Part shown: piece after piece, positions 1-64,000 of the stretch
Position numbering within the stretch: the first letter of the stretch is position 1
How the letters are laid out: each line of letters begins with the position of its first letter
Source of the DNA: Halobacillus sp. Marseille-Q1614
GTDB taxonomy: Bacteria; Bacillota; Bacilli; Bacillales; Halobacillaceae
Length of the DNA: 64,000 bases
Direction: 5' to 3'
Assembly: GCF_902809865.1 (NCBI RefSeq)
Contig: NZ_CADDWH010000001.1
Location: 310,001-374,000, forward strand
Notes under the pieces: model-generated
What the model was told of the DNA's origin: nothing
Database searches by the model: none
The model's input: the letters and a program-made list of their open reading frames with translations, nothing else
Position numbers and translations under genes: made by a program

Positions 1-354
1 ACAGAGACGAAAAAAATTGCTTCTATGGCTGAAGCCTATGATGTCGCGCTGGCTCCTCACTGTCCGTTGGGTCCAATTGCGCTGGCCTCCTGCCTGCATG
101 TAGATGCCACCGCCTATAACGCGTTCATTCAGGAACAGAGTTTAGGCATCCATTATAATAAAGAAAATGATCTGCTTGATTACGTAAAAGACAGAAGCGT
201 ATTCGATTATAAAGACGGCCATGTGAAATTCCCGAGCGGACCGGGGCTGGGAATTGAAATCGATGAAGATTATGTACGCAAACGTGCCAAAGAAGGCCAT
301 AACTGGAGAAATCCGGTATGGCGGCATAAAGATAAAAGTATTGCGGAATGGTAG
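1..354 (+). CDS. dgoD: D-galactonate dehydratase, C-terminal part (cut by window edge)
   Basis: The reading frame is open from base 1 and ends with TAG at 352-354, so the window holds only the last 117 codons of a gene that begins to the left. The segment with [19 protein letters not shown], then [20 protein letters not shown] and a C-terminal [11 protein letters not shown] matches the barrel end of DgoD-type dehydratases of the enolase superfamily. These convert D-galactonate to 2-keto-3-deoxygalactonate in the cytoplasm. The His of APHCPLG lies in the family's active-site region. A strong terminator follows 20 bases downstream, so this is the last gene of its operon. The related KDG kinase and aldolase genes are about 26 kb away at 26077-27653; a functional link is inference. 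Confidence 0.9.
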
Positions 355-358
355 AACG

Positions 359-371
359 GGTACCTGATACC
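359..371. repeat. Imperfect GGTACC-type palindrome
   Basis: Just after the dgoD stop the sequence GGTACCTGATACC resembles, with one change, the GGTACCTGGTACC units seen at 27656-27725. It may be a degenerate copy of the same intergenic repeat, but one short unit alone is weak evidence. Confidence 0.35.
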
Positions 372-375
372 AGAA

Positions 376-408
376 AAAAAGCGCTGATCCCAGGATCAGC
401 GCTTTTTC
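376..408. terminator. Bidirectional terminator between dgoD and the TPR gene
   Basis: Perfect 10-bp arms GCGCTGATCC and GGATCAGCGC meet over two bases and are flanked by an A run on the left and TTTTT on the right. The hairpin can end both the rightward dgoD transcript and the leftward 412-1806 transcript. Confidence 0.85.
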
Positions 409-411
409 TAT

Positions 412-1806
412 TTATGATTCTTTCATCATGCGGATGTACATTTGTTTGTACGCTTGTTGTTCTTCTTTATTTCCTATTTCTCCATAGAGCTTAGCGAGCC
501 ACTGAACAGGCTGCGGGTCTTCATTTCGGAGTTCCATTTCCCAGCTCATACAGTCAATGGCTTTCTGAGGCTGATGGAAATAGTGATAGAGCTGGCCTAG
601 CTTCCCTTGCTGGTTAGGATCTTCAATCATTACACACATCTCATTCACCTTTTGGATTAACGGCTGAGTAAAGGAACGATGTTCAAATGTCTTCAGCCAT
701 TCACTAACATAGGAAGGTTTATTATTTTTCAGTAAAGAGACAACGCCTTCATGAAGAATTTTCTGTGAAACTCGTTCATTTGCAAAGTCAAGGATCAGCA
801 AGAATAAGTCTCTTAAATGGTCCGGATCTGAGGAGTGGCTGCTAAAATTGTGCTGTTCAATCAGACTCCCTAAATATTCCTGTTTTAATGGGGTAACCGT
901 AAGGTTGTGTTTGTGAATTAATGTTAAAGCCTTATCAACCTTCTCGTTTTCCATATATAAATCGAGTAAATTATATAGAAACGAATCTGCAGCAAGGCCT
1001 CGCTTATACAAGTCTTCATATAGCTCAAGGTACTCAAGATCGATATCATAGCTGTCTAACGCAGCCAGTAAAGATTGGTATACTTCATCCGATTTTGTTT
1101 GAATCACTCTTTTTAAATAGAGGGCTATGACATCTATTCTGCGATCCTGCTTTTCATATAAGTAAAGAAGCTTTTGAAAAGATTTTTTGGACGGTCTGAT
1201 GCTTGTTAAATATTTCTCTGCGTAAATAGGATCTTTATCGATCAAAGAAGCATCATTATTTTTATAAAGAGTTTCATAACTCGCAATTTGCAAGTCGCCT
1301 GAAAACGTCTGAATCAGACTGTGATTCGGAGAGAAGTCTTTGAGCAGCTGGAGAAGCTGATGACAAGAAAATAGTTTTCCGTCTCGCCGCTGGATATAAT
1401 AGAGTTCTTTTATATAGTCAATAATTTTTTCCTTTTTAATAAAGGATTCAAAATAAGTGGAAATGAGAGCCGCTTCCTGGAGAGGGTATTGCTTTTTAAG
1501 TTTCTTAAACAGGTTATCAATGCTTAGCTTTTCGAGGTGAGGGTAATTTGAAAGAATGGTTTTGACTAAAGGGTGAGGGTTATTAAGAATCAGACCTTTT
1601 TTCATAACTTTTCCAACAAAAGAGTGAGTTTTCGGTTTTCTGGTTCTGACATAAGTTAAATACTGGTCTTTATGAAAGAAGATAAAATATTTCTGATCTC
1701 CTTGGTATGCTTCGACTACTTTGCACTGTTGGTATATAGCCATACGATTAATGGTCAATTCCCGGGTAAGACGGTTATTTTTAACGGTTAAGGTTGAAGA
1801 TGACAT
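412..1806 (-). CDS. TPR-like helical repeat protein, unknown function
   Basis: This encodes 464 residues starting at an ATG (1804-1806) that follows AGAAGGAGGACAAGCA; an upstream in-frame start at 1842 has no comparable ribosome binding site, so the shorter form is preferred. There is no signal peptide or membrane segment. The N-terminal 100 residues are basic and mixed alpha/beta. From about residue 190 onward the chain is almost wholly helical, with paired amphipathic helices of the TPR or SEL type, for example SFLYNLLDLYMENEKVDKAL and a C-terminal stretch ending QWLAKLYGEIGNKEEQQAYK. Such folds serve as protein-binding scaffolds. I do not recognise a specific family. It stands alone, divergent from the phosphodiesterase gene at 2006. 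Confidence 0.7.
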   Translation of the reverse strand: MSSSTLTVKNNRLTRELTINRMAIYQQCKVVEAYQGDQKYFIFFHKDQYLTYVRTRKPKTHSFVGKVMKKGLILNNPHPLVKTILSNYPHLEKLSIDNLFKKLKKQYPLQEAALISTYFESFIKKEKIIDYIKELYYIQRRDGKLFSCHQLLQLLKDFSPNHSLIQTFSGDLQIASYETLYKNNDASLIDKDPIYAEKYLTSIRPSKKSFQKLLYLYEKQDRRIDVIALYLKRVIQTKSDEVYQSLLAALDSYDIDLEYLELYEDLYKRGLAADSFLYNLLDLYMENEKVDKALTLIHKHNLTVTPLKQEYLGSLIEQHNFSSHSSDPDHLRDLFLLILDFANERVSQKILHEGVVSLLKNNKPSYVSEWLKTFEHRSFTQPLIQKVNEMCVMIEDPNQQGKLGQLYHYFHQPQKAIDCMSWEMELRNEDPQPVQWLAKLYGEIGNKEEQQAYKQMYIRMMKES

Positions 1807-2005
1807 TGCTTGTCCTCCTTCTATTCTACTTAAGCGTAACACTAAAAAGCGCAGAAGTCATTAAAGTAATGATTAATATTACATTTGGTATTATTTAACT
1901 ATTGAGATGTTAATTACCAAAATGTAACATAAATTTACCTGCTATTTATATCCAGTTCATATTCCTTCTCTAGTATAGCAGGTAAATACGAAAGGAGAGG
2001 AAGCT

Positions 2006-2836
2006 ATGAATAGGTACATCTTTATCTTTTTAGTTGGTTTAATGTTTTTCGGAGTGGCTGCAGCACCTTTAAGTACAGCGCATGCTGACGAAGTGAAGAA
2101 CAAAGACCGTAAACAAACGTTGAACATCGCTCACAGGGGAGCTTCTGGTTATGCCCCAGAGAACACGATCGCAGCTTTTGATAAAGCGGTTGAAATGAAG
2201 GCTGACATGTTTGAAGTTGATGTGCAAATGAGTAAAGATGGAGAACTGGTTCTCATCCACGACACGACATTGGATCGTACGACAGATGGATCAGGAAATG
2301 TTGGAGACTTTACATATGAAGAGCTCCAGAAATTAGATGCCGGAAGCTGGTTTGGTGAAGAATTTGCTGGAGAAAAAATTCCTACCCTTGGGGAGGTGCT
2401 CGATAAATATAGAGGGAAAATAGGGATATTGATTGAGCTGAAGTCCCCGGCCCTATACCCGGGAATTGAAGAAAAAGTAGCTGAAGAATTAAAGGCTCGA
2501 AACCTCGATAAACCTGAGAATGATAAAATTATTGTCCAATCTTTTAACCATGAATCTGTTCAAAAAGTTCATGAACTTCTACCGTCTATGCCGCTTGGCG
2601 TGCTGCTCGGAAATACAGAAGTAACGGATGAACAGCTGAGTGAGTTTGCTTCTTATGCTGAATATTTTAATCCAAATAAAGCAATGATCACCAAAGAGTT
2701 TGTTGATCGTCTGCATTCTTTTGATCTGCAGACCCAGCCGTATACAGTCAGAGATCAAGCATCTGCTGATTATCTGCTGAAAGCAGGTGTTGATGGAATT
2801 ATTACAGACTTTCCTGACTATGTAGATCCAAGATAA
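2006..2836 (+). CDS. glpQ: Secreted glycerophosphodiester phosphodiesterase
   Basis: This 276-residue protein has a signal peptide at residues 1-27 with cleavage likely after AHA. The GDPD barrel follows, with the hallmark HRGASGYAPENT at 43-54 (His43, Arg44, Glu52), the metal ligands of FEVDVQM (Glu70, Asp72) and the catalytic IHD at 84-86. The family hydrolyses glycerophosphodiesters, including teichoic-acid-derived ones, to glycerol 3-phosphate and an alcohol outside the membrane. The start is well placed after AAAGGAGAGGAAGCT. Length and motifs fit B. subtilis GlpQ. A weak 11-bp-periodic TTACC/GTAACA/TTACC pattern upstream (1913-1940) might be a Pho box, which would fit a phosphate-scavenging role, but it is degenerate. 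The alkaline phosphatase at 10007 may serve the same need. Confidence 0.88.
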   Translation: MNRYIFIFLVGLMFFGVAAAPLSTAHADEVKNKDRKQTLNIAHRGASGYAPENTIAAFDKAVEMKADMFEVDVQMSKDGELVLIHDTTLDRTTDGSGNVGDFTYEELQKLDAGSWFGEEFAGEKIPTLGEVLDKYRGKIGILIELKSPALYPGIEEKVAEELKARNLDKPENDKIIVQSFNHESVQKVHELLPSMPLGVLLGNTEVTDEQLSEFASYAEYFNPNKAMITKEFVDRLHSFDLQTQPYTVRDQASADYLLKAGVDGIITDFPDYVDPR

Positions 2837-2841
2837 CGATT

Positions 2842-2879
2842 TAAGGCGAGTAAAGGAGTATTCCTTGCTCGCCTTTTTA
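2842..2879 (+). terminator. Terminator after glpQ
   Basis: GGCGAG and CTCGCC arms enclose a second inner stem (AAGGA/TCCTT) and are followed by TTTTT, which is a standard intrinsic terminator. Confidence 0.8.
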
Positions 2880-2935
2880 TATACCCTTTCGGTGATATAA
2901 TGATGGTAAACTGTCGCATTAAAAGGATGATTTCA

Positions 2936-4057
2936 TTGAAGCTGCTCCCGGAACTCGCCAATAAGATAATCCAGGAAGTCCAAATCATTTTAAAAGAACA
3001 CGTCATTGTCCTCGATGAAAATGCGTTTATTATCGCTTCTACAGAACCTGATCGCGTCGGCAGCTTTCACGAAGTGGCTCACCGCGTATTGCAGACAAAA
3101 GAAAAACAATATATTACTGAAGAAGAGACTCAGTATTTTTTAAGTGTTAAAGCAGGAATTAACCTTCCTATCTTTTTTGAAAGTGAAGTTATTGGCGTGA
3201 TTGGTATTACAGGTGACCCTGAGAGTGTGGAGCCTTACGCGGATCTGTTAAGGAAGATGACTGAACTGATGGTCAGGGAAAAGTATCATATCGAACAAAA
3301 GGCTGCTGAATCGAGGGGGCTTGAATCTTACTTTTACGAATGGATATATGCAGACGAAATGGATGAGGATTTTATTCAGCGGGGCGAGTTGTTAGGAATC
3401 TCTGTCGGTACACCTTATCTTTGCGTTCTCTTTTACGTGAAAACAAACAAGACTCGTATTCAAGCTAATATGGAAGATGCTTATCGGCAATTAGTTACGA
3501 AAAGTCCTGAAGATGTGTTTATTCCTTGGGGAGAAGGCCAGTTTCTTCTATTAAAAAGAGTAGATGGTGAAAAAGACAGGCAGATATTAAAGACTGAAAT
3601 GAAGCAATGGCAGGAGGCCTTTCATCGGAAATATGACCTTACCCTGGCGATCGGTGTGAGTAATTTTGCAGCACGAAAGTATTTAAAACCTACTTATATT
3701 GAAGCTGAAAAAGCATTAAAAGTATCTAAAACAAGAAGGCAAATGGTTCAGTATGAAGAATTAATGCTTGATATTATTTTAGAAGAAGTGAGTGAATCAG
3801 CCAAAGAGGAATTCTTGGGCAGAGTATTACGGGATGTTCAGGATAGAACAGAACTATTAGAAACATTAACGTCCTACTTTTCTCAAAATCAATCGCTTGT
3901 TAAGACAGCACAAGAGCTGAATATACACGTAAATACGCTCCATTATCGCCTGAACCAATTAAAGAATACTACTGGAATAGATCCGAGAGATGCTGAAGGG
4001 ATTACCTTATTTTATTTAGCCCTTTGCTTTATGGGGATCTACTCCCATCGTACATAA
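2936..4057 (+). CDS. cdaR: CdaR-family sugar diacid/glycerate-type transcriptional regulator
   Basis: I choose the TTG at 2936 as start, giving 373 residues beginning (M)KLLPELANKIIQE. It lies nine bases after AAAAGGATGA, and CdaR proteins typically begin at this LxPELAxKI motif. Residues 1-135 form the putative diacid-recognition domain, a GGDEF-like middle region follows, and the C-terminus carries the PucR-type helix-turn-helix with AQELNIHVNTLHYRLNQL. Family members activate glycerate, glucarate or galactarate catabolism after binding the acid. The gene faces the glycolate oxidase pair glcDF that ends at 4169. With GH38 and GH13 enzymes releasing glycerate elsewhere in the window, a glycolate or glycerate effector is a reasonable inference. 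Confidence 0.85.
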   Translation: MKLLPELANKIIQEVQIILKEHVIVLDENAFIIASTEPDRVGSFHEVAHRVLQTKEKQYITEEETQYFLSVKAGINLPIFFESEVIGVIGITGDPESVEPYADLLRKMTELMVREKYHIEQKAAESRGLESYFYEWIYADEMDEDFIQRGELLGISVGTPYLCVLFYVKTNKTRIQANMEDAYRQLVTKSPEDVFIPWGEGQFLLLKRVDGEKDRQILKTEMKQWQEAFHRKYDLTLAIGVSNFAARKYLKPTYIEAEKALKVSKTRRQMVQYEELMLDIILEEVSESAKEEFLGRVLRDVQDRTELLETLTSYFSQNQSLVKTAQELNIHVNTLHYRLNQLKNTTGIDPRDAEGITLFYLALCFMGIYSHRT

Positions 4058-4060
4058 AAA

Positions 4061-4104
4061 AGGAGCCCTCGCTTAAATAAGCTGGGGCTTCCTCTCAATT
4101 TTCA
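4061..4104 (+). terminator. Possible terminator after cdaR
   Basis: GGAGCCC at 4063-4069 can pair imperfectly with GGGGCTTCC at 4085-4093, with AAGC/GCTT inside. The T-rich tail is weak. Confidence 0.4.
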
Positions 4105-4114
4105 GCCTTTATGT

Positions 4115-4166
4115 TAAAAAAAGCAGACTCCTGTGGGAAAAACGAACAGGACTTCCTTTTTTATTA
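4115..4166. terminator. Terminator of the glcDF operon, resembling a Bacillus repeat
   Basis: CCTGT and ACAGG arms lie between a run of seven A on the left and six T on the right, so the structure can act on both strands. The motif GACTCCTGTGGGAAAAACGA resembles a recurrent intergenic element of Bacillus genomes beginning GACTCCTGCGGGAAAA; this resemblance is from memory. Confidence 0.5.
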
Positions 4167-4168
4167 AC

Positions 4169-5506
4169 TTAAACAGGCTGGACCTGGGCTTTTTCATAAG
4201 CTTCTAACAATAAATCTACGATATGGACAGCTTCCATTTCCTCAGATACCCCTTCCTTTTCAATCCCAAGCTTCATTTGCAGCAGGCATCCAGGGTTAGC
4301 TGTAACGATAGTTTTCGCTTTCGTTTCTATCGTTTTCTCCATTTTATAATCAAGAATCTGCATCGACATTTCTGTTTCTACAAGGTTATAAATACCCGCA
4401 GACCCACAGCAGCGGCCGGCATCTTCCATTTCGACGTAAGAAGCATCCTCAATCGATTCTAAAAGTAAGCGAGGCTCCATAAATGTCCGCTGGCCATTTT
4501 TTAAATGGCAGGAGTCTTGATAGGTAATAATTTGCGTGTCTAGTTTTAAAGGCTGCTTATGAAATTCTAACTCTACCAAAACGCTGGTGATATCCTTAAC
4601 TTTATTTGATAGATTTTCCGCGCGTTCTTTCCATTCGTCTTCATCTTTGAGCAAATGTTTATAGTCTACGAGAAAAGCTCCGCATCCGCCGGCATTTGTA
4701 ATGATATAGTCGACTTCTGCCTCTTCAAAAGCTTGAATGTTTTTCTTCGCCAGCTGCTTGGCCTGATCTTTTTCGCCGCTGTGACCATGAAGGGCTCCGC
4801 AGCAATTCTGGCTTTCTGGGACGACGATTTCACACCCTGCATATTGAAGCAGCTTTGTTGTAGCGTCATTTGTTGATAGAAAGAGAGTATCCATGAGACA
4901 ACCAGAGAAGAAAGCTACTTTTTTCTTTTGATTTGTTAATGGCTTAAGGTGTCTCGGACGGTTTTTCATGTCTTTTTTCTTTGGTGCCTGTGGCAGAATC
5001 ATTTCCATCGAGCTTAATGAGTCGGGAAGCACTTTATAAAGTCCTGATTTTCGTACAGCCTTTTGAATACCGGATCGTTGATAAAAACTAAGTAAGCCTG
5101 TCATTGTCCTCATCCGGTTCTGGTGGGGGAATAAACCTTCAAAGGCAGTTTTTCGAAGAACTTTAGCAGGAAGCGAAACGTCCTGGTTTTGATATATAAT
5201 ATCCCTGGCTTGTTCAAGGAGATGACCATAATTTACTCCTGATGGGCAAACAGGTTCACATGCACGGCAGCCTAGACATAAATCCAAAGAACGCTTTACT
5301 TCCTCATCAGGCTCGATAACCCCATCAACAACACCTTTCATAAGAGCAATTCTCCCTCTAGGTGACTGAACTTCATCGTAGCCTGACTCTATATAAGTTG
5401 GGCAGCTCGGAAGGCAGAAGCCGCAGCGCATACAATTCAACAGCTCATCATAGTCCATTTTCTCTTTAAATTCTTTCTGAATGTTTTGCTTCTCTTTTGT
5501 CTTCAT
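4169..5506 (-). CDS. glcF: Glycolate oxidase iron-sulfur subunit
   Basis: The 445-residue product has two [4Fe-4S] motifs, CMRCGFCLPSCP at 25-36 and CLGCRACEPVCP at 77-88. Two cysteine-rich CCG domains follow, marked by QNCCGALHGHSG and GRCCGSAGIYN. This is the GlcF/LutA-type electron-transfer partner of the FAD subunit GlcD. Together they oxidise glycolate or a related 2-hydroxyacid to the 2-oxoacid and pass electrons to the quinone pool. Its ATG overlaps the stop of glcD by one base (TGATG), which indicates translational coupling. All cluster cysteines are present. Confidence 0.9.
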   Translation of the reverse strand: MKTKEKQNIQKEFKEKMDYDELLNCMRCGFCLPSCPTYIESGYDEVQSPRGRIALMKGVVDGVIEPDEEVKRSLDLCLGCRACEPVCPSGVNYGHLLEQARDIIYQNQDVSLPAKVLRKTAFEGLFPHQNRMRTMTGLLSFYQRSGIQKAVRKSGLYKVLPDSLSSMEMILPQAPKKKDMKNRPRHLKPLTNQKKKVAFFSGCLMDTLFLSTNDATTKLLQYAGCEIVVPESQNCCGALHGHSGEKDQAKQLAKKNIQAFEEAEVDYIITNAGGCGAFLVDYKHLLKDEDEWKERAENLSNKVKDITSVLVELEFHKQPLKLDTQIITYQDSCHLKNGQRTFMEPRLLLESIEDASYVEMEDAGRCCGSAGIYNLVETEMSMQILDYKMEKTIETKAKTIVTANPGCLLQMKLGIEKEGVSEEMEAVHIVDLLLEAYEKAQVQPV

Positions 5507-6918
5507 CAGTTGCTCACCACCACTCGATTAGGGTTTGATTTAGCGAAGATTTTTCCAGGATTCATAATGTTATTAGGGTCAAATGCTTTCTTCATGTTCT
5601 GCATTACGTCAATTCCAGCTTCACCGACTTTTAAGTGTAAATAATTTGACTTCATAGCTCCAACTCCATGTTCGCCGGTAATCGTCCCTCCTAATTCAAT
5701 CGCTTTCTTGAAAATTTCTTCAAAAGCAGCTTCCACACGTTCGATTTCCTCTTTATTTCTTTCATCAGTCAAGCAGGTCGGGTGGAGGTTGCCATCTCCT
5801 GCGTGGCCAAAGGTGCAGATATCTACTTCAAATTTTGCAGCAATTTCATTAATGGACTGGACCATTTTGGCGATTTCCGACCGGGGAACGGTAGCATCCT
5901 CAAGAATCGTCGTCGGTCGCAGCCGGGCCAATGCTGATAAGGCCGACCGTCGTGCAGTACGCAGAGCTTCAGCTTCAATTTCCGTTTCGGCAATATCGAC
6001 TTGAATGGCTCCGTTTTCCTGGCAGATTTTCTGCATCTTTTCCATGTCTCTTACAACCGTATCATGAGCTCCATCTTGTTCAATTAACAGCACCGCTTGA
6101 ACGTGGGTGGGAAGGCCGATTTTCGAAAAGTCCTCTACTACCTCTAAGGTCGGCTGATCCAGGAACTCCAGGGTGGTAGGAATAATACGGCTTGAGATAA
6201 TTTTTGAGACACTCTCAGCTGCTGCGTTTAAGTCCTCATAGAGAGCGAGCATTGTTTTCTTTGAGTCTGGGAGAGGTACGAGTTTTAGCGTAGCCTCAGT
6301 TACGATTCCAAGAGTGCCTTCAGACCCTACGAATAGCCGCGTCAAGTCATAGCCGGCTACGTCCTTTGCCAGCTTGCCGCCTGTCCGTATAATTTCTCCA
6401 TTAGGGAGGACGATCTCAAGACCCATAACATAATCTCTCGTTACTCCGTACTTAAGCCCGCGTAAACCGCCTGAATTCTCATTAATATTTCCTCCAATTT
6501 GAGAGATTTTCATGGAGCTTGGGTCGGGTGGATAAAATAGTCCTTTCGCTTCCACCGTCTGAATCAGCTTTAGGGTATTTACCCCTGGCTGCGTCGTAAC
6601 TGTCAGATTGTCCTCATCAATTTCCAGTATTTTATCCATGTGTTTAAAAAGAAGGACAATGCCTCCATTTAAAGGAGTCGTCCCTGCACTTAAGTTCGTT
6701 CCTGATCCTCTCGGCACAATCGGAACTTTATATTCATTGCACAGCCGTACGATTTGGGAAACTTCCTCTGTATTATGAGGAGCAACTATGGCGTCCGGCA
6801 TGCTTTGAAATTGAGGTGTGGCGTCATAGGAATAAGCGAGCTTGCTGGCGTTAGAGGTTTGTACATCTTTTACGCCGACTATATGTATCAATTGATTGAT
6901 AAAACTTTTCTCGAGCAT
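5506..6918 (-). CDS. glcD: Glycolate oxidase FAD-linked subunit
   Basis: This 470-residue flavoprotein has the PCMH-type FAD-binding domain (VPRGSGTNLSAGTTPLNGG near residue 75, then GGLRGLKYGVTRDYVMG) and the FAD-oxidase C-terminal domain with FGHAGDGNLHP and TGEHGVGAMK. It belongs to the GlcD / D-2-hydroxyacid dehydrogenase group, with glycolate and D-lactate as the usual alternatives. The partner glcF follows directly. The gene is transcribed leftward from the 344-base region 6919-7262. The neighbouring CdaR regulator and the downstream hydroxyglutarate oxidase support a role in 2-hydroxyacid oxidation. Substrate preference cannot be read from sequence. Confidence 0.9.
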   Translation of the reverse strand: MLEKSFINQLIHIVGVKDVQTSNASKLAYSYDATPQFQSMPDAIVAPHNTEEVSQIVRLCNEYKVPIVPRGSGTNLSAGTTPLNGGIVLLFKHMDKILEIDEDNLTVTTQPGVNTLKLIQTVEAKGLFYPPDPSSMKISQIGGNINENSGGLRGLKYGVTRDYVMGLEIVLPNGEIIRTGGKLAKDVAGYDLTRLFVGSEGTLGIVTEATLKLVPLPDSKKTMLALYEDLNAAAESVSKIISSRIIPTTLEFLDQPTLEVVEDFSKIGLPTHVQAVLLIEQDGAHDTVVRDMEKMQKICQENGAIQVDIAETEIEAEALRTARRSALSALARLRPTTILEDATVPRSEIAKMVQSINEIAAKFEVDICTFGHAGDGNLHPTCLTDERNKEEIERVEAAFEEIFKKAIELGGTITGEHGVGAMKSNYLHLKVGEAGIDVMQNMKKAFDPNNIMNPGKIFAKSNPNRVVVSN

Positions 6919-7233
6919 AATAATCCTCCATTAAAAGAAGTATAGTTACTTTTATCATAAGTGATCAGGACTCCTATTGGTATGTTTATCTACACGAAAA
7001 AATAACAATATTTATTTATTTAATTGTAGTTATAAACAGTGAGGGGATTTTAAATAGTTAATTAGTAGTAGACCAATAAATTCAAATATTGTAATTTTTA
7101 GAAAATTCGTTGAATGGCATTTAATCCTTATAGTAATCTTAATTGGACTTTATTCTTTATAAAAATTTACTGAAAGGAGTTCATACTAAACTTTTGAGTA
7201 GGATAGCAGTTATACATATTTTATGTCCTTTAT

Positions 7234-7249
7234 CTAAAACGCTTTCATA
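7234..7249. promoter_or_regulatory. Weak cre-like site before the Nramp-like gene
   Basis: On the minus strand TGAAAGCGTTTTAG matches the CcpA cre consensus TGNAARCGNWWWCA at 12 of 14 positions. It lies just upstream of the ribosome binding site at 7251. The rest of the AT-rich gap 6919-7262 shows no other feature I can support; it must hold the divergent promoters of glcD and the transporter gene. Confidence 0.4.
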
Positions 7250-7262
7250 GGAGGGTTACGAA

Positions 7263-8549
7263 ATGAGTATTGAAGTCGAACAGCACAATCCGGTTCTAAC
7301 AAAGAACTCGGAAACACCGGCACCGCCCATTACCTTTAAAGAAAAAATAAAAACCGTCGGGCCAGGATTCGTCACCGCAGCTACAGGGATTGGTACAGGA
7401 GATTTAGTAGCCGCCCTTGTGGCGGGTGTGTCTTTTGGATTTACACTTATATGGGCTATCATTATAGGATCAATATTAAAGTTCTTTTTAACGGAAGGGA
7501 TGGGCCGCTGGCAATTAGCCACAGGTAAAACGATCCTTCAAGGATGGCATTCCATGGGTAAATGGGCAACTGGTTATTTTGGAATTTATTCAGTTTTATG
7601 GGGATTCAGTTATGGAGCTGCGGCCATGACCACTTCTGCCCTTATGATGGTCACAATGTTTCCCATTATGCCGCTGTGGGTATGGGCAATTATTCATGGA
7701 ATTGCCGGTCTGTGCCTAGTATTAATCGGACGCTATGAAATTTTTGAAAAAATAATGACTGTATTAGTTGGAGTTATGTTTATTACCGTTGTCGGATCAG
7801 CTTTGCTTTTAACACCTGATATCGGAAATATTCTTGGAGGAACAATACCTCAAATAGGTGGCGGCTCAATGCTTCTTGTCCTTGGTCTTCTGGGCGGGGT
7901 AGGAGGCACTATTACTATGGCTTCTTACGGTTATTGGATTCGTGAGAAGAACTGGAGAGGAAAAGGATGGATCCCAATGATGAAGCTCGATACATCTGTG
8001 GGATATATCATAACTTCTATTTTCTGTCTTGCCCTGCTTGTCATTGGAGCGGAATTTTTATACGGAACAGGTATTGAAATTAATGGGGAAGAAGGTTTAG
8101 TCACTCTTGGAAGCATGTTCAGTTCTGAATTTGGAGAAGCGGCTCGCTGGTTATTTTTAATTGGTGCCTGGGCTGCGGCGTTCTCCTCTCTGCTTGGTGT
8201 ATGGAATGGCGTGCCTTATTTATTTGCTGATTTCATACGCATGGTTCGGAAAAAGAATATGGAAACACCTGTTTCGGAGAAAGACCCGGCTTACCGTCTG
8301 TATCTATTATGGCTTACCTTTCCGCCAATGCTTCTTCTATTTGTAGACAAGCCGGTTGGAATTGTTATAGCTTATGGGGCGCTTGGGGCCATTTTTATGC
8401 CGTTTTTATCCATAACACTGCTGACATTGCTTAATTCAAAACGAGTAGACAAAGGATTTAGAAACGGATGGATTACGAATGCAGTGTTAATTGGAAGTAT
8501 TCTTCTATTTACTTATTTAGGAACGATAGAGCTGATCAATCTGTTTTAA
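7263..8549 (+). CDS. Divergent Nramp-superfamily transporter without canonical metal ligands
   Basis: This 428-residue membrane protein has about eleven hydrophobic segments and an overall Nramp (MntH) layout, starting after GGAGGGTTACGAA. At the first half-helix, where metal transporters carry DPGN, it has TGIGTGDLVAAL. In the sixth segment, where they carry MPH, it has TMASYGYWIREK. The four residues that bind Mn or Fe in canonical Nramps are therefore missing. Distant Nramp relatives with altered sites exist, including magnesium transporters, so the substrate here is unknown. The gene is followed by a hydroxyglutarate oxidase gene 15 bases downstream and is divergent from glcDF, which allows an organic acid as cargo; that is inference. 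Confidence 0.75.
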   Translation: MSIEVEQHNPVLTKNSETPAPPITFKEKIKTVGPGFVTAATGIGTGDLVAALVAGVSFGFTLIWAIIIGSILKFFLTEGMGRWQLATGKTILQGWHSMGKWATGYFGIYSVLWGFSYGAAAMTTSALMMVTMFPIMPLWVWAIIHGIAGLCLVLIGRYEIFEKIMTVLVGVMFITVVGSALLLTPDIGNILGGTIPQIGGGSMLLVLGLLGGVGGTITMASYGYWIREKNWRGKGWIPMMKLDTSVGYIITSIFCLALLVIGAEFLYGTGIEINGEEGLVTLGSMFSSEFGEAARWLFLIGAWAAAFSSLLGVWNGVPYLFADFIRMVRKKNMETPVSEKDPAYRLYLLWLTFPPMLLLFVDKPVGIVIAYGALGAIFMPFLSITLLTLLNSKRVDKGFRNGWITNAVLIGSILLFTYLGTIELINLF

Positions 8550-8564
8550 AGGGAGTCATGTTTC

Positions 8565-9767
8565 ATGATTTATGATTATTCAATTATAGGAGGGGGCATC
8601 ATCGGACTTTCCGTCGGCATGGAATTAAGCCGGCGGTATCCGAAAGCAAAGATCGTTATTATAGAAAAAGAAGCTGAACTGTCCACTCATCAGACAGCGA
8701 GAAACAGCGGAGTTATACATTCGGGCGTCTATTATAAACCTGGCAGTTTAAAAGCAAAGTTGGCTAAGGAAGGAAATGAGCAGATGGTCCGTTTTGTGAA
8801 TCTCATGAGATCGAATATGAAGTTTGCGGGAAAGTCATAGTGGCAACTCGTAATGAGGAACGGCCCTTACTTCAAAATTTGTACAATCGCGGGATAACCA
8901 ATGGACTGGATGTTGAAAAGATTTCTGGGGAAGAACTAAGAGAAATAGAGCCTCACGTTCAAGGAACGGAAGCGATCCGCGTCCCAAGTACGGGAATCGT
9001 AAATTATAAACAGACAGCCAAAGTTTTTGCGTCGAAAATTCGTCCATCCGGAGGAACTTTTAAGTTAAATTCGGAAGTGCTTGATATCCGCATAAAAGAA
9101 GATGAAGTAGAGATACTAACCACCCAAGGAGTCCTCCAAACCCGTCAATTGATAAATTGTGGAGGTTTATACAGTGATCGTCTGGCTGAGATGACAAATA
9201 TAAAACCAGATATGCGGATCATTCCTTTTCGCGGGGAATTACTTTACACTTAGTGCTGAAAAGAGCCATCTCGTAAAAAATCTCGTCTACCCAGTACCTA
9301 ATCCGGATTTTCCGTTTTTAGGCGTTCATTTTACGAGAATGATCGATGGGTCGGTAATCATCGGTCCTAACGCAGTACTTAGTTTTAAAAGAGAAGGTTA
9401 TCGGAAAACAGATTTCCTCCTGAAAGATTTTCTTGAAACGCCAACACACCGCGGGCTTTTAAAGCTGGCCAGAAGGAATTTAGCAGAGGGCTTAAAGGAA
9501 ATGTACCGCTCATACAGCAAGAAAGCCTTAGTCAAAGATGCTCAGCGTTTTTTCCCTGATATTAAGGAAGAGGATATTACACCCGGAAAATCAGGGGTGC
9601 GCGCCCAGGCCTTAGATTCAGATGGCAATTTGATCGATGACTTTCTAATCATCCAAAATCGTCGGGTGATCCATGTATGTAACGCACCATCACCAGCAGC
9701 TACGGCATCCATAGAAATCGGAAAGGAAATTGTGTCACGGGTTCAACCGGGACTGGTAAACGTTTAA
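8565..9767 (+). pseudogene. lhgO: L-2-hydroxyglutarate oxidase, interrupted by two compensating frameshifts
   Basis: The total span of 400 codons equals the family length and starts after AAAGGGAG. The N-terminus has the FAD motif IIGGGIIGLS and HQTARNSGVIHSGVYY. A missing T in the run 8792-8795 shifts the frame and gives a stop at 8838; restoring it yields RFCESHEIEYEVCGKVIVATRN. An extra T at 9239-9240 shifts it back; removing it gives PFRGEYFTLSAEKSH. The C-terminal part (TRMIDGSVIIGPNAVLSFKREGYRK ... GVRAQA ... CNAPSPAATASIEIG) is intact. LhgO oxidises L-2-hydroxyglutarate to 2-oxoglutarate at the membrane. Both lesions sit in short homopolymers and the rest is well preserved, so a very recent pseudogene or sequencing errors are both possible. 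Confidence 0.88.
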
Positions 9768-9789
9768 TCCCTCTAAAGATGAAACAAAA

Positions 9790-9829
9790 AATGAGCCCTG
9801 TAGAGAAAAGGTCTGCAGGGCTCTTTAAA
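9790..9829 (+). terminator. Terminator after lhgO
   Basis: GAGCCCTG and CAGGGCTC arms are separated by about 15 bases and followed by TTTAAAT. Confidence 0.7.
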
Positions 9830-10006
9830 TAGAAGAGTTTTCTCTAATAGTTCCATTAACTTATAAAAATATCCAATATCCAACATAATTCGTTCAAATG
9901 AACCACTATAATATATTCATTTCCAGAATTATGCACTAATGTTATTTGCTGAATATTCAAACAGTGATAGGCTGAAAATGTAAAAATATATTAATGGAGG
10001 GATTAA

Positions 10007-11539
10007 ATGAAAAAGAAAAGAGTTAAGAAAGTATGTTCCATGGGACTGTTAGCAACTCTATTATTTGGAACAGCTGCAGGAGCAGCCGCACCTTCCGTTC
10101 AGGCAGAAGAAGAAAAACCTGAAATTAAAAATGTTATTATGCTGATTGGAGATGGGATGGGAGCTACATATACGACGGCACACCGCTACATGAAAGATAA
10201 TCCCGATACACAGGAAATGGAAAAGACCGTGTTTGACAAATACTTAGTAGGCATGCAGTCAACATATTCAGCTGATCCGTATTACGATGGCGGAGAAGAC
10301 GATGTAAAGGAAAATGTTCCTGATTCTGCAGCCACTGCTACCGCTATGTCTTCTGGTGTGAAGACTTATAATGGAGCGATCGCTAAGGACTTAGAGGAAG
10401 AAGATACAAAAACAGTACTTGAAGCAGCGAAGGGAAAAGGAATGGCAACAGGGTTAGTTTCAACGTCAGAGGTTAACCATGCGACACCTGCTTCTTATGG
10501 AACACATGATGTGTCCAGACAAAACTATCAAGAGATCGCGGACGATTACTATGACGATTTAATTGATGGAGAACATAAAGTCGATGTTCTGCTTGGCGGT
10601 GGAACAGATTTCTTCGAAGGAGAAGATAGAAATCTTGCCGAGTTATTTGAAAAAGACGGGTACAATTATGTGAAAACAACTGACGAACTGTTGAGCAATA
10701 CAAATGACCAGCTTTTAGGCTTGTTTGCTCCGGTAGGAATGGATAAATACATTGATCGTCCAGAAGAACAGCCGAGCTTAAAGCAAATGACTACATCGGC
10801 TTTAGATGTACTGCAAAAGGATGAAGAAGGCTTTTTCCTAATGGTGGAAGGTAGCCAGATTGACTGGGCAGGCCACGATAACGATGTAGTAGCGGCCATG
10901 AGTGAGATGGAAGACTTTGAAAGAGCCTTTGAAGCGGCGATTGAGTTTGCCAAACAAGATGAACATACACTCGTTGTAGCCACAGCTGACCACAGCACGG
11001 GGGGATTATCGATTGGAGCAGATGGCGAGTATAACTGGAACACTGATGTCATAAAAGCTGCAAAGAAAACCCCTGACTATATGGCGAACCAGATAGTAGT
11101 AGAAGGCCAGGATATTGAGAGTACTCTAAATGATAACATCGATTTCGAGATCGAAGCAGAAGAATTGCAGTCAGTAACTGAAGCTTATGAAGAAGGTCAG
11201 GCAGATGGTACGGAGGAAGAAGACCTTGTGCTGGCAGTAGACGATGCGATCGAATCAATTTTCGATCAACGCTCCCTCACGGGGTGGACGACAGATGGTC
11301 ATACGGGAGATGATGTCCCTGTTTATGCTTATGGACCTGGATCTGAAATGTTTGCAGGGATGATAGACAATACGGATCAAGCGAAAAATATCTTTAAGAT
11401 CTTAGGAGTTTCCCAGGGAGAAGATGGAGGTGAGCTGGCAGATACAAGTACCTCTTATCCAGTCGGACTTCTTATAGGAGGATTATTACTGGGAACAGGA
11501 GCTGTCTTCCTTTTTCGGAAAAAGAAAGTTACAGCTTAA
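10007..11539 (+). CDS. phoA: Alkaline phosphatase, secreted and membrane-anchored
   Basis: The 510-residue protein begins with a signal peptide (about residues 1-34, ending SVQA) and ends with a hydrophobic segment followed by FRKKK, a likely membrane anchor without an LPxTG motif. The metal and catalytic motifs of the PhoA family are complete: MLIGDGMG, the nucleophile serine of PDSAATATAMSSGVKT, HATPASYGTHD, EGSQIDWAGHDND, ATADHSTGG and a late DGHTGDDVP histidine. It hydrolyses phosphomonoesters outside the cell. The mature chain is strikingly acidic, as expected of exported enzymes in halophiles. It is monocistronic, preceded by GGAGGG and followed by a terminator. Confidence 0.93.
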   Translation: MKKKRVKKVCSMGLLATLLFGTAAGAAAPSVQAEEEKPEIKNVIMLIGDGMGATYTTAHRYMKDNPDTQEMEKTVFDKYLVGMQSTYSADPYYDGGEDDVKENVPDSAATATAMSSGVKTYNGAIAKDLEEEDTKTVLEAAKGKGMATGLVSTSEVNHATPASYGTHDVSRQNYQEIADDYYDDLIDGEHKVDVLLGGGTDFFEGEDRNLAELFEKDGYNYVKTTDELLSNTNDQLLGLFAPVGMDKYIDRPEEQPSLKQMTTSALDVLQKDEEGFFLMVEGSQIDWAGHDNDVVAAMSEMEDFERAFEAAIEFAKQDEHTLVVATADHSTGGLSIGADGEYNWNTDVIKAAKKTPDYMANQIVVEGQDIESTLNDNIDFEIEAEELQSVTEAYEEGQADGTEEEDLVLAVDDAIESIFDQRSLTGWTTDGHTGDDVPVYAYGPGSEMFAGMIDNTDQAKNIFKILGVSQGEDGGELADTSTSYPVGLLIGGLLLGTGAVFLFRKKKVTA

Positions 11540-11550
11540 GTAAAAATGTA

Positions 11551-11584
11551 GCCTTGTAGAGCACCCCTCTACAAGGCTTTTTTT
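11551..11584 (+). terminator. Terminator after phoA
   Basis: An 11-bp perfect stem, GCCTTGTAGAG with CTCTACAAGGC, is followed by seven T. Confidence 0.9.
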
Positions 11585-11667
11585 ATGAAAAGTTTCAGCT
11601 GGTATACCTAATGTATTTAGGAAAAGCATACAGATATAAAAATGCTTGCTTCTTAAGGGGAGATCTT

Positions 11668-12117
11668 ATGTTCAAAACAAAAGGATTTCTCATAATAATT
11701 CTCATTATTATCTCCTTAGTGGTTATACTGGCTTCCCTATATATGCTGCCTTCTCAAAGTGCAAGACGGGCGGTAGGAAACTTTTATGAATACGAGCAAG
11801 AGGGAGAGTTTTCGGAGTCATGGGAGCTTTTTCATCCATTAATGAAAGAAAAGTTTGATAAGGGTCATTATTTACAAGATCGTGCGCACGTTTTCATGAA
11901 TCACTTTGGTGTAACGACCTTTACGTTTTCTCTTGAAGGCACGGATAAAGTCAAAAAGTGGTCAATGGAAGAGGGCAGCCACACTTTTAAACTTGCCTAT
12001 TCGACGACAGTGAGCCAGACGTTCAAAGGAAAGTATGGCACCTTTCACATTCAACAGGAAGTGTTTGCGGTGCGGGAAAAAGGTGAATGGAAGCTTCTGT
12101 GGGACTATAATAAGTAA
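11668..12117 (+). CDS. Membrane-anchored hypothetical protein
   Basis: The ATG at 11668 follows AGGGGAGATCTT and gives 149 residues; an in-frame ATG at 11611 lacks a ribosome binding site. Residues 5-28 (FLIIILIIISLVVILASLYM) form one transmembrane helix with a short basic N-terminus, so the rest is extracellular. The soluble part contains NFYEYEQEGEFSESWELFHP, FKLAYSTTVSQTF and a C-terminal EWKLLWDY, which resembles an NTF2/SnoaL-like fold seen in small anchored Bacillus proteins. I do not recognise a named family. It is a single gene ending in a shared terminator, convergent with the peptidase gene at 12147. Confidence 0.65.
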   Translation: MFKTKGFLIIILIIISLVVILASLYMLPSQSARRAVGNFYEYEQEGEFSESWELFHPLMKEKFDKGHYLQDRAHVFMNHFGVTTFTFSLEGTDKVKKWSMEEGSHTFKLAYSTTVSQTFKGKYGTFHIQQEVFAVREKGEWKLLWDYNK

Positions 12118-12148
12118 AAAAGCGGCCGTTTATGCGGCCGCTTTCTTT
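12118..12148. terminator. Bidirectional terminator
   Basis: AAAGCGGCCG and CGGCCGCTTT arms surround TTTATG, with an A run before and T-rich sequence after. It separates two convergent genes and can serve both. Confidence 0.88.
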
Positions 12149-13355
12149 ATAAACTTGGAGAATATGATGTTTCAGGTATTTCTTCGTATTTATCTGCATC
12201 CAGCTGATTAACAGAATCATCTGCTACACTTTCAATAATAGCATTTAACCCCGTTTCTACTGCTTTTACAAGCATCCCTTTTTTCTTTTGCCCCATGCTT
12301 TGAGTTTGGCCGGTAACTTCAAATAATACAGTTCCACTGCCGTTTAGCGCAAAGGAACCAAGAGCTGTTCCAGGTAAATCCAGACCTTGGCTGTATAAAG
12401 TAATGTTATCAAATGGAGAGCTGCCCATCGATTGTAAAGCTTCATAAGCGGCAACGTTCAGCTGACGAGAAAAGTCGTAGTCATAGTTTTCAGCGTACTC
12501 TGCGTATTCAGCTCCTTCCTCGCTGGACGGATCAGGAACGAATTGTGCGGATAAAGAAAGGGTAACAGGATCAGCCGTTCCCTCGACATAGTAAAGTCCC
12601 TGATGGTGAAGGTCGACAAATACGTCTACTTCACCAAATTCCTCCTGTAAGTCTTTATAAACATCTCGAACTGTCTGGGCTTCAGGAGTGATGTACCAGC
12701 CTGGATCTGAAGAATTCCCAGGAATATCTTCAGATGCTGGGACATAATTAAGGTCAGGGTTAAAGTCTCTGTTCACATCAAATCCTGGCTGTGAAGCATA
12801 ATCGTCTCCTTGGGTGTTAGGTCTGTTACCCTCATAATAATAGTTCCATGTTGGACCAGCCGCTTCTTCTAATTGAGGGAAATCCTCAAGAACCTCCTGC
12901 CATGTCATATCATTTCCTCTTCGATCAAGCTCAGAAGCATCCGGATTCATCTTAGGCAGTGTGACTAACGTAACTTCATCACGAATCTTCTGTGCTTCAG
13001 GTGAGTTGCTTGAACCTAAGTAAGACAAGATATTAAGAATCGCTTCTGTCCCTGTTTTTTCATTCCCGTGAATTTCACTTTCAATTAGAATGACTTTATC
13101 CCCGTTTCCTACACGTGCCTGATGGATATCTCTGCCGTTGTTGGACTGGCCGACGACTTCTATTTCAACACGACCCTGGCTTGAATTTTCAAGCTGTTGA
13201 AGTTTCATCCTTAACTGTTCGTAGTTTGTAAAACCTGAACTGTTGTAGATTTGCTGATCAGGGGTGCCTGGATGGTTTCCTGCTGCACCAGCCGGAGCGG
13301 CGAGTGATGTAGAGAGAGCTAGAGCAGTCAGTAATGTGAATACTTTCTTTTTCAT
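12147..13355 (-). CDS. Secreted M14 zinc carboxypeptidase
   Basis: This encodes 402 residues with a signal peptide (about 1-24, ending AGA). The M14 zinc site is visible: ESEIHGNEKTGTEAI supplies HxxE, VFVDLHHQGLYYV supplies the third ligand, and the late TVLFEVTGQTQ supplies the catalytic glutamate. DVNRDFNPDLNY is the substrate-binding NR motif. Such enzymes remove C-terminal residues from peptides outside the cell. It lies 24 bases downstream of a paralogue in one operon and starts after AGAAGGGAGATTAGTGGA. Substrate preference is not predictable. Confidence 0.85.
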   Translation of the reverse strand: MKKKVFTLLTALALSTSLAAPAGAAGNHPGTPDQQIYNSSGFTNYEQLRMKLQQLENSSQGRVEIEVVGQSNNGRDIHQARVGNGDKVILIESEIHGNEKTGTEAILNILSYLGSSNSPEAQKIRDEVTLVTLPKMNPDASELDRRGNDMTWQEVLEDFPQLEEAAGPTWNYYYEGNRPNTQGDDYASQPGFDVNRDFNPDLNYVPASEDIPGNSSDPGWYITPEAQTVRDVYKDLQEEFGEVDVFVDLHHQGLYYVEGTADPVTLSLSAQFVPDPSSEEGAEYAEYAENYDYDFSRQLNVAAYEALQSMGSSPFDNITLYSQGLDLPGTALGSFALNGSGTVLFEVTGQTQSMGQKKKGMLVKAVETGLNAIIESVADDSVNQLDADKYEEIPETSYSPSL

Positions 13356-13379
13356 TCCACTAATCTCCCTTCTAATCTT

Positions 13380-14432
13380 TTATTCTGATGCATAACCGCT
13401 TTCAGGCAAAGAATCCCAGAATGATGTGTCTGCGGAAGAAATGGAATCATCAGCAATAGACTGAAGTGTGGCTTCCATAGCCGTCACAGCTTGGTTAATT
13501 AAGTAACCGTTACTCTTTTGTCCTAGTACATAATCATCACGTTCGTGGTCAGCCATTCCGCGCATCTCTAGTAAAAGGGTGGCGATTCCATATTCCACAG
13601 CTAATCCGTTTCGGCTGATGGTTTCAGCTGTGCCTCCCACGTACTTGGACAATAGCCCATAGCCTTTGTCGCTAATGGCATTGTATACAATGGACCCTAA
13701 TTGTTTCGAACGCTCTACAACCTCTTCATCAACATTTTCATTAGTAGGATAAAGGATAGAACCTGATACTAATTCATCGGAATCCCCCAGTGTTGTTTGA
13801 GTTCCTTGGTGGTGAAGGTCAATCATATAATCCGGCTGGTATTCCTGCAGGACATTTTCATGAAGGGCTTTCGTTTCTGGTTCCAGACGATCTACGTGGT
13901 CACGGTTAAGGTCAACACCATTAGCATTGTACCTAGTGTGTGTTCCTGCGGCATAATCTTCTAACGAAAAGTTTACGTCTCCTTCTGCGCCATCAACGTT
14001 TAAGCGTGGAACGATTAAGACGTTCACGTTATCTAAAATTTCATTAATATTCTTTCCGTTAGACGTAAGCTTCTGAATTAATTTTAGGGCTCCTTCTGTC
14101 GTTAGGGTCTCATTTCCATGCTGCTGGGTGAGGAAAAGAACGGTAGGATTGTCTTCATTAGTCCCAAATTTCGCTAAGTATAAATCTCTGCCTTTTACAG
14201 ATTCTCCAAACGTTTCTACCGTCAGACGTTCGGATTGCTGATCAGCCTTTTCTAAGGCTTTTACCATTTCTTCATAGGAATGCAGTCTTTCATTTTTAAC
14301 CGTTTCGTTGCCCCCATAGTTAGGGCCGTTCGGTCCATTTTCTCCTGCGTGAACGGTACTGATTGCGGAATAAGAACCTCCTGAAGCCAGTAAAGTAGTG
14401 GCTAATGCAACTGATAGTACTTTTTTCTTCAT
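13380..14432 (-). CDS. Secreted M14 zinc carboxypeptidase (paralogue)
   Basis: The 350-residue protein has a signal peptide ending near VHA (residue 29). LTQQHGNETLTTEGAL gives HxxE, VDLNRDHVDR the substrate-binding arginine, YMIDLHHQGTQTT the third zinc ligand and TLLLEMRG the catalytic glutamate. It is shorter than its neighbour but shares the same layout and a similar tail after the catalytic domain (ending LPESGYASE here and IPETSYSPSL there), which suggests an old tandem duplication. The gene is first in the pair and starts after AGGAGGATGAAGAATA. A third M14-like protein lies at 15871. Confidence 0.85.
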   Translation of the reverse strand: MKKKVLSVALATTLLASGGSYSAISTVHAGENGPNGPNYGGNETVKNERLHSYEEMVKALEKADQQSERLTVETFGESVKGRDLYLAKFGTNEDNPTVLFLTQQHGNETLTTEGALKLIQKLTSNGKNINEILDNVNVLIVPRLNVDGAEGDVNFSLEDYAAGTHTRYNANGVDLNRDHVDRLEPETKALHENVLQEYQPDYMIDLHHQGTQTTLGDSDELVSGSILYPTNENVDEEVVERSKQLGSIVYNAISDKGYGLLSKYVGGTAETISRNGLAVEYGIATLLLEMRGMADHERDDYVLGQKSNGYLINQAVTAMEATLQSIADDSISSADTSFWDSLPESGYASE

Positions 14433-14809
14433 TATTCTTCATCCTCCTCCAAAATTTGTATATATACTTCCCTTTCAACTTAAGGCAGTCAAATTCCTTT
14501 AAATATTAGAAAAATAATGAAATAGAACTATGACTTAATCTAAGAGCAATATTTGGCTTCTGGAAGATACTGATATGTAGTGATTATTTAAGGATTTTAA
14601 TTGTATGATCCTTTCACATCGAGGGTTTAAGGATCGAATCCAATAACATCTATGTCTTAGTGGAAGCCTGAAGGTAATGGCAGTGTAAATGAAGTATTTA
14701 TTTTATTAAAATAGTATTACATGTAGAAAATTACCAAAATTCAGGTTTATCTTTGTGTGGATTGGTGAATTGTCTTTATGTAATAAAAATTCAGAGGAGG
14801 TTAGTCGAA
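14433..14809. other. AT-rich intergenic region with no supported gene
   Basis: This 377-base gap separates the divergent peptidase operon and the gsiB-like gene. The only candidate signal is GTTTAT at 14745-14750 followed 14 bases later by GTGAAT, a weak match to the sigma-B pattern GTTTAA-N14-GGGTAT. I see no other structure. Confidence 0.4.
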
Positions 14810-15241
14810 ATGGCTAAAAACAACAACAAAAACAATAATAGTAACCAAGGAACAATGAGCAGAGAAGAAGCCGGTCGTAAAGGCGGAGAAAAAACAAGCC
14901 GTAAATACGATCAAGAGCACTTCGAAAACATCGGTCAAAAGGGTGGAGAAGAAACATCTCGGAAATACGACCAGGATCACTTCGAAAACATCGGTCAAAA
15001 AGGCGGCGAAACGACCAGCCAGGAGTACAGCCAGGAACACTTTGAAAACATCGGCCAAAAAGGCGGCGAAACTACCGCTAAAGAGTATGATCAAAAACAC
15101 TTTGAAGAAATTGGGCAAAAAGGCGGAGAAGCTACAAGTGAGAAGTATGGCGAAGAACATTATGAAAAGATCGGCCAAAAAGGCGGCCGCAACTCTTCAG
15201 GAAACGGTTCTAACTCTAACTCAAATAATCGTAATTCCTAA
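14810..15241 (+). CDS. gsiB: GsiB-like general stress protein with KGG repeats (copy 1)
   Basis: The ATG at 14810 follows GAGGAGGTTAGTCGAA and gives 143 residues. After an Asn-rich N-terminus and MSREEAGRKGG come five roughly 20-residue repeats of the form GQKGGETTSxxYDQEHFENI, then a Ser/Asn-rich tail. This is the architecture of B. subtilis GsiB, a hydrophilic LEA/con-10-like protein of the sigma-B general stress and starvation response. It is cytosolic and thought to protect against water loss. The gene is followed by a yjzC-like gene; the pair recurs at 20318-20815. The repeats create a long open antisense frame, which I treat as spurious. Confidence 0.9.
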   Translation: MAKNNNKNNNSNQGTMSREEAGRKGGEKTSRKYDQEHFENIGQKGGEETSRKYDQDHFENIGQKGGETTSQEYSQEHFENIGQKGGETTAKEYDQKHFEEIGQKGGEATSEKYGEEHYEKIGQKGGRNSSGNGSNSNSNNRNS

Positions 15242-15342
15242 GAACAGCCGATAAATAGAAAAAGATAGAACCAACAGAAAATGATAAAGCTTGAATATTT
15301 TTGTAAACAAATTTCTAATTTAATATAACGGAGGTGCCTATC

Positions 15343-15525
15343 ATGGCTAACAAACAGTTTAAAACAGGCGAAAAAGCTCCTGAGAGTGGAACATATAAGG
15401 TAGACAAGCTGGTGAACGGTAACACCAGCGGTGACAATACGGAAATTAATCTAAATGAAGGCGATCAGTTTCCACCATCACCATCTGAGAATGAAGCAGC
15501 CTATTGGGTAAAAGCTTCCTCATAA
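15343..15525 (+). CDS. yjzC: YjzC-like small protein (copy 1)
   Basis: This 60-residue protein starts at the ATG after CGGAGGTGCCTATC; an upstream in-frame ATG is less well placed. It reads MANKQFKTGEKAPESGTYKV and ends DQFPPSPSENEAAYWVKAS. The FKTGxKxPxSGxY start and GxxFPP...AYW end match the YjzC family of short Bacillus proteins of unknown function, although the usual cysteines of the C-terminal half are missing. It lies 101 bases after gsiB and ends in a terminator. A close copy is at 20636. Confidence 0.75.
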   Translation: MANKQFKTGEKAPESGTYKVDKLVNGNTSGDNTEINLNEGDQFPPSPSENEAAYWVKASS

Positions 15526-15532
15526 GAATATA

Positions 15533-15567
15533 AAGCCCTCTTGATGAAGGTCAAGAGGGCTTTGTTT
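15533..15567 (+). terminator. Terminator after yjzC copy 1
   Basis: AAGCCCTCTTGA pairs perfectly with TCAAGAGGGCTT across TGAAGG, followed by TGTTTAG. Confidence 0.85.
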
Positions 15568-15608
15568 AGTAAATTTTAAAATTTTTAAACGTTTATAACA
15601 ATAATTCA

Positions 15609-15826
15609 ATGTTTTCTACAATAAAGAGCTTCAGTTTCATGCTAAACCTGAACGTCCAGATCCGTTATTCGCCAAACACTTGCAGGAAATTCTTGGCGGC
15701 CAGTTCGGTGAAATCTCTGTGGCCATGCAGTATCTTTTCCAAGGCTGGAATGCCCGCGGAGATGAAAAGTATAAAGATTTAATTATGGATACAAGTACTG
15801 AAGAACTTGGACATAAGCATAAGTAA
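15609..15826 (+). pseudogene. Manganese catalase, N-terminal remnant
   Basis: From 15641 the frame AKPERPDPLFAKHLQEILGG continues through QFGEISVAMQYLFQGWNARG and TEELGH, which is the start of the non-haem manganese catalase ferritin-like fold. QFGE and EELGH hold dimanganese ligands. The match stops at TEELGH-KHK followed by TAA at 15824, so only about 70 of the usual 270-300 residues remain. The likely original ATG is at 15609, but a one-base deletion near 15615 puts it out of frame; restoring it gives MF-x-YNKELQFH. The gene is therefore both frameshifted and truncated. It sits between yjzC and DUF2817, and a terminator follows directly. Confidence 0.85.
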
Positions 15827-15866
15827 ATCCTCGGACCTTTAGCTGAAAGCCCGAGGATTCTTTTTG
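15827..15866. terminator. Terminator after the catalase remnant and DUF2817 gene
   Basis: ATCCTCGG and CCGAGGAT are separated by 16 bases and followed by TCTTTTT. It lies between converging units and may serve both. Confidence 0.7.
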
Positions 15867-15870
15867 ATCA

Positions 15871-17010
15871 TTATTTTGTAGAAGTCTGAGGCAGGATACG
15901 CTCTGTCTTTAATACGGATTCAATACCTAAACGTCCTTCTTTTAATACGGATTGTCTCCATTCTTTCTCATCGGGGTAGAACATCGCTTTGAACTCATTT
16001 AGAATCCACTGTCTATCTTCTTCTTTTTCAGTACCCTCCCAATATAAATGGTTCTCTAAAATAATCGTCATGAATTCCCGCAGCTCGGCTTTTTTAGTTG
16101 TTCCGAATGTACCGAATTCAAAAAGAGCTGTGAAAAGATAAGAATCTGGATATTCTTCTTTTTTAAGCTTGTAAAAGTGGTTCGTTGAATCTCCTTTTAC
16201 TTTTTTAGGAGTGAATTTATTTACATTTTTCAAGTGATATTCAGATTCTAATTCCTTTACGTCCTTTGGATTGTTTTCTGAAACGACCATAGTTATTTCA
16301 TTGGTCGGTCCAAGAGCCGTGTGCCAGTCCATATGAATGACACGCTGGAAATTCTCCAGTAACTTCCTTTGGACACTCTTTAAGAAAGAAGTGGTTTCTT
16401 CTTCCCGACTACCTCCGAAATAAACACCTCGTGGAAACTGGAACTGTCCCATTCCTTTCGCTTCTTTTAATCCGCCATATCCTTCTTTGGCAAGTGCTTT
16501 TCCTAACTCTGTATAAAGTTTCTTTCTTTCCTTATCCAGATCCTTTATTTTTCCTTTTGGCAGGAAGAGCTCACTTTCTTTGGCGTAATTAATATTGACG
16601 TCAGTTGGGACGGAGTCTGCGTCATAAAGATAATTTCGGTTGAGGTCTACGTTATTCTCATTCACCCTTCTGAAGTTTCTCATCCCCCATGGGTTTAAAG
16701 CGTGAATAAAGCAGATACCCGTAGTTTCCGGATCGACCTGATCAAGATACTCTTCCACAAATAAATGAATCATAGCCGCTCCGGCGTAACCTTCAATTCC
16801 ATGTTCACCGGATGTAAAAAAGAGAACCTGTTGATTCGTGGACTGGGCATCCGCATAAATCATATCAATTGTATTATCCTGCTCCTGGCCGATTGATTCA
16901 GTTGAAAGCTCAGCCTGCGGCCATTTCTTCTGGATCTTTTGTAAATGAGAGCGAAAAATTTCACGTGATTCTTCATAAGTGGCTTTAAAATAAAAGTTAA
17001 TATTACTCAT
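15871..17010 (-). CDS. M14-like DUF2817 metallopeptidase
   Basis: The 379-residue cytosolic protein begins after AAAAGGAGATAAACTTTA. FFTSGEHGIEGYAGAAM gives the HxxE zinc motif, VDLNRNYLYD the substrate-binding NR, HMDWHTALGP the third zinc ligand and ALFEFGTFG the catalytic glutamate. This is the DUF2817 branch of the M14 carboxypeptidase superfamily, whose substrates are unknown. No signal peptide is present, unlike the two M14 enzymes at 12147-14432. It is a single gene. Confidence 0.82.
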   Translation of the reverse strand: MSNINFYFKATYEESREIFRSHLQKIQKKWPQAELSTESIGQEQDNTIDMIYADAQSTNQQVLFFTSGEHGIEGYAGAAMIHLFVEEYLDQVDPETTGICFIHALNPWGMRNFRRVNENNVDLNRNYLYDADSVPTDVNINYAKESELFLPKGKIKDLDKERKKLYTELGKALAKEGYGGLKEAKGMGQFQFPRGVYFGGSREEETTSFLKSVQRKLLENFQRVIHMDWHTALGPTNEITMVVSENNPKDVKELESEYHLKNVNKFTPKKVKGDSTNHFYKLKKEEYPDSYLFTALFEFGTFGTTKKAELREFMTIILENHLYWEGTEKEEDRQWILNEFKAMFYPDEKEWRQSVLKEGRLGIESVLKTERILPQTSTK

Positions 17011-17275
17011 TAAAGTTTATCTCCTTTTGTCTAGTTATAAAAAACTCTGGTATGAAAAGGACTGAATCGAATTCAGCCATTAGTCTTAAGAATCGAAGTT
17101 ATTATAAACCTTCTTAAAATAGGTAATCTTAATAAGTTTTTCCTGTATTTCAGCCGGGTTAAACATTATTTTAAAAAAATGAAATGTAACGGGATGAATA
17201 ATAGGCTGAATCCTTTTCAAGAAAGGTTAATAGGGGTACAGGATAGTACTACTTTAAAAGGAGGGAACGAGCTTT

Positions 17276-18814
17276 ATGAATAATCTGCCAAGACAACCAC
17301 GATCCATGTGGAGAGATTTTACGATAGATGCTTTTCCGAAGTTAAATGAGGATATAAAAACGGACGTAACTGTAGTAGGGGGAGGCATAACCGGTATAAC
17401 AACGGCTTATATGCTCGTAAAACAGGGCTATAATGTCGTGCTGCTGGAGGCAGGGAGGCTGGTGGAAGGAACTACGGGCTATACGACAGCTAAAATTTCG
17501 TCCCAGCATGATCTTATTTACTCTGAACTTATCAAGACACATGGAGAAGAAAAGGCGAAGCTCTACTATGAAGCTAATGAAGAAGGGCTTGCGTTGATCG
17601 ACCAAATTAGAAATAGTCATAATATTGACTGTGATTTTTCTTTTCAAGATGCTTTTCTCTATGCTAATTCCATAAAGGATAAGAAACTTATTAAGAAAGA
17701 AGCCGGAGCTTATCAAAAGCTGGGGGTCAATGGAGGATGGACTAATGACAATCATTTACCTTACCCAGTCAGCTCAGCAGCTGTAATTACCCGGCAGGCT
17801 CAGTTTCACCCAGTAAAATATTTACGGGGACTTATCCAATTTCTAAAAGAGAAGAATACTCCTATATATGAAAATACGAGAGTAGAAAATATCGACAAAG
17901 GCGATATTCCAATTGTTACTACAAGAGATGGTCATAAGATAGAATCGAATCACGTGGTTATGGCTTCCCACTATCCGTTTAATGATGTAGAAGGTCTATA
18001 CTTCGGCCGTCTTCACGTTGAACGTTCCTATTCGATTGCCGTAAAAACGAATGATCCAATACCAGAAGGAATGCACCTGAGTACGGGCAGCCCTAAACGA
18101 TCGTTAAGAAGCGCTGTGGATGAAAACGGAGAGCAGCTTCTGCTTATTGGGGGAGAAGGACACACGAGCGGACAGGTGGAAGAAACGGAACGCTGTTATG
18201 AGAACCTCCTGTCCTTTGCAAGAAAACACTGGGATGTAACTGATGTTCCTTATCGCTGGTCTTCCCAGGATCTCACTACGTTAGACCAGGTCCCCTATAT
18301 CGGCCCGGTTACGGAAACAAACTCAAATATATATGTAGCTACTGGATTCTCGAAATGGGGGATGACAAATGGAACAATAGCCGCCAAAGTCATTAGCGAC
18401 CAGATCTCTCATGTCCCTAACAAATATGAGGATTTGTTTAGACCATCAAGATTTAATGCAGCTAAAGACATTCCTAACTTCACTATAGAAAATTTAGACG
18501 TAGCCAAAGAGTTTTTAAAAGGAAAACTAAATAGAAAAGACATCGAATTAGAAAGTATTAAAAGGGGAGATGCGGCAGTTGTCAGTTATAATGGAAAAAA
18601 AGCCGGTGCCTATAAAGACCACTCTGGCCATGTGACTATTGTCGATACGAGTTGTACTCACATGGGGTGTGATGTCGCATGGAACGAAGCAGAAAACTCA
18701 TGGGACTGCCCTTGTCATGGTTCAAGGTTTACGACTGAAGGGGAAGTCATAGAAGGCCCGGCAGTTGAACCACTCGAAACATTAAACCGGACAGCCAAGC
18801 AGGTTAAAAGTTAG
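17276..18814 (+). CDS. yhfW: FAD-dependent oxidoreductase with C-terminal Rieske domain (YhfW type)
   Basis: The 512-residue protein has a DadA/DAO-type FAD domain (TVVGGGITGITTAYML near residue 32, ATGFSKWGMTNG near 360). It also has a C-terminal Rieske [2Fe-2S] domain with CTHMGC at 460-465 and CPCHGS at 478-483, giving the complete C-x-H-x15-C-x-x-H ligand set. This fusion matches B. subtilis YhfW. The substrate is unknown; an amine or amino acid oxidation with electrons passing to the cluster is the usual proposal. The start follows AAAAGGAGGGAACGAGCTTT. It appears monocistronic. Confidence 0.87.
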   Translation: MNNLPRQPRSMWRDFTIDAFPKLNEDIKTDVTVVGGGITGITTAYMLVKQGYNVVLLEAGRLVEGTTGYTTAKISSQHDLIYSELIKTHGEEKAKLYYEANEEGLALIDQIRNSHNIDCDFSFQDAFLYANSIKDKKLIKKEAGAYQKLGVNGGWTNDNHLPYPVSSAAVITRQAQFHPVKYLRGLIQFLKEKNTPIYENTRVENIDKGDIPIVTTRDGHKIESNHVVMASHYPFNDVEGLYFGRLHVERSYSIAVKTNDPIPEGMHLSTGSPKRSLRSAVDENGEQLLLIGGEGHTSGQVEETERCYENLLSFARKHWDVTDVPYRWSSQDLTTLDQVPYIGPVTETNSNIYVATGFSKWGMTNGTIAAKVISDQISHVPNKYEDLFRPSRFNAAKDIPNFTIENLDVAKEFLKGKLNRKDIELESIKRGDAAVVSYNGKKAGAYKDHSGHVTIVDTSCTHMGCDVAWNEAENSWDCPCHGSRFTTEGEVIEGPAVEPLETLNRTAKQVKS

Positions 18815-18970
18815 TAGTTATATTGATATAGCAAAGGGTTTCGTTTATAATAGGTAAAAAAGCTGAGGCATAAAAAGAGACAATCTGTCGAATGTGTATA
18901 ATATCTCTTATCCCGCTAAGCAGAAAATGATACAATTGTCATATGATGGAAAAATGAAGGAGGATTGATT

Positions 18971-19117
18971 GTGGAGGCCTGCAAACTTTATGAAGATCTA
19001 AAGAAGGATTTCGAAATAAAGATGGGGCGTGAGCTTAAAGAAGAAGAAGAACAATTAATTCATTGGATGGTTGAACAATATTTATTGGAAAATAAAAAAA
19101 ATCATTTAAATAATTAA
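18971..19117 (+). CDS. Small hypothetical protein, 48 residues
   Basis: A GTG start at 18971 follows GAAGGAGGATTGATT with good spacing. The product is highly charged and helical, reading (M)EACKLYEDLKKDFEIKMGR and then ELKEEEEQLIHWMVEQYLLE before a basic tail. The pattern resembles short Bacillus regulators or adaptor peptides made of two amphipathic helices, but I do not recognise the family. A strong terminator at 19155 supports a real transcription unit. Confidence 0.6.
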   Translation: MEACKLYEDLKKDFEIKMGRELKEEEEQLIHWMVEQYLLENKKNHLNN

Positions 19118-19154
19118 TTACAGCTTATTTCCACAATCAATCCCTTATAAAATC

Positions 19155-19184
19155 AGTCGCTTCCACACAGGAAGCGACTTTTTT
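19155..19184. terminator. Terminator between converging small genes
   Basis: AGTCGCTTCC and GGAAGCGACT form a perfect 10-bp stem with loop ACACA and six T after it on the plus strand. Confidence 0.88.
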
Positions 19185-19527
19185 ACTCCATCTGACTGTT
19201 TTTCTCATTTGGAGACGTCTCATAAGGGGCTTCGCTTTCTTGGTTTTTATCATCATGCGGAACATGCGCCCCTGGAAATTGTCGTGGCAAATCTTCGTGC
19301 AGATTACGGTTTTCAAACGCGGAGCTGCTGTAATACTGCTGTCCTTCTTTCCAAGGCGTATCTTTATTCTCAACAGGAACCTCTTTTCCTTTGGCAGCGC
19401 CAAAAGGACCTTCCGGAAATTCTTCGGAAGCTAAAAAGCTGCGCTGTGTTTCCACATTAGCAAAGTCTGTATATTTTTGATTTTTTTTAACCACTTGGAT
19501 CCACTCCATATAGTTTATATGAGACAT
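19183..19527 (-). CDS. Conserved Bacillaceae hypothetical protein
   Basis: The product is 114 residues, hydrophilic, with no signal or membrane segment. It is rich in proline and aromatic residues: TQRSFLASEEFPEGPFG, then VENKDTPWKEGQQYYSSSAF and DLPRQFPGAHVPHDD. I recall similar short cytosolic proteins of unknown function in Bacillus species, but not a named family. The ATG at 19525-19527 has AAGGAT almost touching it, so the exact start is uncertain; MEWIQVV six codons later is an alternative. It appears to be a single gene. Confidence 0.6.
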   Translation of the reverse strand: MSHINYMEWIQVVKKNQKYTDFANVETQRSFLASEEFPEGPFGAAKGKEVPVENKDTPWKEGQQYYSSSAFENRNLHEDLPRQFPGAHVPHDDKNQESEAPYETSPNEKNSQME

Positions 19528-19572
19528 ATCCTTATTGTGTCCGATTGGAAAAGAGACATGTATTCCTAAATA

Positions 19573-19608
19573 AAGAAGCCCTTCTAGTTATTGAAGGACT
19601 TCTTTTAG
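19573..19608 (-). terminator. Terminator after the DUF3231 gene
   Basis: AAGAAG-CCTTC and GAAGG-CTTCTT pair with one mismatch across a short loop and are flanked by A/T runs suitable for minus-strand termination. Confidence 0.7.
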
Positions 19609-19610
19609 GT

Positions 19611-20126
19611 TTAGGTTGTTTGTACTGGAACTTTCGTGTGAAGAGGAGGGGGAATTAACCAGCCTTTTTCTTTATTTAATCGAAGAGATTTAGCACCGAC
19701 CTGTGCTTTATTCATATGATATTGGCCAAAAAGCATAGCAATATCTTCTCGAGTACATTGGCCAATTATCTGACTACATGCAACAAGACCAGCTGAGATA
19801 TTAGCTGAAATCATAGCACTGATTTCCGGGTCGTTAAATCGCGCACCTACTGGAATTTCTTCCAATTCTGCAACTGGACGCTCAGGTGGTGATGGAGGAA
19901 GAGCAATGCCATTTGCTTTTAATATATCTTCAATTTCTGCTGTTTCTTGTTTGATGCCTTGAGTTAATTCTTCTAATAACTGTCTAAGTTCTTTATCACC
20001 TGTATGGTTAATAAAGGTTTGATAAGCGGCATAGTCGCCTTTAGCTACACTAATGTAAGACCACATGCCGAATATTTCCCCATAATGAAGAGGTTGTTTT
20101 TCTTGATTTCCTGATAAAATGCCCAT
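19611..20126 (-). CDS. DUF3231 family protein
   Basis: The 171-residue protein matches the DUF3231 domain by its all-helical, ferritin-like pattern: HYGEIFGMWSYISVAKGDYAAYQTFINH, later DPEISAMISANISAGLVACSQIIGQCTREDIAMLFGQYHMNKAQ. Homologues are common in spore formers and include coat- or spore-associated proteins, but their function is not established. The start follows AGGAGGGTAAAAAGT. It is flanked by the stress modules and transcribed alone. Confidence 0.8.
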   Translation of the reverse strand: MGILSGNQEKQPLHYGEIFGMWSYISVAKGDYAAYQTFINHTGDKELRQLLEELTQGIKQETAEIEDILKANGIALPPSPPERPVAELEEIPVGARFNDPEISAMISANISAGLVACSQIIGQCTREDIAMLFGQYHMNKAQVGAKSLRLNKEKGWLIPPPLHTKVPVQTT

Positions 20127-20317
20127 ACTTTTTACCCTCCTATATTGTGTTCAAAGTTAGTGTGGCTAAAGAAGCAATCCGCACTCTTAAAAAGTCGAGT
20201 AAAGTAAAGGAGACATTACATTTATTTTACAGGAAAAAAAGGGTTTTAGATCTGTTATACGTGGAATGTGTTTTATGGAGCAGACAATTACCAACTACTT
20301 ATAAGGAGGCGTAGAAA

Positions 20318-20551
20318 ATGGCTAATAGTAATCAAAACAACAGCAAACAAGGAAACATGAGCAGGGAAGAAGCTGGACGTAAGGGTGGTAATAAAACAGC
20401 ACGCAAATACGACGAGGAACACTTTGAAGAGATCGGTCAAAAAGGCGGAGAGACGACTAGTGACGAATATAGTCAAAAACACTTCGAAGAAATCGGTCAA
20501 AAAGGCGGCCGCAACTCAGGAATCGGTTCTAACTCTAACCGCAGTTCCTAA
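20318..20551 (+). CDS. gsiB: GsiB-like stress protein, short copy (copy 2)
   Basis: This 77-residue product starts after AAGGAGGCGTAGAAA. It begins MANSNQNNSKQGNMSREEAG and carries only two full repeats of the KYDEEHFEEIGQKGG type before the Ser/Asn tail NSGIGSNSNRSS. It is clearly a shortened paralogue of the five-repeat copy at 14810, with the same ends. The function inferred is the same hydrophilic stress-protective role. GTTTTA at 20243 with TGGAAT 13 bases later is a weak sigma-B-like promoter. A yjzC-like gene follows. Confidence 0.88.
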   Translation: MANSNQNNSKQGNMSREEAGRKGGNKTARKYDEEHFEEIGQKGGETTSDEYSQKHFEEIGQKGGRNSGIGSNSNRSS

Positions 20552-20635
20552 TTTACGACCGCTAAACAGAAAATGATAGAAATTGAGTGCTTTTGTAAAC
20601 AATTTCTGATACCAGTATAACGGAGGTGTTTCTCA

Positions 20636-20815
20636 ATGGCAAATAAGCAATATAAAACAGGTGAAAAAGCACCAGAGAGTGGAAAGTATAAAGTGGACAA
20701 GCTCCAAAATGGAAAAAACACCGATGATAATACAGAAATCAATTTAAATGAAGGAGATCAGTTCCCGCCGTCTCCCTCAGAAGGTGAAGCGGCCTACTGG
20801 GTAAAATCCTCATAA
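20636..20815 (+). CDS. yjzC: YjzC-like small protein (copy 2)
   Basis: The ATG at 20636 follows CGGAGGTGTTTCTCA and gives 59 residues beginning MANKQYKTGEKAPESGKYKV and ending EGEAAYWVKSS. It is nearly identical over most of its length to the copy at 15343. The leader also shares GTAAACAA, TTTCT and TATAACGGAGGTG with that copy, so the duplication includes the intergenic region. It ends directly in a terminator. Confidence 0.8.
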   Translation: MANKQYKTGEKAPESGKYKVDKLQNGKNTDDNTEINLNEGDQFPPSPSEGEAAYWVKSS

Positions 20816-20816
20816 A

Positions 20817-20845
20817 AAACAGCCCTTTCTTAAGAATGGGCTGTT
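20817..20845. terminator. Terminator shared by yjzC copy 2 and the GAF-STAS gene
   Basis: AAACAGCCC and GGGCTGTTT enclose the self-complementary TTCTTAAGAA, and A and T runs flank both sides. Confidence 0.8.
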
Positions 20846-20866
20846 TCGGTATGTAAAAGCGGATGT

Positions 20867-21721
20867 TTATTTCTCCACTAAATTAAAACCGATATATTCT
20901 AAAGCCGTTTGTATATCATGCACGGTTTTCACCTTTAAAGAAATTAACGCATGGTTATTTACTTCATATTGGGCTATCGAAGGAGTGATTCCTGTCATAA
21001 TGGTTTCAATGCCCATAAGTTGAAGGGATTGCACAATACTAATTAAAGAAGGCGGAAAGTCACCATCCAGAATAATTAAGCCGGAGAGGTCAATAATAAA
21101 GAAGGAAATTTTATTATCTGTTCCATATTGAAGGACTGTTTTTAACAACTTTTCTGCGCGGAATTCATCAATAATTCCTTGTATTGAAAGAATGGATACC
21201 CCTTTTCTTATGGGAATAATGGGAACGTTTAAAAATGCCATATTATACTTAGTTTGATCGAGTTCAATGATATGAGATAAGACTTCAGCCATAGATTGTA
21301 AGTATTCAATATCGTCGTTTTTGAATGCTTTCTCTTCTCTATCCATGACGCAGAGAGTGCCAAACACTTCGCCGTTCATATCCCGAAGCGTCACTCCAAG
21401 AAATCCTTTTACCTGCAGCTGGGCAGTAACTTCCAGTTCTCTCGCTATCTCATCCTTCGATAAATTTACCGAGTTCAAAACACTGTCTTCACTGGAAATA
21501 ATAAGCCGGCAGTATGTTTTCCCGTATTCTACAGAATACCCTTCTGGAATGATTTCTTCTTTCTTATTATAAGAGCTCAAAACAGTCATTTCATTATTGC
21601 CTCGTTTGACTACATAAGCCGTTTGTACATTTAATCTCTTACTTATCGATGCGAACATCTTCTTAGAGGCTTTTTTTAATGAACGAAACTCAGAAATTGC
21701 TAAATTATATTGGTTCGCCAC
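20867..21721 (-). CDS. GAF-STAS protein, RsbR/stressosome-like
   Basis: I choose the GTG at 21719-21721, six bases after AGGAGG, giving 284 residues; an ATG seven codons earlier would place that ribosome binding site inside the gene. Residues 10-155 look like a GAF sensor domain (LNVQTAYVVKRG, GVTLRDMNGEVFGTLCVMD). The C-terminal 115 residues are a STAS domain (IIPIRKGVSILSIQGIIDE ... FFIIDLSGL ... ETIMTGITPSIAQ) of the RsbR type that builds stressosomes feeding sigma-B. At the position where RsbR has the phosphorylated threonine after VxD, this protein has ILDGDFPPS, so the usual phosphoacceptor seems absent. Its closeness to the gsiB modules fits a stress role. Confidence 0.8.
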   Translation of the reverse strand: MANQYNLAISEFRSLKKASKKMFASISKRLNVQTAYVVKRGNNEMTVLSSYNKKEEIIPEGYSVEYGKTYCRLIISSEDSVLNSVNLSKDEIARELEVTAQLQVKGFLGVTLRDMNGEVFGTLCVMDREEKAFKNDDIEYLQSMAEVLSHIIELDQTKYNMAFLNVPIIPIRKGVSILSIQGIIDEFRAEKLLKTVLQYGTDNKISFFIIDLSGLIILDGDFPPSLISIVQSLQLMGIETIMTGITPSIAQYEVNNHALISLKVKTVHDIQTALEYIGFNLVEK

Positions 21722-22093
21722 ACTGTTCCTCCTTTCGATCATTATTTAAATAAAACAATAGATGTATCTAATTTTAACACAAAAAATCATAAACCGTTAA
21801 AATTGTCTATAAATTACCATTTCTTATTTTTTAAAGAAATGACCAGATTTATTATATAAAAAAAGCCTTAATTCAATATAAATATCCTAAAAGATAAGAC
21901 AGGAATTATAGTGGGAGATATGTTTAATACAAGGCCACATTAATCTCTATAAAATGTTGAAAGAAGGACAGCAAAACACTAATAACAATAATGAAGGGTA
22001 AGGTCACGAGCAAAACAAGGCCGTTCTTAAAACGAGCTGGCTGCCCATTTATCAATTAATATCAACAAAGTTCAATTGTAAAATAGTAAAATT

Positions 22094-22111
22094 ATCGGTA
22101 TAGACAACTAT
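22094..22111. promoter_or_regulatory. NagR-type operator upstream of nagA
   Basis: ATCGGTATAGACAACTAT closely resembles the B. subtilis NagR (YvoA) operator built on TGGTATAGA. It lies 61 bases before the nagA start, and nagR itself is the second gene of the operon. The remainder of the gap 21722-22171 shows no supported gene. Confidence 0.7.
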
Positions 22112-22171
22112 ATGCCGTAATGATAAAGTGCTAATAAGTTAAGTGTTTTCAAAGTGCTGAAGGAGGATATT

Positions 22172-23365
22172 ATGTCGGATACAATTGAATTAACGGATCT
22201 TACTATTGTTACAGAGTCTGGAACTCTTTCTTCTGGATCTTTGCTTGTGAAAAACGGAAAGATAGCTGCGATTTCTCCTAATTTTATTGGTGGAGCGGAT
22301 ACAACTATTAATGGTAAAGGGGGAAAATGGACGCTAATGCCCGGATTCATTGATGTTCATATTCATGGGGCAGCTGGCTGGGACGTTATGGACGCTAGCT
22401 TTGAAGCAATAGAAGGAATGGCAAAGTCTCTGCCCTCGGAGGGGACCACAAGCTTTTTTGCAACAACGATGACTCAGTCTGAAGAGAACATTACGAAGGC
22501 AGTAAAAAATGCAGGGGAGTATATAAAGCAGCAAACCTTTGATGGCCAAGCCCAAGTTCTCGGGATTCATCTGGAGGGACCTTTCATTTCCAGAAGTAAA
22601 GCTGGTGCGCAGCCGAAAGAGCATATCAGTAAGCCGTCTGTTTCTCTGTTTGATAAGTGGCAGGAGGAAAGTAGGAATACTATTCAACTGATTACATTAG
22701 CTCCGGAGGAAGAAGGGGGCCTTGACCTCATTCAGCACCTAACGAATCAAGGGGTTACTGTGTCAATCGGACACAGTCAAGCGACCTTTCATCAAGTTTC
22801 AGAAGCAGTACATAATGGAGCTCGCCATATAACCCACCTTTTTAACCAAATGAGCGTGTTCCATCACCGAGAACCGGGAATTGTTGGAGCAGCCCTATTA
22901 AATGATCAGCTGATGACAGAAATGATTGTAGATCACATCCATATACGGCCTGAAGCCGTTAAGCTGGCTTATCAGCAAATCAAAGCTGATCGAACGATTC
23001 TTATTACCGATTCGATGAGAGCAAAACATCTGCCTGAAGGGGAGTATGAATTAGGAGGTCAGCCTGTAAAAGTTAAGGGGAAAGAAGCGCGCTTAAATGA
23101 TGGCGCACTGGCTGGAAGCATTCTGACGATGGATGAAGCAGCCCGTAATATGAAAAACAATATAAATGTACCGCTCGAAGACTTGGCGAAAATCACATCA
23201 GGTAACGCAGCTGCACAGTTCAAAGTTAATGACCGTAAAGGTTCTATAGCGGTTGGGAAAGATGCAGACCTAGTAGTGCTTGACGAGGATTTTCAGGTGG
23301 TTATGACTTTATGTAATGGCGTGGTTGCTTTTGAACGTGAGCAGGCTATTGAGAGGAGCAAATGA
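22172..23365 (+). CDS. nagA: N-acetylglucosamine-6-phosphate deacetylase
   Basis: The ATG at 22172 follows GAAGGAGGATATT and gives 397 residues. Metal and catalytic motifs of the amidohydrolase fold are present: PGFIDVHIHGAAGWDVMD, LGIHLEGPFIS, SIGHSQATF, THLFNQMSVFHHREPG and LITDSM with the catalytic aspartate. It removes acetate from GlcNAc-6-phosphate in the cytoplasm, for amino-sugar catabolism and wall recycling. nagR follows after three bases. The usual partner nagB (glucosamine-6-phosphate deaminase) is not between them. Confidence 0.94.
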   Translation: MSDTIELTDLTIVTESGTLSSGSLLVKNGKIAAISPNFIGGADTTINGKGGKWTLMPGFIDVHIHGAAGWDVMDASFEAIEGMAKSLPSEGTTSFFATTMTQSEENITKAVKNAGEYIKQQTFDGQAQVLGIHLEGPFISRSKAGAQPKEHISKPSVSLFDKWQEESRNTIQLITLAPEEEGGLDLIQHLTNQGVTVSIGHSQATFHQVSEAVHNGARHITHLFNQMSVFHHREPGIVGAALLNDQLMTEMIVDHIHIRPEAVKLAYQQIKADRTILITDSMRAKHLPEGEYELGGQPVKVKGKEARLNDGALAGSILTMDEAARNMKNNINVPLEDLAKITSGNAAAQFKVNDRKGSIAVGKDADLVVLDEDFQVVMTLCNGVVAFEREQAIERSK

Positions 23366-23368
23366 TGT

Positions 23369-24094
23369 ATGATTGATAAGAAGTCACCACTCCCAATGTA
23401 TTACCAAATTGAAGAAGATATAAAGAGAAGGATATCAACTGAAGAGTACAGCCCTTCTGATATGATTCCATCTGAACGTGAACTTTCTGAAACTTACCAA
23501 GTTAGTCGAATGACGGTAAGGCAGGCTGTCACAAACATGGTTAATGAAGGGGTTTTATACAGAGAGAAGGGGAGAGGAACCTTCGTTGCGGACAAAAAAA
23601 TTGAGCAGCCGCTTCAAGGCTTAACAAGTTTTACTGAAGATATGAAAGCACGAGGCATGACGGCAAGCAGTAAGCTGCTGGTATTCGAAAAAATAAGTGC
23701 ATCTCCAGAAATCGCACGGAAGCTCGGTATTAATCAAGATGATTCAATTTTTCAGATTCAGAGGATTCGCTACGCGGATGGAAAGCCAATGGCGATCGAA
23801 AATTCATTTCTGCCTGAGTCATTGCTTCCAGGGTTAGATGAACAAATCGTCCAGGGCTCGATCTATGAATATGTTGAAGAAACTCTGAAACAGCCCATTG
23901 GGAAAGCGAGTCAAATAATAGAAGCAACCATTGCAGATAAAAGCCAATCCGTTCTATTAGAGATGACGCCTGATTCAGCGATATTGCATATTGAACGTAA
24001 CAGCTATCTTGCAGATGGAACACCGTTTGAAGTAGTGAAGTCCTCTTATCGTGCCGACCGTTACAAGTTCATCAGCGACATCCATCGAGCTTAA
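23369..24094 (+). CDS. nagR: GntR/HutC-family repressor of GlcNAc use
   Basis: The 241-residue protein has an N-terminal winged helix (PLPMYYQIEEDIKRRI, then SERELSETYQVSRMTVRQAV at about 33-52) and a C-terminal UTRA effector domain. The order nagA-nagR and the operator at 22094 identify it as NagR (YvoA), which responds to glucosamine-6-phosphate or GlcNAc-6-phosphate in Bacillus. The start overlaps no neighbour and lies three bases after the nagA stop. A strong terminator follows. Confidence 0.9.
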   Translation: MIDKKSPLPMYYQIEEDIKRRISTEEYSPSDMIPSERELSETYQVSRMTVRQAVTNMVNEGVLYREKGRGTFVADKKIEQPLQGLTSFTEDMKARGMTASSKLLVFEKISASPEIARKLGINQDDSIFQIQRIRYADGKPMAIENSFLPESLLPGLDEQIVQGSIYEYVEETLKQPIGKASQIIEATIADKSQSVLLEMTPDSAILHIERNSYLADGTPFEVVKSSYRADRYKFISDIHRA

Positions 24095-24107
24095 AGCTTT
24101 TACAAGT

Positions 24108-24140
24108 AATCTCCCTGTTATAAAAACAGGGAGATTTTTT
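24108..24140. terminator. Terminator between nagR and kdgR
   Basis: AATCTCCCTGTT and AACAGGGAGATT form a perfect 12-bp stem followed by TTTT. It lies between converging genes. Confidence 0.9.
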
Positions 24141-24933
24141 ACATATTCTGTCTCATCGATGGCACAAACCCGAGCCGATTAGAAACGTAACCATTAACCT
24201 TTTTAAGGGACTCTATAATCGTTTCTTTATTTTTAATCATGCGTTCTGTGGGGCCGGCGACACTTATGGCTGCAATGGCCCTGCCCGTATAGTTGAAAAT
24301 GGGAACGGCGATACACGTAAGTCCAACTTCAGCTTCCTCATCATCCATAGAATAGCCGTTTTTCCTCACTTTGCTTAGCTCCTCTATATACTGCTTTGGA
24401 TCAATTATTGTTTTCTCCGTAAATTTAGGCATTCCTTTTTCCGTGAGAACATGATCCACTTCTTCCAAATGAAAAGTGGAAACGATGGCCTTTCCAAGCC
24501 CAGTGGAATGTATCGGTTTGCGAGTACCGAGATCGGCTGTCGTTCTCACAGATTGATTGGCTTCTGCTTTATATAAGTACACAACTTCTCCTTTGTCATA
24601 AACCGCTAAGAAGGCCGTTTCGTTTAAGTCTAAAGCTAGCTGCCTTAAATAAGGAGTCACTATATCCACCAGGTTCCACTTTGTCAGACTCGACACTCCA
24701 ACCTCAATGGCTTTTAAACCGACCTGGTACTTTTCTGTATCTTCTACTTGCTCAATAAACCCTTTATTTTTAAGAGCCTCCATAATTCGATGGGACGTAC
24801 TTTTTGCTATACCAAGCTCTTGTGATATTTCCGCCAGGCTCACCGGGTTTCTTTTTGCAGCAATCAGCTCTAGGATTGTTAACGCTCGTTCTACGGCTGA
24901 GTTGGATTGAGATGAATTATCTTTATTTTTCAC
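24139..24933 (-). CDS. kdgR: IclR-family regulator of the KDG/uronate genes
   Basis: The 264-residue protein has an IclR-type winged helix (SAVERALTILELIA, then SLAEISQELGIAKSTSHRIM) and a C-terminal effector domain with TAFLAVYDKGEVVYLYK, HSTGLGKAIVS and DDEEAEVGLTCIAVPI. It is divergent from kduI-kdgK-kdgA, which is the common KdgR arrangement, so it probably represses hexuronate catabolism and is released by 2-keto-3-deoxygluconate. Two GGAAC-N3-TTCC palindromes in the shared promoter region support this. The name is from context; other IclR specificities are possible. Confidence 0.8.
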   Translation of the reverse strand: MKNKDNSSQSNSAVERALTILELIAAKRNPVSLAEISQELGIAKSTSHRIMEALKNKGFIEQVEDTEKYQVGLKAIEVGVSSLTKWNLVDIVTPYLRQLALDLNETAFLAVYDKGEVVYLYKAEANQSVRTTADLGTRKPIHSTGLGKAIVSTFHLEEVDHVLTEKGMPKFTEKTIIDPKQYIEELSKVRKNGYSMDDEEAEVGLTCIAVPIFNYTGRAIAAISVAGPTERMIKNKETIIESLKKVNGYVSNRLGFVPSMRQNM

Positions 24934-24967
24934 TTTTTCAACTCCTTATACACTGCATTAAAATAAT

Positions 24968-24980
24968 GGAACGCTGTTCC
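24968..24980. promoter_or_regulatory. Putative KdgR operator 1
   Basis: GGAACGCTGTTCC is a perfect 5-bp inverted repeat with a three-base spacer, 35 bases upstream of kdgR. A related palindrome lies at 25102. Confidence 0.6.
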
Positions 24981-25101
24981 TTTATTTTAATGTTAGTTCC
25001 ATTTTAGCTGTACGTCAATTCCTTTTCCCACATAAACCGCTTTTTAAATAACTCAATAAAAGATGTTGAAATATTTTTAATTATTGATACAATGAAAATA
25101 T

Positions 25102-25114
25102 GGAACGTCATTCC
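25102..25114. promoter_or_regulatory. Putative KdgR operator 2
   Basis: GGAACGTCATTCC repeats the pattern GGAA-N5-TTCC of the site at 24968 and lies 72 bases before the kduI start, immediately after TACAATGAAAATAT, a possible promoter. The matching pair on both sides of the intergenic region suggests one regulator for both directions. Confidence 0.6.
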
Positions 25115-25185
25115 GTTTAATAACCAACGTTATTATTTTAGTGGTTAAAAGGCATGAATTAAAAAAACGATAAAGGGTGGTATTT

Positions 25186-26019
25186 ATGCAAGTAAGATAT
25201 GCAACGAATCCTAGAGACTTTAATCAGTATGATAATGAAAGAATCCGCGAAGATTTCCTGATTGAGAACCTTTTTGTCAGAGGGGAACTGAACATGGTTT
25301 ATTCTCACTATGACCGCTTAATTGTCGGCGGAGCTATTCCTACCTCAACGCCGCTTAAATTGGATGATCCGGAAACTTTAAAAACAGAATTTTTTCTAGA
25401 AAGAAGAGAGATTGGAATTATTAATATTTCTGATCAGACTGGCAAAGTAACTGTTGATGGAGAAACTTACGAGCTGAATAAGAGGGATTGTTTATATGTA
25501 GGAAAAGGAAAAGAAAATGTTACAATAGAAAGTGCAGATGCTTCAGCACCTGCTTCTTTTTACCTCGTTTCTGCAACCGCTCACAAAGAGTATCCAGTTC
25601 AGAAGCTGACGCGCGAAGAAACAGTGGAAACTCATTTAGGGTCTGATGCTGAATCCAATAATCGTGTGATTTGTAAATATATTCATGAGGATGGACTTAA
25701 AAGCTGTCAGCTTATGCTGGGAATGACCTTCCTGGCACCAAACAATATGTGGAATACAATGCCGCCTCACGTTCACGATCGTCGAATGGAAGCTTACTTA
25801 TATTTTGATATGGACGAAAGCTCAAAGGTCTTTCACTTTATGGGTGAACCAAATAACACCAGAAACATCGTAGTAAGAAACCAGCAAGTCGTTCTATCCC
25901 CTCCTTGGTCCATTCATTCCGGAGTAGGGACAAGCAACTACACATTTATCTGGGCAATGGCTGGAGAGAATTATACATTCACCGATATGGATCATGTGGA
26001 TATGGAAGATATGAAGTAA
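25186..26019 (+). CDS. kduI: 5-keto-4-deoxyuronate isomerase
   Basis: The ATG at 25186 lies after AAAGGGTGGTATTT and gives 277 residues, the family length. MQVRYATNPRDFNQYDNERI at the N-terminus and the zinc cupin motif MPPHVHDRRMEAYLYF near residue 200 are diagnostic for KduI. The enzyme converts 5-keto-4-deoxyuronate, from pectin or glycosaminoglycan lyases, to 2,5-diketo-3-deoxygluconate. It heads an operon with kdgK and kdgA. The next pathway enzyme, the KduD reductase, is not in the operon. Confidence 0.94.
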   Translation: MQVRYATNPRDFNQYDNERIREDFLIENLFVRGELNMVYSHYDRLIVGGAIPTSTPLKLDDPETLKTEFFLERREIGIINISDQTGKVTVDGETYELNKRDCLYVGKGKENVTIESADASAPASFYLVSATAHKEYPVQKLTREETVETHLGSDAESNNRVICKYIHEDGLKSCQLMLGMTFLAPNNMWNTMPPHVHDRRMEAYLYFDMDESSKVFHFMGEPNNTRNIVVRNQQVVLSPPWSIHSGVGTSNYTFIWAMAGENYTFTDMDHVDMEDMK

Positions 26020-26022
26020 TGA

Positions 26023-26051
26023 TTAAGCCTCTTCTTGGGGCTTAATTTTTT
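26023..26051 (+). terminator. Terminator-like hairpin inside the kdu operon
   Basis: TTAAGCC and GGCTTAA flank a short loop and are followed by six T. It lies between kduI and kdgK, so it may act as an attenuator or reduce downstream expression. Confidence 0.65.
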
Positions 26052-26076
26052 ATCATCAGGTAAAGGAGAGGTAACA

Positions 26077-27027
26077 GTGAAAGATATCATAACGATAGGC
26101 GATGCAATGATCGCATTTGAACCTAATTCAACGGGCCCTATGAGATTTGCCAATCAGTTTCAAAAGAAAGTCGGCGGCGCGGAATTAAACGTGATGGTCG
26201 GCTGTTCACGCTTAGGATTAAATACCGGATGGATCAGCCGTTTGGGACAAGACGAATTTGGAAAAACGATTCGAAATTACGCCCGGGGGGAAGGAGTCGA
26301 TGTTTCCGAGGTAGAATTTGTAGAAGGGCATCCAACTTCTGTCTACTTTAAAGAAATGATGGAAGACGGAAGTGTGCGCACCTTCTACTATCGGGAGAAA
26401 TCTCCCACATTACCTATGGGGCCAGAGGACCTTAATGAAGACTATATTAAACAGGCAAAAATTCTCCATGTCACTGGTATATTCCCGGCAATTGATGAAA
26501 GCAACGTAGCAATCATTGAACAAGCTATTGCCCTGGCGAAAAAACATGACGTTAAAGTATCTTTTGATCCAAATATCCGCCTCAAACTATGGAGCAAAGA
26601 ACAAGCAAGAGAAACGCTGGCCAAAATCCTTCCTGATATTGACATTCTTTTGGCGGGAGCAGAGGAAATGGATATTTTAATTGGAGAAAGTGATCCGGAT
26701 AAAATTATTGAGGAAACCAAAAATCTGGGTATTCCCTATACAGCAATTAAGCTTGGAAGTGAAGGATCCGTTGGTTATTATGAAGGTGAAAAGTTAAAAG
26801 CTCCCCCTGTTCCTCCTAAAAAGGTAGTGGACACCGTAGGAGCAGGAGACGGCTTTAATGCAGGCTTCCTTTATGGATTTTTACAAAAATGGCCGCTAGA
26901 AAAAATCCTTCACTTCGCAAATACGATCGGATCAATGGTGGTCGGAGTCAAAGGTGATAACGAAGGGCTGCCATACTACGAAGAAGTACAGGTTTTACTA
27001 GGTGAAAAAGAATTAATAGAGAGATAG
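26077..27027 (+). CDS. kdgK: 2-keto-3-deoxygluconate kinase
   Basis: A GTG start at 26077 after AAAGGAGAGGTAACA gives 316 residues. The PfkB/ribokinase fold shows an N-terminal GGAELNVMVGCSRLG and the C-terminal anion-hole motif DTVGAGDGFNAGFLYG with the catalytic aspartate. With KdgA next to it, the role is ATP phosphorylation of KDG to KDPG. The gene follows a hairpin after kduI and is 14 bases from kdgA. Confidence 0.92.
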   Translation: MKDIITIGDAMIAFEPNSTGPMRFANQFQKKVGGAELNVMVGCSRLGLNTGWISRLGQDEFGKTIRNYARGEGVDVSEVEFVEGHPTSVYFKEMMEDGSVRTFYYREKSPTLPMGPEDLNEDYIKQAKILHVTGIFPAIDESNVAIIEQAIALAKKHDVKVSFDPNIRLKLWSKEQARETLAKILPDIDILLAGAEEMDILIGESDPDKIIEETKNLGIPYTAIKLGSEGSVGYYEGEKLKAPPVPPKKVVDTVGAGDGFNAGFLYGFLQKWPLEKILHFANTIGSMVVGVKGDNEGLPYYEEVQVLLGEKELIER

Positions 27028-27041
27028 AAAGGACGAATTCC

Positions 27042-27653
27042 GTGAACAAACTTCATACTTTACAAACCTTGCAAGACGAAAAGCTGGTGGCTGTAATTCG
27101 TGGGGAAACAAGCGAAGAAGCAGAAAAAATAACTGAAGGAGCCTATGCCGGCGGTATTAAAATTATGGAGATAACTTATACTGTCCCAAACGCTTCGCAG
27201 CTCATTGAAAAACTTGCAGGTGACAAAGAACGTGACTGGGTCATTGGCGCTGGAACCGTGTTAGACGAGGTTACTGCTAGAATGGCAATACTAGCGGGAG
27301 CCCGATTCATCGTAGCACCAAACTTTAATTTAAATGTAGCCAAACTTTGCAATCGCTATCAAATCCCTTATATTCCTGGCTGCTACACGGTAAATGAAGT
27401 AGTTGAAGCAATGGAAGCCGGAGCCGATGTTATTAAAATTTTCCCTGGCAATACCATCTCTCCTTCGGGAATTAAAGCAATTAAAGGTCCATTGCCGCAA
27501 GCGAATATTATGCCATCCGGAGGAGTCAGTGCTGATAACTTAAATGAATGGCTTGAGAAAGGAGCAGTTGCTGTAAGTGTAGGCGGCAGCTTGTATAAAG
27601 ACGACTTTGAAGACATTAAAGCTTCCGCTGAGGAGCTCGTTCAGAAATTATAG
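27042..27653 (+). CDS. kdgA: KDPG (and KHG) aldolase
   Basis: The 203-residue protein starts with GTG after AAGGACGAATTCC. The Eda-type class I aldolase motifs are present: KLVAVIRGE, MEITYTVPNA with the catalytic glutamate, VIGAGTVLD, IPYIPGCYT, and the Schiff-base lysine in DVIKIFPG. It cleaves 2-keto-3-deoxy-6-phosphogluconate to pyruvate and glyceraldehyde 3-phosphate, which completes the pathway begun by kduI and kdgK. It is the last gene of the operon; the GGTACC hairpin that follows may act as terminator. Confidence 0.93.
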   Translation: MNKLHTLQTLQDEKLVAVIRGETSEEAEKITEGAYAGGIKIMEITYTVPNASQLIEKLAGDKERDWVIGAGTVLDEVTARMAILAGARFIVAPNFNLNVAKLCNRYQIPYIPGCYTVNEVVEAMEAGADVIKIFPGNTISPSGIKAIKGPLPQANIMPSGGVSADNLNEWLEKGAVAVSVGGSLYKDDFEDIKASAEELVQKL

Positions 27654-27655
27654 AA

Positions 27656-27702
27656 GTGTACCTGGTACCGGAAAGACTGATTTTGGTACCAGGTACACTT
27701 TT
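27656..27702. repeat. GGTACC repeat hairpin, possible terminator
   Basis: The 14-bp arms GTGTACCTGGTACC (27656-27669) and GGTACCAGGTACAC (27685-27698) are perfectly complementary, enclose 15 bases and are followed by TTTT. Each arm contains the internally palindromic GGTACC unit. It directly follows kdgA and may end its transcript. The repeated unit suggests a family of intergenic elements. Confidence 0.75.
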
Positions 27703-27712
27703 CTAGTTCGCT

Positions 27713-27725
27713 GGTACCAGGTACC
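27713..27725. repeat. Additional GGTACCAGGTACC unit
   Basis: A third copy of the unit lies 14 bases after the hairpin at 27656-27698, in the same orientation as its right arm. A degenerate copy is at 359. Confidence 0.65.
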
Positions 27726-27807
27726 AACAGGTTGAAATTCAATTCTTGGTACTTAATAGAACATTATGTAAAATGGTAGATAACATAAGGAAAGGATTGA
27801 TTTGTAA

Positions 27808-28464
27808 ATGAGTAAAGAAGTTCTCTACCAAAAATCTTACTTTGAGCGTCTCCCTGAATTAGGAGATTTAGCTCCGGAAGCCTTTAAAGCATTTGTGGAA
27901 TTTGATCAAAAAGCTCTTGCTTCGGGCAAACTTACTGCAAAGTTAAAAGAAATCATGGCTATTGCCATAGCCCATACAACTGGCTGCCCATACTGTATAG
28001 AGGTTCACGTAAAGAATGCAAAAAAACAAGAGGTTTCTAAAGAAGAAATGTCGGAAAGCATTCTAGTAGCTACCGCATTAAAAGCAGGGTCCGCTATCGC
28101 TCATGCGGGAAACGCTCTTAATACATATGACGAGAACACGGATCCTGTTCTTTATAAAAAGCAATACTTTAACCGAATCAAAGAATTTGCCGATTTAGCA
28201 GGTGATTCTTTTCAAGGTTTTATAGATTTCGATCAAAAAGCGATGAAATCAGGAGTGTTAGCAGCAAAAGAAAAAGAACTGATCGCTGTTGCTGTTGCCC
28301 ACACCACCGGCTGCCCGTACTGTATCGATATTCATACAAAAGGGGCTAAAAGCCAGGGAGCATCTAAAGAAGAAATAGCGGAAAGTATTTTTGTAGCTAC
28401 TGCTTTAAAAGCTGGTTCTGCAGTAGCTCATTCCGTGAACGCTTTAAACGCATATGAAGATTAA
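27808..28464 (+). CDS. Carboxymuconolactone decarboxylase/AhpD-like protein with two domains
   Basis: The 218-residue protein is an internal duplication. Residues 8-107 and 119-218 each contain an AhpD-type core: LKEIMAIAIAHTTGCPYC then IEVHVKNAKK in the first, and KELIAVAVAHTTGCPYC then IDIHTKGAKS in the second. Each core has the redox CxxC and the following histidine. AhpD-like proteins act as disulfide or peroxide-linked reductases and form oligomers, so the fusion may create a dimer within one chain. The start follows AAGGATTGATTTGTAA. It is a single gene with its own terminator. The reaction is unknown. Confidence 0.85.
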   Translation: MSKEVLYQKSYFERLPELGDLAPEAFKAFVEFDQKALASGKLTAKLKEIMAIAIAHTTGCPYCIEVHVKNAKKQEVSKEEMSESILVATALKAGSAIAHAGNALNTYDENTDPVLYKKQYFNRIKEFADLAGDSFQGFIDFDQKAMKSGVLAAKEKELIAVAVAHTTGCPYCIDIHTKGAKSQGASKEEIAESIFVATALKAGSAVAHSVNALNAYED

Positions 28465-28471
28465 GAGCTAT

Positions 28472-28506
28472 TCCCTTACTTGCCACAGGCAGGTAAGGGT
28501 TTTTTT
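28472..28506 (+). terminator. Terminator after the AhpD-like gene
   Basis: CCCTTACTTGCC and GGCAGGTAAGGG form a 12-bp stem (one G-T pair) with loop ACA and seven T. Confidence 0.9.
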
Positions 28507-28597
28507 ATTTGATATGATAATGAAATCAATTGAATGGAGAATTGGGAAATGGAGTGTAAATCACGATAATGTACACTAAATGTCCGTCTGATTGTGA

Positions 28598-28611
28598 TGA
28601 AAGCGGATTCA
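28598..28611 (+). promoter_or_regulatory. Consensus cre site before the hexitol PTS operon
   Basis: TGAAAGCGGATTCA matches TGNAARCGNWWWCA at all 14 positions and lies 47 bases before the regulator start. It predicts CcpA-mediated catabolite repression of the operon. Confidence 0.8.
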
Positions 28612-28657
28612 TAAATTTTATTTCATTGATAATATTAAAAACGAAGGAGGGATCAAG

Positions 28658-30718
28658 TTGACGCTTAGCGAACGGAGCAGAATTATTCTCGATGAATTGG
28701 TCATTAATCCGAGAGTTACAAGTATGGACTTAGAGAAGAAGCACTCTTTGACCCGACGGCAGCTTGGCTATAGTTTCAATAAAATCAACCAATGGCTCAT
28801 GGAGAAAAACCTTCCCGTTATTGAACGTACGAGACAAGGCCATTTCATTATTGACCAATCTGTCTTTACTGCTCTAAATACGGATCAGGCAACAGAGCTT
28901 ATTCGAGAAGCTGAGTTTCTGACAGAAGAACAGCGCATCTATTTTATTTTAATGATGCTTATGAGCAGTGAAGAAGAGATTTCCCTTCATCATTTTACGA
29001 GTGAGCTTAAGGTCAGTAAAAATACGGTTCTCAGCGATCTTAAAAAAGTTCAGTCCTTCTTAAACGATTACGGCATTTCCTTTCGCTATACAAGAAAAGC
29101 CGGCTATGTTCTTGAAGGCCAGGAATTTCAAATTCGCAAGCTGCTGATCAACGTTACCTATCATTTGTCGCAGATGACAGGCGGCAGCTACTGGATAAAG
29201 AAGCTGGGGAATTTAAAGCAGGAGCAGATTAATCAGTATGTAGGAAAAATAGAAAACGTAGAAAAGAATCTGAACCTTAAGTTTACAGATGAAAAGATAA
29301 GCACCATGCCTTACGTTTTTCTGCTGGTTTTAAGAAGGATTCATAGAGGCTGTCTCGTCGAATTCTCTTCCATTAAATACGAAGAACTTTCTGATACGAA
29401 AGAATATTTGGCCACAGAAGAACTTTTTCAGGAAACTAAAGAGATTCCCGAGCAGGAACGGCTGTTTATGACGCTTCACCTGTTAACAGCCAACGTTTAC
29501 TGGTCAGAGTATTTAGAGAACAATGATGCTGTTCCTAATTTGCTGCCGGCTGTCGATCAAATGGTCCGCCAATTTGAGAAAAGCGCCTGTATCTACCTGC
29601 AGGATAGAGAACAGCTTTTGAGTAAGCTTCTGCAGCATTTAAAGCCGGCCTATTATCGAATTAAATATCAGCTTACAGAAGTGATTGGCATGCAGGATTC
29701 GTTGAGTAAGAAATTTAAGGAACTGCATCACTTGCTCAAAAGGTCTTCAGGACCGCTTGAGGAATTAATTGGTCAGAAAATCCCTGAAAGTGAATTAACA
29801 TTTATTACTTTTCTAATTGGCGGATGGATGACTAGACAGGGAGACAGCATTGACGAAAAGGTAAAAGCGATCGTTGTCTGTCCTCAAGGAGTGTCTGTAT
29901 CTAGACTGATGTTTAATGAATTGAGGGAGTTGTTTCCAGAATTTATCTTCCTCGATTCGTTATCCGTACGGGATTTTCTGAACTATAAGCTGGATTATAA
30001 TCTCGTATTCTCTTCAACAACCTTAGAGACTGAAAAAAGTTTATTTGTAACTAAACCTTATTTAAATAAGGAAGAAAAGTATCGTTTACGGAAGAAAGTG
30101 ATGCTGAAGCTGCACGGTTATATGGTGGATGATATCCATGTTCCTCAATTAATCGAGATTATAAAAAATCATTCTGTTATTAAGGATGAACGAGCGTTAA
30201 CGAAGGAGCTTGAAAAATATATCCATCGAGAGGAAGATTCCTCAGTAACTCAACAAGTAAACAGACAGGAAGCTAATTTGAATGAACTAATAACCCCAAA
30301 CCATATTACGATCCGTCATTCCATGACTTCATGGGAAAAGGCTGTTCAAGAAAGTGCCCGACCGCTGCTGGATAAAGGACAAATTGAACAAAGATATGTA
30401 GAAGCTATGGTCCATCAGGAAGAAAGGGATCCTTATATCATTATCGGCAAAAACATGGCCATCCCTCATGCCTCTCCTGATGAAGGGGTAAATGAAGTCG
30501 GTATGAGTCTTCTCCGGTTAAAAAAGGGTGTTTCATTCAATGAAGATTACACTATAAACTTAATTTTTGTAATTGCTGCAGTAGATAAGCAGCAGCACAT
30601 TCATGCATTGATGCAGCTTATGAAATTAGCAGGTTCAGAAAGAGATCAAGAACGTTTAATCCAGACTGGATCTGTTTCTGAAATGCACGATATTCTATCA
30701 GATTATTCCAAAGGATGA
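28658..30718 (+). CDS. BglG/MtlR-type PTS-controlled activator
   Basis: The 686-residue protein starts with TTG after GAAGGAGGGATCAAG. It has two N-terminal helix-turn-helix regions (residues 5-60, and ISLHHFTSELKVSKNTVLSD near 105) and two PRD domains carrying VLRRIHRGC and FMTLHLLTANV. An EIIB-Gat-like region follows (KAIVVCPQGVSVSRLMFNEL near 405), then a C-terminal EIIA domain with AIPHASPDEG. This is the architecture of PTS-regulated activators such as MtlR and GatR-like proteins. Phosphorylation of PRD histidines and the EIIA/EIIB domains reports on sugar and carbon state. It leads an operon with galactitol-type EIIA, EIIB and EIIC genes and probably activates it. Confidence 0.87.
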   Translation: MTLSERSRIILDELVINPRVTSMDLEKKHSLTRRQLGYSFNKINQWLMEKNLPVIERTRQGHFIIDQSVFTALNTDQATELIREAEFLTEEQRIYFILMMLMSSEEEISLHHFTSELKVSKNTVLSDLKKVQSFLNDYGISFRYTRKAGYVLEGQEFQIRKLLINVTYHLSQMTGGSYWIKKLGNLKQEQINQYVGKIENVEKNLNLKFTDEKISTMPYVFLLVLRRIHRGCLVEFSSIKYEELSDTKEYLATEELFQETKEIPEQERLFMTLHLLTANVYWSEYLENNDAVPNLLPAVDQMVRQFEKSACIYLQDREQLLSKLLQHLKPAYYRIKYQLTEVIGMQDSLSKKFKELHHLLKRSSGPLEELIGQKIPESELTFITFLIGGWMTRQGDSIDEKVKAIVVCPQGVSVSRLMFNELRELFPEFIFLDSLSVRDFLNYKLDYNLVFSSTTLETEKSLFVTKPYLNKEEKYRLRKKVMLKLHGYMVDDIHVPQLIEIIKNHSVIKDERALTKELEKYIHREEDSSVTQQVNRQEANLNELITPNHITIRHSMTSWEKAVQESARPLLDKGQIEQRYVEAMVHQEERDPYIIIGKNMAIPHASPDEGVNEVGMSLLRLKKGVSFNEDYTINLIFVIAAVDKQQHIHALMQLMKLAGSERDQERLIQTGSVSEMHDILSDYSKG

Positions 30719-30753
30719 GCAATAGTCACAGACACAAACGGGGTGAACAGAAA

Positions 30754-31239
30754 ATGAGTGAATTATATTTTAATGAATCTATGATTCTATTAGATTTAAA
30801 CGTTAAGACAAAAGAAGAAGCTCTGACAGCAATGGGGCAAAATTTAGTAGAGAAAAAGCTTGTAAAAGAAACATTTACAGAGGCTATCCTGCAGCGCGAG
30901 AAAGAATTTGCGACTGGCCTGCCGACCGCGGGTGTATCTGTGGCTATTCCGCATACAGATGTGGAGCACGTAAATCAGAAAACGATAAGTATCGCGGTAT
31001 TACGGCACCCTGTTCATTTCGGAGTCATGGGGGATGAAAGTGAAACGACAGCAGTTAAAGTAATTTTCTTATTGGCAATGGATGAAGCCCATTCTCAATT
31101 GTCTTTACTGCAAAAACTGATGCAGCTGTTTCAAAATGAGGAAACGCTGAACAGTCTGGCATCTGCAAACGACAAACAGGAAATAAAAAAACTGGTAGAA
31201 GAAAAATTAAGCTTTTCAAATATTAAGGAGGAATTTTAA
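30754..31239 (+). CDS. gatA: PTS EIIA component, galactitol/fructose type
   Basis: The ATG at 30754 (GGGGTGAACAGAAA before it) gives 161 residues; an upstream ATG at 30715 overlaps the regulator stop and has no spaced ribosome binding site. The domain is EIIA type 2, with the phosphorylated histidine in VSVAIPHTDVEHV. It accepts phosphate from HPr and passes it to the EIIB encoded immediately downstream. The EIIB start directly follows the stop codon. Confidence 0.88.
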   Translation: MSELYFNESMILLDLNVKTKEEALTAMGQNLVEKKLVKETFTEAILQREKEFATGLPTAGVSVAIPHTDVEHVNQKTISIAVLRHPVHFGVMGDESETTAVKVIFLLAMDEAHSQLSLLQKLMQLFQNEETLNSLASANDKQEIKKLVEEKLSFSNIKEEF

Positions 31240-31524
31240 ATGAAAAAGAAACAAGTATTAGTTGCATGTGGAGCAGGAATTGCTACATCTACAGTCGTAA
31301 ATGGAGCTATTGAAGATATGGCTAAAGAAAATAATCTGAAAGTGGATCTCGTCCAAATTAAGATTTCTGAAGTTGGCGGCTATGAAGATACCGCTGATTT
31401 GCTTGTAACTACAGCCATGACGAAAAAGGAATATCCTTTCCCAGTGATCAATGCCCGATCTTTTCTAACAGGAATCGGAACGGACCAGACGAAGCAGCAG
31501 ATTCTGGAAGAGCTGAAAAAATAA
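31240..31524 (+). CDS. gatB: PTS EIIB component, galactitol type
   Basis: The 94-residue protein carries the P-loop-like phosphocysteine motif VLVACGAGIATSTVV with Cys10. It belongs to the galactitol EIIB family. It begins right after the EIIA stop, using AAGGAGGAATTTTA that overlaps the EIIA end, so the two are translationally linked. Confidence 0.9.
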   Translation: MKKKQVLVACGAGIATSTVVNGAIEDMAKENNLKVDLVQIKISEVGGYEDTADLLVTTAMTKKEYPFPVINARSFLTGIGTDQTKQQILEELKK

Positions 31525-31563
31525 ATAAAGCTGATTAACTTTTAAGTGGGGAGGACGAATAGT

Positions 31564-32823
31564 ATGCAAGGTTTTGTCGATTTTATCCAGGGATTCCTTG
31601 ACCTCGGGGCAACGGTAATCCTGCCTGTAGCGATTTTCCTATTAGGACTGTTGTTTGGGCAGAAGCCGGGAAAAGCCTTCCGCTCTGGCCTTACGATCGG
31701 AGTAGCTTTTGTAGGGATCTTTTTAGTAGTAGATTTGCTTGTAAATAACTTAGGACCTGCTGCCCAGGGAATGGTGGACCGCTTAGGAGTAGAATTAAAT
31801 GTTATTGATGTAGGCTGGCCGGCGACTTCATCTATTGCCTGGGCCTCTGTAGTGGCTGCTTTCATTATTCCGTTAGGTCTTGTCGTAAACGTAATTATGC
31901 TCGTTACGAAAACAACGAAAACAATGAATGTGGATATCTGGAACTACTGGCACTACACATTTATGGCAGCGATGGTATATGCCGTTTCAGGAAGTATTGT
32001 GCAAGGGTTAATAGCTGCTGTTCTTTTCCAGATTGTCTGTCTGAAGGTAGCTGACTGGACAGCGCCAATGGTCAGTGAGTTTTATGAACTGCCAGGGGTT
32101 TCAATTGCGACTGGAAGTACAATCTCATATGCACCGGGAATATTTTTAGTCAACCTTTTACAGAAGGTACCTGTTATTAATAAATGGAATGCTGATCCAG
32201 ACACTATTCAAAAACGATTCGGGATTTTTGGGGAATCCATCTTCATCGGGCTATTTTTAGGAGCAGCGATCGGTATTCTGGCAGGATACAGTACTGGCGA
32301 TGTCATCGAGATTGGAATGGCGATGGCGGCAGTTATGGTGTTAATGCCGAGAATGGTAAAAATCCTGATGGAGGGACTAATGCCGGTTTCAGAGTCTGCT
32401 CGTGAATGGTTATCGAAGAAATTCGGTGACCGGGAGATCTATATCGGACTTGATGCTGCTGTAGCCCTGGGGCACCCCGCCGTTATCTCTACCGCACTCA
32501 TCCTCGTTCCGATTACCGTAGTGCTGGCTGTCATCCTGCCAGGAAACGCACTGCTACCTTTCGGTGATTTGGCGACGATTCCTTTCATTGTTGCCTTTAT
32601 TGTAGGCGGCGCAAAAGGAAACATTGTCCATTCAGTCATTGTAGGAACCATCATGATTGCTCTCTCTTTATACCTGGCTACAGATGTTGCCCCGATATTT
32701 ACAGAAATGGCTGTAAACGCGGACTTCAACATGCCGGAAGGCTCGGCAAGAATTTCGAGTATCGACCAGGGCGGTAATTTAGTCAACTGGGTGATCTACA
32801 AAGTTTTTGCATTATTTAACTAG
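31564..32823 (+). CDS. gatC: PTS EIIC component, galactitol type
   Basis: The ATG at 31564 follows GGGGAGGACGAATAGT and gives 419 residues with about ten membrane segments. The N-terminus MQGFVDFIQGFLDLGATVIL and GEIYIGLDAA-like GDREIYIGLDAAVALGHPAV are typical of GatC. It forms the membrane channel that imports and phosphorylates a hexitol or related sugar. Galactitol is the family name; the real substrate could be another polyol, because no tagatose-bisphosphate aldolase gene is nearby. Confidence 0.88.
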   Translation: MQGFVDFIQGFLDLGATVILPVAIFLLGLLFGQKPGKAFRSGLTIGVAFVGIFLVVDLLVNNLGPAAQGMVDRLGVELNVIDVGWPATSSIAWASVVAAFIIPLGLVVNVIMLVTKTTKTMNVDIWNYWHYTFMAAMVYAVSGSIVQGLIAAVLFQIVCLKVADWTAPMVSEFYELPGVSIATGSTISYAPGIFLVNLLQKVPVINKWNADPDTIQKRFGIFGESIFIGLFLGAAIGILAGYSTGDVIEIGMAMAAVMVLMPRMVKILMEGLMPVSESAREWLSKKFGDREIYIGLDAAVALGHPAVISTALILVPITVVLAVILPGNALLPFGDLATIPFIVAFIVGGAKGNIVHSVIVGTIMIALSLYLATDVAPIFTEMAVNADFNMPEGSARISSIDQGGNLVNWVIYKVFALFN

Positions 32824-32840
32824 TAAAGGAGCTGCCAATT

Positions 32841-33872
32841 ATGAAAGCGCTTGTTAAGAAAGAGCTCGGATTTGGGAACTTGGAAATTCAGGAGAAGCCA
32901 ATACCTCAGCCCGGCCCCGATCAGGTGAAAATTGAAGTCAAATATGCCGGGATATGCGGATCTGATATTCATACGTACGAAGGTCATTATAAAGTAGCAG
33001 CTCCTGTTACCTTAGGCCATGAATTTGCCGGTGAAATTGTGGAAACAGGAGAAGGGGTCACCGAATTTAAGCCCGGAGATCGAGTCACTTCAGAAACGAC
33101 GTACTATGTTTGTGGAGAATGTGAATATTGTCAGTCCGGTGACTATAACCTATGTAATTATCGAAAAGGGTTAGGCACCCAACAAGACGGCGGTTTTGCG
33201 AAATATTTAATTGCCCGCAAAGAAAGCGTCCATCACCTTCCGGACCATGTCGACTATCGCTCGGCTGCTATGACAGAGCCGTTGGCATGTACCTATCACG
33301 CAGTGGCCAAAACAACGATTAAAGAAGGAGACATCGTTGTTGTGATCGGCCCGGGACCAATCGGACTTTTCACTGCACAAGTAGCTAAAAGTAAAGGAGC
33401 TACTGTGGTGATTACCGGCCTTTCCAATGACCGCATCCGTTTAGAAAAGGCCGAAGAACTCGGAATAGACTACGCCGTTAATGTGCAGGAACAGGATCTA
33501 AAAGAGCTTGTGCAGAGCTTAACCGACGGGTACGGAGTAGATTTAGTTTTTGAGTGTTCAGGAGCACCGCCTGCAGCAAAGCAGGGGCTTGATCTATTAA
33601 GAAAGAAAGGCCAATACACCCAAGTCGGAATTTTTGCTTCCCCGGAGGTAGCGTTTGACCTAGAGAAAATTATACAAAAAGAAATTCAAGTGGTGGGCAG
33701 CCGCAGTCAAAAATCAGCAGACTGGGAGCCTTCCCTGGAACTAATGAATGACGGACTTGTAGATGCCCAGGCTCTCGTCACACATGAATACAAGATTGAT
33801 CAATGGGATGAAGCATATGAAGCAATAAAGAGCGGCAAAGCCATTAAGGTGCTGCTCACTCCCGTGGATTAA
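32841..33872 (+). CDS. Zinc-dependent sugar alcohol dehydrogenase
   Basis: This 343-residue medium-chain dehydrogenase has the catalytic zinc site (AGICGSDIHTYEG, GHEFAGEIVE), the structural zinc cysteines (VCGECEYCQSGDYNLC) and the NAD motif VIGPGPIGLFTAQ. It resembles sorbitol/L-iditol and threonine dehydrogenases. Located right behind EIIC, it likely oxidises the imported polyol phosphate or a linked intermediate. A second dehydrogenase follows in the same operon, so the two probably catalyse different steps. Confidence 0.85.
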   Translation: MKALVKKELGFGNLEIQEKPIPQPGPDQVKIEVKYAGICGSDIHTYEGHYKVAAPVTLGHEFAGEIVETGEGVTEFKPGDRVTSETTYYVCGECEYCQSGDYNLCNYRKGLGTQQDGGFAKYLIARKESVHHLPDHVDYRSAAMTEPLACTYHAVAKTTIKEGDIVVVIGPGPIGLFTAQVAKSKGATVVITGLSNDRIRLEKAEELGIDYAVNVQEQDLKELVQSLTDGYGVDLVFECSGAPPAAKQGLDLLRKKGQYTQVGIFASPEVAFDLEKIIQKEIQVVGSRSQKSADWEPSLELMNDGLVDAQALVTHEYKIDQWDEAYEAIKSGKAIKVLLTPVD

Positions 33873-33889
33873 GCGAAAAGGAGGATTCT

Positions 33890-34036
33890 ATGGTAGACGC
33901 AATGCTGGACTTTATGCTCGGACCCATGCGCGGCATAGGTACCTTTTATTTCGAGCACCAAATGATATTTAATACGCTGATTGTAGGAATAGCTATTTAT
34001 AAATTATCCGGTAAAAAGCGGACATCAGCGAACTAG
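33890..34036 (+). CDS. 48-residue membrane peptide in the hexitol operon
   Basis: The ATG at 33890 follows AAAAGGAGGATTCT, an excellent ribosome binding site. The product starts MVDAMLDFMLGPMRGIGTFY and has a hydrophobic helix MIFNTLIVGIAIYKL followed by a basic tail SGKKRTSAN. It sits 17 bases after the first dehydrogenase and 19 before the second, clearly inside the operon. I do not recognise it. A small membrane partner of the EIIC transporter is possible but is inference. Confidence 0.7.
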   Translation: MVDAMLDFMLGPMRGIGTFYFEHQMIFNTLIVGIAIYKLSGKKRTSAN

Positions 34037-34055
34037 CCGATAAAGGAGATGGCTT

Positions 34056-35102
34056 ATGAAAGCATTGAACTTATATGCTGCTCAAGACCTCCGCTATGAA
34101 GAAACGGCAGAGCCGGTTATCGAGAATGAGAATGACGTTATTGTAAAAGTGAGGGCTGCCGGTATCTGCGGATCCGATCTTTCACGTTATAAAAAACTCG
34201 GACCATATGTAGAAGGAATGACCTTTGGTCACGAATTTGCAGGAGAAGTGGCAGAAGTGGGGTCTAAGGTTACACATGTAAAAGTGGGGGATCGGGTGGC
34301 TGGCTGCCCTGCTTATTATTGTGGAAGATGTGAAAGCTGCCAGAAAGGAGAACTGGCCAGATGCGAAAAGCTTACGGTAATTGGGGCCCGCCATCCGGGA
34401 GCATACGCACAACTTGTCAAACTTCCGGCAGAAAATATTATTCCGCTTCCTGATCATGTTGATTATGAAACTGCCGCCTTGATCGAGCCTTCGTCCGTCG
34501 TCGCACATGGATTTTATCGGACCCATATGAATCCGGGAGATGAAGTCGCGGTTATCGGATGTGGAAGTATTGGCCTCCTGGCCATTCAATGGGCAAAGAT
34601 ATTTGGCGCCAAAACCGTATATGCGATTGACATTCATGATAGAAAGCTGGCCGTTGCTAAAGAAGTAGGTGCAGACGAGTTGATTAATTCAAAAGATCAA
34701 TCAGCTGATGAGCAGATTAAGAAGCTTACAGGGGGCCGAGGTGTTGATGTAGCCGTTGAATCTGCTGGTTCTCCTATAACATCAGCCCAGGTTTTTGCCT
34801 TGCCTAAAAAAGGGGGCGAGGTCGTATTTATGGGGATACCTTACGCAGATATTCAGATTGAACGCTACTATTTTGAAAAAATCGTTCGAAATGAATTAAG
34901 AATCTTAGGTTCCTGGAACGCGATCTCCTCTCCATTTCCCGGGAAAGAGTGGGAATCAACGGTTCACTATATGAATACAGGGCAGTTAAACGTAAAGCCG
35001 ATGATATCTCATCAGCTCAATTTGGAGCAGGGACCGGAGATTTTTGACAGAATTATAAACCGGAAAGAAAATTACGTGAAAGTGCTGTTTCAGCCAAATT
35101 AG
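34056..35102 (+). CDS. gatD: Galactitol-1-phosphate 5-dehydrogenase-like enzyme
   Basis: The 348-residue medium-chain dehydrogenase has AGICGSDLSRYKKLG, GHEFAGEVAEVG, the structural zinc motif YYCGRCESCQKGELARC and VIGCGSIGLLAIQWAK. The region FMGIPYADIQIERYYFEKI and GSWNAISSPFPGKEW closely fits GatD proteins, which oxidise galactitol-1-phosphate to tagatose-6-phosphate with NAD and zinc. It ends the operon before a strong terminator. Confidence 0.87.
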   Translation: MKALNLYAAQDLRYEETAEPVIENENDVIVKVRAAGICGSDLSRYKKLGPYVEGMTFGHEFAGEVAEVGSKVTHVKVGDRVAGCPAYYCGRCESCQKGELARCEKLTVIGARHPGAYAQLVKLPAENIIPLPDHVDYETAALIEPSSVVAHGFYRTHMNPGDEVAVIGCGSIGLLAIQWAKIFGAKTVYAIDIHDRKLAVAKEVGADELINSKDQSADEQIKKLTGGRGVDVAVESAGSPITSAQVFALPKKGGEVVFMGIPYADIQIERYYFEKIVRNELRILGSWNAISSPFPGKEWESTVHYMNTGQLNVKPMISHQLNLEQGPEIFDRIINRKENYVKVLFQPN

Positions 35103-35105
35103 CTT

Positions 35106-35141
35106 TAAAAACCTTATCTATTTATTGGATAAGGTTTTTTA
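35106..35141 (+). terminator. Terminator of the hexitol operon
   Basis: AAAACCTTATC and GATAAGGTTTT form an 11-bp stem followed by a T-rich stretch. Confidence 0.85.
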
Positions 35142-35218
35142 TTGTCTTTTTTGAAACGAACACACGAATCACTCGTATTTTTCAAATGTACTTTAGCATA
35201 ATTGGAACAAGCATAACA

Positions 35219-35246
35219 AAAAGCCTCCCACTTGGAGGCTTTTTGT
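35219..35246 (-). terminator. Terminator after the YflT-type gene
   Basis: AAAAAGCCTCC and GGAGGCTTTTT pair perfectly across CACTT, giving a terminator that works on the minus strand. Confidence 0.88.
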
Positions 35247-35593
35247 TATGGTAATAGACTTTCGACATGCCCATGGTTTGTGACCATGAGAAGTACTTTT
35301 CCTTCATCTAAATCTTCTTCATATTCGGCCGCTTCTTCTTCTGAATAACCCATTGCCTCAATCTTTGTGCGTAGCTCGTCACCTTTCTTACTGAATATGT
35401 TGCTGATAAAGTTCTTTGTATCCTGTTCAGAGAATCCGATTGTATTTGCGTTTACGTTTTCTGCAATTCGATTTGTGCGGTCGTCATCGTGCGCTAGTAC
35501 ATAAATGTCTTTACTGTTTACCCCTTCATTCTGAAGCTTTTTGACAGCTTCCATGAGGTTTTCATCATTGGTATATTCGCGTGTAAAAGGCAT
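35246..35593 (-). CDS. yflT: YflT-type general stress protein (GSP17M family)
   Basis: The ATG at 35591-35593, eight bases after AAGGAG, gives 115 residues. The sequence has the YflT domain pattern DENLMEAVKKLQNEGVNSKD then IYVLAHDDDRTNRIAE, and ends LDEGKVLLMVTNHG. B. subtilis homologues belong to the sigma-B general stress regulon; their biochemical role is unknown. A near-perfect sigma-B promoter lies 43 bases upstream of the start, just after the end of the peptide gene at 35682, so the gene can be expressed alone or by read-through. Confidence 0.87.
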   Translation of the reverse strand: MPFTREYTNDENLMEAVKKLQNEGVNSKDIYVLAHDDDRTNRIAENVNANTIGFSEQDTKNFISNIFSKKGDELRTKIEAMGYSEEEAAEYEEDLDEGKVLLMVTNHGHVESLLP

Positions 35594-35635
35594 TCCTTTC
35601 ACTCCTTAGTATTAATTGACTTAACACTCCTTTAT

Positions 35636-35661
35636 ATACCCTGCATGTTTGAATAAAAAAC
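35636..35661 (-). promoter_or_regulatory. Sigma-B-type promoter of the YflT gene
   Basis: On the minus strand GTTTTT is followed after 14 bases by GGGTAT. This closely matches the B. subtilis sigma-B consensus GTTTAA-N12-15-GGGTAT, and YflT-family genes are known sigma-B targets. Confidence 0.8.
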
Positions 35662-35681
35662 TTTTCCTTTTCCAATAACTC

Positions 35682-35882
35682 TCAGCCCATCCCTGGGTCA
35701 CCCGGGTCATCTGCTAACCTTTTAACATCACCCATTTCCGGATCGCCGGGATCCGCGGCAAGTTCAATTAATCCCATCCCTGGGTCGCCGGGGTCGTCCA
35801 ATGTTTGAATAGATGAAGAACTACTAATTGCAGAGGCCATCATTATCAATGTGATCAGGATACTGGCTAACAGCTTTTTCAT
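35682..35882 (-). CDS. Secreted pheromone-like propeptide with three DPGDPxMG repeats
   Basis: The 66-residue product starts 6 bases after AGGAGG. Residues 1-19 form a signal peptide (MKKLLASILITLIMMASA). The rest carries DDPGDPGMG at 29-37, ADPGDPEMG at 43-51 and DDPGDPGMG at 58-66, the last ending exactly at the stop codon. The spacers LIELA and DVKRLA separate the units. A short exported precursor with C-terminal signal units, encoded 23 bases downstream of a TPR receptor, is the arrangement of AimR-AimP and Rap-Phr pairs. The mature signal is inferred to be DPGDPGMG or a C-terminal part of it. No independent terminator follows, so transcripts may run into the YflT gene. Confidence 0.8.
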   Translation of the reverse strand: MKKLLASILITLIMMASAISSSSSIQTLDDPGDPGMGLIELAADPGDPEMGDVKRLADDPGDPGMG

Positions 35883-35905
35883 ATAAAGCCTCCTAGAAAA
35901 AATTT

Positions 35906-36928
35906 TTATATGAGATGTTTCAAGTAATATTTAGGCAATAGGGCAAAGAAATGATCACCATTTTCCTGAATGAAACGCTGATGAGACTGGTGAAGCATTT
36001 TTTTGTCTTTCAGGGCGAGACCTAAATAGCTTTCCTGAAACGGCGTCATCCTCTTTAGAGATGTCAAAATTTGAATCGCTTTGTCTCTTTTATTACTAGC
36101 TAATGCTAAGTGAGCTGTTTCTATAGGGTCTGGGGTGGAAATATTATCGGTTTGCTGGTGGAAGGCGCAGATAAAAGGGATGGTGCGATTCCTTAGAGTG
36201 GCGGCATCTTTTAATCTTCCATAGCCATTCGCTTTTTTTAGAGCTATTTGTGCATTAATCATGGATAATTTAAATCCTTCAAATAGGTAACACAGCGACA
36301 AGTTATGATACATGGTCACTTGAGTTTCAGGAGAGAGGGTACAGTTAATAACTTTGTAAGCATATTTCTTCGCTAAAATCGTATTATTGGTTTTCCAGTA
36401 ATGCTGGAATGCGAGCTCGTTAAACCTTAATTTCATATAATAGTAGAATAAAGGTTCTTTTATTTCACTTATTTGACTAAGACATTGGTCCATGAACTTA
36501 TCCAATCCTGTAAATGTTTTCAAGTCATAGTAAAGATAAACGAGAGTGAATAAGTGCAAGCACTTAATGGAAGGGGGGCTGAAGCTGAGTTGTTCTAAAT
36601 GGTTTAACTCTTTGGGTGTGAATCGTCTTTGCTTTCTAATTAGCAGTATTTTGTAGAGGAATGTTGTTTCTGAGGAGAATTGATCGGATGAGGTAAAGGT
36701 TTTTAAATCATCGAAAAAACCATTCATATACATGAATTCCAGATAGGCGAGTTCTTCATCCATGTTTACTGGAGGATTTGTCAGGCAGTACTGTTTTGTC
36801 ATCTGAGTAGCTTTTTCTTTCGACGTAGTTTTAAGAAACTGGTGGTAAATTTCGTATAAAAATGAAAAGTTCTTCATTTGAATGCCGGCAAATTGTTCTG
36901 GTTCTATAATTTTATGTTCTTGACACAT
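35906..36928 (-). CDS. AimR-like TPR peptide receptor lacking the DNA-binding segment
   Basis: The 340-residue protein is helical throughout, with TPR-like repeats. The C-terminal portion DPIETAHLALASNKRDKAIQ, then TPFQESYLGLALKD and DHFFALLPKYYLKHLI, resembles the C-terminal part of the arbitrium receptor AimR of phage SPbeta (pattern QEQAHCFINFNENSKAKEVL ... FLIRLPLLELQKM). AimR has about 386 residues with an N-terminal helix-turn-helix; this protein begins near the first TPR and seems to lack that domain. It therefore may act on a protein partner, as Rap proteins do. The peptide precursor gene follows at once. A paralogue lies upstream at 37064. Confidence 0.75.
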   Translation of the reverse strand: MCQEHKIIEPEQFAGIQMKNFSFLYEIYHQFLKTTSKEKATQMTKQYCLTNPPVNMDEELAYLEFMYMNGFFDDLKTFTSSDQFSSETTFLYKILLIRKQRRFTPKELNHLEQLSFSPPSIKCLHLFTLVYLYYDLKTFTGLDKFMDQCLSQISEIKEPLFYYYMKLRFNELAFQHYWKTNNTILAKKYAYKVINCTLSPETQVTMYHNLSLCYLFEGFKLSMINAQIALKKANGYGRLKDAATLRNRTIPFICAFHQQTDNISTPDPIETAHLALASNKRDKAIQILTSLKRMTPFQESYLGLALKDKKMLHQSHQRFIQENGDHFFALLPKYYLKHLI

Positions 36929-37035
36929 ATCTTCAACAACCTTTCATTTTAACTGATTCAATTATATCTAAGTACTTTTAGAATAGTAAATAGTTTGTAA
37001 GGGAAAAAATTGAATAAATAAAAAAATAATCCAAA

Positions 37036-37066
37036 AATTAAAACGTCAAAATGAATTGACGTTTTA
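37036..37066 (-). terminator. Terminator after the orphan AimR-like gene
   Basis: AAAACGTCAA and TTGACGTTTT form a 10-bp stem overlapping the stop codon, with a T-rich minus-strand tail. It separates the two receptor genes into different transcripts. Confidence 0.8.
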
Positions 37067-38095
37067 ATAAGCAGACTTTTTATATTTTTTAAGATAAATT
37101 AATGGGACTTTTGCAAAAAAATGATCCCCTAGATCGTATTTAAAACGCCGGTGTGCGTTTAGGAGTAATTCGTGATCATGCGAGGCTGCACCTAAATAGG
37201 TTTCCTGAAAAGGAGTAGGGTTCTTAATTTCACTTAGAATTCCATAGGCAGTTTTGTAATCATGATTAGCCAAGGCCAGGTGGGCGGTTTCAGTCGGATC
37301 TGTTGTCTTTACGTTTGCTGTTATTCCATGAAACGCACTGATGAAGGGGATAGTGTGGTTTTCGATCGATGAAATAGATGTTGTTAAAGAATGTTCTTTT
37401 GCAATATTTAAAGCCCTTTCTGCATGACTTATTGAGGTGCTGTACCCTTCATATAAATTGCATAAGGCGAGATGATGATACATCTTACTTAATTGCCGGC
37501 CTGGAAGGACTTTATTAACGTATTTATAAGCATATTTTTGAGCAAGGAGCTTATTATCGGTTTTCCAATAATGCTGAAAAGCAATTTCATCGAAACGAAG
37601 CTTCATAAAATAATAAAAGAGCGGTTCATTTACATTTCTTAGAGCAGCTTCACACAATTCGATATACTTATCAAAACCTGTGTACTGTTTTATATCATAG
37701 TAGCCGTAAACAATAGTAAACATATGGAGACAGTGCAGCGAAGGGTGTTCAAAGGACATGCACTCAAGCATCTCTACATCTTCTTTTGTCAACAGGCGAT
37801 GTTTGCGCTTGATGAGCAGGTTGTACAGCCAGGCAGCTTTATTCTCAATAAAACTGAAGTTAAGCAGCTTATTCACTTCTTCAACGTAATCATTAGTATA
37901 TAAAAACTCCAGATAAGCTAGCTGATCTTCAAAACTCTTAGGTTCATGCTTCATGCAATAATCGCGTGTGAGTGTAGAAGCCTTCATTTTTGAATGCTTT
38001 TTTAAAGACTGGTAGTAATATGAATAAATGTTTGATACAAAATTTATTTGAATTTTGGTAATGGGACTTGGCTCAATTACGCTATGGCACCCCAT
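37064..38095 (-). CDS. Second AimR-like TPR receptor (orphan paralogue)
   Basis: The 343-residue protein is collinear with the receptor at 35906. Shared stretches include AFQHYWKT(N/D)N, KYAYK, TIPFI(S/C)AFH, DP(T/I)ETAHLALA, TPFQE(T/S)YLG and GDHFFA. It also lacks an obvious N-terminal helix-turn-helix. No peptide gene follows: the 135 bases to the next receptor hold only a terminator and promoter. It may respond to the neighbour's peptide, to a distant one, or have lost its signal. The start at 38095 has no strong ribosome binding site nearby, so the exact start is uncertain. Confidence 0.72.
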   Translation of the reverse strand: MGCHSVIEPSPITKIQINFVSNIYSYYYQSLKKHSKMKASTLTRDYCMKHEPKSFEDQLAYLEFLYTNDYVEEVNKLLNFSFIENKAAWLYNLLIKRKHRLLTKEDVEMLECMSFEHPSLHCLHMFTIVYGYYDIKQYTGFDKYIELCEAALRNVNEPLFYYFMKLRFDEIAFQHYWKTDNKLLAQKYAYKYVNKVLPGRQLSKMYHHLALCNLYEGYSTSISHAERALNIAKEHSLTTSISSIENHTIPFISAFHGITANVKTTDPTETAHLALANHDYKTAYGILSEIKNPTPFQETYLGAASHDHELLLNAHRRFKYDLGDHFFAKVPLIYLKKYKKSAY

Positions 38096-38325
38096 TCACG
38101 GCACGACCCTTTCTGCCTTTTATAGGCTAGATTAACTACATTTATTTCAATTATATACTATATTTTTGAAAAAATAAAAAAATAATCTTTCTTTACTTCG
38201 AGGTTAAATAGGGTGCTAAATGGCGAAGCCTTGATATCAAGGATTTTATTAAATTTTAATTTATATAATTTGTTTATTTACAATTAATTAAATGTAGAAA
38301 GTGGAAAATTTTAATAGGGGAAACG

Positions 38326-38351
38326 GTTTAATAACATTTAGCAAGTGGTAC
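38326..38351 (+). promoter_or_regulatory. Probable sigma-B promoter of katE
   Basis: GTTTAA is followed after 14 bases by TGGTAC, matching the sigma-B pattern GTTTAA-N14-GGGTAT at 10 of 12 positions. B. subtilis katE is a known sigma-B gene. The rest of the gap 38096-38405 is AT-rich and shows no gene. Confidence 0.65.
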
Positions 38352-38405
38352 TAGTAATCCATATTCTCAATTACATATTCGTGGTTAAGAAGGAGGAGTA
38401 GATGG

Positions 38406-40436
38406 ATGAGTAAAAATAAAAAAGATGAACAGTTAGAAGAGTTTCGTGCGGATGACCGTGCGAAGGAAATGACGACGAATCATGGAGTTAAGGTTTCCGA
38501 AGATGAATTTTCACTAAAAGCTGGCGAACGTGGTCCTACCTTAATGGAGGATTTTCATTTCCGCGAAAAAATGACCCATTTTGACCATGAACGTATTCCT
38601 GAACGAATTGTGCATGCCCGCGGTTATGCGGCTCATGGGGAGTTCCAGGTTTATGAATCTATGGAAGAATATACCAAAGCAGGTTTTTTACAAGATCCAG
38701 ATAAGAAGACGCCGGTGTTTGTTCGATTTTCTACCGTTGCAGGATCTAAAGGTTCAGCTGAAACGGTAAGAGACGCCCGGGGATTTGCAACTAAGTTTTA
38801 TACGGATGAAGGAAACTACGATTTAGTAGGGAACAATATTCCGGTATTCTTTATTCAGGATGCTATGAAATTCCCGGACTTGGTACATGCTGTAAAGCCT
38901 GAGCCGCACAATGAAATGCCTCAGGCAGCTTCTGCTCATGATACTTTCTGGGATTTCGTTGCCAATAACCAGGAATCAGCTCACATGGTCATGTGGACGA
39001 TGTCCGACCGCGCGATTCCTAGAAGCTTCCGTATGATGGAAGGATTTGGTGTGCATACGTTCCGGTTTGTAAATGACAAAGGGGAAGCACACTTTGTGAA
39101 ATTCCACTGGAAACCAGTCCTCGGTACACACTCGCTTGTTTGGGATGAAGCTCAAAAAGTCAACGGGAAAGACCCTGACTTTCACCGTGGAGACCTTTAT
39201 GAATCTATTGAAGCAGGAGACTATCCTGAATATGAATTAGGAGTACAGCTTGTAAAAGCAGAGGACGAGTTTAACTTTGACTTCGACCTTCTTGATCCGA
39301 CCAAGGTATGGCCGGAAGAGGATATTCCAGTTAAGATTATTGGAAAATTAACACTTAACCGAAACGTCGATAATGTTTTTGCTGAAACGGAACAAGTAGC
39401 CTTTCACCCAGGTAATGTAGTTCCTGGAATTGACTTCACCAATGATCCTCTTCTTCAGGGACGTCTATTTTCATATACAGACACCCAGCTCATTCGTTTA
39501 GGAGGACCAAACTTCCATGAGCTGCCGATTAACCGTCCTGTATGCCCGTTTCATAACAATCAGCGTGATGGCTACGGCCGGATGACAATTAATAAAGGGC
39601 CGGTCAGCTATCATAAAAACTCTCTTGCGAAAAATACTCCTTCCCCAGTAGATGAAGAGAAAGGCGGTTATGTACACTATCAGGAAAAGGTAGACGGACA
39701 TAAAGTAAGAGCAAGAAGCGAGAGCTTTAAGGATCACTTCTCCCAAGCCACTTTATTCTGGAACAGTATGAGTGATCCGGAGAAAGATCATATTAAAGAA
39801 GCCTTCAGCTTTGAGCTTGGAAAAGTGGAAAGTGCGTCTGTTAAGCAGCAGGTCGTGGACATGTTCACAAATGTAAGCCTGGAGCTCGCTCAGGAAGTTG
39901 CCGAGAATATCGGAGTTCGCGTTCCTGAAACAGGCGGATCTGATGTAACGAAATCTTCTCCTGCCTTAAGCCAGGAAAATACGAAGAAAAAACCTGATAC
40001 CCGAAAGGTTGCTGTTCTTTTAACGGATGGCTTTAACGGATCAGAGGTACACTCAATAATTGAAGGTCTGGAAGATAAAGGCGTTCAGCCGGAGATTGTG
40101 AGTGATAAATTAGGCAGAGTTAAAGGAGCCGATGGAACAGAACTGGAAGCGAACCATACGTATTTAACCGGCGAATCTGTTCTATTTGATGCTATTTACG
40201 CTGCAGGCAGCAATAATCCAAGTGATAAAGTTAGAAAAGATGCCCTGTACTTTATTCAGGAAGCCTTCTCTCACTTCAAGCCAATTGGAGCTAGCCACGA
40301 CGGGAAAAAGTGGATAGAAGAAGTTGAGATAGCTGGAGCTCCCGGAGTTGTAATAGGGAACGACGCTAAAGACTTCGTAGAGGAATTTGTAGAAGCCATT
40401 GCTGAGCACCGTCATTGGGACAGGTCCTTAGAATAA
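38406..40436 (+). CDS. katE: Large-subunit haem catalase
   Basis: The 676-residue protein is a clade 2 catalase. The catalytic His lies in PERIVHARGYAAHGEFQ, the Asn in DLVGNNIPVFF, and the haem-ligand Tyr in RLFSYTDTQLIRLG. The C-terminal 150 residues after a linker (RKVAVLLTDGFNGSEVHSII) form the flavodoxin/GATase-like domain typical of HPII and B. subtilis KatE. It decomposes hydrogen peroxide in the cytoplasm. The start follows AGGAGGAGTAGATGG. With the manganese catalase decayed at 15609, this is the only intact catalase in the window. Confidence 0.95.
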   Translation: MSKNKKDEQLEEFRADDRAKEMTTNHGVKVSEDEFSLKAGERGPTLMEDFHFREKMTHFDHERIPERIVHARGYAAHGEFQVYESMEEYTKAGFLQDPDKKTPVFVRFSTVAGSKGSAETVRDARGFATKFYTDEGNYDLVGNNIPVFFIQDAMKFPDLVHAVKPEPHNEMPQAASAHDTFWDFVANNQESAHMVMWTMSDRAIPRSFRMMEGFGVHTFRFVNDKGEAHFVKFHWKPVLGTHSLVWDEAQKVNGKDPDFHRGDLYESIEAGDYPEYELGVQLVKAEDEFNFDFDLLDPTKVWPEEDIPVKIIGKLTLNRNVDNVFAETEQVAFHPGNVVPGIDFTNDPLLQGRLFSYTDTQLIRLGGPNFHELPINRPVCPFHNNQRDGYGRMTINKGPVSYHKNSLAKNTPSPVDEEKGGYVHYQEKVDGHKVRARSESFKDHFSQATLFWNSMSDPEKDHIKEAFSFELGKVESASVKQQVVDMFTNVSLELAQEVAENIGVRVPETGGSDVTKSSPALSQENTKKKPDTRKVAVLLTDGFNGSEVHSIIEGLEDKGVQPEIVSDKLGRVKGADGTELEANHTYLTGESVLFDAIYAAGSNNPSDKVRKDALYFIQEAFSHFKPIGASHDGKKWIEEVEIAGAPGVVIGNDAKDFVEEFVEAIAEHRHWDRSLE

Positions 40437-40441
40437 AATAA

Positions 40442-40484
40442 AAGAAAGCCATGTCGAGGATCCGTCCTCTACATGGCTTTTTCT
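40442..40484. terminator. Bidirectional terminator between katE and the FUSC gene
   Basis: AAGCCATGT and ACATGGCTT enclose a second stem (GAGGA/TCCTC) and are followed by TTTCTTT. It overlaps the end of the FUSC gene. Confidence 0.85.
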
Positions 40485-42658
40485 TTAGCTCCTAGTTTTT
40501 CACCTAGCAGCATTAAAGATTGATTGATTCTCCAAATATAATACACATGGTGAACAAGATCGATATGGTGCTGGCTTTCAAGAGGCGCGGCCCGTTCAAT
40601 TTGCTCTCTTTCCTTTGTGAGCGTATAAAGCTCTGCCTCCGGGTCTTTTTCATCAAGCAGCTGCCTAACAGTACGCAGGTTATGAATGATTTTCTCCTCC
40701 AACAAAGGGAATGAATTTCTCACTTCCTTGGGATATCCAAGATTTTTTTGGTATGAGGAAGCGATTAAGTGACTTGAATAATAATTAATGGCTGTAAAAA
40801 TGGTTATCCATCTCGGCAGCTCTGACATTCTGCGGCCAAGGGGATTGTTTAATATAGGATCCGCTTCATCCTGGATGGCGGTTAGTTTTTCATCCAGTGT
40901 GAATGCATGGTCCGTTAGTTCCTTTACTTGAATCGGCTGTGTGAAACTACGAATATATTGAGTCAGGTATTCTTCGAGTTCCGTTAAATAATCTTTAAAA
41001 GACTCGTTTACTTTATCCCGTGTTTTTGTAGGAAGCAGGAACGATGAAACAATCAAGGCGATTGCTGCGCCTGTTATCGTATCTACTACACGGGCTCCTA
41101 AAAGAGAGAAACTGATGCCTCCCAGAAGAAGGTCATACATAAAAGCAATAAGCATTGTAATAAAAACACTCATCATTGTGTAGGAGACCGTGAGTAAATA
41201 AAAAGCGAAAAAGACAACAGTGAACAGAAGAAATACCTCAAGCTGTGAATTGCCTGAAACCATTTGAGCAAGGAAAAAGCCAATCACCGCGCCTACGACT
41301 GTTCCAATTGAACGCCGGAGCCCTTTTTGATAGATTCGTCCGACAGATTGAGTTCCAAGCAATACAATAAACGATGTTAATACCACCCAGTACGGCTGTA
41401 CCGGAGAAATAGCGTATCCAACGGCAATCGATATCGATCCCGCTACCAAGGCTTGAAATGCTTTCTTCGTCGAAGGTTTTAATTCTCCTGTATTTTCAGA
41501 GTCTGAATCTGATAATTCTTTATCGTCTTTCTCTTTTAACTTATTATCTACTTGTGCTGCAGGTAAAGGATGATTCTTAGCACGTTGAATCGTCAATGCG
41601 GCATACGTTACATGATTAGCAATAGATTCAATCCGGCGCAGCAAGAAAAGCCATCCTTCTGGTTTGTTGGTCTGCTTTTGAAAAAGTTTATTAATTGTCT
41701 GCTTTAATTCTTTTGTGGCTGACTGTGCTTCTGCCAGGTTTTTTTCATCATAGTTTTCCGCAAGTACATCCGCTTGCTGTAAAGAGGAAATCACCCGAAC
41801 GACCAGCTGACGGATTTCGTCTGTTTCCAGAGCGTCATTCTTTTTTAATTGCTGAAGCGAATCATTTAATGTGGCTACAAGCATCGCTGTATCGAAAATG
41901 TAAAGCTTCAGCTGTTTTGTCGTTAGACCTGGCCAAATTTCCTGCACATCATGAGCATTTAAATCAGTGGAAACGTGGCCGGCATATTCTCTTAGCTTAC
42001 TTACATTATAAGAAAGTCTTTTTTTGCTTTTCGCATTTTCCTTTGATTCTTTTAATAAATCAATCAGCATATCAAAAGTTAGGTTAGCCTGCCTGTGAAA
42101 GGAGGACATGCTCCTTCTTAAAATGTGAGAAGAACTTTTAAAAAGAATAAAGTTATGAAAGTAGGCATAGATAAGCCCAATCATCGAAGCTCCGTAGAAC
42201 CACGGCATATCAGCGGCAGGGAGCTGTAAGAAAGAAGCAAAATATACGGTAATGAATGCAATCATAAAGATAGAAAAATAGCGGGTGCCATACTTCGTAA
42301 AATAAAATGCACTAAAAATAATGCCGATCATCAGCAAGGAAATAAGGTAAACATTCCAAGCTAAGATAGCACCCAGTGTTACTCCCAATATCGCTGGGAT
42401 GATAAGCAGAATGGTCGTCAGCTTTTTTTCTTTTTCCGTGTCATCGTTGACGACCAGGATACCGAGCATCCCGGCAATACCTCCCATTATGGCGGGAGTT
42501 AATTGCGGACCGTTTGCTAGATTAATGATTAAGAGTACGGTAAATACAGAAAGTATTAAACTTAAAGTCGCTTTACTTGCCTGGTTCAACCGTTTGCGCC
42601 CGGGATCAGAGGCTTGGACACGGCTCAGCCAGTATTGCAGAGAGTTAGAATTTTTCAA
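40469..42658 (-). CDS. FUSC-family membrane protein (putative aromatic acid exporter)
   Basis: I choose the TTG at 42658 (AAGGTTGATCCAT before it), giving 729 residues; another TTG three codons upstream is possible. There are two blocks of about six membrane helices, residues 30-190 and 400-550, each followed by a cytoplasmic helical domain. The second block contains VGYAISPVQPYWVVLTSFIV and RSIGTVVGAVIGFFL, as in FusC/YccS and AaeB proteins. These are proposed efflux components for aromatic acids. No membrane-fusion partner is nearby, as expected in a Gram-positive host. Substrate is unknown. Confidence 0.78.
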   Translation of the reverse strand: MKNSNSLQYWLSRVQASDPGRKRLNQASKATLSLILSVFTVLLIINLANGPQLTPAIMGGIAGMLGILVVNDDTEKEKKLTTILLIIPAILGVTLGAILAWNVYLISLLMIGIIFSAFYFTKYGTRYFSIFMIAFITVYFASFLQLPAADMPWFYGASMIGLIYAYFHNFILFKSSSHILRRSMSSFHRQANLTFDMLIDLLKESKENAKSKKRLSYNVSKLREYAGHVSTDLNAHDVQEIWPGLTTKQLKLYIFDTAMLVATLNDSLQQLKKNDALETDEIRQLVVRVISSLQQADVLAENYDEKNLAEAQSATKELKQTINKLFQKQTNKPEGWLFLLRRIESIANHVTYAALTIQRAKNHPLPAAQVDNKLKEKDDKELSDSDSENTGELKPSTKKAFQALVAGSISIAVGYAISPVQPYWVVLTSFIVLLGTQSVGRIYQKGLRRSIGTVVGAVIGFFLAQMVSGNSQLEVFLLFTVVFFAFYLLTVSYTMMSVFITMLIAFMYDLLLGGISFSLLGARVVDTITGAAIALIVSSFLLPTKTRDKVNESFKDYLTELEEYLTQYIRSFTQPIQVKELTDHAFTLDEKLTAIQDEADPILNNPLGRRMSELPRWITIFTAINYYSSHLIASSYQKNLGYPKEVRNSFPLLEEKIIHNLRTVRQLLDEKDPEAELYTLTKEREQIERAAPLESQHHIDLVHHVYYIWRINQSLMLLGEKLGAKEKAM

Positions 42659-42806
42659 ATGGATCAACCTTCATCTTTTAAATTGTCTTCTTTCCATCAT
42701 AATTAGTTCAAGGAGATGGATCAACTTTAAACGTCAGATCTAGAAAAAAATATAATTCGTAGTATAGTAAAAGGATACTTGTGAGAAGGAATCTGGTGAT
42801 AAAAGA

Positions 42807-43718
42807 ATGAAACGAATATATATCTTGCTGCTTTTCGTCATGATGGCATGGGGATTTAATGTGGCTGCCATTAAGGTGCTTGTAGCCAATATCGATCCTA
42901 TCCTCTTAACCTCAGTCCGCATCTTTGCTGCTGGACTAGGAGTTCTTGGAATCTTATATTTTATGAAAATCTTGCGCCTTCCTACGAAAAAAGAACTTCT
43001 TATGATATTTTATATATCCATTTTTAACGTAGTGGCGCACCACGGGTTTATGGCGCTAGGCCTTACATTGACTTCTGGAGTTAATGCCGGTTTAATCGTC
43101 GGTCTTGGCCCGCTCCTTACGATGATTTTATCCACCCTCATGCTTAGCAGGCATATTACTGTTTTCAAAGCATTTGGATTCTTCCTGGGATTTGCCGGCG
43201 TCATGTTGACCACATTGATAGGGTCAGGGGGGATAGCTTCCGTTTCCATCGGAGATTTATATATCTTTCTATCAATTGCGACACAGGCGTTCAGCTTTAT
43301 ATTAATAAGTAAACTGAACCCTGACTTGGATCCACGTCTCTTGACGGGCTATATGATGGTGGGAGGTTCATGTGTCATATTTCTTGCCGGGCTAAGCCTC
43401 GAATCCAATCCAGCTCAAATTTTAAAATTATGGGATCCTAAGCTCGGCCTTATTTTCTTATTTAGTGCCTTCATTTGTACGGCCTTTGGCCATATGGTTT
43501 ACAATTTCGCAATTAAACAAGTAGGACCGGCCGAATCAGCAATTTTTATTAATTTTAATTCTTTCTTTGCCTTGCTCGGTTCAGCATTATTTTTGGATGA
43601 AGTGATCGAGTGGTTTCACGTCGCCGGCTTAGTATTAATTGTCAGCGGTGTGCTCATTGGCACGGGGACAGTAGATTATTTAATCAGAAGAAGAAAAGCC
43701 CGGTCTAATGCGGCGTAA
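42807..43718 (+). CDS. EamA-family drug/metabolite transporter
   Basis: This 303-residue protein has ten predicted membrane helices in two EamA repeats (RIYILLLFVMMAWGFNVAAI, and later AFICTAFGHMVYNFAIKQVG with the conserved GPAESAIFINFNSFFALLGS). Such proteins export or exchange small metabolites at the cytoplasmic membrane. The ribosome binding site is weak (GAAGGAATCTGGTGATAAAAGA). It is a single gene ending in a clear terminator. Substrate cannot be predicted. Confidence 0.85.
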   Translation: MKRIYILLLFVMMAWGFNVAAIKVLVANIDPILLTSVRIFAAGLGVLGILYFMKILRLPTKKELLMIFYISIFNVVAHHGFMALGLTLTSGVNAGLIVGLGPLLTMILSTLMLSRHITVFKAFGFFLGFAGVMLTTLIGSGGIASVSIGDLYIFLSIATQAFSFILISKLNPDLDPRLLTGYMMVGGSCVIFLAGLSLESNPAQILKLWDPKLGLIFLFSAFICTAFGHMVYNFAIKQVGPAESAIFINFNSFFALLGSALFLDEVIEWFHVAGLVLIVSGVLIGTGTVDYLIRRRKARSNAA

Positions 43719-43760
43719 AAAAGAACCTCGTTTGTAATAAGGAAACGAGGTTCTAATCGT
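43718..43760. terminator. Terminator between the EamA gene and dhaM
   Basis: AGAACCTCGTTT and AAACGAGGTTCT form a perfect 12-bp stem between converging genes. Confidence 0.85.
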
Positions 43761-43764
43761 TTTG

Positions 43765-44145
43765 CTATTTGTTTTGTAAAGCACTTTCCGCTGCTTGTTT
43801 TACCTCACTTAATTCTTTACCCATTCCTGATTCCACCGCAGCAACATAGGCACCCTCCAGTATAGGGGCATTAGCAATTTGAAGGTTATCAAGTTCACTC
43901 ATTTCAATCGCAAGCTCGGCATTCATCATGGCACTGCCGAGGTCATATATTAAGAGGACCCCGCGATCAGATTGAGCTTTCTCAATCGCGTGCTGGATTT
44001 TTTCTACACTCGTCCCAATTTCGTTTTCATCTGAGCCCCCAGCCGTGGCAACTTTAACGTCCATAGCGACTTGGTTGATGATATCTTTAATTCCTTCCAC
44101 AACTTTGGGGCTGTGGGATATAAGTACAATTCCTACATTGGCCAT
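43765..44145 (-). CDS. dhaM: PTS-dependent dihydroxyacetone kinase, phosphotransfer subunit
   Basis: The 126-residue protein is a stand-alone EIIA-mannose-like domain with the phosphohistidine in GIVLISHSPKVVEG and the motif LLIYDLGSAMMNAELA. It passes phosphate from HPr to the ADP bound on DhaL. It lacks the HPr- and EI-like extensions of the E. coli protein, as is normal in Firmicutes. It is the last gene of dhaKLM, three bases after dhaL. Confidence 0.92.
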   Translation of the reverse strand: MANVGIVLISHSPKVVEGIKDIINQVAMDVKVATAGGSDENEIGTSVEKIQHAIEKAQSDRGVLLIYDLGSAMMNAELAIEMSELDNLQIANAPILEGAYVAAVESGMGKELSEVKQAAESALQNK

Positions 44146-44148
44146 TTG

Positions 44149-44769
44149 TTAGTGACCTCCTTCAATGGCTTCAGCTAATGCCTCAAAAATATAAAAAGAG
44201 GAAACAGAACCAGGGTCCAAGTGACCGATCGAGCGGTCTCCTAAGTAAGAGGCTCGTCCTTTCGTTGCTTTAATATCTTTTGTGGCAGTCATTAGTGATT
44301 CACTGGTCTCTTTTAGGATGTTGGAATCAAAATCCGCTTGTTCTTTTAGTCTATCGATCAGCGGAGCCCAGACATCTAGAAGTGTTTTTTCCCCTGGCTC
44401 TGATTTCCCGCGTTGTTTTACGCCTTCCACAGCTGCTTCCAAACTGGAGATAAAGCTGTCATAATCGATAGTGTTTTTTCCTTTTAGATCTGTAGATATT
44501 TTTAAAAAAGCTGTTCCATACAAAGGTCCTGCAGCCCCGCCCACTTTACTCATAAGCGTCATGGCTGTATCCTTAAACAGATCTGCAGGCGTTTCGTATT
44601 CCTGACCTGAAATTTTCTGGACCACTTCTTTAAAGCCGCGAGCCATATTTACCCCATGATCTCCATCGCCGATCGCCTGATCTAGAGATGTTAAATAACT
44701 TTTATTGGCTTGGAGCTTTTCATTCGTATTTTCCATCCAAGTGGCAATGTTTGATACGGTAAGTTCCAT
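44149..44769 (-). CDS. dhaL: Dihydroxyacetone kinase, ADP-binding subunit
   Basis: The 206-residue protein has the DhaL barrel signature LDQAIGDGDHGVNMARG (Mg-ADP-binding aspartates) and GGAAGPLYGTAF. It ends with GRASYLGDRSIGHLDPGS. It transfers phosphate from its bound ATP to dihydroxyacetone held on DhaK. It lies 13 bases after dhaK with AGGAGGGAAACG before the start. Confidence 0.93.
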   Translation of the reverse strand: MELTVSNIATWMENTNEKLQANKSYLTSLDQAIGDGDHGVNMARGFKEVVQKISGQEYETPADLFKDTAMTLMSKVGGAAGPLYGTAFLKISTDLKGKNTIDYDSFISSLEAAVEGVKQRGKSEPGEKTLLDVWAPLIDRLKEQADFDSNILKETSESLMTATKDIKATKGRASYLGDRSIGHLDPGSVSSFYIFEALAEAIEGGH

Positions 44770-44782
44770 CGTTTCCCTCCTC

Positions 44783-45778
44783 TTACATATTAAATGCTAG
44801 GGTAATTGCTTCAGATGCAAGCAGCGGTTTTAACTCATCATCCAGTTTCAGCAAAGTAACAGAGCACCCAGCCATTTCTAAGGAAGTCATGTAGTTACCG
44901 ATAAATGTTTTATGAATGTGAATGCCTCGCTCTGTTAAAATCTGATTCACCTTTTTGTTTAGTATATAAAGTTCCATTTCTGGAGTTCCGCCCATGCCGT
45001 TAATCATAACAGCTGCTTCATCATTTTTGTGCCATGAGATATCGTTTAATATTTTCTCTGTTAATTCTTCGGCAATTTCATCAGCTGTAGAGATCTGTTT
45101 TTTCTCAATACCTGGTTCACCGTGAATCCCGATACCAATTTCCATCTCATTTTCCTGCAGAGAAAAGCTCGGTTTACCGGCAGCAGGGACAGTACAAGGG
45201 GTAAGGGCCATGCCCATAGATCTCACATTAGCCACCACTTTTTCGGCCACGTTTTTTACCTCTTCAAGTGATCCTCCGGCTGCTGCTTTTGCTCCGGCAA
45301 TTTTATGGACGAATACCGTTCCGGCGATCCCGCGCCTTCCTGTAGTGAACGAACTGTCTTCTACGGCCACATCATCATTTACAACTACTTTCTCGACCTG
45401 AATTCCTTCAGCTTCAGCTAATTCGGCGGCCATATCAAAGTTCATAACGTCGCCGGAATAGTTTTTTATAATGAGAAAAACTCCTGCGCCTCCGTCCACC
45501 GCTTTAATGGCTTCAAATACCTGGTCTGGTGTAGGAGATGTAAACATTTCTCCACAAACGGCAGCATCAAGCATGCCATTACCAATGTAGCCAGCGTGTG
45601 CCGGTTCATGACCGCTTCCACCGCCGCTGACTAGTCCTACTTTATTAGGGACAGGAGCATCTTTTCTGACAACTGCTGTTGTATCCGGAAGCTGTTTAAG
45701 CAGATCGGGGTAAGCGGACGTTAATCCATCCAGCATGTCTGAAACTACGGATTCTGGATCGTTAATGATTTTCTTCAT
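44783..45778 (-). CDS. dhaK: Dihydroxyacetone kinase, substrate-binding subunit
   Basis: The ATG at 45776-45778 follows AAGGAGCGAGTAATA and gives 331 residues; an upstream in-frame start at 45820 has no such site. MKKIINDPESVVSDMLDG is the typical N-terminus. GLVSGGGSGHEPAHAGYIG contains the histidine that binds dihydroxyacetone covalently as a hemiaminal. DhaK, DhaL and DhaM convert dihydroxyacetone to its phosphate using PEP. A cre site upstream predicts carbon catabolite repression. Confidence 0.94.
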   Translation of the reverse strand: MKKIINDPESVVSDMLDGLTSAYPDLLKQLPDTTAVVRKDAPVPNKVGLVSGGGSGHEPAHAGYIGNGMLDAAVCGEMFTSPTPDQVFEAIKAVDGGAGVFLIIKNYSGDVMNFDMAAELAEAEGIQVEKVVVNDDVAVEDSSFTTGRRGIAGTVFVHKIAGAKAAAGGSLEEVKNVAEKVVANVRSMGMALTPCTVPAAGKPSFSLQENEMEIGIGIHGEPGIEKKQISTADEIAEELTEKILNDISWHKNDEAAVMINGMGGTPEMELYILNKKVNQILTERGIHIHKTFIGNYMTSLEMAGCSVTLLKLDDELKPLLASEAITLAFNM

Positions 45779-45831
45779 TATTACTCGCTCCTTATCGATG
45801 TAGTTTTTTTGAGGGTTCACTCGTGAGGTTT

Positions 45832-45845
45832 CGTATACGCTTTCA
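45832..45845 (-). promoter_or_regulatory. cre site upstream of dhaKLM
   Basis: On the minus strand TGAAAGCGTATACG matches the cre consensus TGNAARCGNWWWCA at 13 of 14 positions, 54 bases before dhaK. Confidence 0.7.
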
Positions 45846-45890
45846 TTTTAATATAAATATAAGCTTAATGATAGAATAGATCGTTTTCAG

Positions 45891-45935
45891 AAAAAGCTGC
45901 CGCCCTTGTAATTTGAAATAAGGCAGCAGCTTTTA
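45891..45935 (-). terminator. Terminator after the permease gene
   Basis: AAAGCTGC-GCC and GGC-GCAGCTTT arms pair with one interruption around about 18 bases and are followed by a T run on the minus strand. Confidence 0.75.
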
Positions 45936-45939
45936 AATC

Positions 45940-47361
45940 CTAAAATATAAACAGCGCTAGAGCCGTTGATAGTAGTAAGCCTAACATGACTGGAATAAAA
46001 TTCTTCCTCACGAGCTCCATGACGGGTACCCCGCAAAATCCGGCAATGGCGATCAGGGAAGACCACGCGATAATCGTACCGCCTCCAGTCCAGATGGATC
46101 CCATTTGGCCAATGGCAGCCAGAGTAACGGGATCTATACTTGTGTTCGCAAGGGAAGCAGATAGGGCACCAGTTAAAGGCAGGCCGGAAAAACCTGAGCC
46201 GTCCAGACCTGTGATGATACCGATAATTAGAATACTAAACGCCGCTAAGAAAGCACTCTGCGGCAGTACGTGCTGGATAGACTGTACGAGGTCGAACAAC
46301 AACGCAGGCGCTGCTTCATCACTGACCGATAAAATATTTCCCGCAAAGTCTGGGCTTCCGAGAAAGAAAAATCCTGCAATTGGAATGACAGGTCCCATCG
46401 CTTTGAAGGCAAACACAAATCCTTCGGTGATGTGGTCACTGATATAATCAAGTGCGCGGTATTTTCCGAAAGCCACGGTCGATAATAGCAATAAAACAAC
46501 GGCTACCCCGCCAATAAAAGCTGCCCCGTCACCGCCTTCAAATCCACCCATTCTACCAGAGTTAAGTTTGGAAAAGATCATGAATATCATGACAGCAAGC
46601 ATGGATAAAGGAACGAGAACAGCAAATACTTTACTCCATGTATGAACGTTTTTGTTCTCTGTTACATGCTTATTCTTAACTCCTTGCATCAAAAGAATTT
46701 CTTCCTCATTTTTAGGGTCTGAAGGTTTCCTAAATGTTTTTCTATTCATGAGGTAAGCGAGAAAAATCGCAACTCCTCCTGTAATTAAAGACAGAATTAT
46801 GGCCTGATCCATTACAGCATTCGTGGAGACGCCCGCTGATTTAGCAGAGATGCCGGGAGCAACTTGAATAATATAGTCCGATGATAGAGCCATTCCTTGA
46901 CCGGCTAAGGCCACAGCCATCGCTGCTGTCATAGCGGGAAGGCCCGTACGTACAGCTGCCGGAACAAGCAATGCACAGATGAGAGGTACAGCTGGCGTAG
47001 GCCAGAAGAATAGGGAAATGACATAAGTGACGCTGATCAGCACAAAAAAGGAAATATGACTGTTCACCATTATTTTTTGTATCGGTTCAATCATTCTTCG
47101 GTCAGCCCCGAGATCCTTTAGGGAGTGAAGGAGGGCTACCATAAACGTAATTATGAGAAATATATTGAATAATTCTGTAGCCGCCACCAAGTTGGCGTTA
47201 AATACCGCAATAAACCCGCCAATTATACTGCCATTAAAAACCCAAGCGATAACAAACGTCCCTAACAAGGTGGGGAGGACAACCCCTTTTCGGAAAACCA
47301 TCGTTATAATAATAAGAAAAGTAAAGAATCCATACAGCCAGTGGGATAATGTAAGTTCCAT
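45940..47361 (-). CDS. Multi-pass permease of unknown substrate
   Basis: The ATG at 47359-47361 after AAGGAGGCATTTAACC gives 473 residues with 11-12 membrane helices. It starts MELTLSHWLYGFFTFLIIIT and has symmetric re-entrant-like segments, FFWPTPAVPLICALLVPAA in the first half and SGFSGLPLTGALSASLAN with GSIWTGGGTIIAW in the second. This is the general layout of the ion transporter superfamily (DcuC, CitM, GntP-like). No family motif fixes the substrate. It lies 174 bases downstream of adenine deaminase on the same strand, so a purine, carboxylate or ion role is open. Confidence 0.7.
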   Translation of the reverse strand: MELTLSHWLYGFFTFLIIITMVFRKGVVLPTLLGTFVIAWVFNGSIIGGFIAVFNANLVAATELFNIFLIITFMVALLHSLKDLGADRRMIEPIQKIMVNSHISFFVLISVTYVISLFFWPTPAVPLICALLVPAAVRTGLPAMTAAMAVALAGQGMALSSDYIIQVAPGISAKSAGVSTNAVMDQAIILSLITGGVAIFLAYLMNRKTFRKPSDPKNEEEILLMQGVKNKHVTENKNVHTWSKVFAVLVPLSMLAVMIFMIFSKLNSGRMGGFEGGDGAAFIGGVAVVLLLLSTVAFGKYRALDYISDHITEGFVFAFKAMGPVIPIAGFFFLGSPDFAGNILSVSDEAAPALLFDLVQSIQHVLPQSAFLAAFSILIIGIITGLDGSGFSGLPLTGALSASLANTSIDPVTLAAIGQMGSIWTGGGTIIAWSSLIAIAGFCGVPVMELVRKNFIPVMLGLLLSTALALFIF

Positions 47362-47535
47362 GGTTAAATGCCTCCTTGACCGCCCACTTGGCACAGGCGA
47401 TCTAGGAGTAGAGTATGCGAACAACAGGTGGTGGGTGTTTCAACTATATTTTCGTCTAGAATACGACATTCAGGGAGGAAAATCCGGCGTTCGCATTCAG
47501 GACTTCAGCTTTAAGCTGCCCATATCCGACGTTGC

Positions 47536-49311
47536 TCAATCAACCTCTAAAGGAATTAGAGAGAATGTATCGACATCAGCTAGTCCGCGATTTGTAATTC
47601 TCAGGGATGGAATAACCGGCAAGGCAATTAAAGAAAAAGTCATAAAGGGAGCATGCAGCGTACATCCCAGCTCCGTCCACGCTTTTTCTAATTCCTGGAC
47701 TTGCTCTGTAACTTTTTCAACAGGCTGATCAGACATTAGTCCGGCAATTGGCAGTGGGACTTCGGCAAGAATCTTGCCATTTTCAACAACAATCATTCCA
47801 CCGCCTCTTTTTATAATCTCGTTCGCAGCAAATGCCATGTCCCCTTCGTCAGCCCCCATTACAAGAAGGTTGTGACTGTCGTGTGCAACTGTAGAAGCAA
47901 CAGCGCCTTTATTAATATGAAAGCCATGGACGAAGGCGTTCGAGATCTCTCCACTCTGATAGTGACGCTCGATGCAGGATAATCGAGTAATATCCTGTTT
48001 AACGTCAGGCCGTATAACTCCATTTTCTACAGGGAGTGAAGCCTTGTATTTTTCTGTTCTCGCATTATTTTCTAAGGCATGAATCACATTAACCTTTGCT
48101 GTATGGTGCTTCGTAGTCCTTGTCAGAAAATCTTCAGGACGGAGGGGTTCTTTCACCTTTACGGATTGTTTGGCTTTTTCAGGATAAGTATAGGCTGGGA
48201 AGTCGACTTGATATTTTTCTTCATCAAAGATAATTTCTCCATTAATCATCACGGTGGACGGCTCAACTTTTTCTAAGTCATCTATAAATAGAAGGTCGGC
48301 ATATTTTCCGGGAGCCAGGCTGCCTAATTGATTTCCATATCCAAAATAATTGGCAACGTTAATGGTTGCCAGCTGCAAGGCTGTGACAGGATCCACACTT
48401 TCCTGTATGGCTTTACGCACCACATAATTAAGGTGACCGTCAGCAGCTAAAGTTTGAGGATACACGTCATCAGTAATCAAAGACATATTTTCTGTCGGAA
48501 GTTGATCTTCCGTAATAACAGGGGCCAGCTGTTTGACATCTTGCCAGGCAGATCCTTCTCGAATCATCAGGTGCATGCCTAATCTTACTTTTTCAATGGC
48601 CTGTTCACGTGTAACTGTTTCATGACAAGACGTAACACCAGAAGCGATATAGGCTTGAAGTAATTTAGGATCATCAGCAGGAATATGGCCGGTTACTGCC
48701 TTTCCAGCTTTTATAGTCGCCTCTATTTCTTTCATCATTTTCTCTTCACCATGAACAACCCCAGGAAAGTTCATAACTTCCCCCAGTCCGGCAACGTCTT
48801 TCCATTGAAGAGATTCTTCGATTTCCTGAGGGAGAAGTTCTGCTCCTGCATCTTCAAGGGTGTCAGCGGAGGGCACACAGGAGGGAACAGTTGTGAAAAC
48901 TCTCAACGGGAGCTGCTGGCCTTCTTCATGCATCCACTTTACGCCTTCAAGACCGAACACATTTGCAATTTCGTGAGGATCCATAAAAATAGAAGTGGTC
49001 CCTTCTTTTATGACAGCTTTGGCGAATTCAGTGACGGTAAGCATCGTACTTTCAACATGCATATGCCCATCCATCAAACCTGGAGTAATATAGCGGTTCT
49101 TCGCATCAAGTACGGTTGTTTCCTCTCCGGTCAGATGAGAACAATCTCCAATAAAGGCAATACATCCATCTGTAATAGCGATTTCTTTTTGATGAAGCAG
49201 TTCTTTCGAATGTACGTTAACTAAAACACCATTTTGAATAATAACGTCTGCTTTTCTCTTCCCCAGCGCAACAGCCGCTAAGTTTTTTCTTGTATTCATT
49301 GATAGGAACAT
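47536..49311 (-). CDS. ade: Adenine deaminase
   Basis: The ATG at 49309-49311 after AAAGGAGGAAGCGAT gives 591 residues. The amidohydrolase metal motifs GLMDGHMHVESTML and MDPHEIANVFG and the glutamate of GLGEVMNFPGV are typical of the Ade (YerA/AdeC) family. The C-terminal domain has KGAVASTVAHDSHNLLVMG. The enzyme converts adenine to hypoxanthine and ammonia in the cytoplasm for purine salvage. Length is within the family range (about 570-600). A good sigma-A promoter lies upstream. Confidence 0.94.
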   Translation of the reverse strand: MFLSMNTRKNLAAVALGKRKADVIIQNGVLVNVHSKELLHQKEIAITDGCIAFIGDCSHLTGEETTVLDAKNRYITPGLMDGHMHVESTMLTVTEFAKAVIKEGTTSIFMDPHEIANVFGLEGVKWMHEEGQQLPLRVFTTVPSCVPSADTLEDAGAELLPQEIEESLQWKDVAGLGEVMNFPGVVHGEEKMMKEIEATIKAGKAVTGHIPADDPKLLQAYIASGVTSCHETVTREQAIEKVRLGMHLMIREGSAWQDVKQLAPVITEDQLPTENMSLITDDVYPQTLAADGHLNYVVRKAIQESVDPVTALQLATINVANYFGYGNQLGSLAPGKYADLLFIDDLEKVEPSTVMINGEIIFDEEKYQVDFPAYTYPEKAKQSVKVKEPLRPEDFLTRTTKHHTAKVNVIHALENNARTEKYKASLPVENGVIRPDVKQDITRLSCIERHYQSGEISNAFVHGFHINKGAVASTVAHDSHNLLVMGADEGDMAFAANEIIKRGGGMIVVENGKILAEVPLPIAGLMSDQPVEKVTEQVQELEKAWTELGCTLHAPFMTFSLIALPVIPSLRITNRGLADVDTFSLIPLEVD

Positions 49312-49374
49312 ATCGCTTCCTCCTTTTTTATAGGAACACACTATCTAGGTCTAACGTGGGTTGAGTTATTCGAT

Positions 49375-49403
49375 AGTATAGAAGAATCACGAAGGACCGT
49401 CAA
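49375..49403 (-). promoter_or_regulatory. Sigma-A promoter of ade
   Basis: On the minus strand TTGACG is followed after 17 bases by TATACT, close to the vegetative consensus. It lies about 65 bases before the start codon. I do not see a purine riboswitch in this leader. The rest of the gap 49312-49623 holds only a 14-codon ORF that I did not accept. Confidence 0.75.
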
Positions 49404-49623
49404 TTTTATTTTAAAGGGGAGGAAGCTGAGCAAATGAAACAGCAGCTTCAAGAAACTCTTGATGAATCACAAATTTAATAGGCGAAAATCCTCAAAAAAT
49501 AATTCTCTTTCAGTGAATTATACAAAGATACTATCTGTTTATTTTTAAAAAAGTAAATTTTGCACATTCGTACTTTTCTTAATTCATTAGTATGGTTGGA
49601 CAAAGAAGAACGGAGGGATGATT

Positions 49624-49830
49624 TTGAGTTATTTTGATTATGTAAATAGAAAAGAACTAATTGAAACTGTATCTGTGAAGTCTACTTGCTGGAAATGTAA
49701 AGAGCTAGTGGATGAAAAGGATTTAGTGACAGTAACCAATGGGAGAACTTCTTGGGCAGAACTTTGTGAAGACTGCTATAACTTCTATGAAGAACTAAAG
49801 ACATTCTCCAAGTTCGGTAAACAAGGTTAG
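49624..49830 (+). CDS. Small CxxC protein, possible zinc ribbon
   Basis: A TTG at 49624 lies seven bases after GGAGGG; the in-frame ATG at 49618 touches that site, so TTG is preferred, giving 68 residues. Two cysteine pairs, STCWKCKELV and LCEDCYNF, are spaced like a small zinc-binding module. The product is acidic and has no membrane segment. I do not recognise the family. It stands alone before scrR; regulator or chaperone-like roles are possible but unsupported. Confidence 0.65.
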   Translation: MSYFDYVNRKELIETVSVKSTCWKCKELVDEKDLVTVTNGRTSWAELCEDCYNFYEELKTFSKFGKQG

Positions 49831-49899
49831 TTTCTCTCCACATAGACAATTCTTTACTTTTCCCCTAAAATAATTGTAGACAAGTGAGGGGGCCAAAAG

Positions 49900-50886
49900 A
49901 TGACGACAATCAACGATATAGCAAAAATGGCGAATGTATCCCGCACAACCGTTTCTCGAGTGCTGAATAATAATGGCTATGTAAGTGAAGAAGTCCGCAA
50001 AAGGATTTTGAAAATCGTAGAAGAGACAGGCTATATTCCCAGTCTTTCTGCTAAATCATTGCGAACAAAGAGGTCAGGGGTTATTGGAGTAATCCTGCCA
50101 AGAATAAATACTGAAACGGCAAGCCGGGTAGTAAGCGGAATTAATGAAGTGGTGGCAAAAGAAAACTTTCAAATCCTCTTAACTGATACAGAGTTGGACA
50201 AAAATAAAGAAATTGAGTACATCAGGCTTCTTCAAAGCCGGCATGTTGACGGTATTATTCTTCTGGCTACGAATATAAATGACCGGTTAATATCAACTAT
50301 TAAAGATGCGAATCTGCCGTTTATTTCGCTAGGGCAGGATTTACCGGAAGTGACTTCAATTGTATACGATGATTATCATGCTGCTGCAGATATTACGAAT
50401 ATGCTCATTAGTAACGATCATACAAAAATTGCTTTTATTGGAGTAGGAGAGGAAGATCCATCTGTCGGCCAATTACGTAAACAAGGGTATTTGGATACTT
50501 TATCAAAACATAACCTTCCCAACGAAGACAGCTGGATTCAAACAGGGGACTTTAGTATTGAGTCCGGATATGAATGCACGAAAACTATTATTAAAAATAG
50601 CAGTCAATTACCGACGGCCATTTTTGCTGTTACTGACCGGATGGCAATCGGAGCAATGGAATATTTACGTGAACAAGGTTTTCAGATTCCGGCTGATATA
50701 GCTGTAGTTGGAATTGGCGCTTCAACGATGTCAAAACACGTCACTCCTTCTTTAACGACGGTAGATTACTTTAATAAAGAAGCCGGCGAAAAAGCGGCTC
50801 AACTGCTTATTGCTGACATGAAGAAAAAAATGCCAAGAAAAAAATATGTACAAACCTATAGACTCATAAAAAGAGATAGTGTATAG
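49900..50886 (+). CDS. scrR: LacI-family sucrose operon regulator
   Basis: The 328-residue protein has the LacI helix-turn-helix TTINDIAKMANVSRTTVSRVLNN and the hinge of the AKSLRTKRSGVIGVI region. Its periplasmic-binding-like effector domain includes VDGIILLATNIN, AIFAVTDRMAIGA and the late VAVVGIGASTM region. The adjacent sucrose EIIBC, hydrolase and fructokinase genes identify it as the local regulator, with sucrose-6-phosphate or a fructose phosphate as the likely inducer. Three 18-bp palindromes follow the gene, suited to repression of scrA. Confidence 0.87.
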   Translation: MTTINDIAKMANVSRTTVSRVLNNNGYVSEEVRKRILKIVEETGYIPSLSAKSLRTKRSGVIGVILPRINTETASRVVSGINEVVAKENFQILLTDTELDKNKEIEYIRLLQSRHVDGIILLATNINDRLISTIKDANLPFISLGQDLPEVTSIVYDDYHAAADITNMLISNDHTKIAFIGVGEEDPSVGQLRKQGYLDTLSKHNLPNEDSWIQTGDFSIESGYECTKTIIKNSSQLPTAIFAVTDRMAIGAMEYLREQGFQIPADIAVVGIGASTMSKHVTPSLTTVDYFNKEAGEKAAQLLIADMKKKMPRKKYVQTYRLIKRDSV

Positions 50887-50905
50887 TACTAACTAAATAC
50901 AGGAT

Positions 50906-50923
50906 ATGTGATCGATTACACAT
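50906..50923. promoter_or_regulatory. ScrR operator 1
   Basis: ATGTGATCGATTACACAT is an 18-bp inverted repeat around the central CG that is typical of LacI-family operators. Near-identical sites lie at 50977 and 51036. Confidence 0.8.
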
Positions 50924-50947
50924 CATCCTTTCTTTTTTGAAAAAAAT

Positions 50948-50963
50948 TACAAACGCTTTCATT
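50948..50963. promoter_or_regulatory. cre site upstream of scrA
   Basis: On the minus strand TGAAAGCGTTTGTA matches the CcpA cre consensus at 12 of 14 positions. It lies between ScrR operators 1 and 2. Confidence 0.6.
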
Positions 50964-50976
50964 TTTTATTTAAGTA

Positions 50977-50994
50977 ATGTGTAATCGATCACAT
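50977..50994. promoter_or_regulatory. ScrR operator 2
   Basis: ATGTGTAATCGATCACAT repeats the core of operator 1 in reverse orientation, which for a palindrome is equivalent. Confidence 0.8.
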
Positions 50995-51035
50995 ATGGAA
51001 GTTGAGGTAAGGGCTTTCTTTTAATTTTTAACTGG

Positions 51036-51053
51036 TGTGTAATCGATCACACA
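51036..51053. promoter_or_regulatory. ScrR operator 3
   Basis: TGTGTAATCGATCACACA is the most symmetric of the three sites and lies 28 bases before the scrA start. In this position it can block transcription or early elongation. Confidence 0.82.
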
Positions 51054-51080
51054 ATTAAGTATTTAAGGGAGGAAACTTAA

Positions 51081-52478
51081 GTGGCTAGCTATTCAGAAAT
51101 CGCTAAGCAGGTTATTGAAGCTGTTGGAGGCGAAGAAAACATTCAGTCTATTGCTCATTGTGCAACCCGTTTAAGAATAATGGTTCATGATCATGAGAAA
51201 GTAGACAAAGAAACTTTAGAAGATATTGAGAAAGTTAAAGGAGCTTTTTATAATTCTGGTCAGTATCAGGTAATTTTCGGTACAGGTACTGTTAACCGTG
51301 TCTATGAAGCTGTCACACAGCTGGGAGTAGAAGGAAGTTCCAAATCAGAGATGAAGAAAGAAGCAGCAAAGCAGGGGAATGCTTTCCAGCGTGCGATCAG
51401 AGTATTTGGAGATGTGTTCGTCCCAATTATCCCGGTGCTGGTAGCGACTGGACTATTCATGGGTCTTCGCGGGTTACTGCTTCAAGAGCAGGTTCTGCAA
51501 ATCTTTGGCCTTACACCTGAAAGTGTTCCCGAAAATCTCGTGCTCTTTACACAAGTACTTACAGATACAGCTTTTATTTTCTTACCGGCTCTCGTAGCCT
51601 GGTCAGCATTTAGGGTGTTTGGCGGTACCCCTGTTATTGGTCTCGTACTAGGATTAATGCTCGTATCACCATCACTGCCTAACGCATGGGCGGTTGCCGA
51701 AGGAAATGCAGATCCAATTTACTTCCTTGACTTTATTCCAATTGTCGGCTACCAAGGGTCTGTTTTACCAGCATTCTTTGCCGGATTTATTGGAGCTAAG
51801 CTTGAGAAATGGTGCCGTAAGCGAATTCCAGAAGCACTGGATTTGATCCTGACACCATTCATTGTATTACTTGTTATGATTACACTATCACTATTCTTAA
51901 TTGGTCCAGTTCTTCACGCAGCTGAGAACGGAATCTTCGAAGCTATGCTGTTCTTGCTTGAACTTCCATTTGGACTTAGTGGTTTAATCATCGGTCTATT
52001 ACACCAAGTGATTGTAATTACAGGAATTCACCATATCTTTAACTTCTTAGAAATACAGCTGTTAGAAAATCTTGGCGCTAACCCATTCAACCCAATTATT
52101 ACAGGGGCTATTGCCGCTCAAGGTGGAGCAGCTCTTGCAGTAGCAGTGAAGACGAGCTCTAAGAAACTTAAAGCTCTATCTTATCCATCTGCACTATCTG
52201 CTTTTCTAGGAATTACCGAGCCCGCTATCTTCGGGGTTAACCTTCGTTACATGAAGCCTTTCGTGATGGGGCTTATCGCGGGTGGTGCTTCCGGGTTCGT
52301 AGCATCCATTCTTAACCTGGAAGCTACAGGGATGGCTATTACCGTAATCCCGGGAACACTGCTTTACCTTAATTCCCAGATCTTTGGGTACTTGATTGTT
52401 AATGTTATTGCAATTGGTTTAGCGTTTGTCCTAACGTACCTATTCGGATTTAATGATAAAATGGTGGATAAAAAATAA
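51081..52478 (+). CDS. scrA: Sucrose-specific PTS EIIBC
   Basis: The 465-residue protein has an N-terminal EIIB domain with the phosphocysteine motif IAHCATRLRIM (Cys27) and a C-terminal EIIC domain of about ten helices, including GITEPAIFGVNLRYMKPF. It belongs to the glucose-sucrose EIIBC family. There is no EIIA domain, so it must use the EIIA of a glucose-type system elsewhere. It imports sucrose as sucrose-6-phosphate. The start follows GGGAGGAAACTTAA, and the hydrolase gene follows. Confidence 0.9.
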   Translation: MASYSEIAKQVIEAVGGEENIQSIAHCATRLRIMVHDHEKVDKETLEDIEKVKGAFYNSGQYQVIFGTGTVNRVYEAVTQLGVEGSSKSEMKKEAAKQGNAFQRAIRVFGDVFVPIIPVLVATGLFMGLRGLLLQEQVLQIFGLTPESVPENLVLFTQVLTDTAFIFLPALVAWSAFRVFGGTPVIGLVLGLMLVSPSLPNAWAVAEGNADPIYFLDFIPIVGYQGSVLPAFFAGFIGAKLEKWCRKRIPEALDLILTPFIVLLVMITLSLFLIGPVLHAAENGIFEAMLFLLELPFGLSGLIIGLLHQVIVITGIHHIFNFLEIQLLENLGANPFNPIITGAIAAQGGAALAVAVKTSSKKLKALSYPSALSAFLGITEPAIFGVNLRYMKPFVMGLIAGGASGFVASILNLEATGMAITVIPGTLLYLNSQIFGYLIVNVIAIGLAFVLTYLFGFNDKMVDKK

Positions 52479-52492
52479 GAACTAAATTGAAG

Positions 52493-52526
52493 AGAGACCT
52501 GGAGATACTTGCTGGGTCTCCTTTTC
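52493..52526 (+). terminator. Terminator-like hairpin between scrA and scrB
   Basis: GAGACC and GGTCTC arms enclose about 15 bases and are followed by CTTTTC. It may partly attenuate transcription into scrB. Confidence 0.55.
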
Positions 52527-52541
52527 TTATAAGGGAGTTAT

Positions 52542-53990
52542 ATGGTTATGAAGCAAGATGAAATGCTAAAACAACAGGCCTATCTGGCAGTTGAGGAAAA
52601 AGGGGAGTCGGTACGAAAAGATCCCTATTATCCTGGATATCATTTAGCCCCTCCCGTGGGTCTTTTAAATGATCCAAACGGCTGGATTCAATGGAAAGGA
52701 ATCTATCATTTATTCTTTCAGTGGATGCCGTTCCACGCCGGACACGGGGCTAAGTTCTGGGGACATTACACGTCTGAAGATCTTGTACATTGGAATCTTG
52801 AACCCATCGCTTTAACCCCGAGTGACTGGTTTGATAAAAACGGCTGTTATTCCGGCAGCGCCGTCGATGCAGACAGGAAGCTAAAATTATTTTACACAGG
52901 CAATGTTAAAGATGAGCATAACCAAAGAGAGAGTTATCAAGTATTAGCGGAGTCGGAAGACGGAATTACTTTTACGAAAAAGGGAGTAAAAATAGAGCTG
53001 CCAGAGGGCTATACTCCTCATTTTAGAGATCCGAAAGTTTGGGAACATAACGGCCGCTGGTATATGGTCATCGGCGCTCAAACGGAGGATAACTGGGGAT
53101 CTGTTGTTTTATTTGAGTCTGTTGATCTAGAAAAATGGACACACAAAGGAATTCTCAGCCGCGGGAATGAAAAGCCATTTACAAACTTAGGGTACATGTG
53201 GGAATGCCCGGATTTATTTGAGTTGGGAGGAAAAGATGTGCTCGTGTTTTCACCACAGGGGCTAGAGGCAGATGGAATCGATTTCAACAACCAATATCAA
53301 ACTGGATATGTAGTGGGTGAACTAGATTACAAAGAGGCCCGATATACGCATGGTGATTTTACTGAGCTTGACAGAGGGTTTGAGTTTTATGCCCCGCAGT
53401 CTGCCTTAGATGACCAGGGACGGCGCATAGTTGTAGGCTGGATGGGAGTTCCTGACCAGGATGAGGAGCTTCAGCCTACTGTGAAAAACGGCTGGGTTCA
53501 CCAAATGACAATGCCTCGTGAGCTGAAACTGATGGATGGGAAGATCTATCAGCTTCCTTTAAATGAAATGAAAGAATTAAGATCGATTCATAGAAATAAT
53601 ACTACGATTGAGGAAGAGATTAGCACCGAAATTGAAAGAACTTCAGAAATAAAGCTTGATGGTGAAATCGAATCTATCGTTCTATTTGATTACTCCAGAT
53701 TAATCTATGATCGTAAACGCATGATCCTCACACTTGAGAGACCCAGCTATAGAAATGGTGAAATCGAGCAGCGGAGCTGTATTTTAAAGAATGATCTTGA
53801 GCATTTGCATCTGTTTGTTGATCACTCTTCTCTCGAAATATTTGTAAATAATGGAGAGGAAGTTTTCACTTCAAGACTGTTCGCAGATCCATCAAATAAT
53901 TCACTGAAAATAAAACCTATAAATTCTGCAGGTTTGCAAGTTTGGGATTTAAAAAATGATACAATAAAGCAAGAAAACTACAAGAGGTGA
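52542..53990 (+). CDS. scrB: Sucrose-6-phosphate hydrolase (GH32)
   Basis: The 482-residue enzyme has the GH32 nucleophile motif LLNDPNGW, the transition-state motif FRDPKV and the acid/base motif WECPDLFEL, followed by a C-terminal beta-sandwich (LEHLHLFVDHSSLEIFVNNG). It splits sucrose-6-phosphate into glucose-6-phosphate and fructose in the cytoplasm. There is no signal peptide. Two starts are possible (52542 and 52548); both follow AAGGGAG. scrK follows six bases later. Confidence 0.93.
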   Translation: MVMKQDEMLKQQAYLAVEEKGESVRKDPYYPGYHLAPPVGLLNDPNGWIQWKGIYHLFFQWMPFHAGHGAKFWGHYTSEDLVHWNLEPIALTPSDWFDKNGCYSGSAVDADRKLKLFYTGNVKDEHNQRESYQVLAESEDGITFTKKGVKIELPEGYTPHFRDPKVWEHNGRWYMVIGAQTEDNWGSVVLFESVDLEKWTHKGILSRGNEKPFTNLGYMWECPDLFELGGKDVLVFSPQGLEADGIDFNNQYQTGYVVGELDYKEARYTHGDFTELDRGFEFYAPQSALDDQGRRIVVGWMGVPDQDEELQPTVKNGWVHQMTMPRELKLMDGKIYQLPLNEMKELRSIHRNNTTIEEEISTEIERTSEIKLDGEIESIVLFDYSRLIYDRKRMILTLERPSYRNGEIEQRSCILKNDLEHLHLFVDHSSLEIFVNNGEEVFTSRLFADPSNNSLKIKPINSAGLQVWDLKNDTIKQENYKR

Positions 53991-53996
53991 TGCAGT

Positions 53997-54863
53997 ATGA
54001 AGCTTGGTGCAATTGAAGCGGGAGGCACGAAATTTGTTTGTGCCGTAGGGAATGACCAGGGAGAAATCCTTGGAAAAGTTGTAATTCCAACAGAAGCTCC
54101 CTCTATCACAATGCCTAAAGTCTATGAATTCTTTAAAAGTAAAGGCATTGAGAGAATGGGAATTGGAAGTTTTGGTCCCATAGATTTGAATGAAAATGGC
54201 GGTTCTTATGGAACGATTCAAAAAACACCTAAAATCGACTGGGTGGATTTCCCGCTGGCAGATGAAATTAAAAAGCATTTAAACGTCCCTGTAATTGTTG
54301 ATACCGATGTAAATGTTGCGGCTCTTTCAGAATCTCGCTGGGGAAATGCGACAGATGTAGATACATGCCTGTATATTACCGTTGGAACAGGGATTGGAGC
54401 AGGGGCTGTCGTAAATGGAGCAACTGTTAAAGGTCTTTCTCACCCGGAAATGGGCCATATTGGAGTACGTCGTCATAAAGAGGATTCCTTTGAAGGGAAA
54501 TGCCCCTATCACAAAGATTGCTTAGAAGGAATGGCAGCAGGTCCGGCTATAGAAGCAAGATGGGGGAAAGCAGGTGTTGAGCTGGCTGACGACCCTCAAG
54601 TTTGGGATATGGAAGCCTACTATCTAGCCCAAGGACTTGTCAATTACATTTATGTTCTCTCTCCTGAAAGAATTATTATGGGCGGCGGCGTTATGCAGCA
54701 AGAGCAGCTGTTTGGAAGAATTAGAGAATATGTGATCGAAATGCTTAATGGCTATGTGAGTTCACCAAGACTGACAGCAGACAATATTGATGAATACATT
54801 GTCCCGCCTGGATTAACGAACGAAGCAGGGGTAAAAGGGGCTTTAGGTCTTGCAATGGATTAA
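53997..54863 (+). CDS. scrK: Fructokinase (ROK family)
   Basis: The 288-residue ROK kinase has GAIEAGGTKFVCAVG for ATP, TVGTGIGAGAVVNG, and the zinc motif HMGHIGVR-type PEMGHIGVRRHKEDSFEGKC with CPYHKDCLEGMAAGPAI. It phosphorylates the fructose released by ScrB to fructose-6-phosphate. The gene is translationally close to scrB and starts after AGAGGTGATGCAGT. It ends the sucrose operon. Confidence 0.92.
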   Translation: MKLGAIEAGGTKFVCAVGNDQGEILGKVVIPTEAPSITMPKVYEFFKSKGIERMGIGSFGPIDLNENGGSYGTIQKTPKIDWVDFPLADEIKKHLNVPVIVDTDVNVAALSESRWGNATDVDTCLYITVGTGIGAGAVVNGATVKGLSHPEMGHIGVRRHKEDSFEGKCPYHKDCLEGMAAGPAIEARWGKAGVELADDPQVWDMEAYYLAQGLVNYIYVLSPERIIMGGGVMQQEQLFGRIREYVIEMLNGYVSSPRLTADNIDEYIVPPGLTNEAGVKGALGLAMD

Positions 54864-54956
54864 AAGACTTCAACATTTGGTGAAGATTCATCTTGTATAG
54901 GATACAGCAAAGAGCGTCGGGAAACGGATCGCTTGAGACTTTCTCGCCACAGCCTG

Positions 54957-54988
54957 AAAACACGAGCCTTTGAGCTCGTGTTTTTTTA
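54957..54988. terminator. Terminator of the scr operon
   Basis: AAAACACGAGC and GCTCGTGTTTT pair perfectly with loop CTTTGA and a run of seven T. Confidence 0.92.
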
Positions 54989-55003
54989 TCGCCAACGTGC
55001 GAG

Positions 55004-55174
55004 CTAATTGCAACGTCGCTTAACGCGGTCCCACACGATATGGAGGCGTTCGATGTTGGTACAGCGTGCCGAATTTAATCGACCTTCTTTATTAAAAATG
55101 AACCTCCTCGCAAAAACACGCTGCCGGGCTGGGTTGTCCGTATTTCTGCAGGAGTCTTTTGGTATTCCTTTCAT
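55004..55174 (-). CDS. Basic 56-residue ORF of unknown function
   Basis: An ATG at 55172-55174 opens 56 codons on the minus strand, beginning MKGIPKDSCRNTDNPARQRV and ending HIVWDRVKRRCN. The product has many Arg and Lys residues and no membrane segment. A GAGGAGA ribosome binding site lies about ten bases upstream inside the arm of a strong hairpin (55185-55220). TTGAAC-N18-TAGTAT about 60 bases further upstream is a possible promoter. I recognise no family, and its reality is uncertain. Confidence 0.35.
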   Translation of the reverse strand: MKGIPKDSCRNTDNPARQRVFARRFIFNKEGRLNSARCTNIERLHIVWDRVKRRCN

Positions 55175-55184
55175 TAAATAAATT

Positions 55185-55220
55185 CTCCTCTATATAGCTG
55201 ACTCTAGCTATATAGGGGAG
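55185..55220 (-). promoter_or_regulatory. Hairpin that would sequester the ribosome binding site
   Basis: The arms at 55185-55199 and 55206-55220 form a 15-bp stem with one G-T pair and a six-base loop. Read on the minus strand, the 3' arm holds the AGAGGAG site of the downstream ORF. A competing 7-bp stem (55211-55217 with 55227-55233) would free it. Confidence 0.5.
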
Positions 55221-55281
55221 AACCTTCCCTATAGGAGACCGTGAGATATACTACTCTAATTCCCATATCAAGTTCAAAAAT

Positions 55282-55316
55282 AAAAAACACGCCCTTAGTT
55301 CAGGCGTGTTTTTAGG
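55282..55316 (-). terminator. Terminator after manA
   Basis: AAAAACACGCC and GGCGTGTTTTT pair perfectly around nine bases and provide a T run on the minus strand. It closes the mng operon. Confidence 0.88.
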
Positions 55317-56285
55317 TTAAACCTTATTCGAATGTGAAGTAATAATTGTTGCTTTTCCTGTTACTGAGTAGCTGTCAACAGTTGAAGGAATAATGAAGTG
55401 GTCCCCTTTTTTAAATGAATAGTCAACATTATCAATCGTAATTCTGCCTCTGCCGTCAAGGACACTCATCAGTCTATATCGTTTCAAAGTCATTTCTTTG
55501 CTTCGACCATCAAGAGCCCAATGAAAAGCAGTAAAATACTCTTCTTCTACAAGCTTTTCGTAACGGAGCCCATCTATAGCAGCCGATTCTCTTTCTAAAG
55601 AGGGGTCTTCATGAGGGACTGTTGTAACGTCCAGTGAACGATCAAGGTGAAGTTCGCGTTTTTGGCCGTCCTGTCCAACACGGTCATAATCGTATACACG
55701 ATAGGTAATATCAGAGCTTTGTTGGGTTTCTAGAATCTGAATTCCTGCTCCTATCGCATGAATTGTACCGCTTGGGACATAGAAGAAGTCTCCAGGTTTT
55801 ACGGGAATTCGACGCAGCAGTTTGTCCCACTGCCCATTTTCTACCATAGAAGTCAGTTCTTCTTTATCATTAGCATGATGTCCAAGGATAATTTCAGAAC
55901 CTTCTTCACTATCAATCACGTACCAGCATTCGGTTTTTCCATACGTTTCATTTTCCACGTCCCGGGCATATTGATCATCGGGGTGGACTTGTACAGATAG
56001 ATCCTGCTTTGAATCAAGAATTTTTACGAGTAAAGGAAATTCGTCTCCTTCTTCATTGGAAAATAACTCGCGATGCTGTTCCCATGCTTCAGCTAATGTC
56101 TTTCCAGCGAGAGGGCCATTTTTAATTCGGTTCGGTCCATTGGCGTGCCCGGAAATTCCCCAGCACTCCCCAGTTTCATCAGAAGGAATATCATAATTAA
56201 AGATTTCCTTTAGCTTTGTTCCTCCCCAAATACGCTCTTTAAACTCTGGTTCTAAGAAAATGGGTTCTTTATACATGTTTTTCAC
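55317..56285 (-). CDS. manA: Mannose-6-phosphate isomerase, class I
   Basis: The 322-residue protein starts with GTG, five bases after AAAGGTG; an ATG three codons later is the alternative. The type I isomerase cupin motifs are present: GTKLKEIFNYDIPSDETGEC, KILDSKQDLSVQVHPDD with zinc ligands, ECWYVIDSEEGSEIILG and VPSGTIHAIGAGIQILE. It converts mannose-6-phosphate to fructose-6-phosphate in the cytoplasm. At the end of the mngA-mngB operon it would process the mannose-6-phosphate released by MngB. Confidence 0.92.
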   Translation of the reverse strand: MKNMYKEPIFLEPEFKERIWGGTKLKEIFNYDIPSDETGECWGISGHANGPNRIKNGPLAGKTLAEAWEQHRELFSNEEGDEFPLLVKILDSKQDLSVQVHPDDQYARDVENETYGKTECWYVIDSEEGSEIILGHHANDKEELTSMVENGQWDKLLRRIPVKPGDFFYVPSGTIHAIGAGIQILETQQSSDITYRVYDYDRVGQDGQKRELHLDRSLDVTTVPHEDPSLERESAAIDGLRYEKLVEEEYFTAFHWALDGRSKEMTLKRYRLMSVLDGRGRITIDNVDYSFKKGDHFIIPSTVDSYSVTGKATIITSHSNKV

Positions 56286-56340
56286 TTCACACCTTTGACT
56301 ATTAGTTCAACTCTATCGGCATTGTAACATAATTTTTATG

Positions 56341-58029
56341 TTAACGTTTTAACCAAATGAAGTCATAAGCATCTAATATGATCATATCTTCGGAGGCATT
56401 TCCTTTTAATACATCAGATTTTCCTTCTCTTGTGTAAGGGTGAGGGATCTTGACAGTTTCTATAGAAGTATTAACAGCGAAAAAGACTTCCTCCTGCGTT
56501 TCCTCATTGATCCGTTTTAAGCTGAAGATCCGTTCATCGGTTTCCACAATTTCCTGCCGGGCATATGGAGAAAAGGCACTTTCCTTCGTGCGAACAGATA
56601 TCATTTCCTTGAGGCCATTAAAAATCGCTGATCTGCGGCTATTAGAAACCAGCTCTTCTTTAATAGAATTATATGATAGTTTCTCTCTATTAATCCGCCG
56701 TGGAATACCTGATTCTTTTAACCCTTTATAATCATTGGTGGAACCGAGCAGGGAGTGATAATAGATGGCAGGAACCCCAATGACTGATAAGAGAATAGAA
56801 TGTGCTGCCAGCATCTTCTTCACTTGGATATCTTCCGTTACATCTTCTTCGGCATTAATAAGAGCTTCTGAATAATTAATGTTAAGCTCATAAACGGACC
56901 GAGTCCCATCTGGATTACTTTTATAGGAGACTTCCCCTCCGTTTCTTTTTACCTGCTCCACTAGACTTTGCTTTTCTTCTTCAGTGAGTATACCTTCTGT
57001 CGGACGCATGCCAATACCATCATGGCTGGCAAGAAAGTTAAAATACGTGGCTTGATCTGACACCTTATCAATGGTTTTTGCCCAGTCTGACAGCTTCTTG
57101 GCATTGTGAGTTATCAAACTGTAAAGAACCAGGGGAGGGAGGGTGAATTGATAGACCATATTCGCTTCATCTGCTCCTCCGCCAAAATAACTGATATTTT
57201 CTTGATGAGGCACATTCGTTTCGGTGATAATTTGTGTATTGGGCTTAAACGCATTAAGAATCGTATGCCACAGCTTAATAATTTCATGGGCCTGCGGCAA
57301 ATGAATAGAAGAGGTACCTGATTCTTTCCATATAAATCCGATCGCATCAAGACGAATACTCGATGCTCCATTATAGGCATATTCGAGTAAAATATCCGTC
57401 ATCTCTACAAGAACCGGAAGATGTTTAAAGTTCACATCTACTTGGTCTTCACTAAATGTAGTCCAGGCGGTTTTCCCTCCTTCATAGTTGTGAAAAAGGG
57501 GAGAAGTTCGCGGACGAACAACCTGACTTGTATCAAATGAGGGATCTTCTGCAATAAAGTAGTTTCTATATTTAGGATCATCATTTAAATACCCCTTAAA
57601 CCAAGGGCTTGATTTTGAAATGTGGTTCGCAACAAAATCAAACATCATACGAAAGTCGCGAGAAAAGCTCTTGATATCATTCCAGTCACCGAGCTTCGGA
57701 TCAACGACACGATAATCTGTTACAGAGAAACCATCATCTGAAGTGTATGGAAACATAGGGAGCAGGTGAACATCCGTGATCAGATCACCCGCTTCTTGTT
57801 GTAAGAAACGATGAAGAACCGGAAGTGTCGGTTCTTCATTATGATAAACGCTGTCTCCATAGGTAATTAAATATACATTCTTTTCGGAAGGAGCTTCTGC
57901 CGGCTCCCATTTTTCTTCTGCCCAGCGTTCAATTAAATCTTCAAACGCCTCAAGATCTTTTCCTTCTACGTTGTCATAAATTTTTTCAAGGTGTTGTTTT
58001 ATATTTTTTAGCAGCTGTGATTTATTCAT
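56341..58029 (-). CDS. GH13_18 phosphorylase, probably for glucosylglycerate or a related glucoside
   Basis: The 562-residue protein is a sucrose-phosphorylase-type GH13 enzyme with no signal peptide. Visible motifs are MMFDFVANHIS, the nucleophile region SSIRLDAIGFIWKESG, the acid/base glutamate in QIITETNVPHQENISYFG and FLASHDGIGMRP. Subfamily 18 contains phosphorylases for sucrose, sucrose-6-phosphate, glucosylglycerol and glucosylglycerate. The mngA/mngB context favours glucosylglycerate (YcjM type), releasing glucose-1-phosphate and glycerate. Because uptake is by PTS, a 6-phosphorylated substrate is also possible. The start follows AAGGAGGCGCACA and overlaps the mngB end by eight bases. 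Confidence 0.82.
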   Translation of the reverse strand: MNKSQLLKNIKQHLEKIYDNVEGKDLEAFEDLIERWAEEKWEPAEAPSEKNVYLITYGDSVYHNEEPTLPVLHRFLQQEAGDLITDVHLLPMFPYTSDDGFSVTDYRVVDPKLGDWNDIKSFSRDFRMMFDFVANHISKSSPWFKGYLNDDPKYRNYFIAEDPSFDTSQVVRPRTSPLFHNYEGGKTAWTTFSEDQVDVNFKHLPVLVEMTDILLEYAYNGASSIRLDAIGFIWKESGTSSIHLPQAHEIIKLWHTILNAFKPNTQIITETNVPHQENISYFGGGADEANMVYQFTLPPLVLYSLITHNAKKLSDWAKTIDKVSDQATYFNFLASHDGIGMRPTEGILTEEEKQSLVEQVKRNGGEVSYKSNPDGTRSVYELNINYSEALINAEEDVTEDIQVKKMLAAHSILLSVIGVPAIYYHSLLGSTNDYKGLKESGIPRRINREKLSYNSIKEELVSNSRRSAIFNGLKEMISVRTKESAFSPYARQEIVETDERIFSLKRINEETQEEVFFAVNTSIETVKIPHPYTREGKSDVLKGNASEDMIILDAYDFIWLKR

Positions 58030-60661
58030 TGTGCGCCTCCTTACTTAGCTGAATCGTTTGAAAGCTTTTCGCCTGGACAACATAATCGCCTTCGATTGGA
58101 TCTTCTTTTAAGTCCACTAATCTAGTTTTGCCAGTTGTAGAAATCTCTACTTTCTTAGGTTGATGGTCAGGATTGAATAACCGGATGATCCAGCTGTTAT
58201 CATTATGGGATTTCTTAATAGAGCTTACAAAGAGGTCCCCGGTCACTTCAGCTAAAGAGTACTGCGCAGGCAGGCTGTTAATAGGGTAAGGAATCTCAAA
58301 TCGATCTAGGCGTTCTTCGAATGTATTGAGATCCTGCCAATGGTACGAAATATAACGCTCACGATAATGATCAGCGGTTGTAAATAATTCATTTTCACTC
58401 AGTTTGTTTGAGGACAGCTGAAGAGCATATTCGAATGTCATTTCTGTCTGCATTTGGGCATCAGGTGTTGTCACTACCTTGTTGTTAATGCCTGATGCGC
58501 GTCCCGGACGCCATAGTAAATCATCACGTCCCAGCAAACCTACACTTCTAAATAAAGTTAATGAAAGATGATTTCCTGATACCTCATATTCTTTTATTCC
58601 TTTAGTAAATGCCATAAGGGACCCATTTTCATTTAAAATGCCGGCAAATTGTTCTACTTTATAGATTGGTACAGGAGCTTCTTTATATCCTTTTTCACGC
58701 CAATCTTCCATACGCTTATTTACTACAGGACGTTGGATTAAGCTGTAACCTTGGTCACTAAAGGAAAGATCCGGCTGAGAAGCTGGTGACTTAATAACTG
58801 CTCTCACTCGGTGATCTTTCACTTTATTATCTATCACATGCTTCATTCGAACGTAAGACTCACCTTCGCGAAGTTCAATTTCTGTATCAATAGTTAAAAG
58901 GACTTCTGCTTTATGTTGCTTACGAGATTCCAAGTCTTTGGGCAGATTCAGACTGTGTCTAACAGTTAACTTGTCCATTACATTAGAATGCACAACAGAT
59001 AGAACCTCAGCTGCACCAGTTAAAATTGGAGCATCTCCTTCAAGAGGGGAATAATCATAAGAGTCCCCGGCATCTGCTGTATCTTCAAACTGAATAAAGT
59101 CTTCGATGGTCAGACCCGAAGAATTTTCCTTTAAAGATAAGGTTCCGTCCTTGAAAGTAACAGTATAGGCGTTATTATTTATATAATTTTGACTGGCTGC
59201 CTGCAGGGACTCGCCTTTCTCATTTTCCCTTACATAAAAAGTAGAATATCCAAGAGCAGGCAGTTTCGTATCGTGTATCAGTACTCTGGTACGGTAGTAG
59301 CCAGGGATTTCAACTTCCTTGTCTCCTTCGGCTGTCACTACTATTTTTTTCCCGCCGCTTAAATACTCCTGATCTATGAATGTAATGTCTTTCGCTTCTC
59401 CTTCTATGGAATGGATTCCAACATGAGGAGAGCGTGTGAATAATACAGCTTCAAGAAACCCTTTATAAGTCTTTGGCTGGGTGTTCCAGAAAACGACGAT
59501 TTCTTCGTTTTGGACGTGGTTCTGTACAGCTTTTGTCATCTGTTTTTTTAACAGGTTCATTAAACCATCAGCTTGACGCTCAACCTTGATGAGACGCTGC
59601 TTAATATCATGATTCGTATCGTCTGAATTACAGCCTCCAATGCTGTCGTGGGCATGAACGTCAAACAGCTGCTTCCACATAACGTCCAGCCATTCCTGTG
59701 GATAGCGTAAGCCCAGACTTTGGCCGATAACAGCTAAAGGTTCCAGCTGATTAATTATTTTATGTTCCACTCTGTCATTTAACTGTTTTAAGTCATAACG
59801 CTGAGATCCGATAGTGCTGTGAATTCGGGCTGATTCGGTCCCGATGAGCTCACCTTTAACAGTGTGAGTAAAGTTACTATTTTCCCACGTATCCTTCATG
59901 AACGTTTCGTAATCAGACAGCACAAATTCATATTCACTGCCTTTTTTATTTAATTCTTTCACTGTAGTTGGGAAGTGGTCCCTGACGAGTACTTGATCGC
60001 CTCCAGATGGAAGTAATAAATGGCTGGAATCACGATTCATTTTATTTAACTTATCCAGCATCGGGAGGAGACGGCCTTCGTAAAATTCTTCATCAGAACT
60101 AAGAAACTTACCAGGACCGTATCCTAGTGGGATTAAGTTGGCAGGAATTTTTTCACCATCGGGACTTTCCCATAGAAAGTTTGTATTCTCATCTAACTCA
60201 TCAGTATAGATCCCACGCTGTAAGATAGAATTTTCAATTCCAAATCCTTTAAAAATAGAAGGAAGATACTGATTCTGGCCGAAGATATCCGGGAGATAGC
60301 CGACGTTTAAGGAATGTCCCATTTCTTTAGCGCCTTTCACACCATAAAGAAGGTTTCTTATCAGGGATTCTTTATGGACTAGAAGGGAATCAGCCTGGGT
60401 GTACCATGGCCCGACAAAGATTCGGCGCTTCGTAACCAATTCGCGTAATCTTTCGGCATTCATAGGCCGTACTTTTAAATATTCGTCTACAATGGAAATC
60501 TGAGCATCAAAGATGTAGCCATGGAAATCACTGTTCTCTTCCAAAAGCTCTATTAAGTGATCAAGGTTTTCTGCAAGAAGCAGGTTGGAATCTTCTATTG
60601 TAAAATACCATTCTCTGTCCCAGTGGGAGTGAGGAACGATATAAACGCGTTTCTTAGTCAT
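58022..60661 (-). CDS. mngB: GH38 alpha-mannosidase, mannosylglycerate hydrolase type
   Basis: The 879-residue protein has the GH38 zinc motif IVPHSHWDREWYFT at the N-terminus, the nucleophile aspartate region VGYLPDIFGQNQYLPSI and the zinc motif DVHAHDSIGGCNSDD. Its length equals that of E. coli MngB (about 877). MngB hydrolyses 2-O-(6-phospho-mannosyl)-D-glycerate to mannose-6-phosphate and glycerate. The MngA-type transporter lies upstream and manA downstream, which supports this role. No signal peptide is present, so it is cytosolic. The start follows AAAGGAGGATTTTTTA. Confidence 0.9.
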   Translation of the reverse strand: MTKKRVYIVPHSHWDREWYFTIEDSNLLLAENLDHLIELLEENSDFHGYIFDAQISIVDEYLKVRPMNAERLRELVTKRRIFVGPWYTQADSLLVHKESLIRNLLYGVKGAKEMGHSLNVGYLPDIFGQNQYLPSIFKGFGIENSILQRGIYTDELDENTNFLWESPDGEKIPANLIPLGYGPGKFLSSDEEFYEGRLLPMLDKLNKMNRDSSHLLLPSGGDQVLVRDHFPTTVKELNKKGSEYEFVLSDYETFMKDTWENSNFTHTVKGELIGTESARIHSTIGSQRYDLKQLNDRVEHKIINQLEPLAVIGQSLGLRYPQEWLDVMWKQLFDVHAHDSIGGCNSDDTNHDIKQRLIKVERQADGLMNLLKKQMTKAVQNHVQNEEIVVFWNTQPKTYKGFLEAVLFTRSPHVGIHSIEGEAKDITFIDQEYLSGGKKIVVTAEGDKEVEIPGYYRTRVLIHDTKLPALGYSTFYVRENEKGESLQAASQNYINNNAYTVTFKDGTLSLKENSSGLTIEDFIQFEDTADAGDSYDYSPLEGDAPILTGAAEVLSVVHSNVMDKLTVRHSLNLPKDLESRKQHKAEVLLTIDTEIELREGESYVRMKHVIDNKVKDHRVRAVIKSPASQPDLSFSDQGYSLIQRPVVNKRMEDWREKGYKEAPVPIYKVEQFAGILNENGSLMAFTKGIKEYEVSGNHLSLTLFRSVGLLGRDDLLWRPGRASGINNKVVTTPDAQMQTEMTFEYALQLSSNKLSENELFTTADHYRERYISYHWQDLNTFEERLDRFEIPYPINSLPAQYSLAEVTGDLFVSSIKKSHNDNSWIIRLFNPDHQPKKVEISTTGKTRLVDLKEDPIEGDYVVQAKSFQTIQLSKEAHNE

Positions 60662-60684
60662 TAAAAAATCCTCCTTTAATAAGG

Positions 60685-60717
60685 GCAGCCCGTCTGAGGA
60701 TTACTCAGACAGGCTGC
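60685..60717 (-). other. Intercistronic hairpin between mngA and mngB
   Basis: GCAGCC-GTCTGAG and CTCAGAC-GGCTGC pair with one internal mismatch around GATTA. There is no T run, so it is more likely an mRNA-processing or stability element than a terminator. Confidence 0.6.
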
Positions 60718-60732
60718 ACATCTATGGTTGTG

Positions 60733-62697
60733 TTAAATCTTAATACGGCCTTTTTTAATAAGCGCGTGACGAATAAAGATATTCGCAAGAGCAATAAATA
60801 GTGCACCCACGAAAAGGCCAATTAAATAGGACCAGATATTCTCGACCAGCGGCCATCCCCAGAAGGCTGGAAGCGGGTACCACTGTACCGCTCCAAGGAG
60901 AACGGCTGTGACTGAACCGATAATAGCACCGACAATGTTAATTGGAATGGTGATGATAGGGTTCCTCAGCATAAATGGGATAGCCCCTTCACTAATCGCG
61001 ATAAAACCGAGCAGGATAGAAGTGTTTCCTGCAACACGCAAGTTCGCATCAAATACACGACGACCTACCACGAAACGGTCTAATACCGTAGCCAGTCCTA
61101 AACCAATTGGCGGAATAACTATGGCGAGCACACGTGCTGTTAATGGGAAAATTTCGTCTGCTGCTAATCCGATCGCAATGGCACCGGCTGCTTTATTAAT
61201 TGGTCCGCCAAGGTCAAAGGCTGTAGCCGCTGCAATAATCGTAGATAGTACGACTTCTCCTGATTCTTGCGCTGACTCGATCGTTGTACGCAGCAGTTCA
61301 TTTAACCCGCCGAAAACCGGGTCTACAACATAGAAGTTCAATAAGAAAATAGATAATACACTTATAGCCGGAATAATTAACATCGGCTTCATGGCTTGGA
61401 AGTTTTTATTGAGCTTAATTTTTTCATTTAAGAATCTTGCCAGATAACCTGCGGTTAATCCTAGAATTAAAGCGCCGAGGAAGCCGGAAGGAATACCCTC
61501 TTCAATTCCCCAATACTTATAGTGGACACCTGCAGCGAACATCCCGCCGATAAAACCTGGAACAATCCCTGTTCGGTCAGCCAATGAGTAGGCAGTGAAA
61601 GCAGCAAAAATAGGATACATAAACTGAAAGATCAAAAATCCGAATTTATCTAAATGATGTAAGATAACGAAAAGTTCATTGTCAGAAGTGGCATAACTCT
61701 GGTCATTGATCTCGTTAACAAGTCCAAATGGAATAGCTCCTAATTTAGCGATTCCCATCATTAAACCTGCTGCAACAATAACTGGAATCATATATGAAAT
61801 ACCCGTAAGGATCGCCTGCCCCATTTCTGCAAGGAATCCTTGGTTTTGCCGTGAAGTAGTTTCTTCCTCTTTGGAACCATTTCCTTCAATAATTCCATCA
61901 GGGTTATTTAAAGCTTTATCAAGCAGTTCTTCTCCGCGTTCAAGGGGAGCGGCAACTCTGGTTTGTACGTATGGAAGTCCTTTAAAGCGTTCTTTCCCTT
62001 TAGGAGAAATGTCTGTTGCAAAGACGACAGCATCTGCTTGTTCAATCATTTCTTTCGTATGTTCGTCTTCTAGACCATTGGCGCCCTGCTTTTCTGAAAA
62101 GACGCGGATGCCTTTTTTCTTACCGGCTTGTTCCATAGCTTCGGCAGCCATATAAGTGTGAGCAATTCCTGCCGCACAGGCTGTAATAACAAGAACAGTC
62201 TGGTTAGTGTCCTGAGGTGTTCCTTGATCTGAATTATCGGATTGATAATCTAATGCCTTTATAAATTCATTTGGGTTTTGGGCTTTCATGAGCTGTTCAT
62301 AATAGCTTTTATCCATTAGCCGTGTGCTTAACTCAGCTAACAAGTTTAAGTGGGTAGAACCAGCTTCTCCTTCTGGAATAGCGAGTAAAAAGACTAGCTC
62401 TACTTTATTATCAGGGTCGATGCTTTCCCAATCATCTATCGGATTGGATAGACGAGCTACTGCAAAGCCAGCCTTTTTAACAGCTGAAGATTTGCCATGT
62501 GGGATCGCAAGTCCTGCTTCAAACCCCGTAGCTGAGAGCTTTTCTCTTTCCAGTACTTCATGATAAAAATCCTCTTTTGAGGAAAGATAACCAGCATTAT
62601 ATAATTGCTCAGTTAATTTCCAAATGACATCTTTTTTATTAGTGTCTAATAAATCAAACCGAACAAGAGCTTGATCCGTCATCTGTGCTAAGTTCAT
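60733..62697 (-). CDS. mngA: PTS EIIABC of the fructose/mannosylglycerate type
   Basis: The ATG at 62695-62697 after AAAGAGGTGACTGGA gives 654 residues. The N-terminal EIIA has the phosphohistidine in GLAIPHGKSSAVKK. The EIIB has VITACAAGIAHTYMAAEAM with the phosphocysteine. The C-terminal EIIC has about nine helices including SEGAIPFMLRNPIITIPINI. This domain order is that of MngA (HrsA) and FruA; the downstream mngB and manA decide for mannosylglycerate. It imports the glycoside as a 6-phosphate. A cre site and a palindrome lie upstream. Confidence 0.88.
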   Translation of the reverse strand: MNLAQMTDQALVRFDLLDTNKKDVIWKLTEQLYNAGYLSSKEDFYHEVLEREKLSATGFEAGLAIPHGKSSAVKKAGFAVARLSNPIDDWESIDPDNKVELVFLLAIPEGEAGSTHLNLLAELSTRLMDKSYYEQLMKAQNPNEFIKALDYQSDNSDQGTPQDTNQTVLVITACAAGIAHTYMAAEAMEQAGKKKGIRVFSEKQGANGLEDEHTKEMIEQADAVVFATDISPKGKERFKGLPYVQTRVAAPLERGEELLDKALNNPDGIIEGNGSKEEETTSRQNQGFLAEMGQAILTGISYMIPVIVAAGLMMGIAKLGAIPFGLVNEINDQSYATSDNELFVILHHLDKFGFLIFQFMYPIFAAFTAYSLADRTGIVPGFIGGMFAAGVHYKYWGIEEGIPSGFLGALILGLTAGYLARFLNEKIKLNKNFQAMKPMLIIPAISVLSIFLLNFYVVDPVFGGLNELLRTTIESAQESGEVVLSTIIAAATAFDLGGPINKAAGAIAIGLAADEIFPLTARVLAIVIPPIGLGLATVLDRFVVGRRVFDANLRVAGNTSILLGFIAISEGAIPFMLRNPIITIPINIVGAIIGSVTAVLLGAVQWYPLPAFWGWPLVENIWSYLIGLFVGALFIALANIFIRHALIKKGRIKI

Positions 62698-62724
62698 TCC
62701 AGTCACCTCTTTGCTTCATTTTTT

Positions 62725-62738
62725 TGTAAGTGTTTTCA
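62725..62738 (-). promoter_or_regulatory. cre site upstream of mngA
   Basis: On the minus strand TGAAAACACTTACA matches the cre consensus at 13 of 14 positions, close to the mngA start, predicting CcpA repression. Confidence 0.65.
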
Positions 62739-62786
62739 TTCCCTAATTTAGTTTTATCACAGGTAGAAGGGTGATGGTTGTACAGA

Positions 62787-62806
62787 AAATGTACAATTGT
62801 ACATTT
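62787..62806. promoter_or_regulatory. 20-bp TGTACA palindrome, likely operator of the mng genes
   Basis: AAATGTACAATTGTACATTT is a perfect 20-bp palindrome in the divergent promoter region. A further TTGTACA at 62778-62784 forms a second inverted repeat with its left half. The RpiR protein encoded at 62852 is the obvious candidate ligand. Confidence 0.72.
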
Positions 62807-62851
62807 TTAATGCTATACTCTAAATAGTTTTGCCAGAGGAGGGCTTTTTAG

Positions 62852-63604
62852 GTGGGAGTTTTACTTGATGAATTTTCGACGAAGATTCCTTTGCTAACAC
62901 ACTCAGAGAAGCGAGTGCTTTACTATATTGAGCATCATTTTGAGGAGTCAAAGACTATGCCTTTGACTAAGATGGCAGAGGAAAATAGTGTGAGCACCAC
63001 CACTATTATTCGGCTGTGTCACAAATTGGGTCTGGAAGGTTTTTCGGAGCTTAAATTTTTGCTGAAAAATTATGAGGCAGATGTCTTACCAGAAGAAATC
63101 GATCCAATTATGCGATATATGAAGGATGTGCAGCAAAGCTTATCCCAATTGAGTCCAGAAAGTTTAAAGAATATTGCTTCCTCTATTGATAAGGCTCAGC
63201 GGATTGTCATCTTATCTGTAGGATTGACCAAGATGATTGGAGAATACCTTAGCAAACGTTTAATGCAAATGAATTTGTCTTCGACTTACATTTATGAATC
63301 ACATATGATCGATCTAATTAGTAACTGGATCAGTCAGGATGATCTCGTTATATTTATTTCATCCAGTGGTGAAACGGAAACATTAATTAATGCCTGTGAA
63401 AAGTTGGAACACTTAAATATTGATACAGCAGCGATAACGAACAACCCTGACAGCCCGCTGTATAAAATGTGCAGCCAGTCCGTCAGTGCTCCTGTTCAGA
63501 AGGTTGCATATGAAGGATATGATGTATCTAACCGATCTTCACTCGTGATGCTTGCAGATCTAACATTTGAGTATTATTTAAAACACTTATCTGAGAAAGC
63601 TTAA
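62852..63604 (+). CDS. RpiR/MurR-family transcriptional regulator
   Basis: A GTG start eight bases after AGGAGGG gives 250 residues. The N-terminal HTH_6 domain (KMAEENSVSTTTIIRLCHKLGLEGFSELK) and the C-terminal SIS sugar-phosphate-binding domain (ILSVGLTKMIGEYLSKRL, FISSSGETETLINAC) define the family. It is divergent from mngA with a perfect palindrome between them, so it probably controls mannosylglycerate use and senses a sugar phosphate. Whether it activates or represses is not visible. Confidence 0.87.
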   Translation: MGVLLDEFSTKIPLLTHSEKRVLYYIEHHFEESKTMPLTKMAEENSVSTTTIIRLCHKLGLEGFSELKFLLKNYEADVLPEEIDPIMRYMKDVQQSLSQLSPESLKNIASSIDKAQRIVILSVGLTKMIGEYLSKRLMQMNLSSTYIYESHMIDLISNWISQDDLVIFISSSGETETLINACEKLEHLNIDTAAITNNPDSPLYKMCSQSVSAPVQKVAYEGYDVSNRSSLVMLADLTFEYYLKHLSEKA

Positions 63605-63640
63605 AAACTTCTTCCAATTAAATAGGAGGGAGTTTTTAAA
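63603..63640 (+). terminator. Terminator after the RpiR gene
   Basis: AAAAACTTCTTCC and GGAGGGAGTTTTT pair with two G-T pairs around nine bases and a T run. Confidence 0.75.
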
Positions 63641-63778
63641 CTTGTAGAGAAGTCTCGTGGAAGAGAATACCACTCGCCTTCCGCGGCCTTTTTTCTCTTT
63701 CTAAAAACCATTATTGCGGAGCTCGATAAACGCTTCACTTATCTATTTCATACATACATCTATTCTCATAAAAACAAC

Positions 63779-63805
63779 AAAAACTCCCTCAGAGGGAGTT
63801 TTTGT
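63779..63805 (-). terminator. Terminator after the gluconokinase-like gene
   Basis: AAAAACTCCCTC and GAGGGAGTTTTT form a tight perfect hairpin ending the leftward gene at 63806. Confidence 0.85.
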
Positions 63806-64000
63806 TTATTGGATATGTTTTCGCTGAAATTCTGCAATTGAATCGTATTCTTCGTTTAATAAACGAGAAAGGCGAATATAAATCGGCAGCAGTTCCCGAT
63901 AAATGGAAGATGTACTTGGCTCTGGCTCATGAGTGTGAGTGGTGCCGATCATATCGGTTATGATGCTGAAGTCATCAATTTCTCCAGTAGCATACATGCC
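63806..64000 (-). CDS. gntK: Gluconokinase-like FGGY kinase, C-terminal part (cut by window edge)
   Basis: The frame is open to the right edge and ends with TAA at 63806-63808, leaving the last 64 codons. DMIGTTHTHEPEPSTSSIYR and LLPIYIRLSRLLNEEYDSIAEFQRKHI resemble the C-terminus of Bacillus gluconokinase. That enzyme phosphorylates gluconate to 6-phosphogluconate. Only the tail is visible, so other FGGY kinases remain possible. Confidence 0.72.
   Translation of the reverse strand, partial: GMYATGEIDDFSIITDMIGTTHTHEPEPSTSSIYRELLPIYIRLSRLLNEEYDSIAEFQRKHIQ

Follow-up and report, generated by a model that had tools for sequence, protein, structure and literature searches.

The window, by which we mean the whole 64,000-nucleotide stretch of the Halobacillus sp. 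Marseille-Q1614 contig that was analysed, carries on its minus strand two receptor genes of the AimR family and one gene for a short secreted peptide precursor (Table 1). In the direction of transcription the order is R2, a terminator-like hairpin, R1, a 23-nt gap and the precursor. Re-reading of the sequence confirmed the coordinates, lengths, strand and R1–precursor gap that had been predicted for the pair. The original prediction of a receptor paired with a precursor stands as described, but it overlooked the adjacent R2, a second receptor that lacks the helix-turn-helix (HTH). Nor did it cover the spread of such receptors through the GTDB family, the receptors that lack a precursor, or the broader HTH-less clade found at sporulation loci. 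No precursor belonging to R2 was found among the ORFs near it. R1 and the precursor probably share a transcript, and AGGAGG, read directly from the sequence, lies ahead of the precursor start codon. The region held seven promoter-like consensus sites against 12.2 in shuffles, and three terminator-like hairpins against 2.3 expected.

Table 1. Features of the receptor–precursor region, in order of transcription
Feature	Position in window	Strand	Basis
R2, HTH-less AimR-family paralogue, 343 aa	37064..38095	-	Pfam, PHROGs, NCBIfam; 45% identity to R1
Terminator-like hairpin directly past R2, between R2 and the R1–precursor unit	37037..37068	-	Pattern match
Promoter-like TTTACT-18-TATAAT 5' of R1, candidate start of an R1–precursor operon	36961..36990	-	Consensus match only
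R1, AimR-family TPR receptor without N-terminal HTH, 340 aa	35906..36928	-	Pfam, PHROGs, NCBIfam, AlphaFold2 model
Secreted precursor with three DPGDP[G/E]MG units, 66 aa	35682..35882	-	Sequence, relatives, codon test

Receptor family, fold and N-terminus

The profile search that the original prediction had called for placed R1 in the AimR family: R1 matched PF22871 with E 3.3e-45 and 155 bits (cut-off 26.7) and NF038310 with 123.9 bits (cut-off 70), while R2 scored 129.9 and 91.9 bits against the same cut-offs. Across the window's genome, R1 and R2 were the only proteins to match PF22871 at E 1e-8. The AlphaFold2 model of R1, built with 28 sequences, was confident and all-helical (mean pLDDT 92.1, pTM 0.88). 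Among solved structures, a profile search with A2 gave no match at E 10, and a single-sequence search matched the Katmira AimR at 1.6e-06. Neither R1 nor R2 matched the Pfam family RapH_N, the three-helix bundle of Rap, at E 1. The Rap/NprR N-terminal domain is also matched in this genome, so the role of the receptor need not be that of Rap.

Peptide-contacting residues were compared by alignment to the Katmira AimR, with residue roles as given in passages of PMC6458997 and PMC9232636, where E300 holds the peptide N-terminus and R228 anchors its C-terminal carboxylate. E300 corresponds to E270 in R1 and is Glu in 36/36 family representatives and in 39/45 other HTH-less rows; the 40 HTH-bearing rows have 23 Glu and 9 Asp at this position. 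F276 is likewise kept in 36/36 family representatives. R228 is replaced by E201 in R1 (R/K in 27/36 family representatives), N202 by Q and N206 by K, and these three anchors are also not kept in most HTH-bearing rows.

The predicted absence of an N-terminal HTH from R1 was upheld by its short N-terminus, the open frame, the model and the alignment. An HTH concealed in frame upstream of R1 was ruled out, because the open frame of 345 codons leaves only about five in-frame codons ahead of the start. In the model, short helices at residues 4-7 and 12-17 (pLDDT 70-77) precede the first long helix. The stretch ahead of the LEF/LEY motif measures about 62 residues in the window's family, 52-72 in most HTH-less sequences and 78-128 in HTH-bearing rows, some long values being upstream starts that were set by hand. 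HTH calls followed a length rule, with fewer than 79 residues before the LEF motif scored as minus; five long-start rows were called minus and L181 and L189 (78 residues) plus by hand, and L177, with 70 residues, is borderline. The start of the NCBIfam profile alignment was dropped as an HTH test after L117, which has a long N-terminus, also aligned only from position 33. L124, scored as HTH-bearing, aligns with phi3T AimR over residues 2-391. None of the 36 family representatives was called HTH-bearing; three of these calls were made by hand.

In a tree of 76 rows, obtained from 121 by excluding twelve long- or deep-branch loci and thinning the remainder at 62% identity, a branch supported 100/100 has 53 of the 57 HTH-less rows together on one side. 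A quick tree of 121 rows placed 75 of 81 HTH-less rows on one side (SH-aLRT 100). Each tree requires four changes of HTH state, counted as changes and not as losses; our reading of the pattern is that the HTH was lost in the HTH-less clade.

At six DNA-backbone positions, basic residues account for 9% in the window's family, 22% in other HTH-less rows and 33% in HTH-bearing rows, and acidic residues for 23% in the family versus 7% in HTH-bearing rows. R82 is still basic in 36/45 HTH-less rows outside the family, so the loss of DNA contacts is clear only in the window's family. Since both the HTH and most of the basic residues with which AimR holds DNA are absent, the receptor most likely binds a protein, and the non-DNA target originally suggested would be expected. 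HTH-less receptors could also hetero-dimerise with an HTH-bearing AimR, as dominant negatives or co-receptors: AimR is described as dimeric in a passage of PMC6458997, and R1 adjoins R2. We hold this to be very improbable, because R1 and R2 alone match PF22871 in the genome at E 1e-8 and every family representative was scored HTH-less, so that no HTH-bearing partner of the AimR family was found.

Precursors and receptors in the window's GTDB family

The precursor contains DPGDPGMG (residues 30-37), DPGDPEMG (44-51) and DPGDPGMG (59-66), and the last unit, as predicted, is the exact C-terminus and ends at the stop codon. When the last 42 residues were shuffled 20,000 times, three units never arose and two arose once. 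The leader (MKK, a hydrophobic stretch and ASA) is Sec-type as judged from its composition and the usual leader cleavage rule. NF033802 (AimP) matched the leader weakly (E 0.03, below cut-off), and the C-terminus is GMG, not the RGA-type hexapeptide of AimP.

AimR-family matches were present in 11/11 genomes of the genus and 39/44 genomes of the GTDB family, covering 4 of its 6 genera. Named genomes were scanned by a method limited to loci that carry either of two short patterns; all 25 loci obtained came from Halobacillus or Thalassobacillus. The 39 family genomes hold 52 receptors, not counting a broken receptor gene in G013 that is present as two fragments, and 35 of these (in 34 of the 39 genomes) have a downstream precursor with the motif DP[GI]xxx[MIVYL][GW]. 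Lack of conservation of the precursor ORF, named beforehand as grounds for refutation, was not observed: the ORF is kept as a family, though it is absent behind 17 of the 52 receptors. When the search behind an overlapping set of 17 precursor-less receptors was relaxed to any leader-like ORF, it gave nothing convincing. Between the receptor and the peptide of H. massiliensis, similarity to R1 was weak, at best E 0.011 and that in the reverse direction, and no R1 remnant is claimed there.

Copy number per precursor was four in one case, three in four, two in nine and one in 21. The motif forms the protein end in 21 of the 35 precursors and not in the other 14, such as the Thalassobacillus precursor ending ...DPGDGGMGSWK; in G007, leader and repeats lie in different frames. 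The 14 multi-copy precursors yielded 216 codon pairs, of which 101 were identical, 111 synonymous and 4 nonsynonymous, pairs from one precursor not being independent. Copies of one precursor have 7.85 of 8 residues in common (27 pairs) versus 6.26 between copies of different precursors (1458 pairs). Silent change is plentiful and nonsynonymous pairs are few, so the peptides are under strong selection, and the codon pattern shows that the extra copies of the putative pheromone are kept intact by it.

This pattern bears on whether pheromone repeats serve dose or diversification. If the three copies were different messages, DPGDPEMG would be a second signal, and the window's middle copy does differ at one residue; the high identity within precursors, the 4/216 nonsynonymous pairs and the occurrence of the E variant in the window's genome alone, among 35 precursors, make this quite improbable. 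That last count also speaks against the original proposal that DPGDPEMG might be released as a variant. The three copies themselves are real, but repetition as such had already been published for AimR, NprR, PlcR and Rap propeptides, as passages of PMC9765709 and PMC11343458 record.

Mapping on the receptor tree revealed that motif letters cluster: position 5 required 8 changes (shuffled mean 14.7, lowest of 200 shuffles 8) and position 7 required 7 (shuffled mean 16.7, lowest 12). G030 has two receptors, with DPGDPGIG and DPGTGGIG, that are placed in different receptor clades. Presence or absence of the precursor needed 7 changes, indicating that this state switched repeatedly. By the evidence of these sequences the pair is a real peptide–receptor system, in which R1 would bind the peptide and act on a protein target.

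Gene neighbourhoods and phage records

The nine window neighbours scanned with PHROGs and Pfam comprise a PTS operon, two zinc-type dehydrogenases, a YflT-domain protein, a long catalase and a FUSC protein. No phage structural, integrase or lysis gene was found among them, and their PHROGs matches were to a dehydrogenase family or to families of unknown function. The claim that no phage genes surround the pair is borne out for these nine neighbours, and recurring chromosomal neighbourhoods in relatives agree with the chromosomal system that had been proposed. The settings of 36 family loci, at which neighbours outside the window were named only in part, included a DinB-type gene (13), a YdjM-type gene (12), a BCCT transporter (12) and a catalase (10, all in the window's genus). 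A neighbouring gene as the protein target of the receptor was rejected, there being no neighbour family common to all 36 loci.

Every one of the 11 genomes of the genus has a catalase gene no more than about 2.5 kb from a receptor; 12 of the 33 catalase genes of the genus are so placed, and these come in three sizes (about 490, 560 and 680 aa). The window's copy is at 38406-40436, and others are at L016-L018, L020, L021, L025, L091, L095 and L096. The proximity is inherited synteny and not a set of independent events, yet because the settings are not alike, oxidative stress offers a lead. The YflT-domain gene (35246-35602) follows the precursor, and its upstream stretch (35603-35680) has GTTTTT and then GGGTAT, which by eye resembles a sigma-B promoter.

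Searches of phage and plasmid records with R1 and of viral contigs with A2 gave no match, and carriage of R1 by phages or plasmids was rejected on this basis. Nucleotide searches with two HTH-bearing homologues also gave no match; in the positive control, a protein search of phage records, an HTH-bearing AimR found 23. L115, an HTH-less relative from another family, had two weak phage-record matches (best E 2e-8, 20.8% identity).

A decaying prophage AimR that has shed its HTH, accompanied by a leftover AimP, would account for the AimR sequence family, the weak NF033802 match to the leader and the phage-record matches of L115. Against such a remnant of arbitrium stand the occurrence of receptors in 39/44 family genomes with recurring neighbourhoods, the nine neighbours without phage genes, the mostly synonymous differences between copies, the 100/100 support for the HTH-less clade, and the absence of R1 from phage and plasmid records and of A2 from viral contigs when the control AimR finds 23. 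This reading is contradicted in the main, and we consider it extremely improbable.

The host might alternatively keep a decoy or listening post, with the DPG peptide acting on phage AimR and precursor-less receptors sensing phage peptides. An 'eavesdropper' idea for chromosomal AimR is raised in a passage of PMC9765709, DPG motifs are described as widespread in AimR peptides in one of PMC12700828, and about a third of the receptors (17/52) lack a precursor. However, no HTH-bearing AimR was found in the window's GTDB family, no phage carrier was found, and the peptide variants track chromosomal receptors; we judge this alternative unlikely. The explanation that we regard as probable is a peptide-signalling module of RRNPPA type that lies on the chromosome and is inherited vertically.

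HTH-less relatives, proposed mechanism and known systems

PF22871 matches were present in 80 of 397 genomes drawn from the order. Repeats occur in other precursors as well: DPVEPPIK x4 (L136), TPSTSPRIQ x6 (L125), YDVDFRVR x3 (L112) and DPGEPIGT x2 (L177). The HTH-less AimR relatives at L112, L125-L127 and L131 fall outside the main clade, and some of them have repeat precursors. Eight further loci (L142, L145, L146, L147, L154, L165, L166, L168) hold one to four HTH-less receptors in the whole or part of a speE-speB / DUF1934-argS setting, whose families were named for L165.

At L172 the gene order is spoIID, spoIIQ, receptor, spoIIID and mbl (Pfam and NCBIfam, the last named MreB/Mbl). With these four L172 proteins as queries, and fetched stretches of differing length, the 53 HTH-less loci outside the family (30 genomes) had spoIIQ at 21, spoIIID at 20, mbl at 17 and spoIID at 13; none of the four was found at 37 HTH-bearing loci or at 48 loci of the window's family. 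The HTH-less loci of this spoII type belong to two GTDB families. The spoIIQ loci are L118, L119, L132, L135-L137, L139, L140, L153, L155, L158, L162, L164, L167, L171-L173, L179, L182, L187 and L188. No receptor gene intervenes between spoIIQ and spoIIID in the genome of the window. Judging from these neighbourhoods, a role in sporulation is likely for the HTH-less clade; for the Halobacillus species of the window such a link may be drawn by analogy. At L167, L171, L172 and L173, all spoIIQ loci, leaderless ORFs of 15-37 aa ending in a conserved DPDYGDIG or DPDFGDIG lie directly behind the receptor, and no ribosome-binding match was found for the short ORF of L172. These ORFs are possible intracellular ligands.

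In the mechanism that we propose for the window, the precursor would leave the cell via Sec, and extracellular proteases would release from it as many as three copies of an octapeptide-like pheromone (DPGDPGMG, with putative mature ends). After re-import the pheromone would occupy the TPR groove of R1; the precursor-less R2 perhaps binds the same pheromone. The action of the receptor is most likely Rap-like, through contact with a protein, and the peptide would release or alter that contact. HTH-less relatives often lie between spoIIQ and spoIIID, which makes a sporulation-type step the first target to test.

More tentatively, and as a possibility somewhat short of probable, a large chromosomal AimR clade may have lost its HTH independently of Rap and become Rap-like protein regulators in spore formers, with the gene fixed between spoIIQ and spoIIID in two GTDB families and the cognate peptide, DPDYGDIG, seemingly leaderless in one genus; arbitrium and this clade would then represent two outcomes from a single bacterial receptor family. 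If this holds, the leaderless DPDYGDIG would be a cell-to-cell signal turned into an internal developmental signal, and the system of the window the member that kept export and raised its signal copy number. AimR relatives are placed in sporulation gene neighbourhoods, and a second HTH-less branch, in a family known best from phages, would offer a test of the switch from a DNA to a protein target.

A passage of PMC9765709, a 2022 study, names Rap as the sole RRNPPA receptor without HTH; by its sequences, the HTH-less AimR clade is an exception to that rule. HTH loss is named for Rap and subfamily 17 in a passage of PMC12700828, and 21 new subfamilies are described in one of PMC10075063. The 'eavesdroppers' (PMC9765709) and 'subfamily 21' of Alkalihalobacilli (PMC12700828) are likewise AimR-like genes outside prophages, and the cited passages report no loss of the AimR HTH; the former gives a propeptide with 11% of non-prophage chromosomal AimR. 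The open-licence literature yielded no paper joining Halobacillus with AimR or AimR with SpoIIID.

The window's system resembles AimR-AimP of SPbeta/phi3T in the family of its TPR part, the receptor-then-precursor order, the Sec-type leader and the Glu that holds the peptide N-terminus. It differs in lacking the HTH, in being chromosomal with no phage genes among the scanned neighbours, and in carrying DPGDPGMG in three copies in place of AimP xxxRGA. With Rap-Phr it has in common a receptor without HTH and an exported precursor able to hold several pheromones, multi-copy Phr precursors and their processing being described for two phage Rap systems in a passage of PMC11343458; Rap-Phr belongs to another subfamily, its receptors act on proteins, and R1 and R2 lack RapH_N. 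Paenibacillus AloR-AloP is also a bacterial system, but all Alo receptors have an HTH according to a passage of PMC7425212, unlike R1 and R2. Subfamily 08 is bacterial too, with DPG-motif peptides (PMC12700828, in the passage cited). Repeated pheromones and DPG motifs were already known from such systems; what appears to be new is a set of AimR relatives turned Rap-like.
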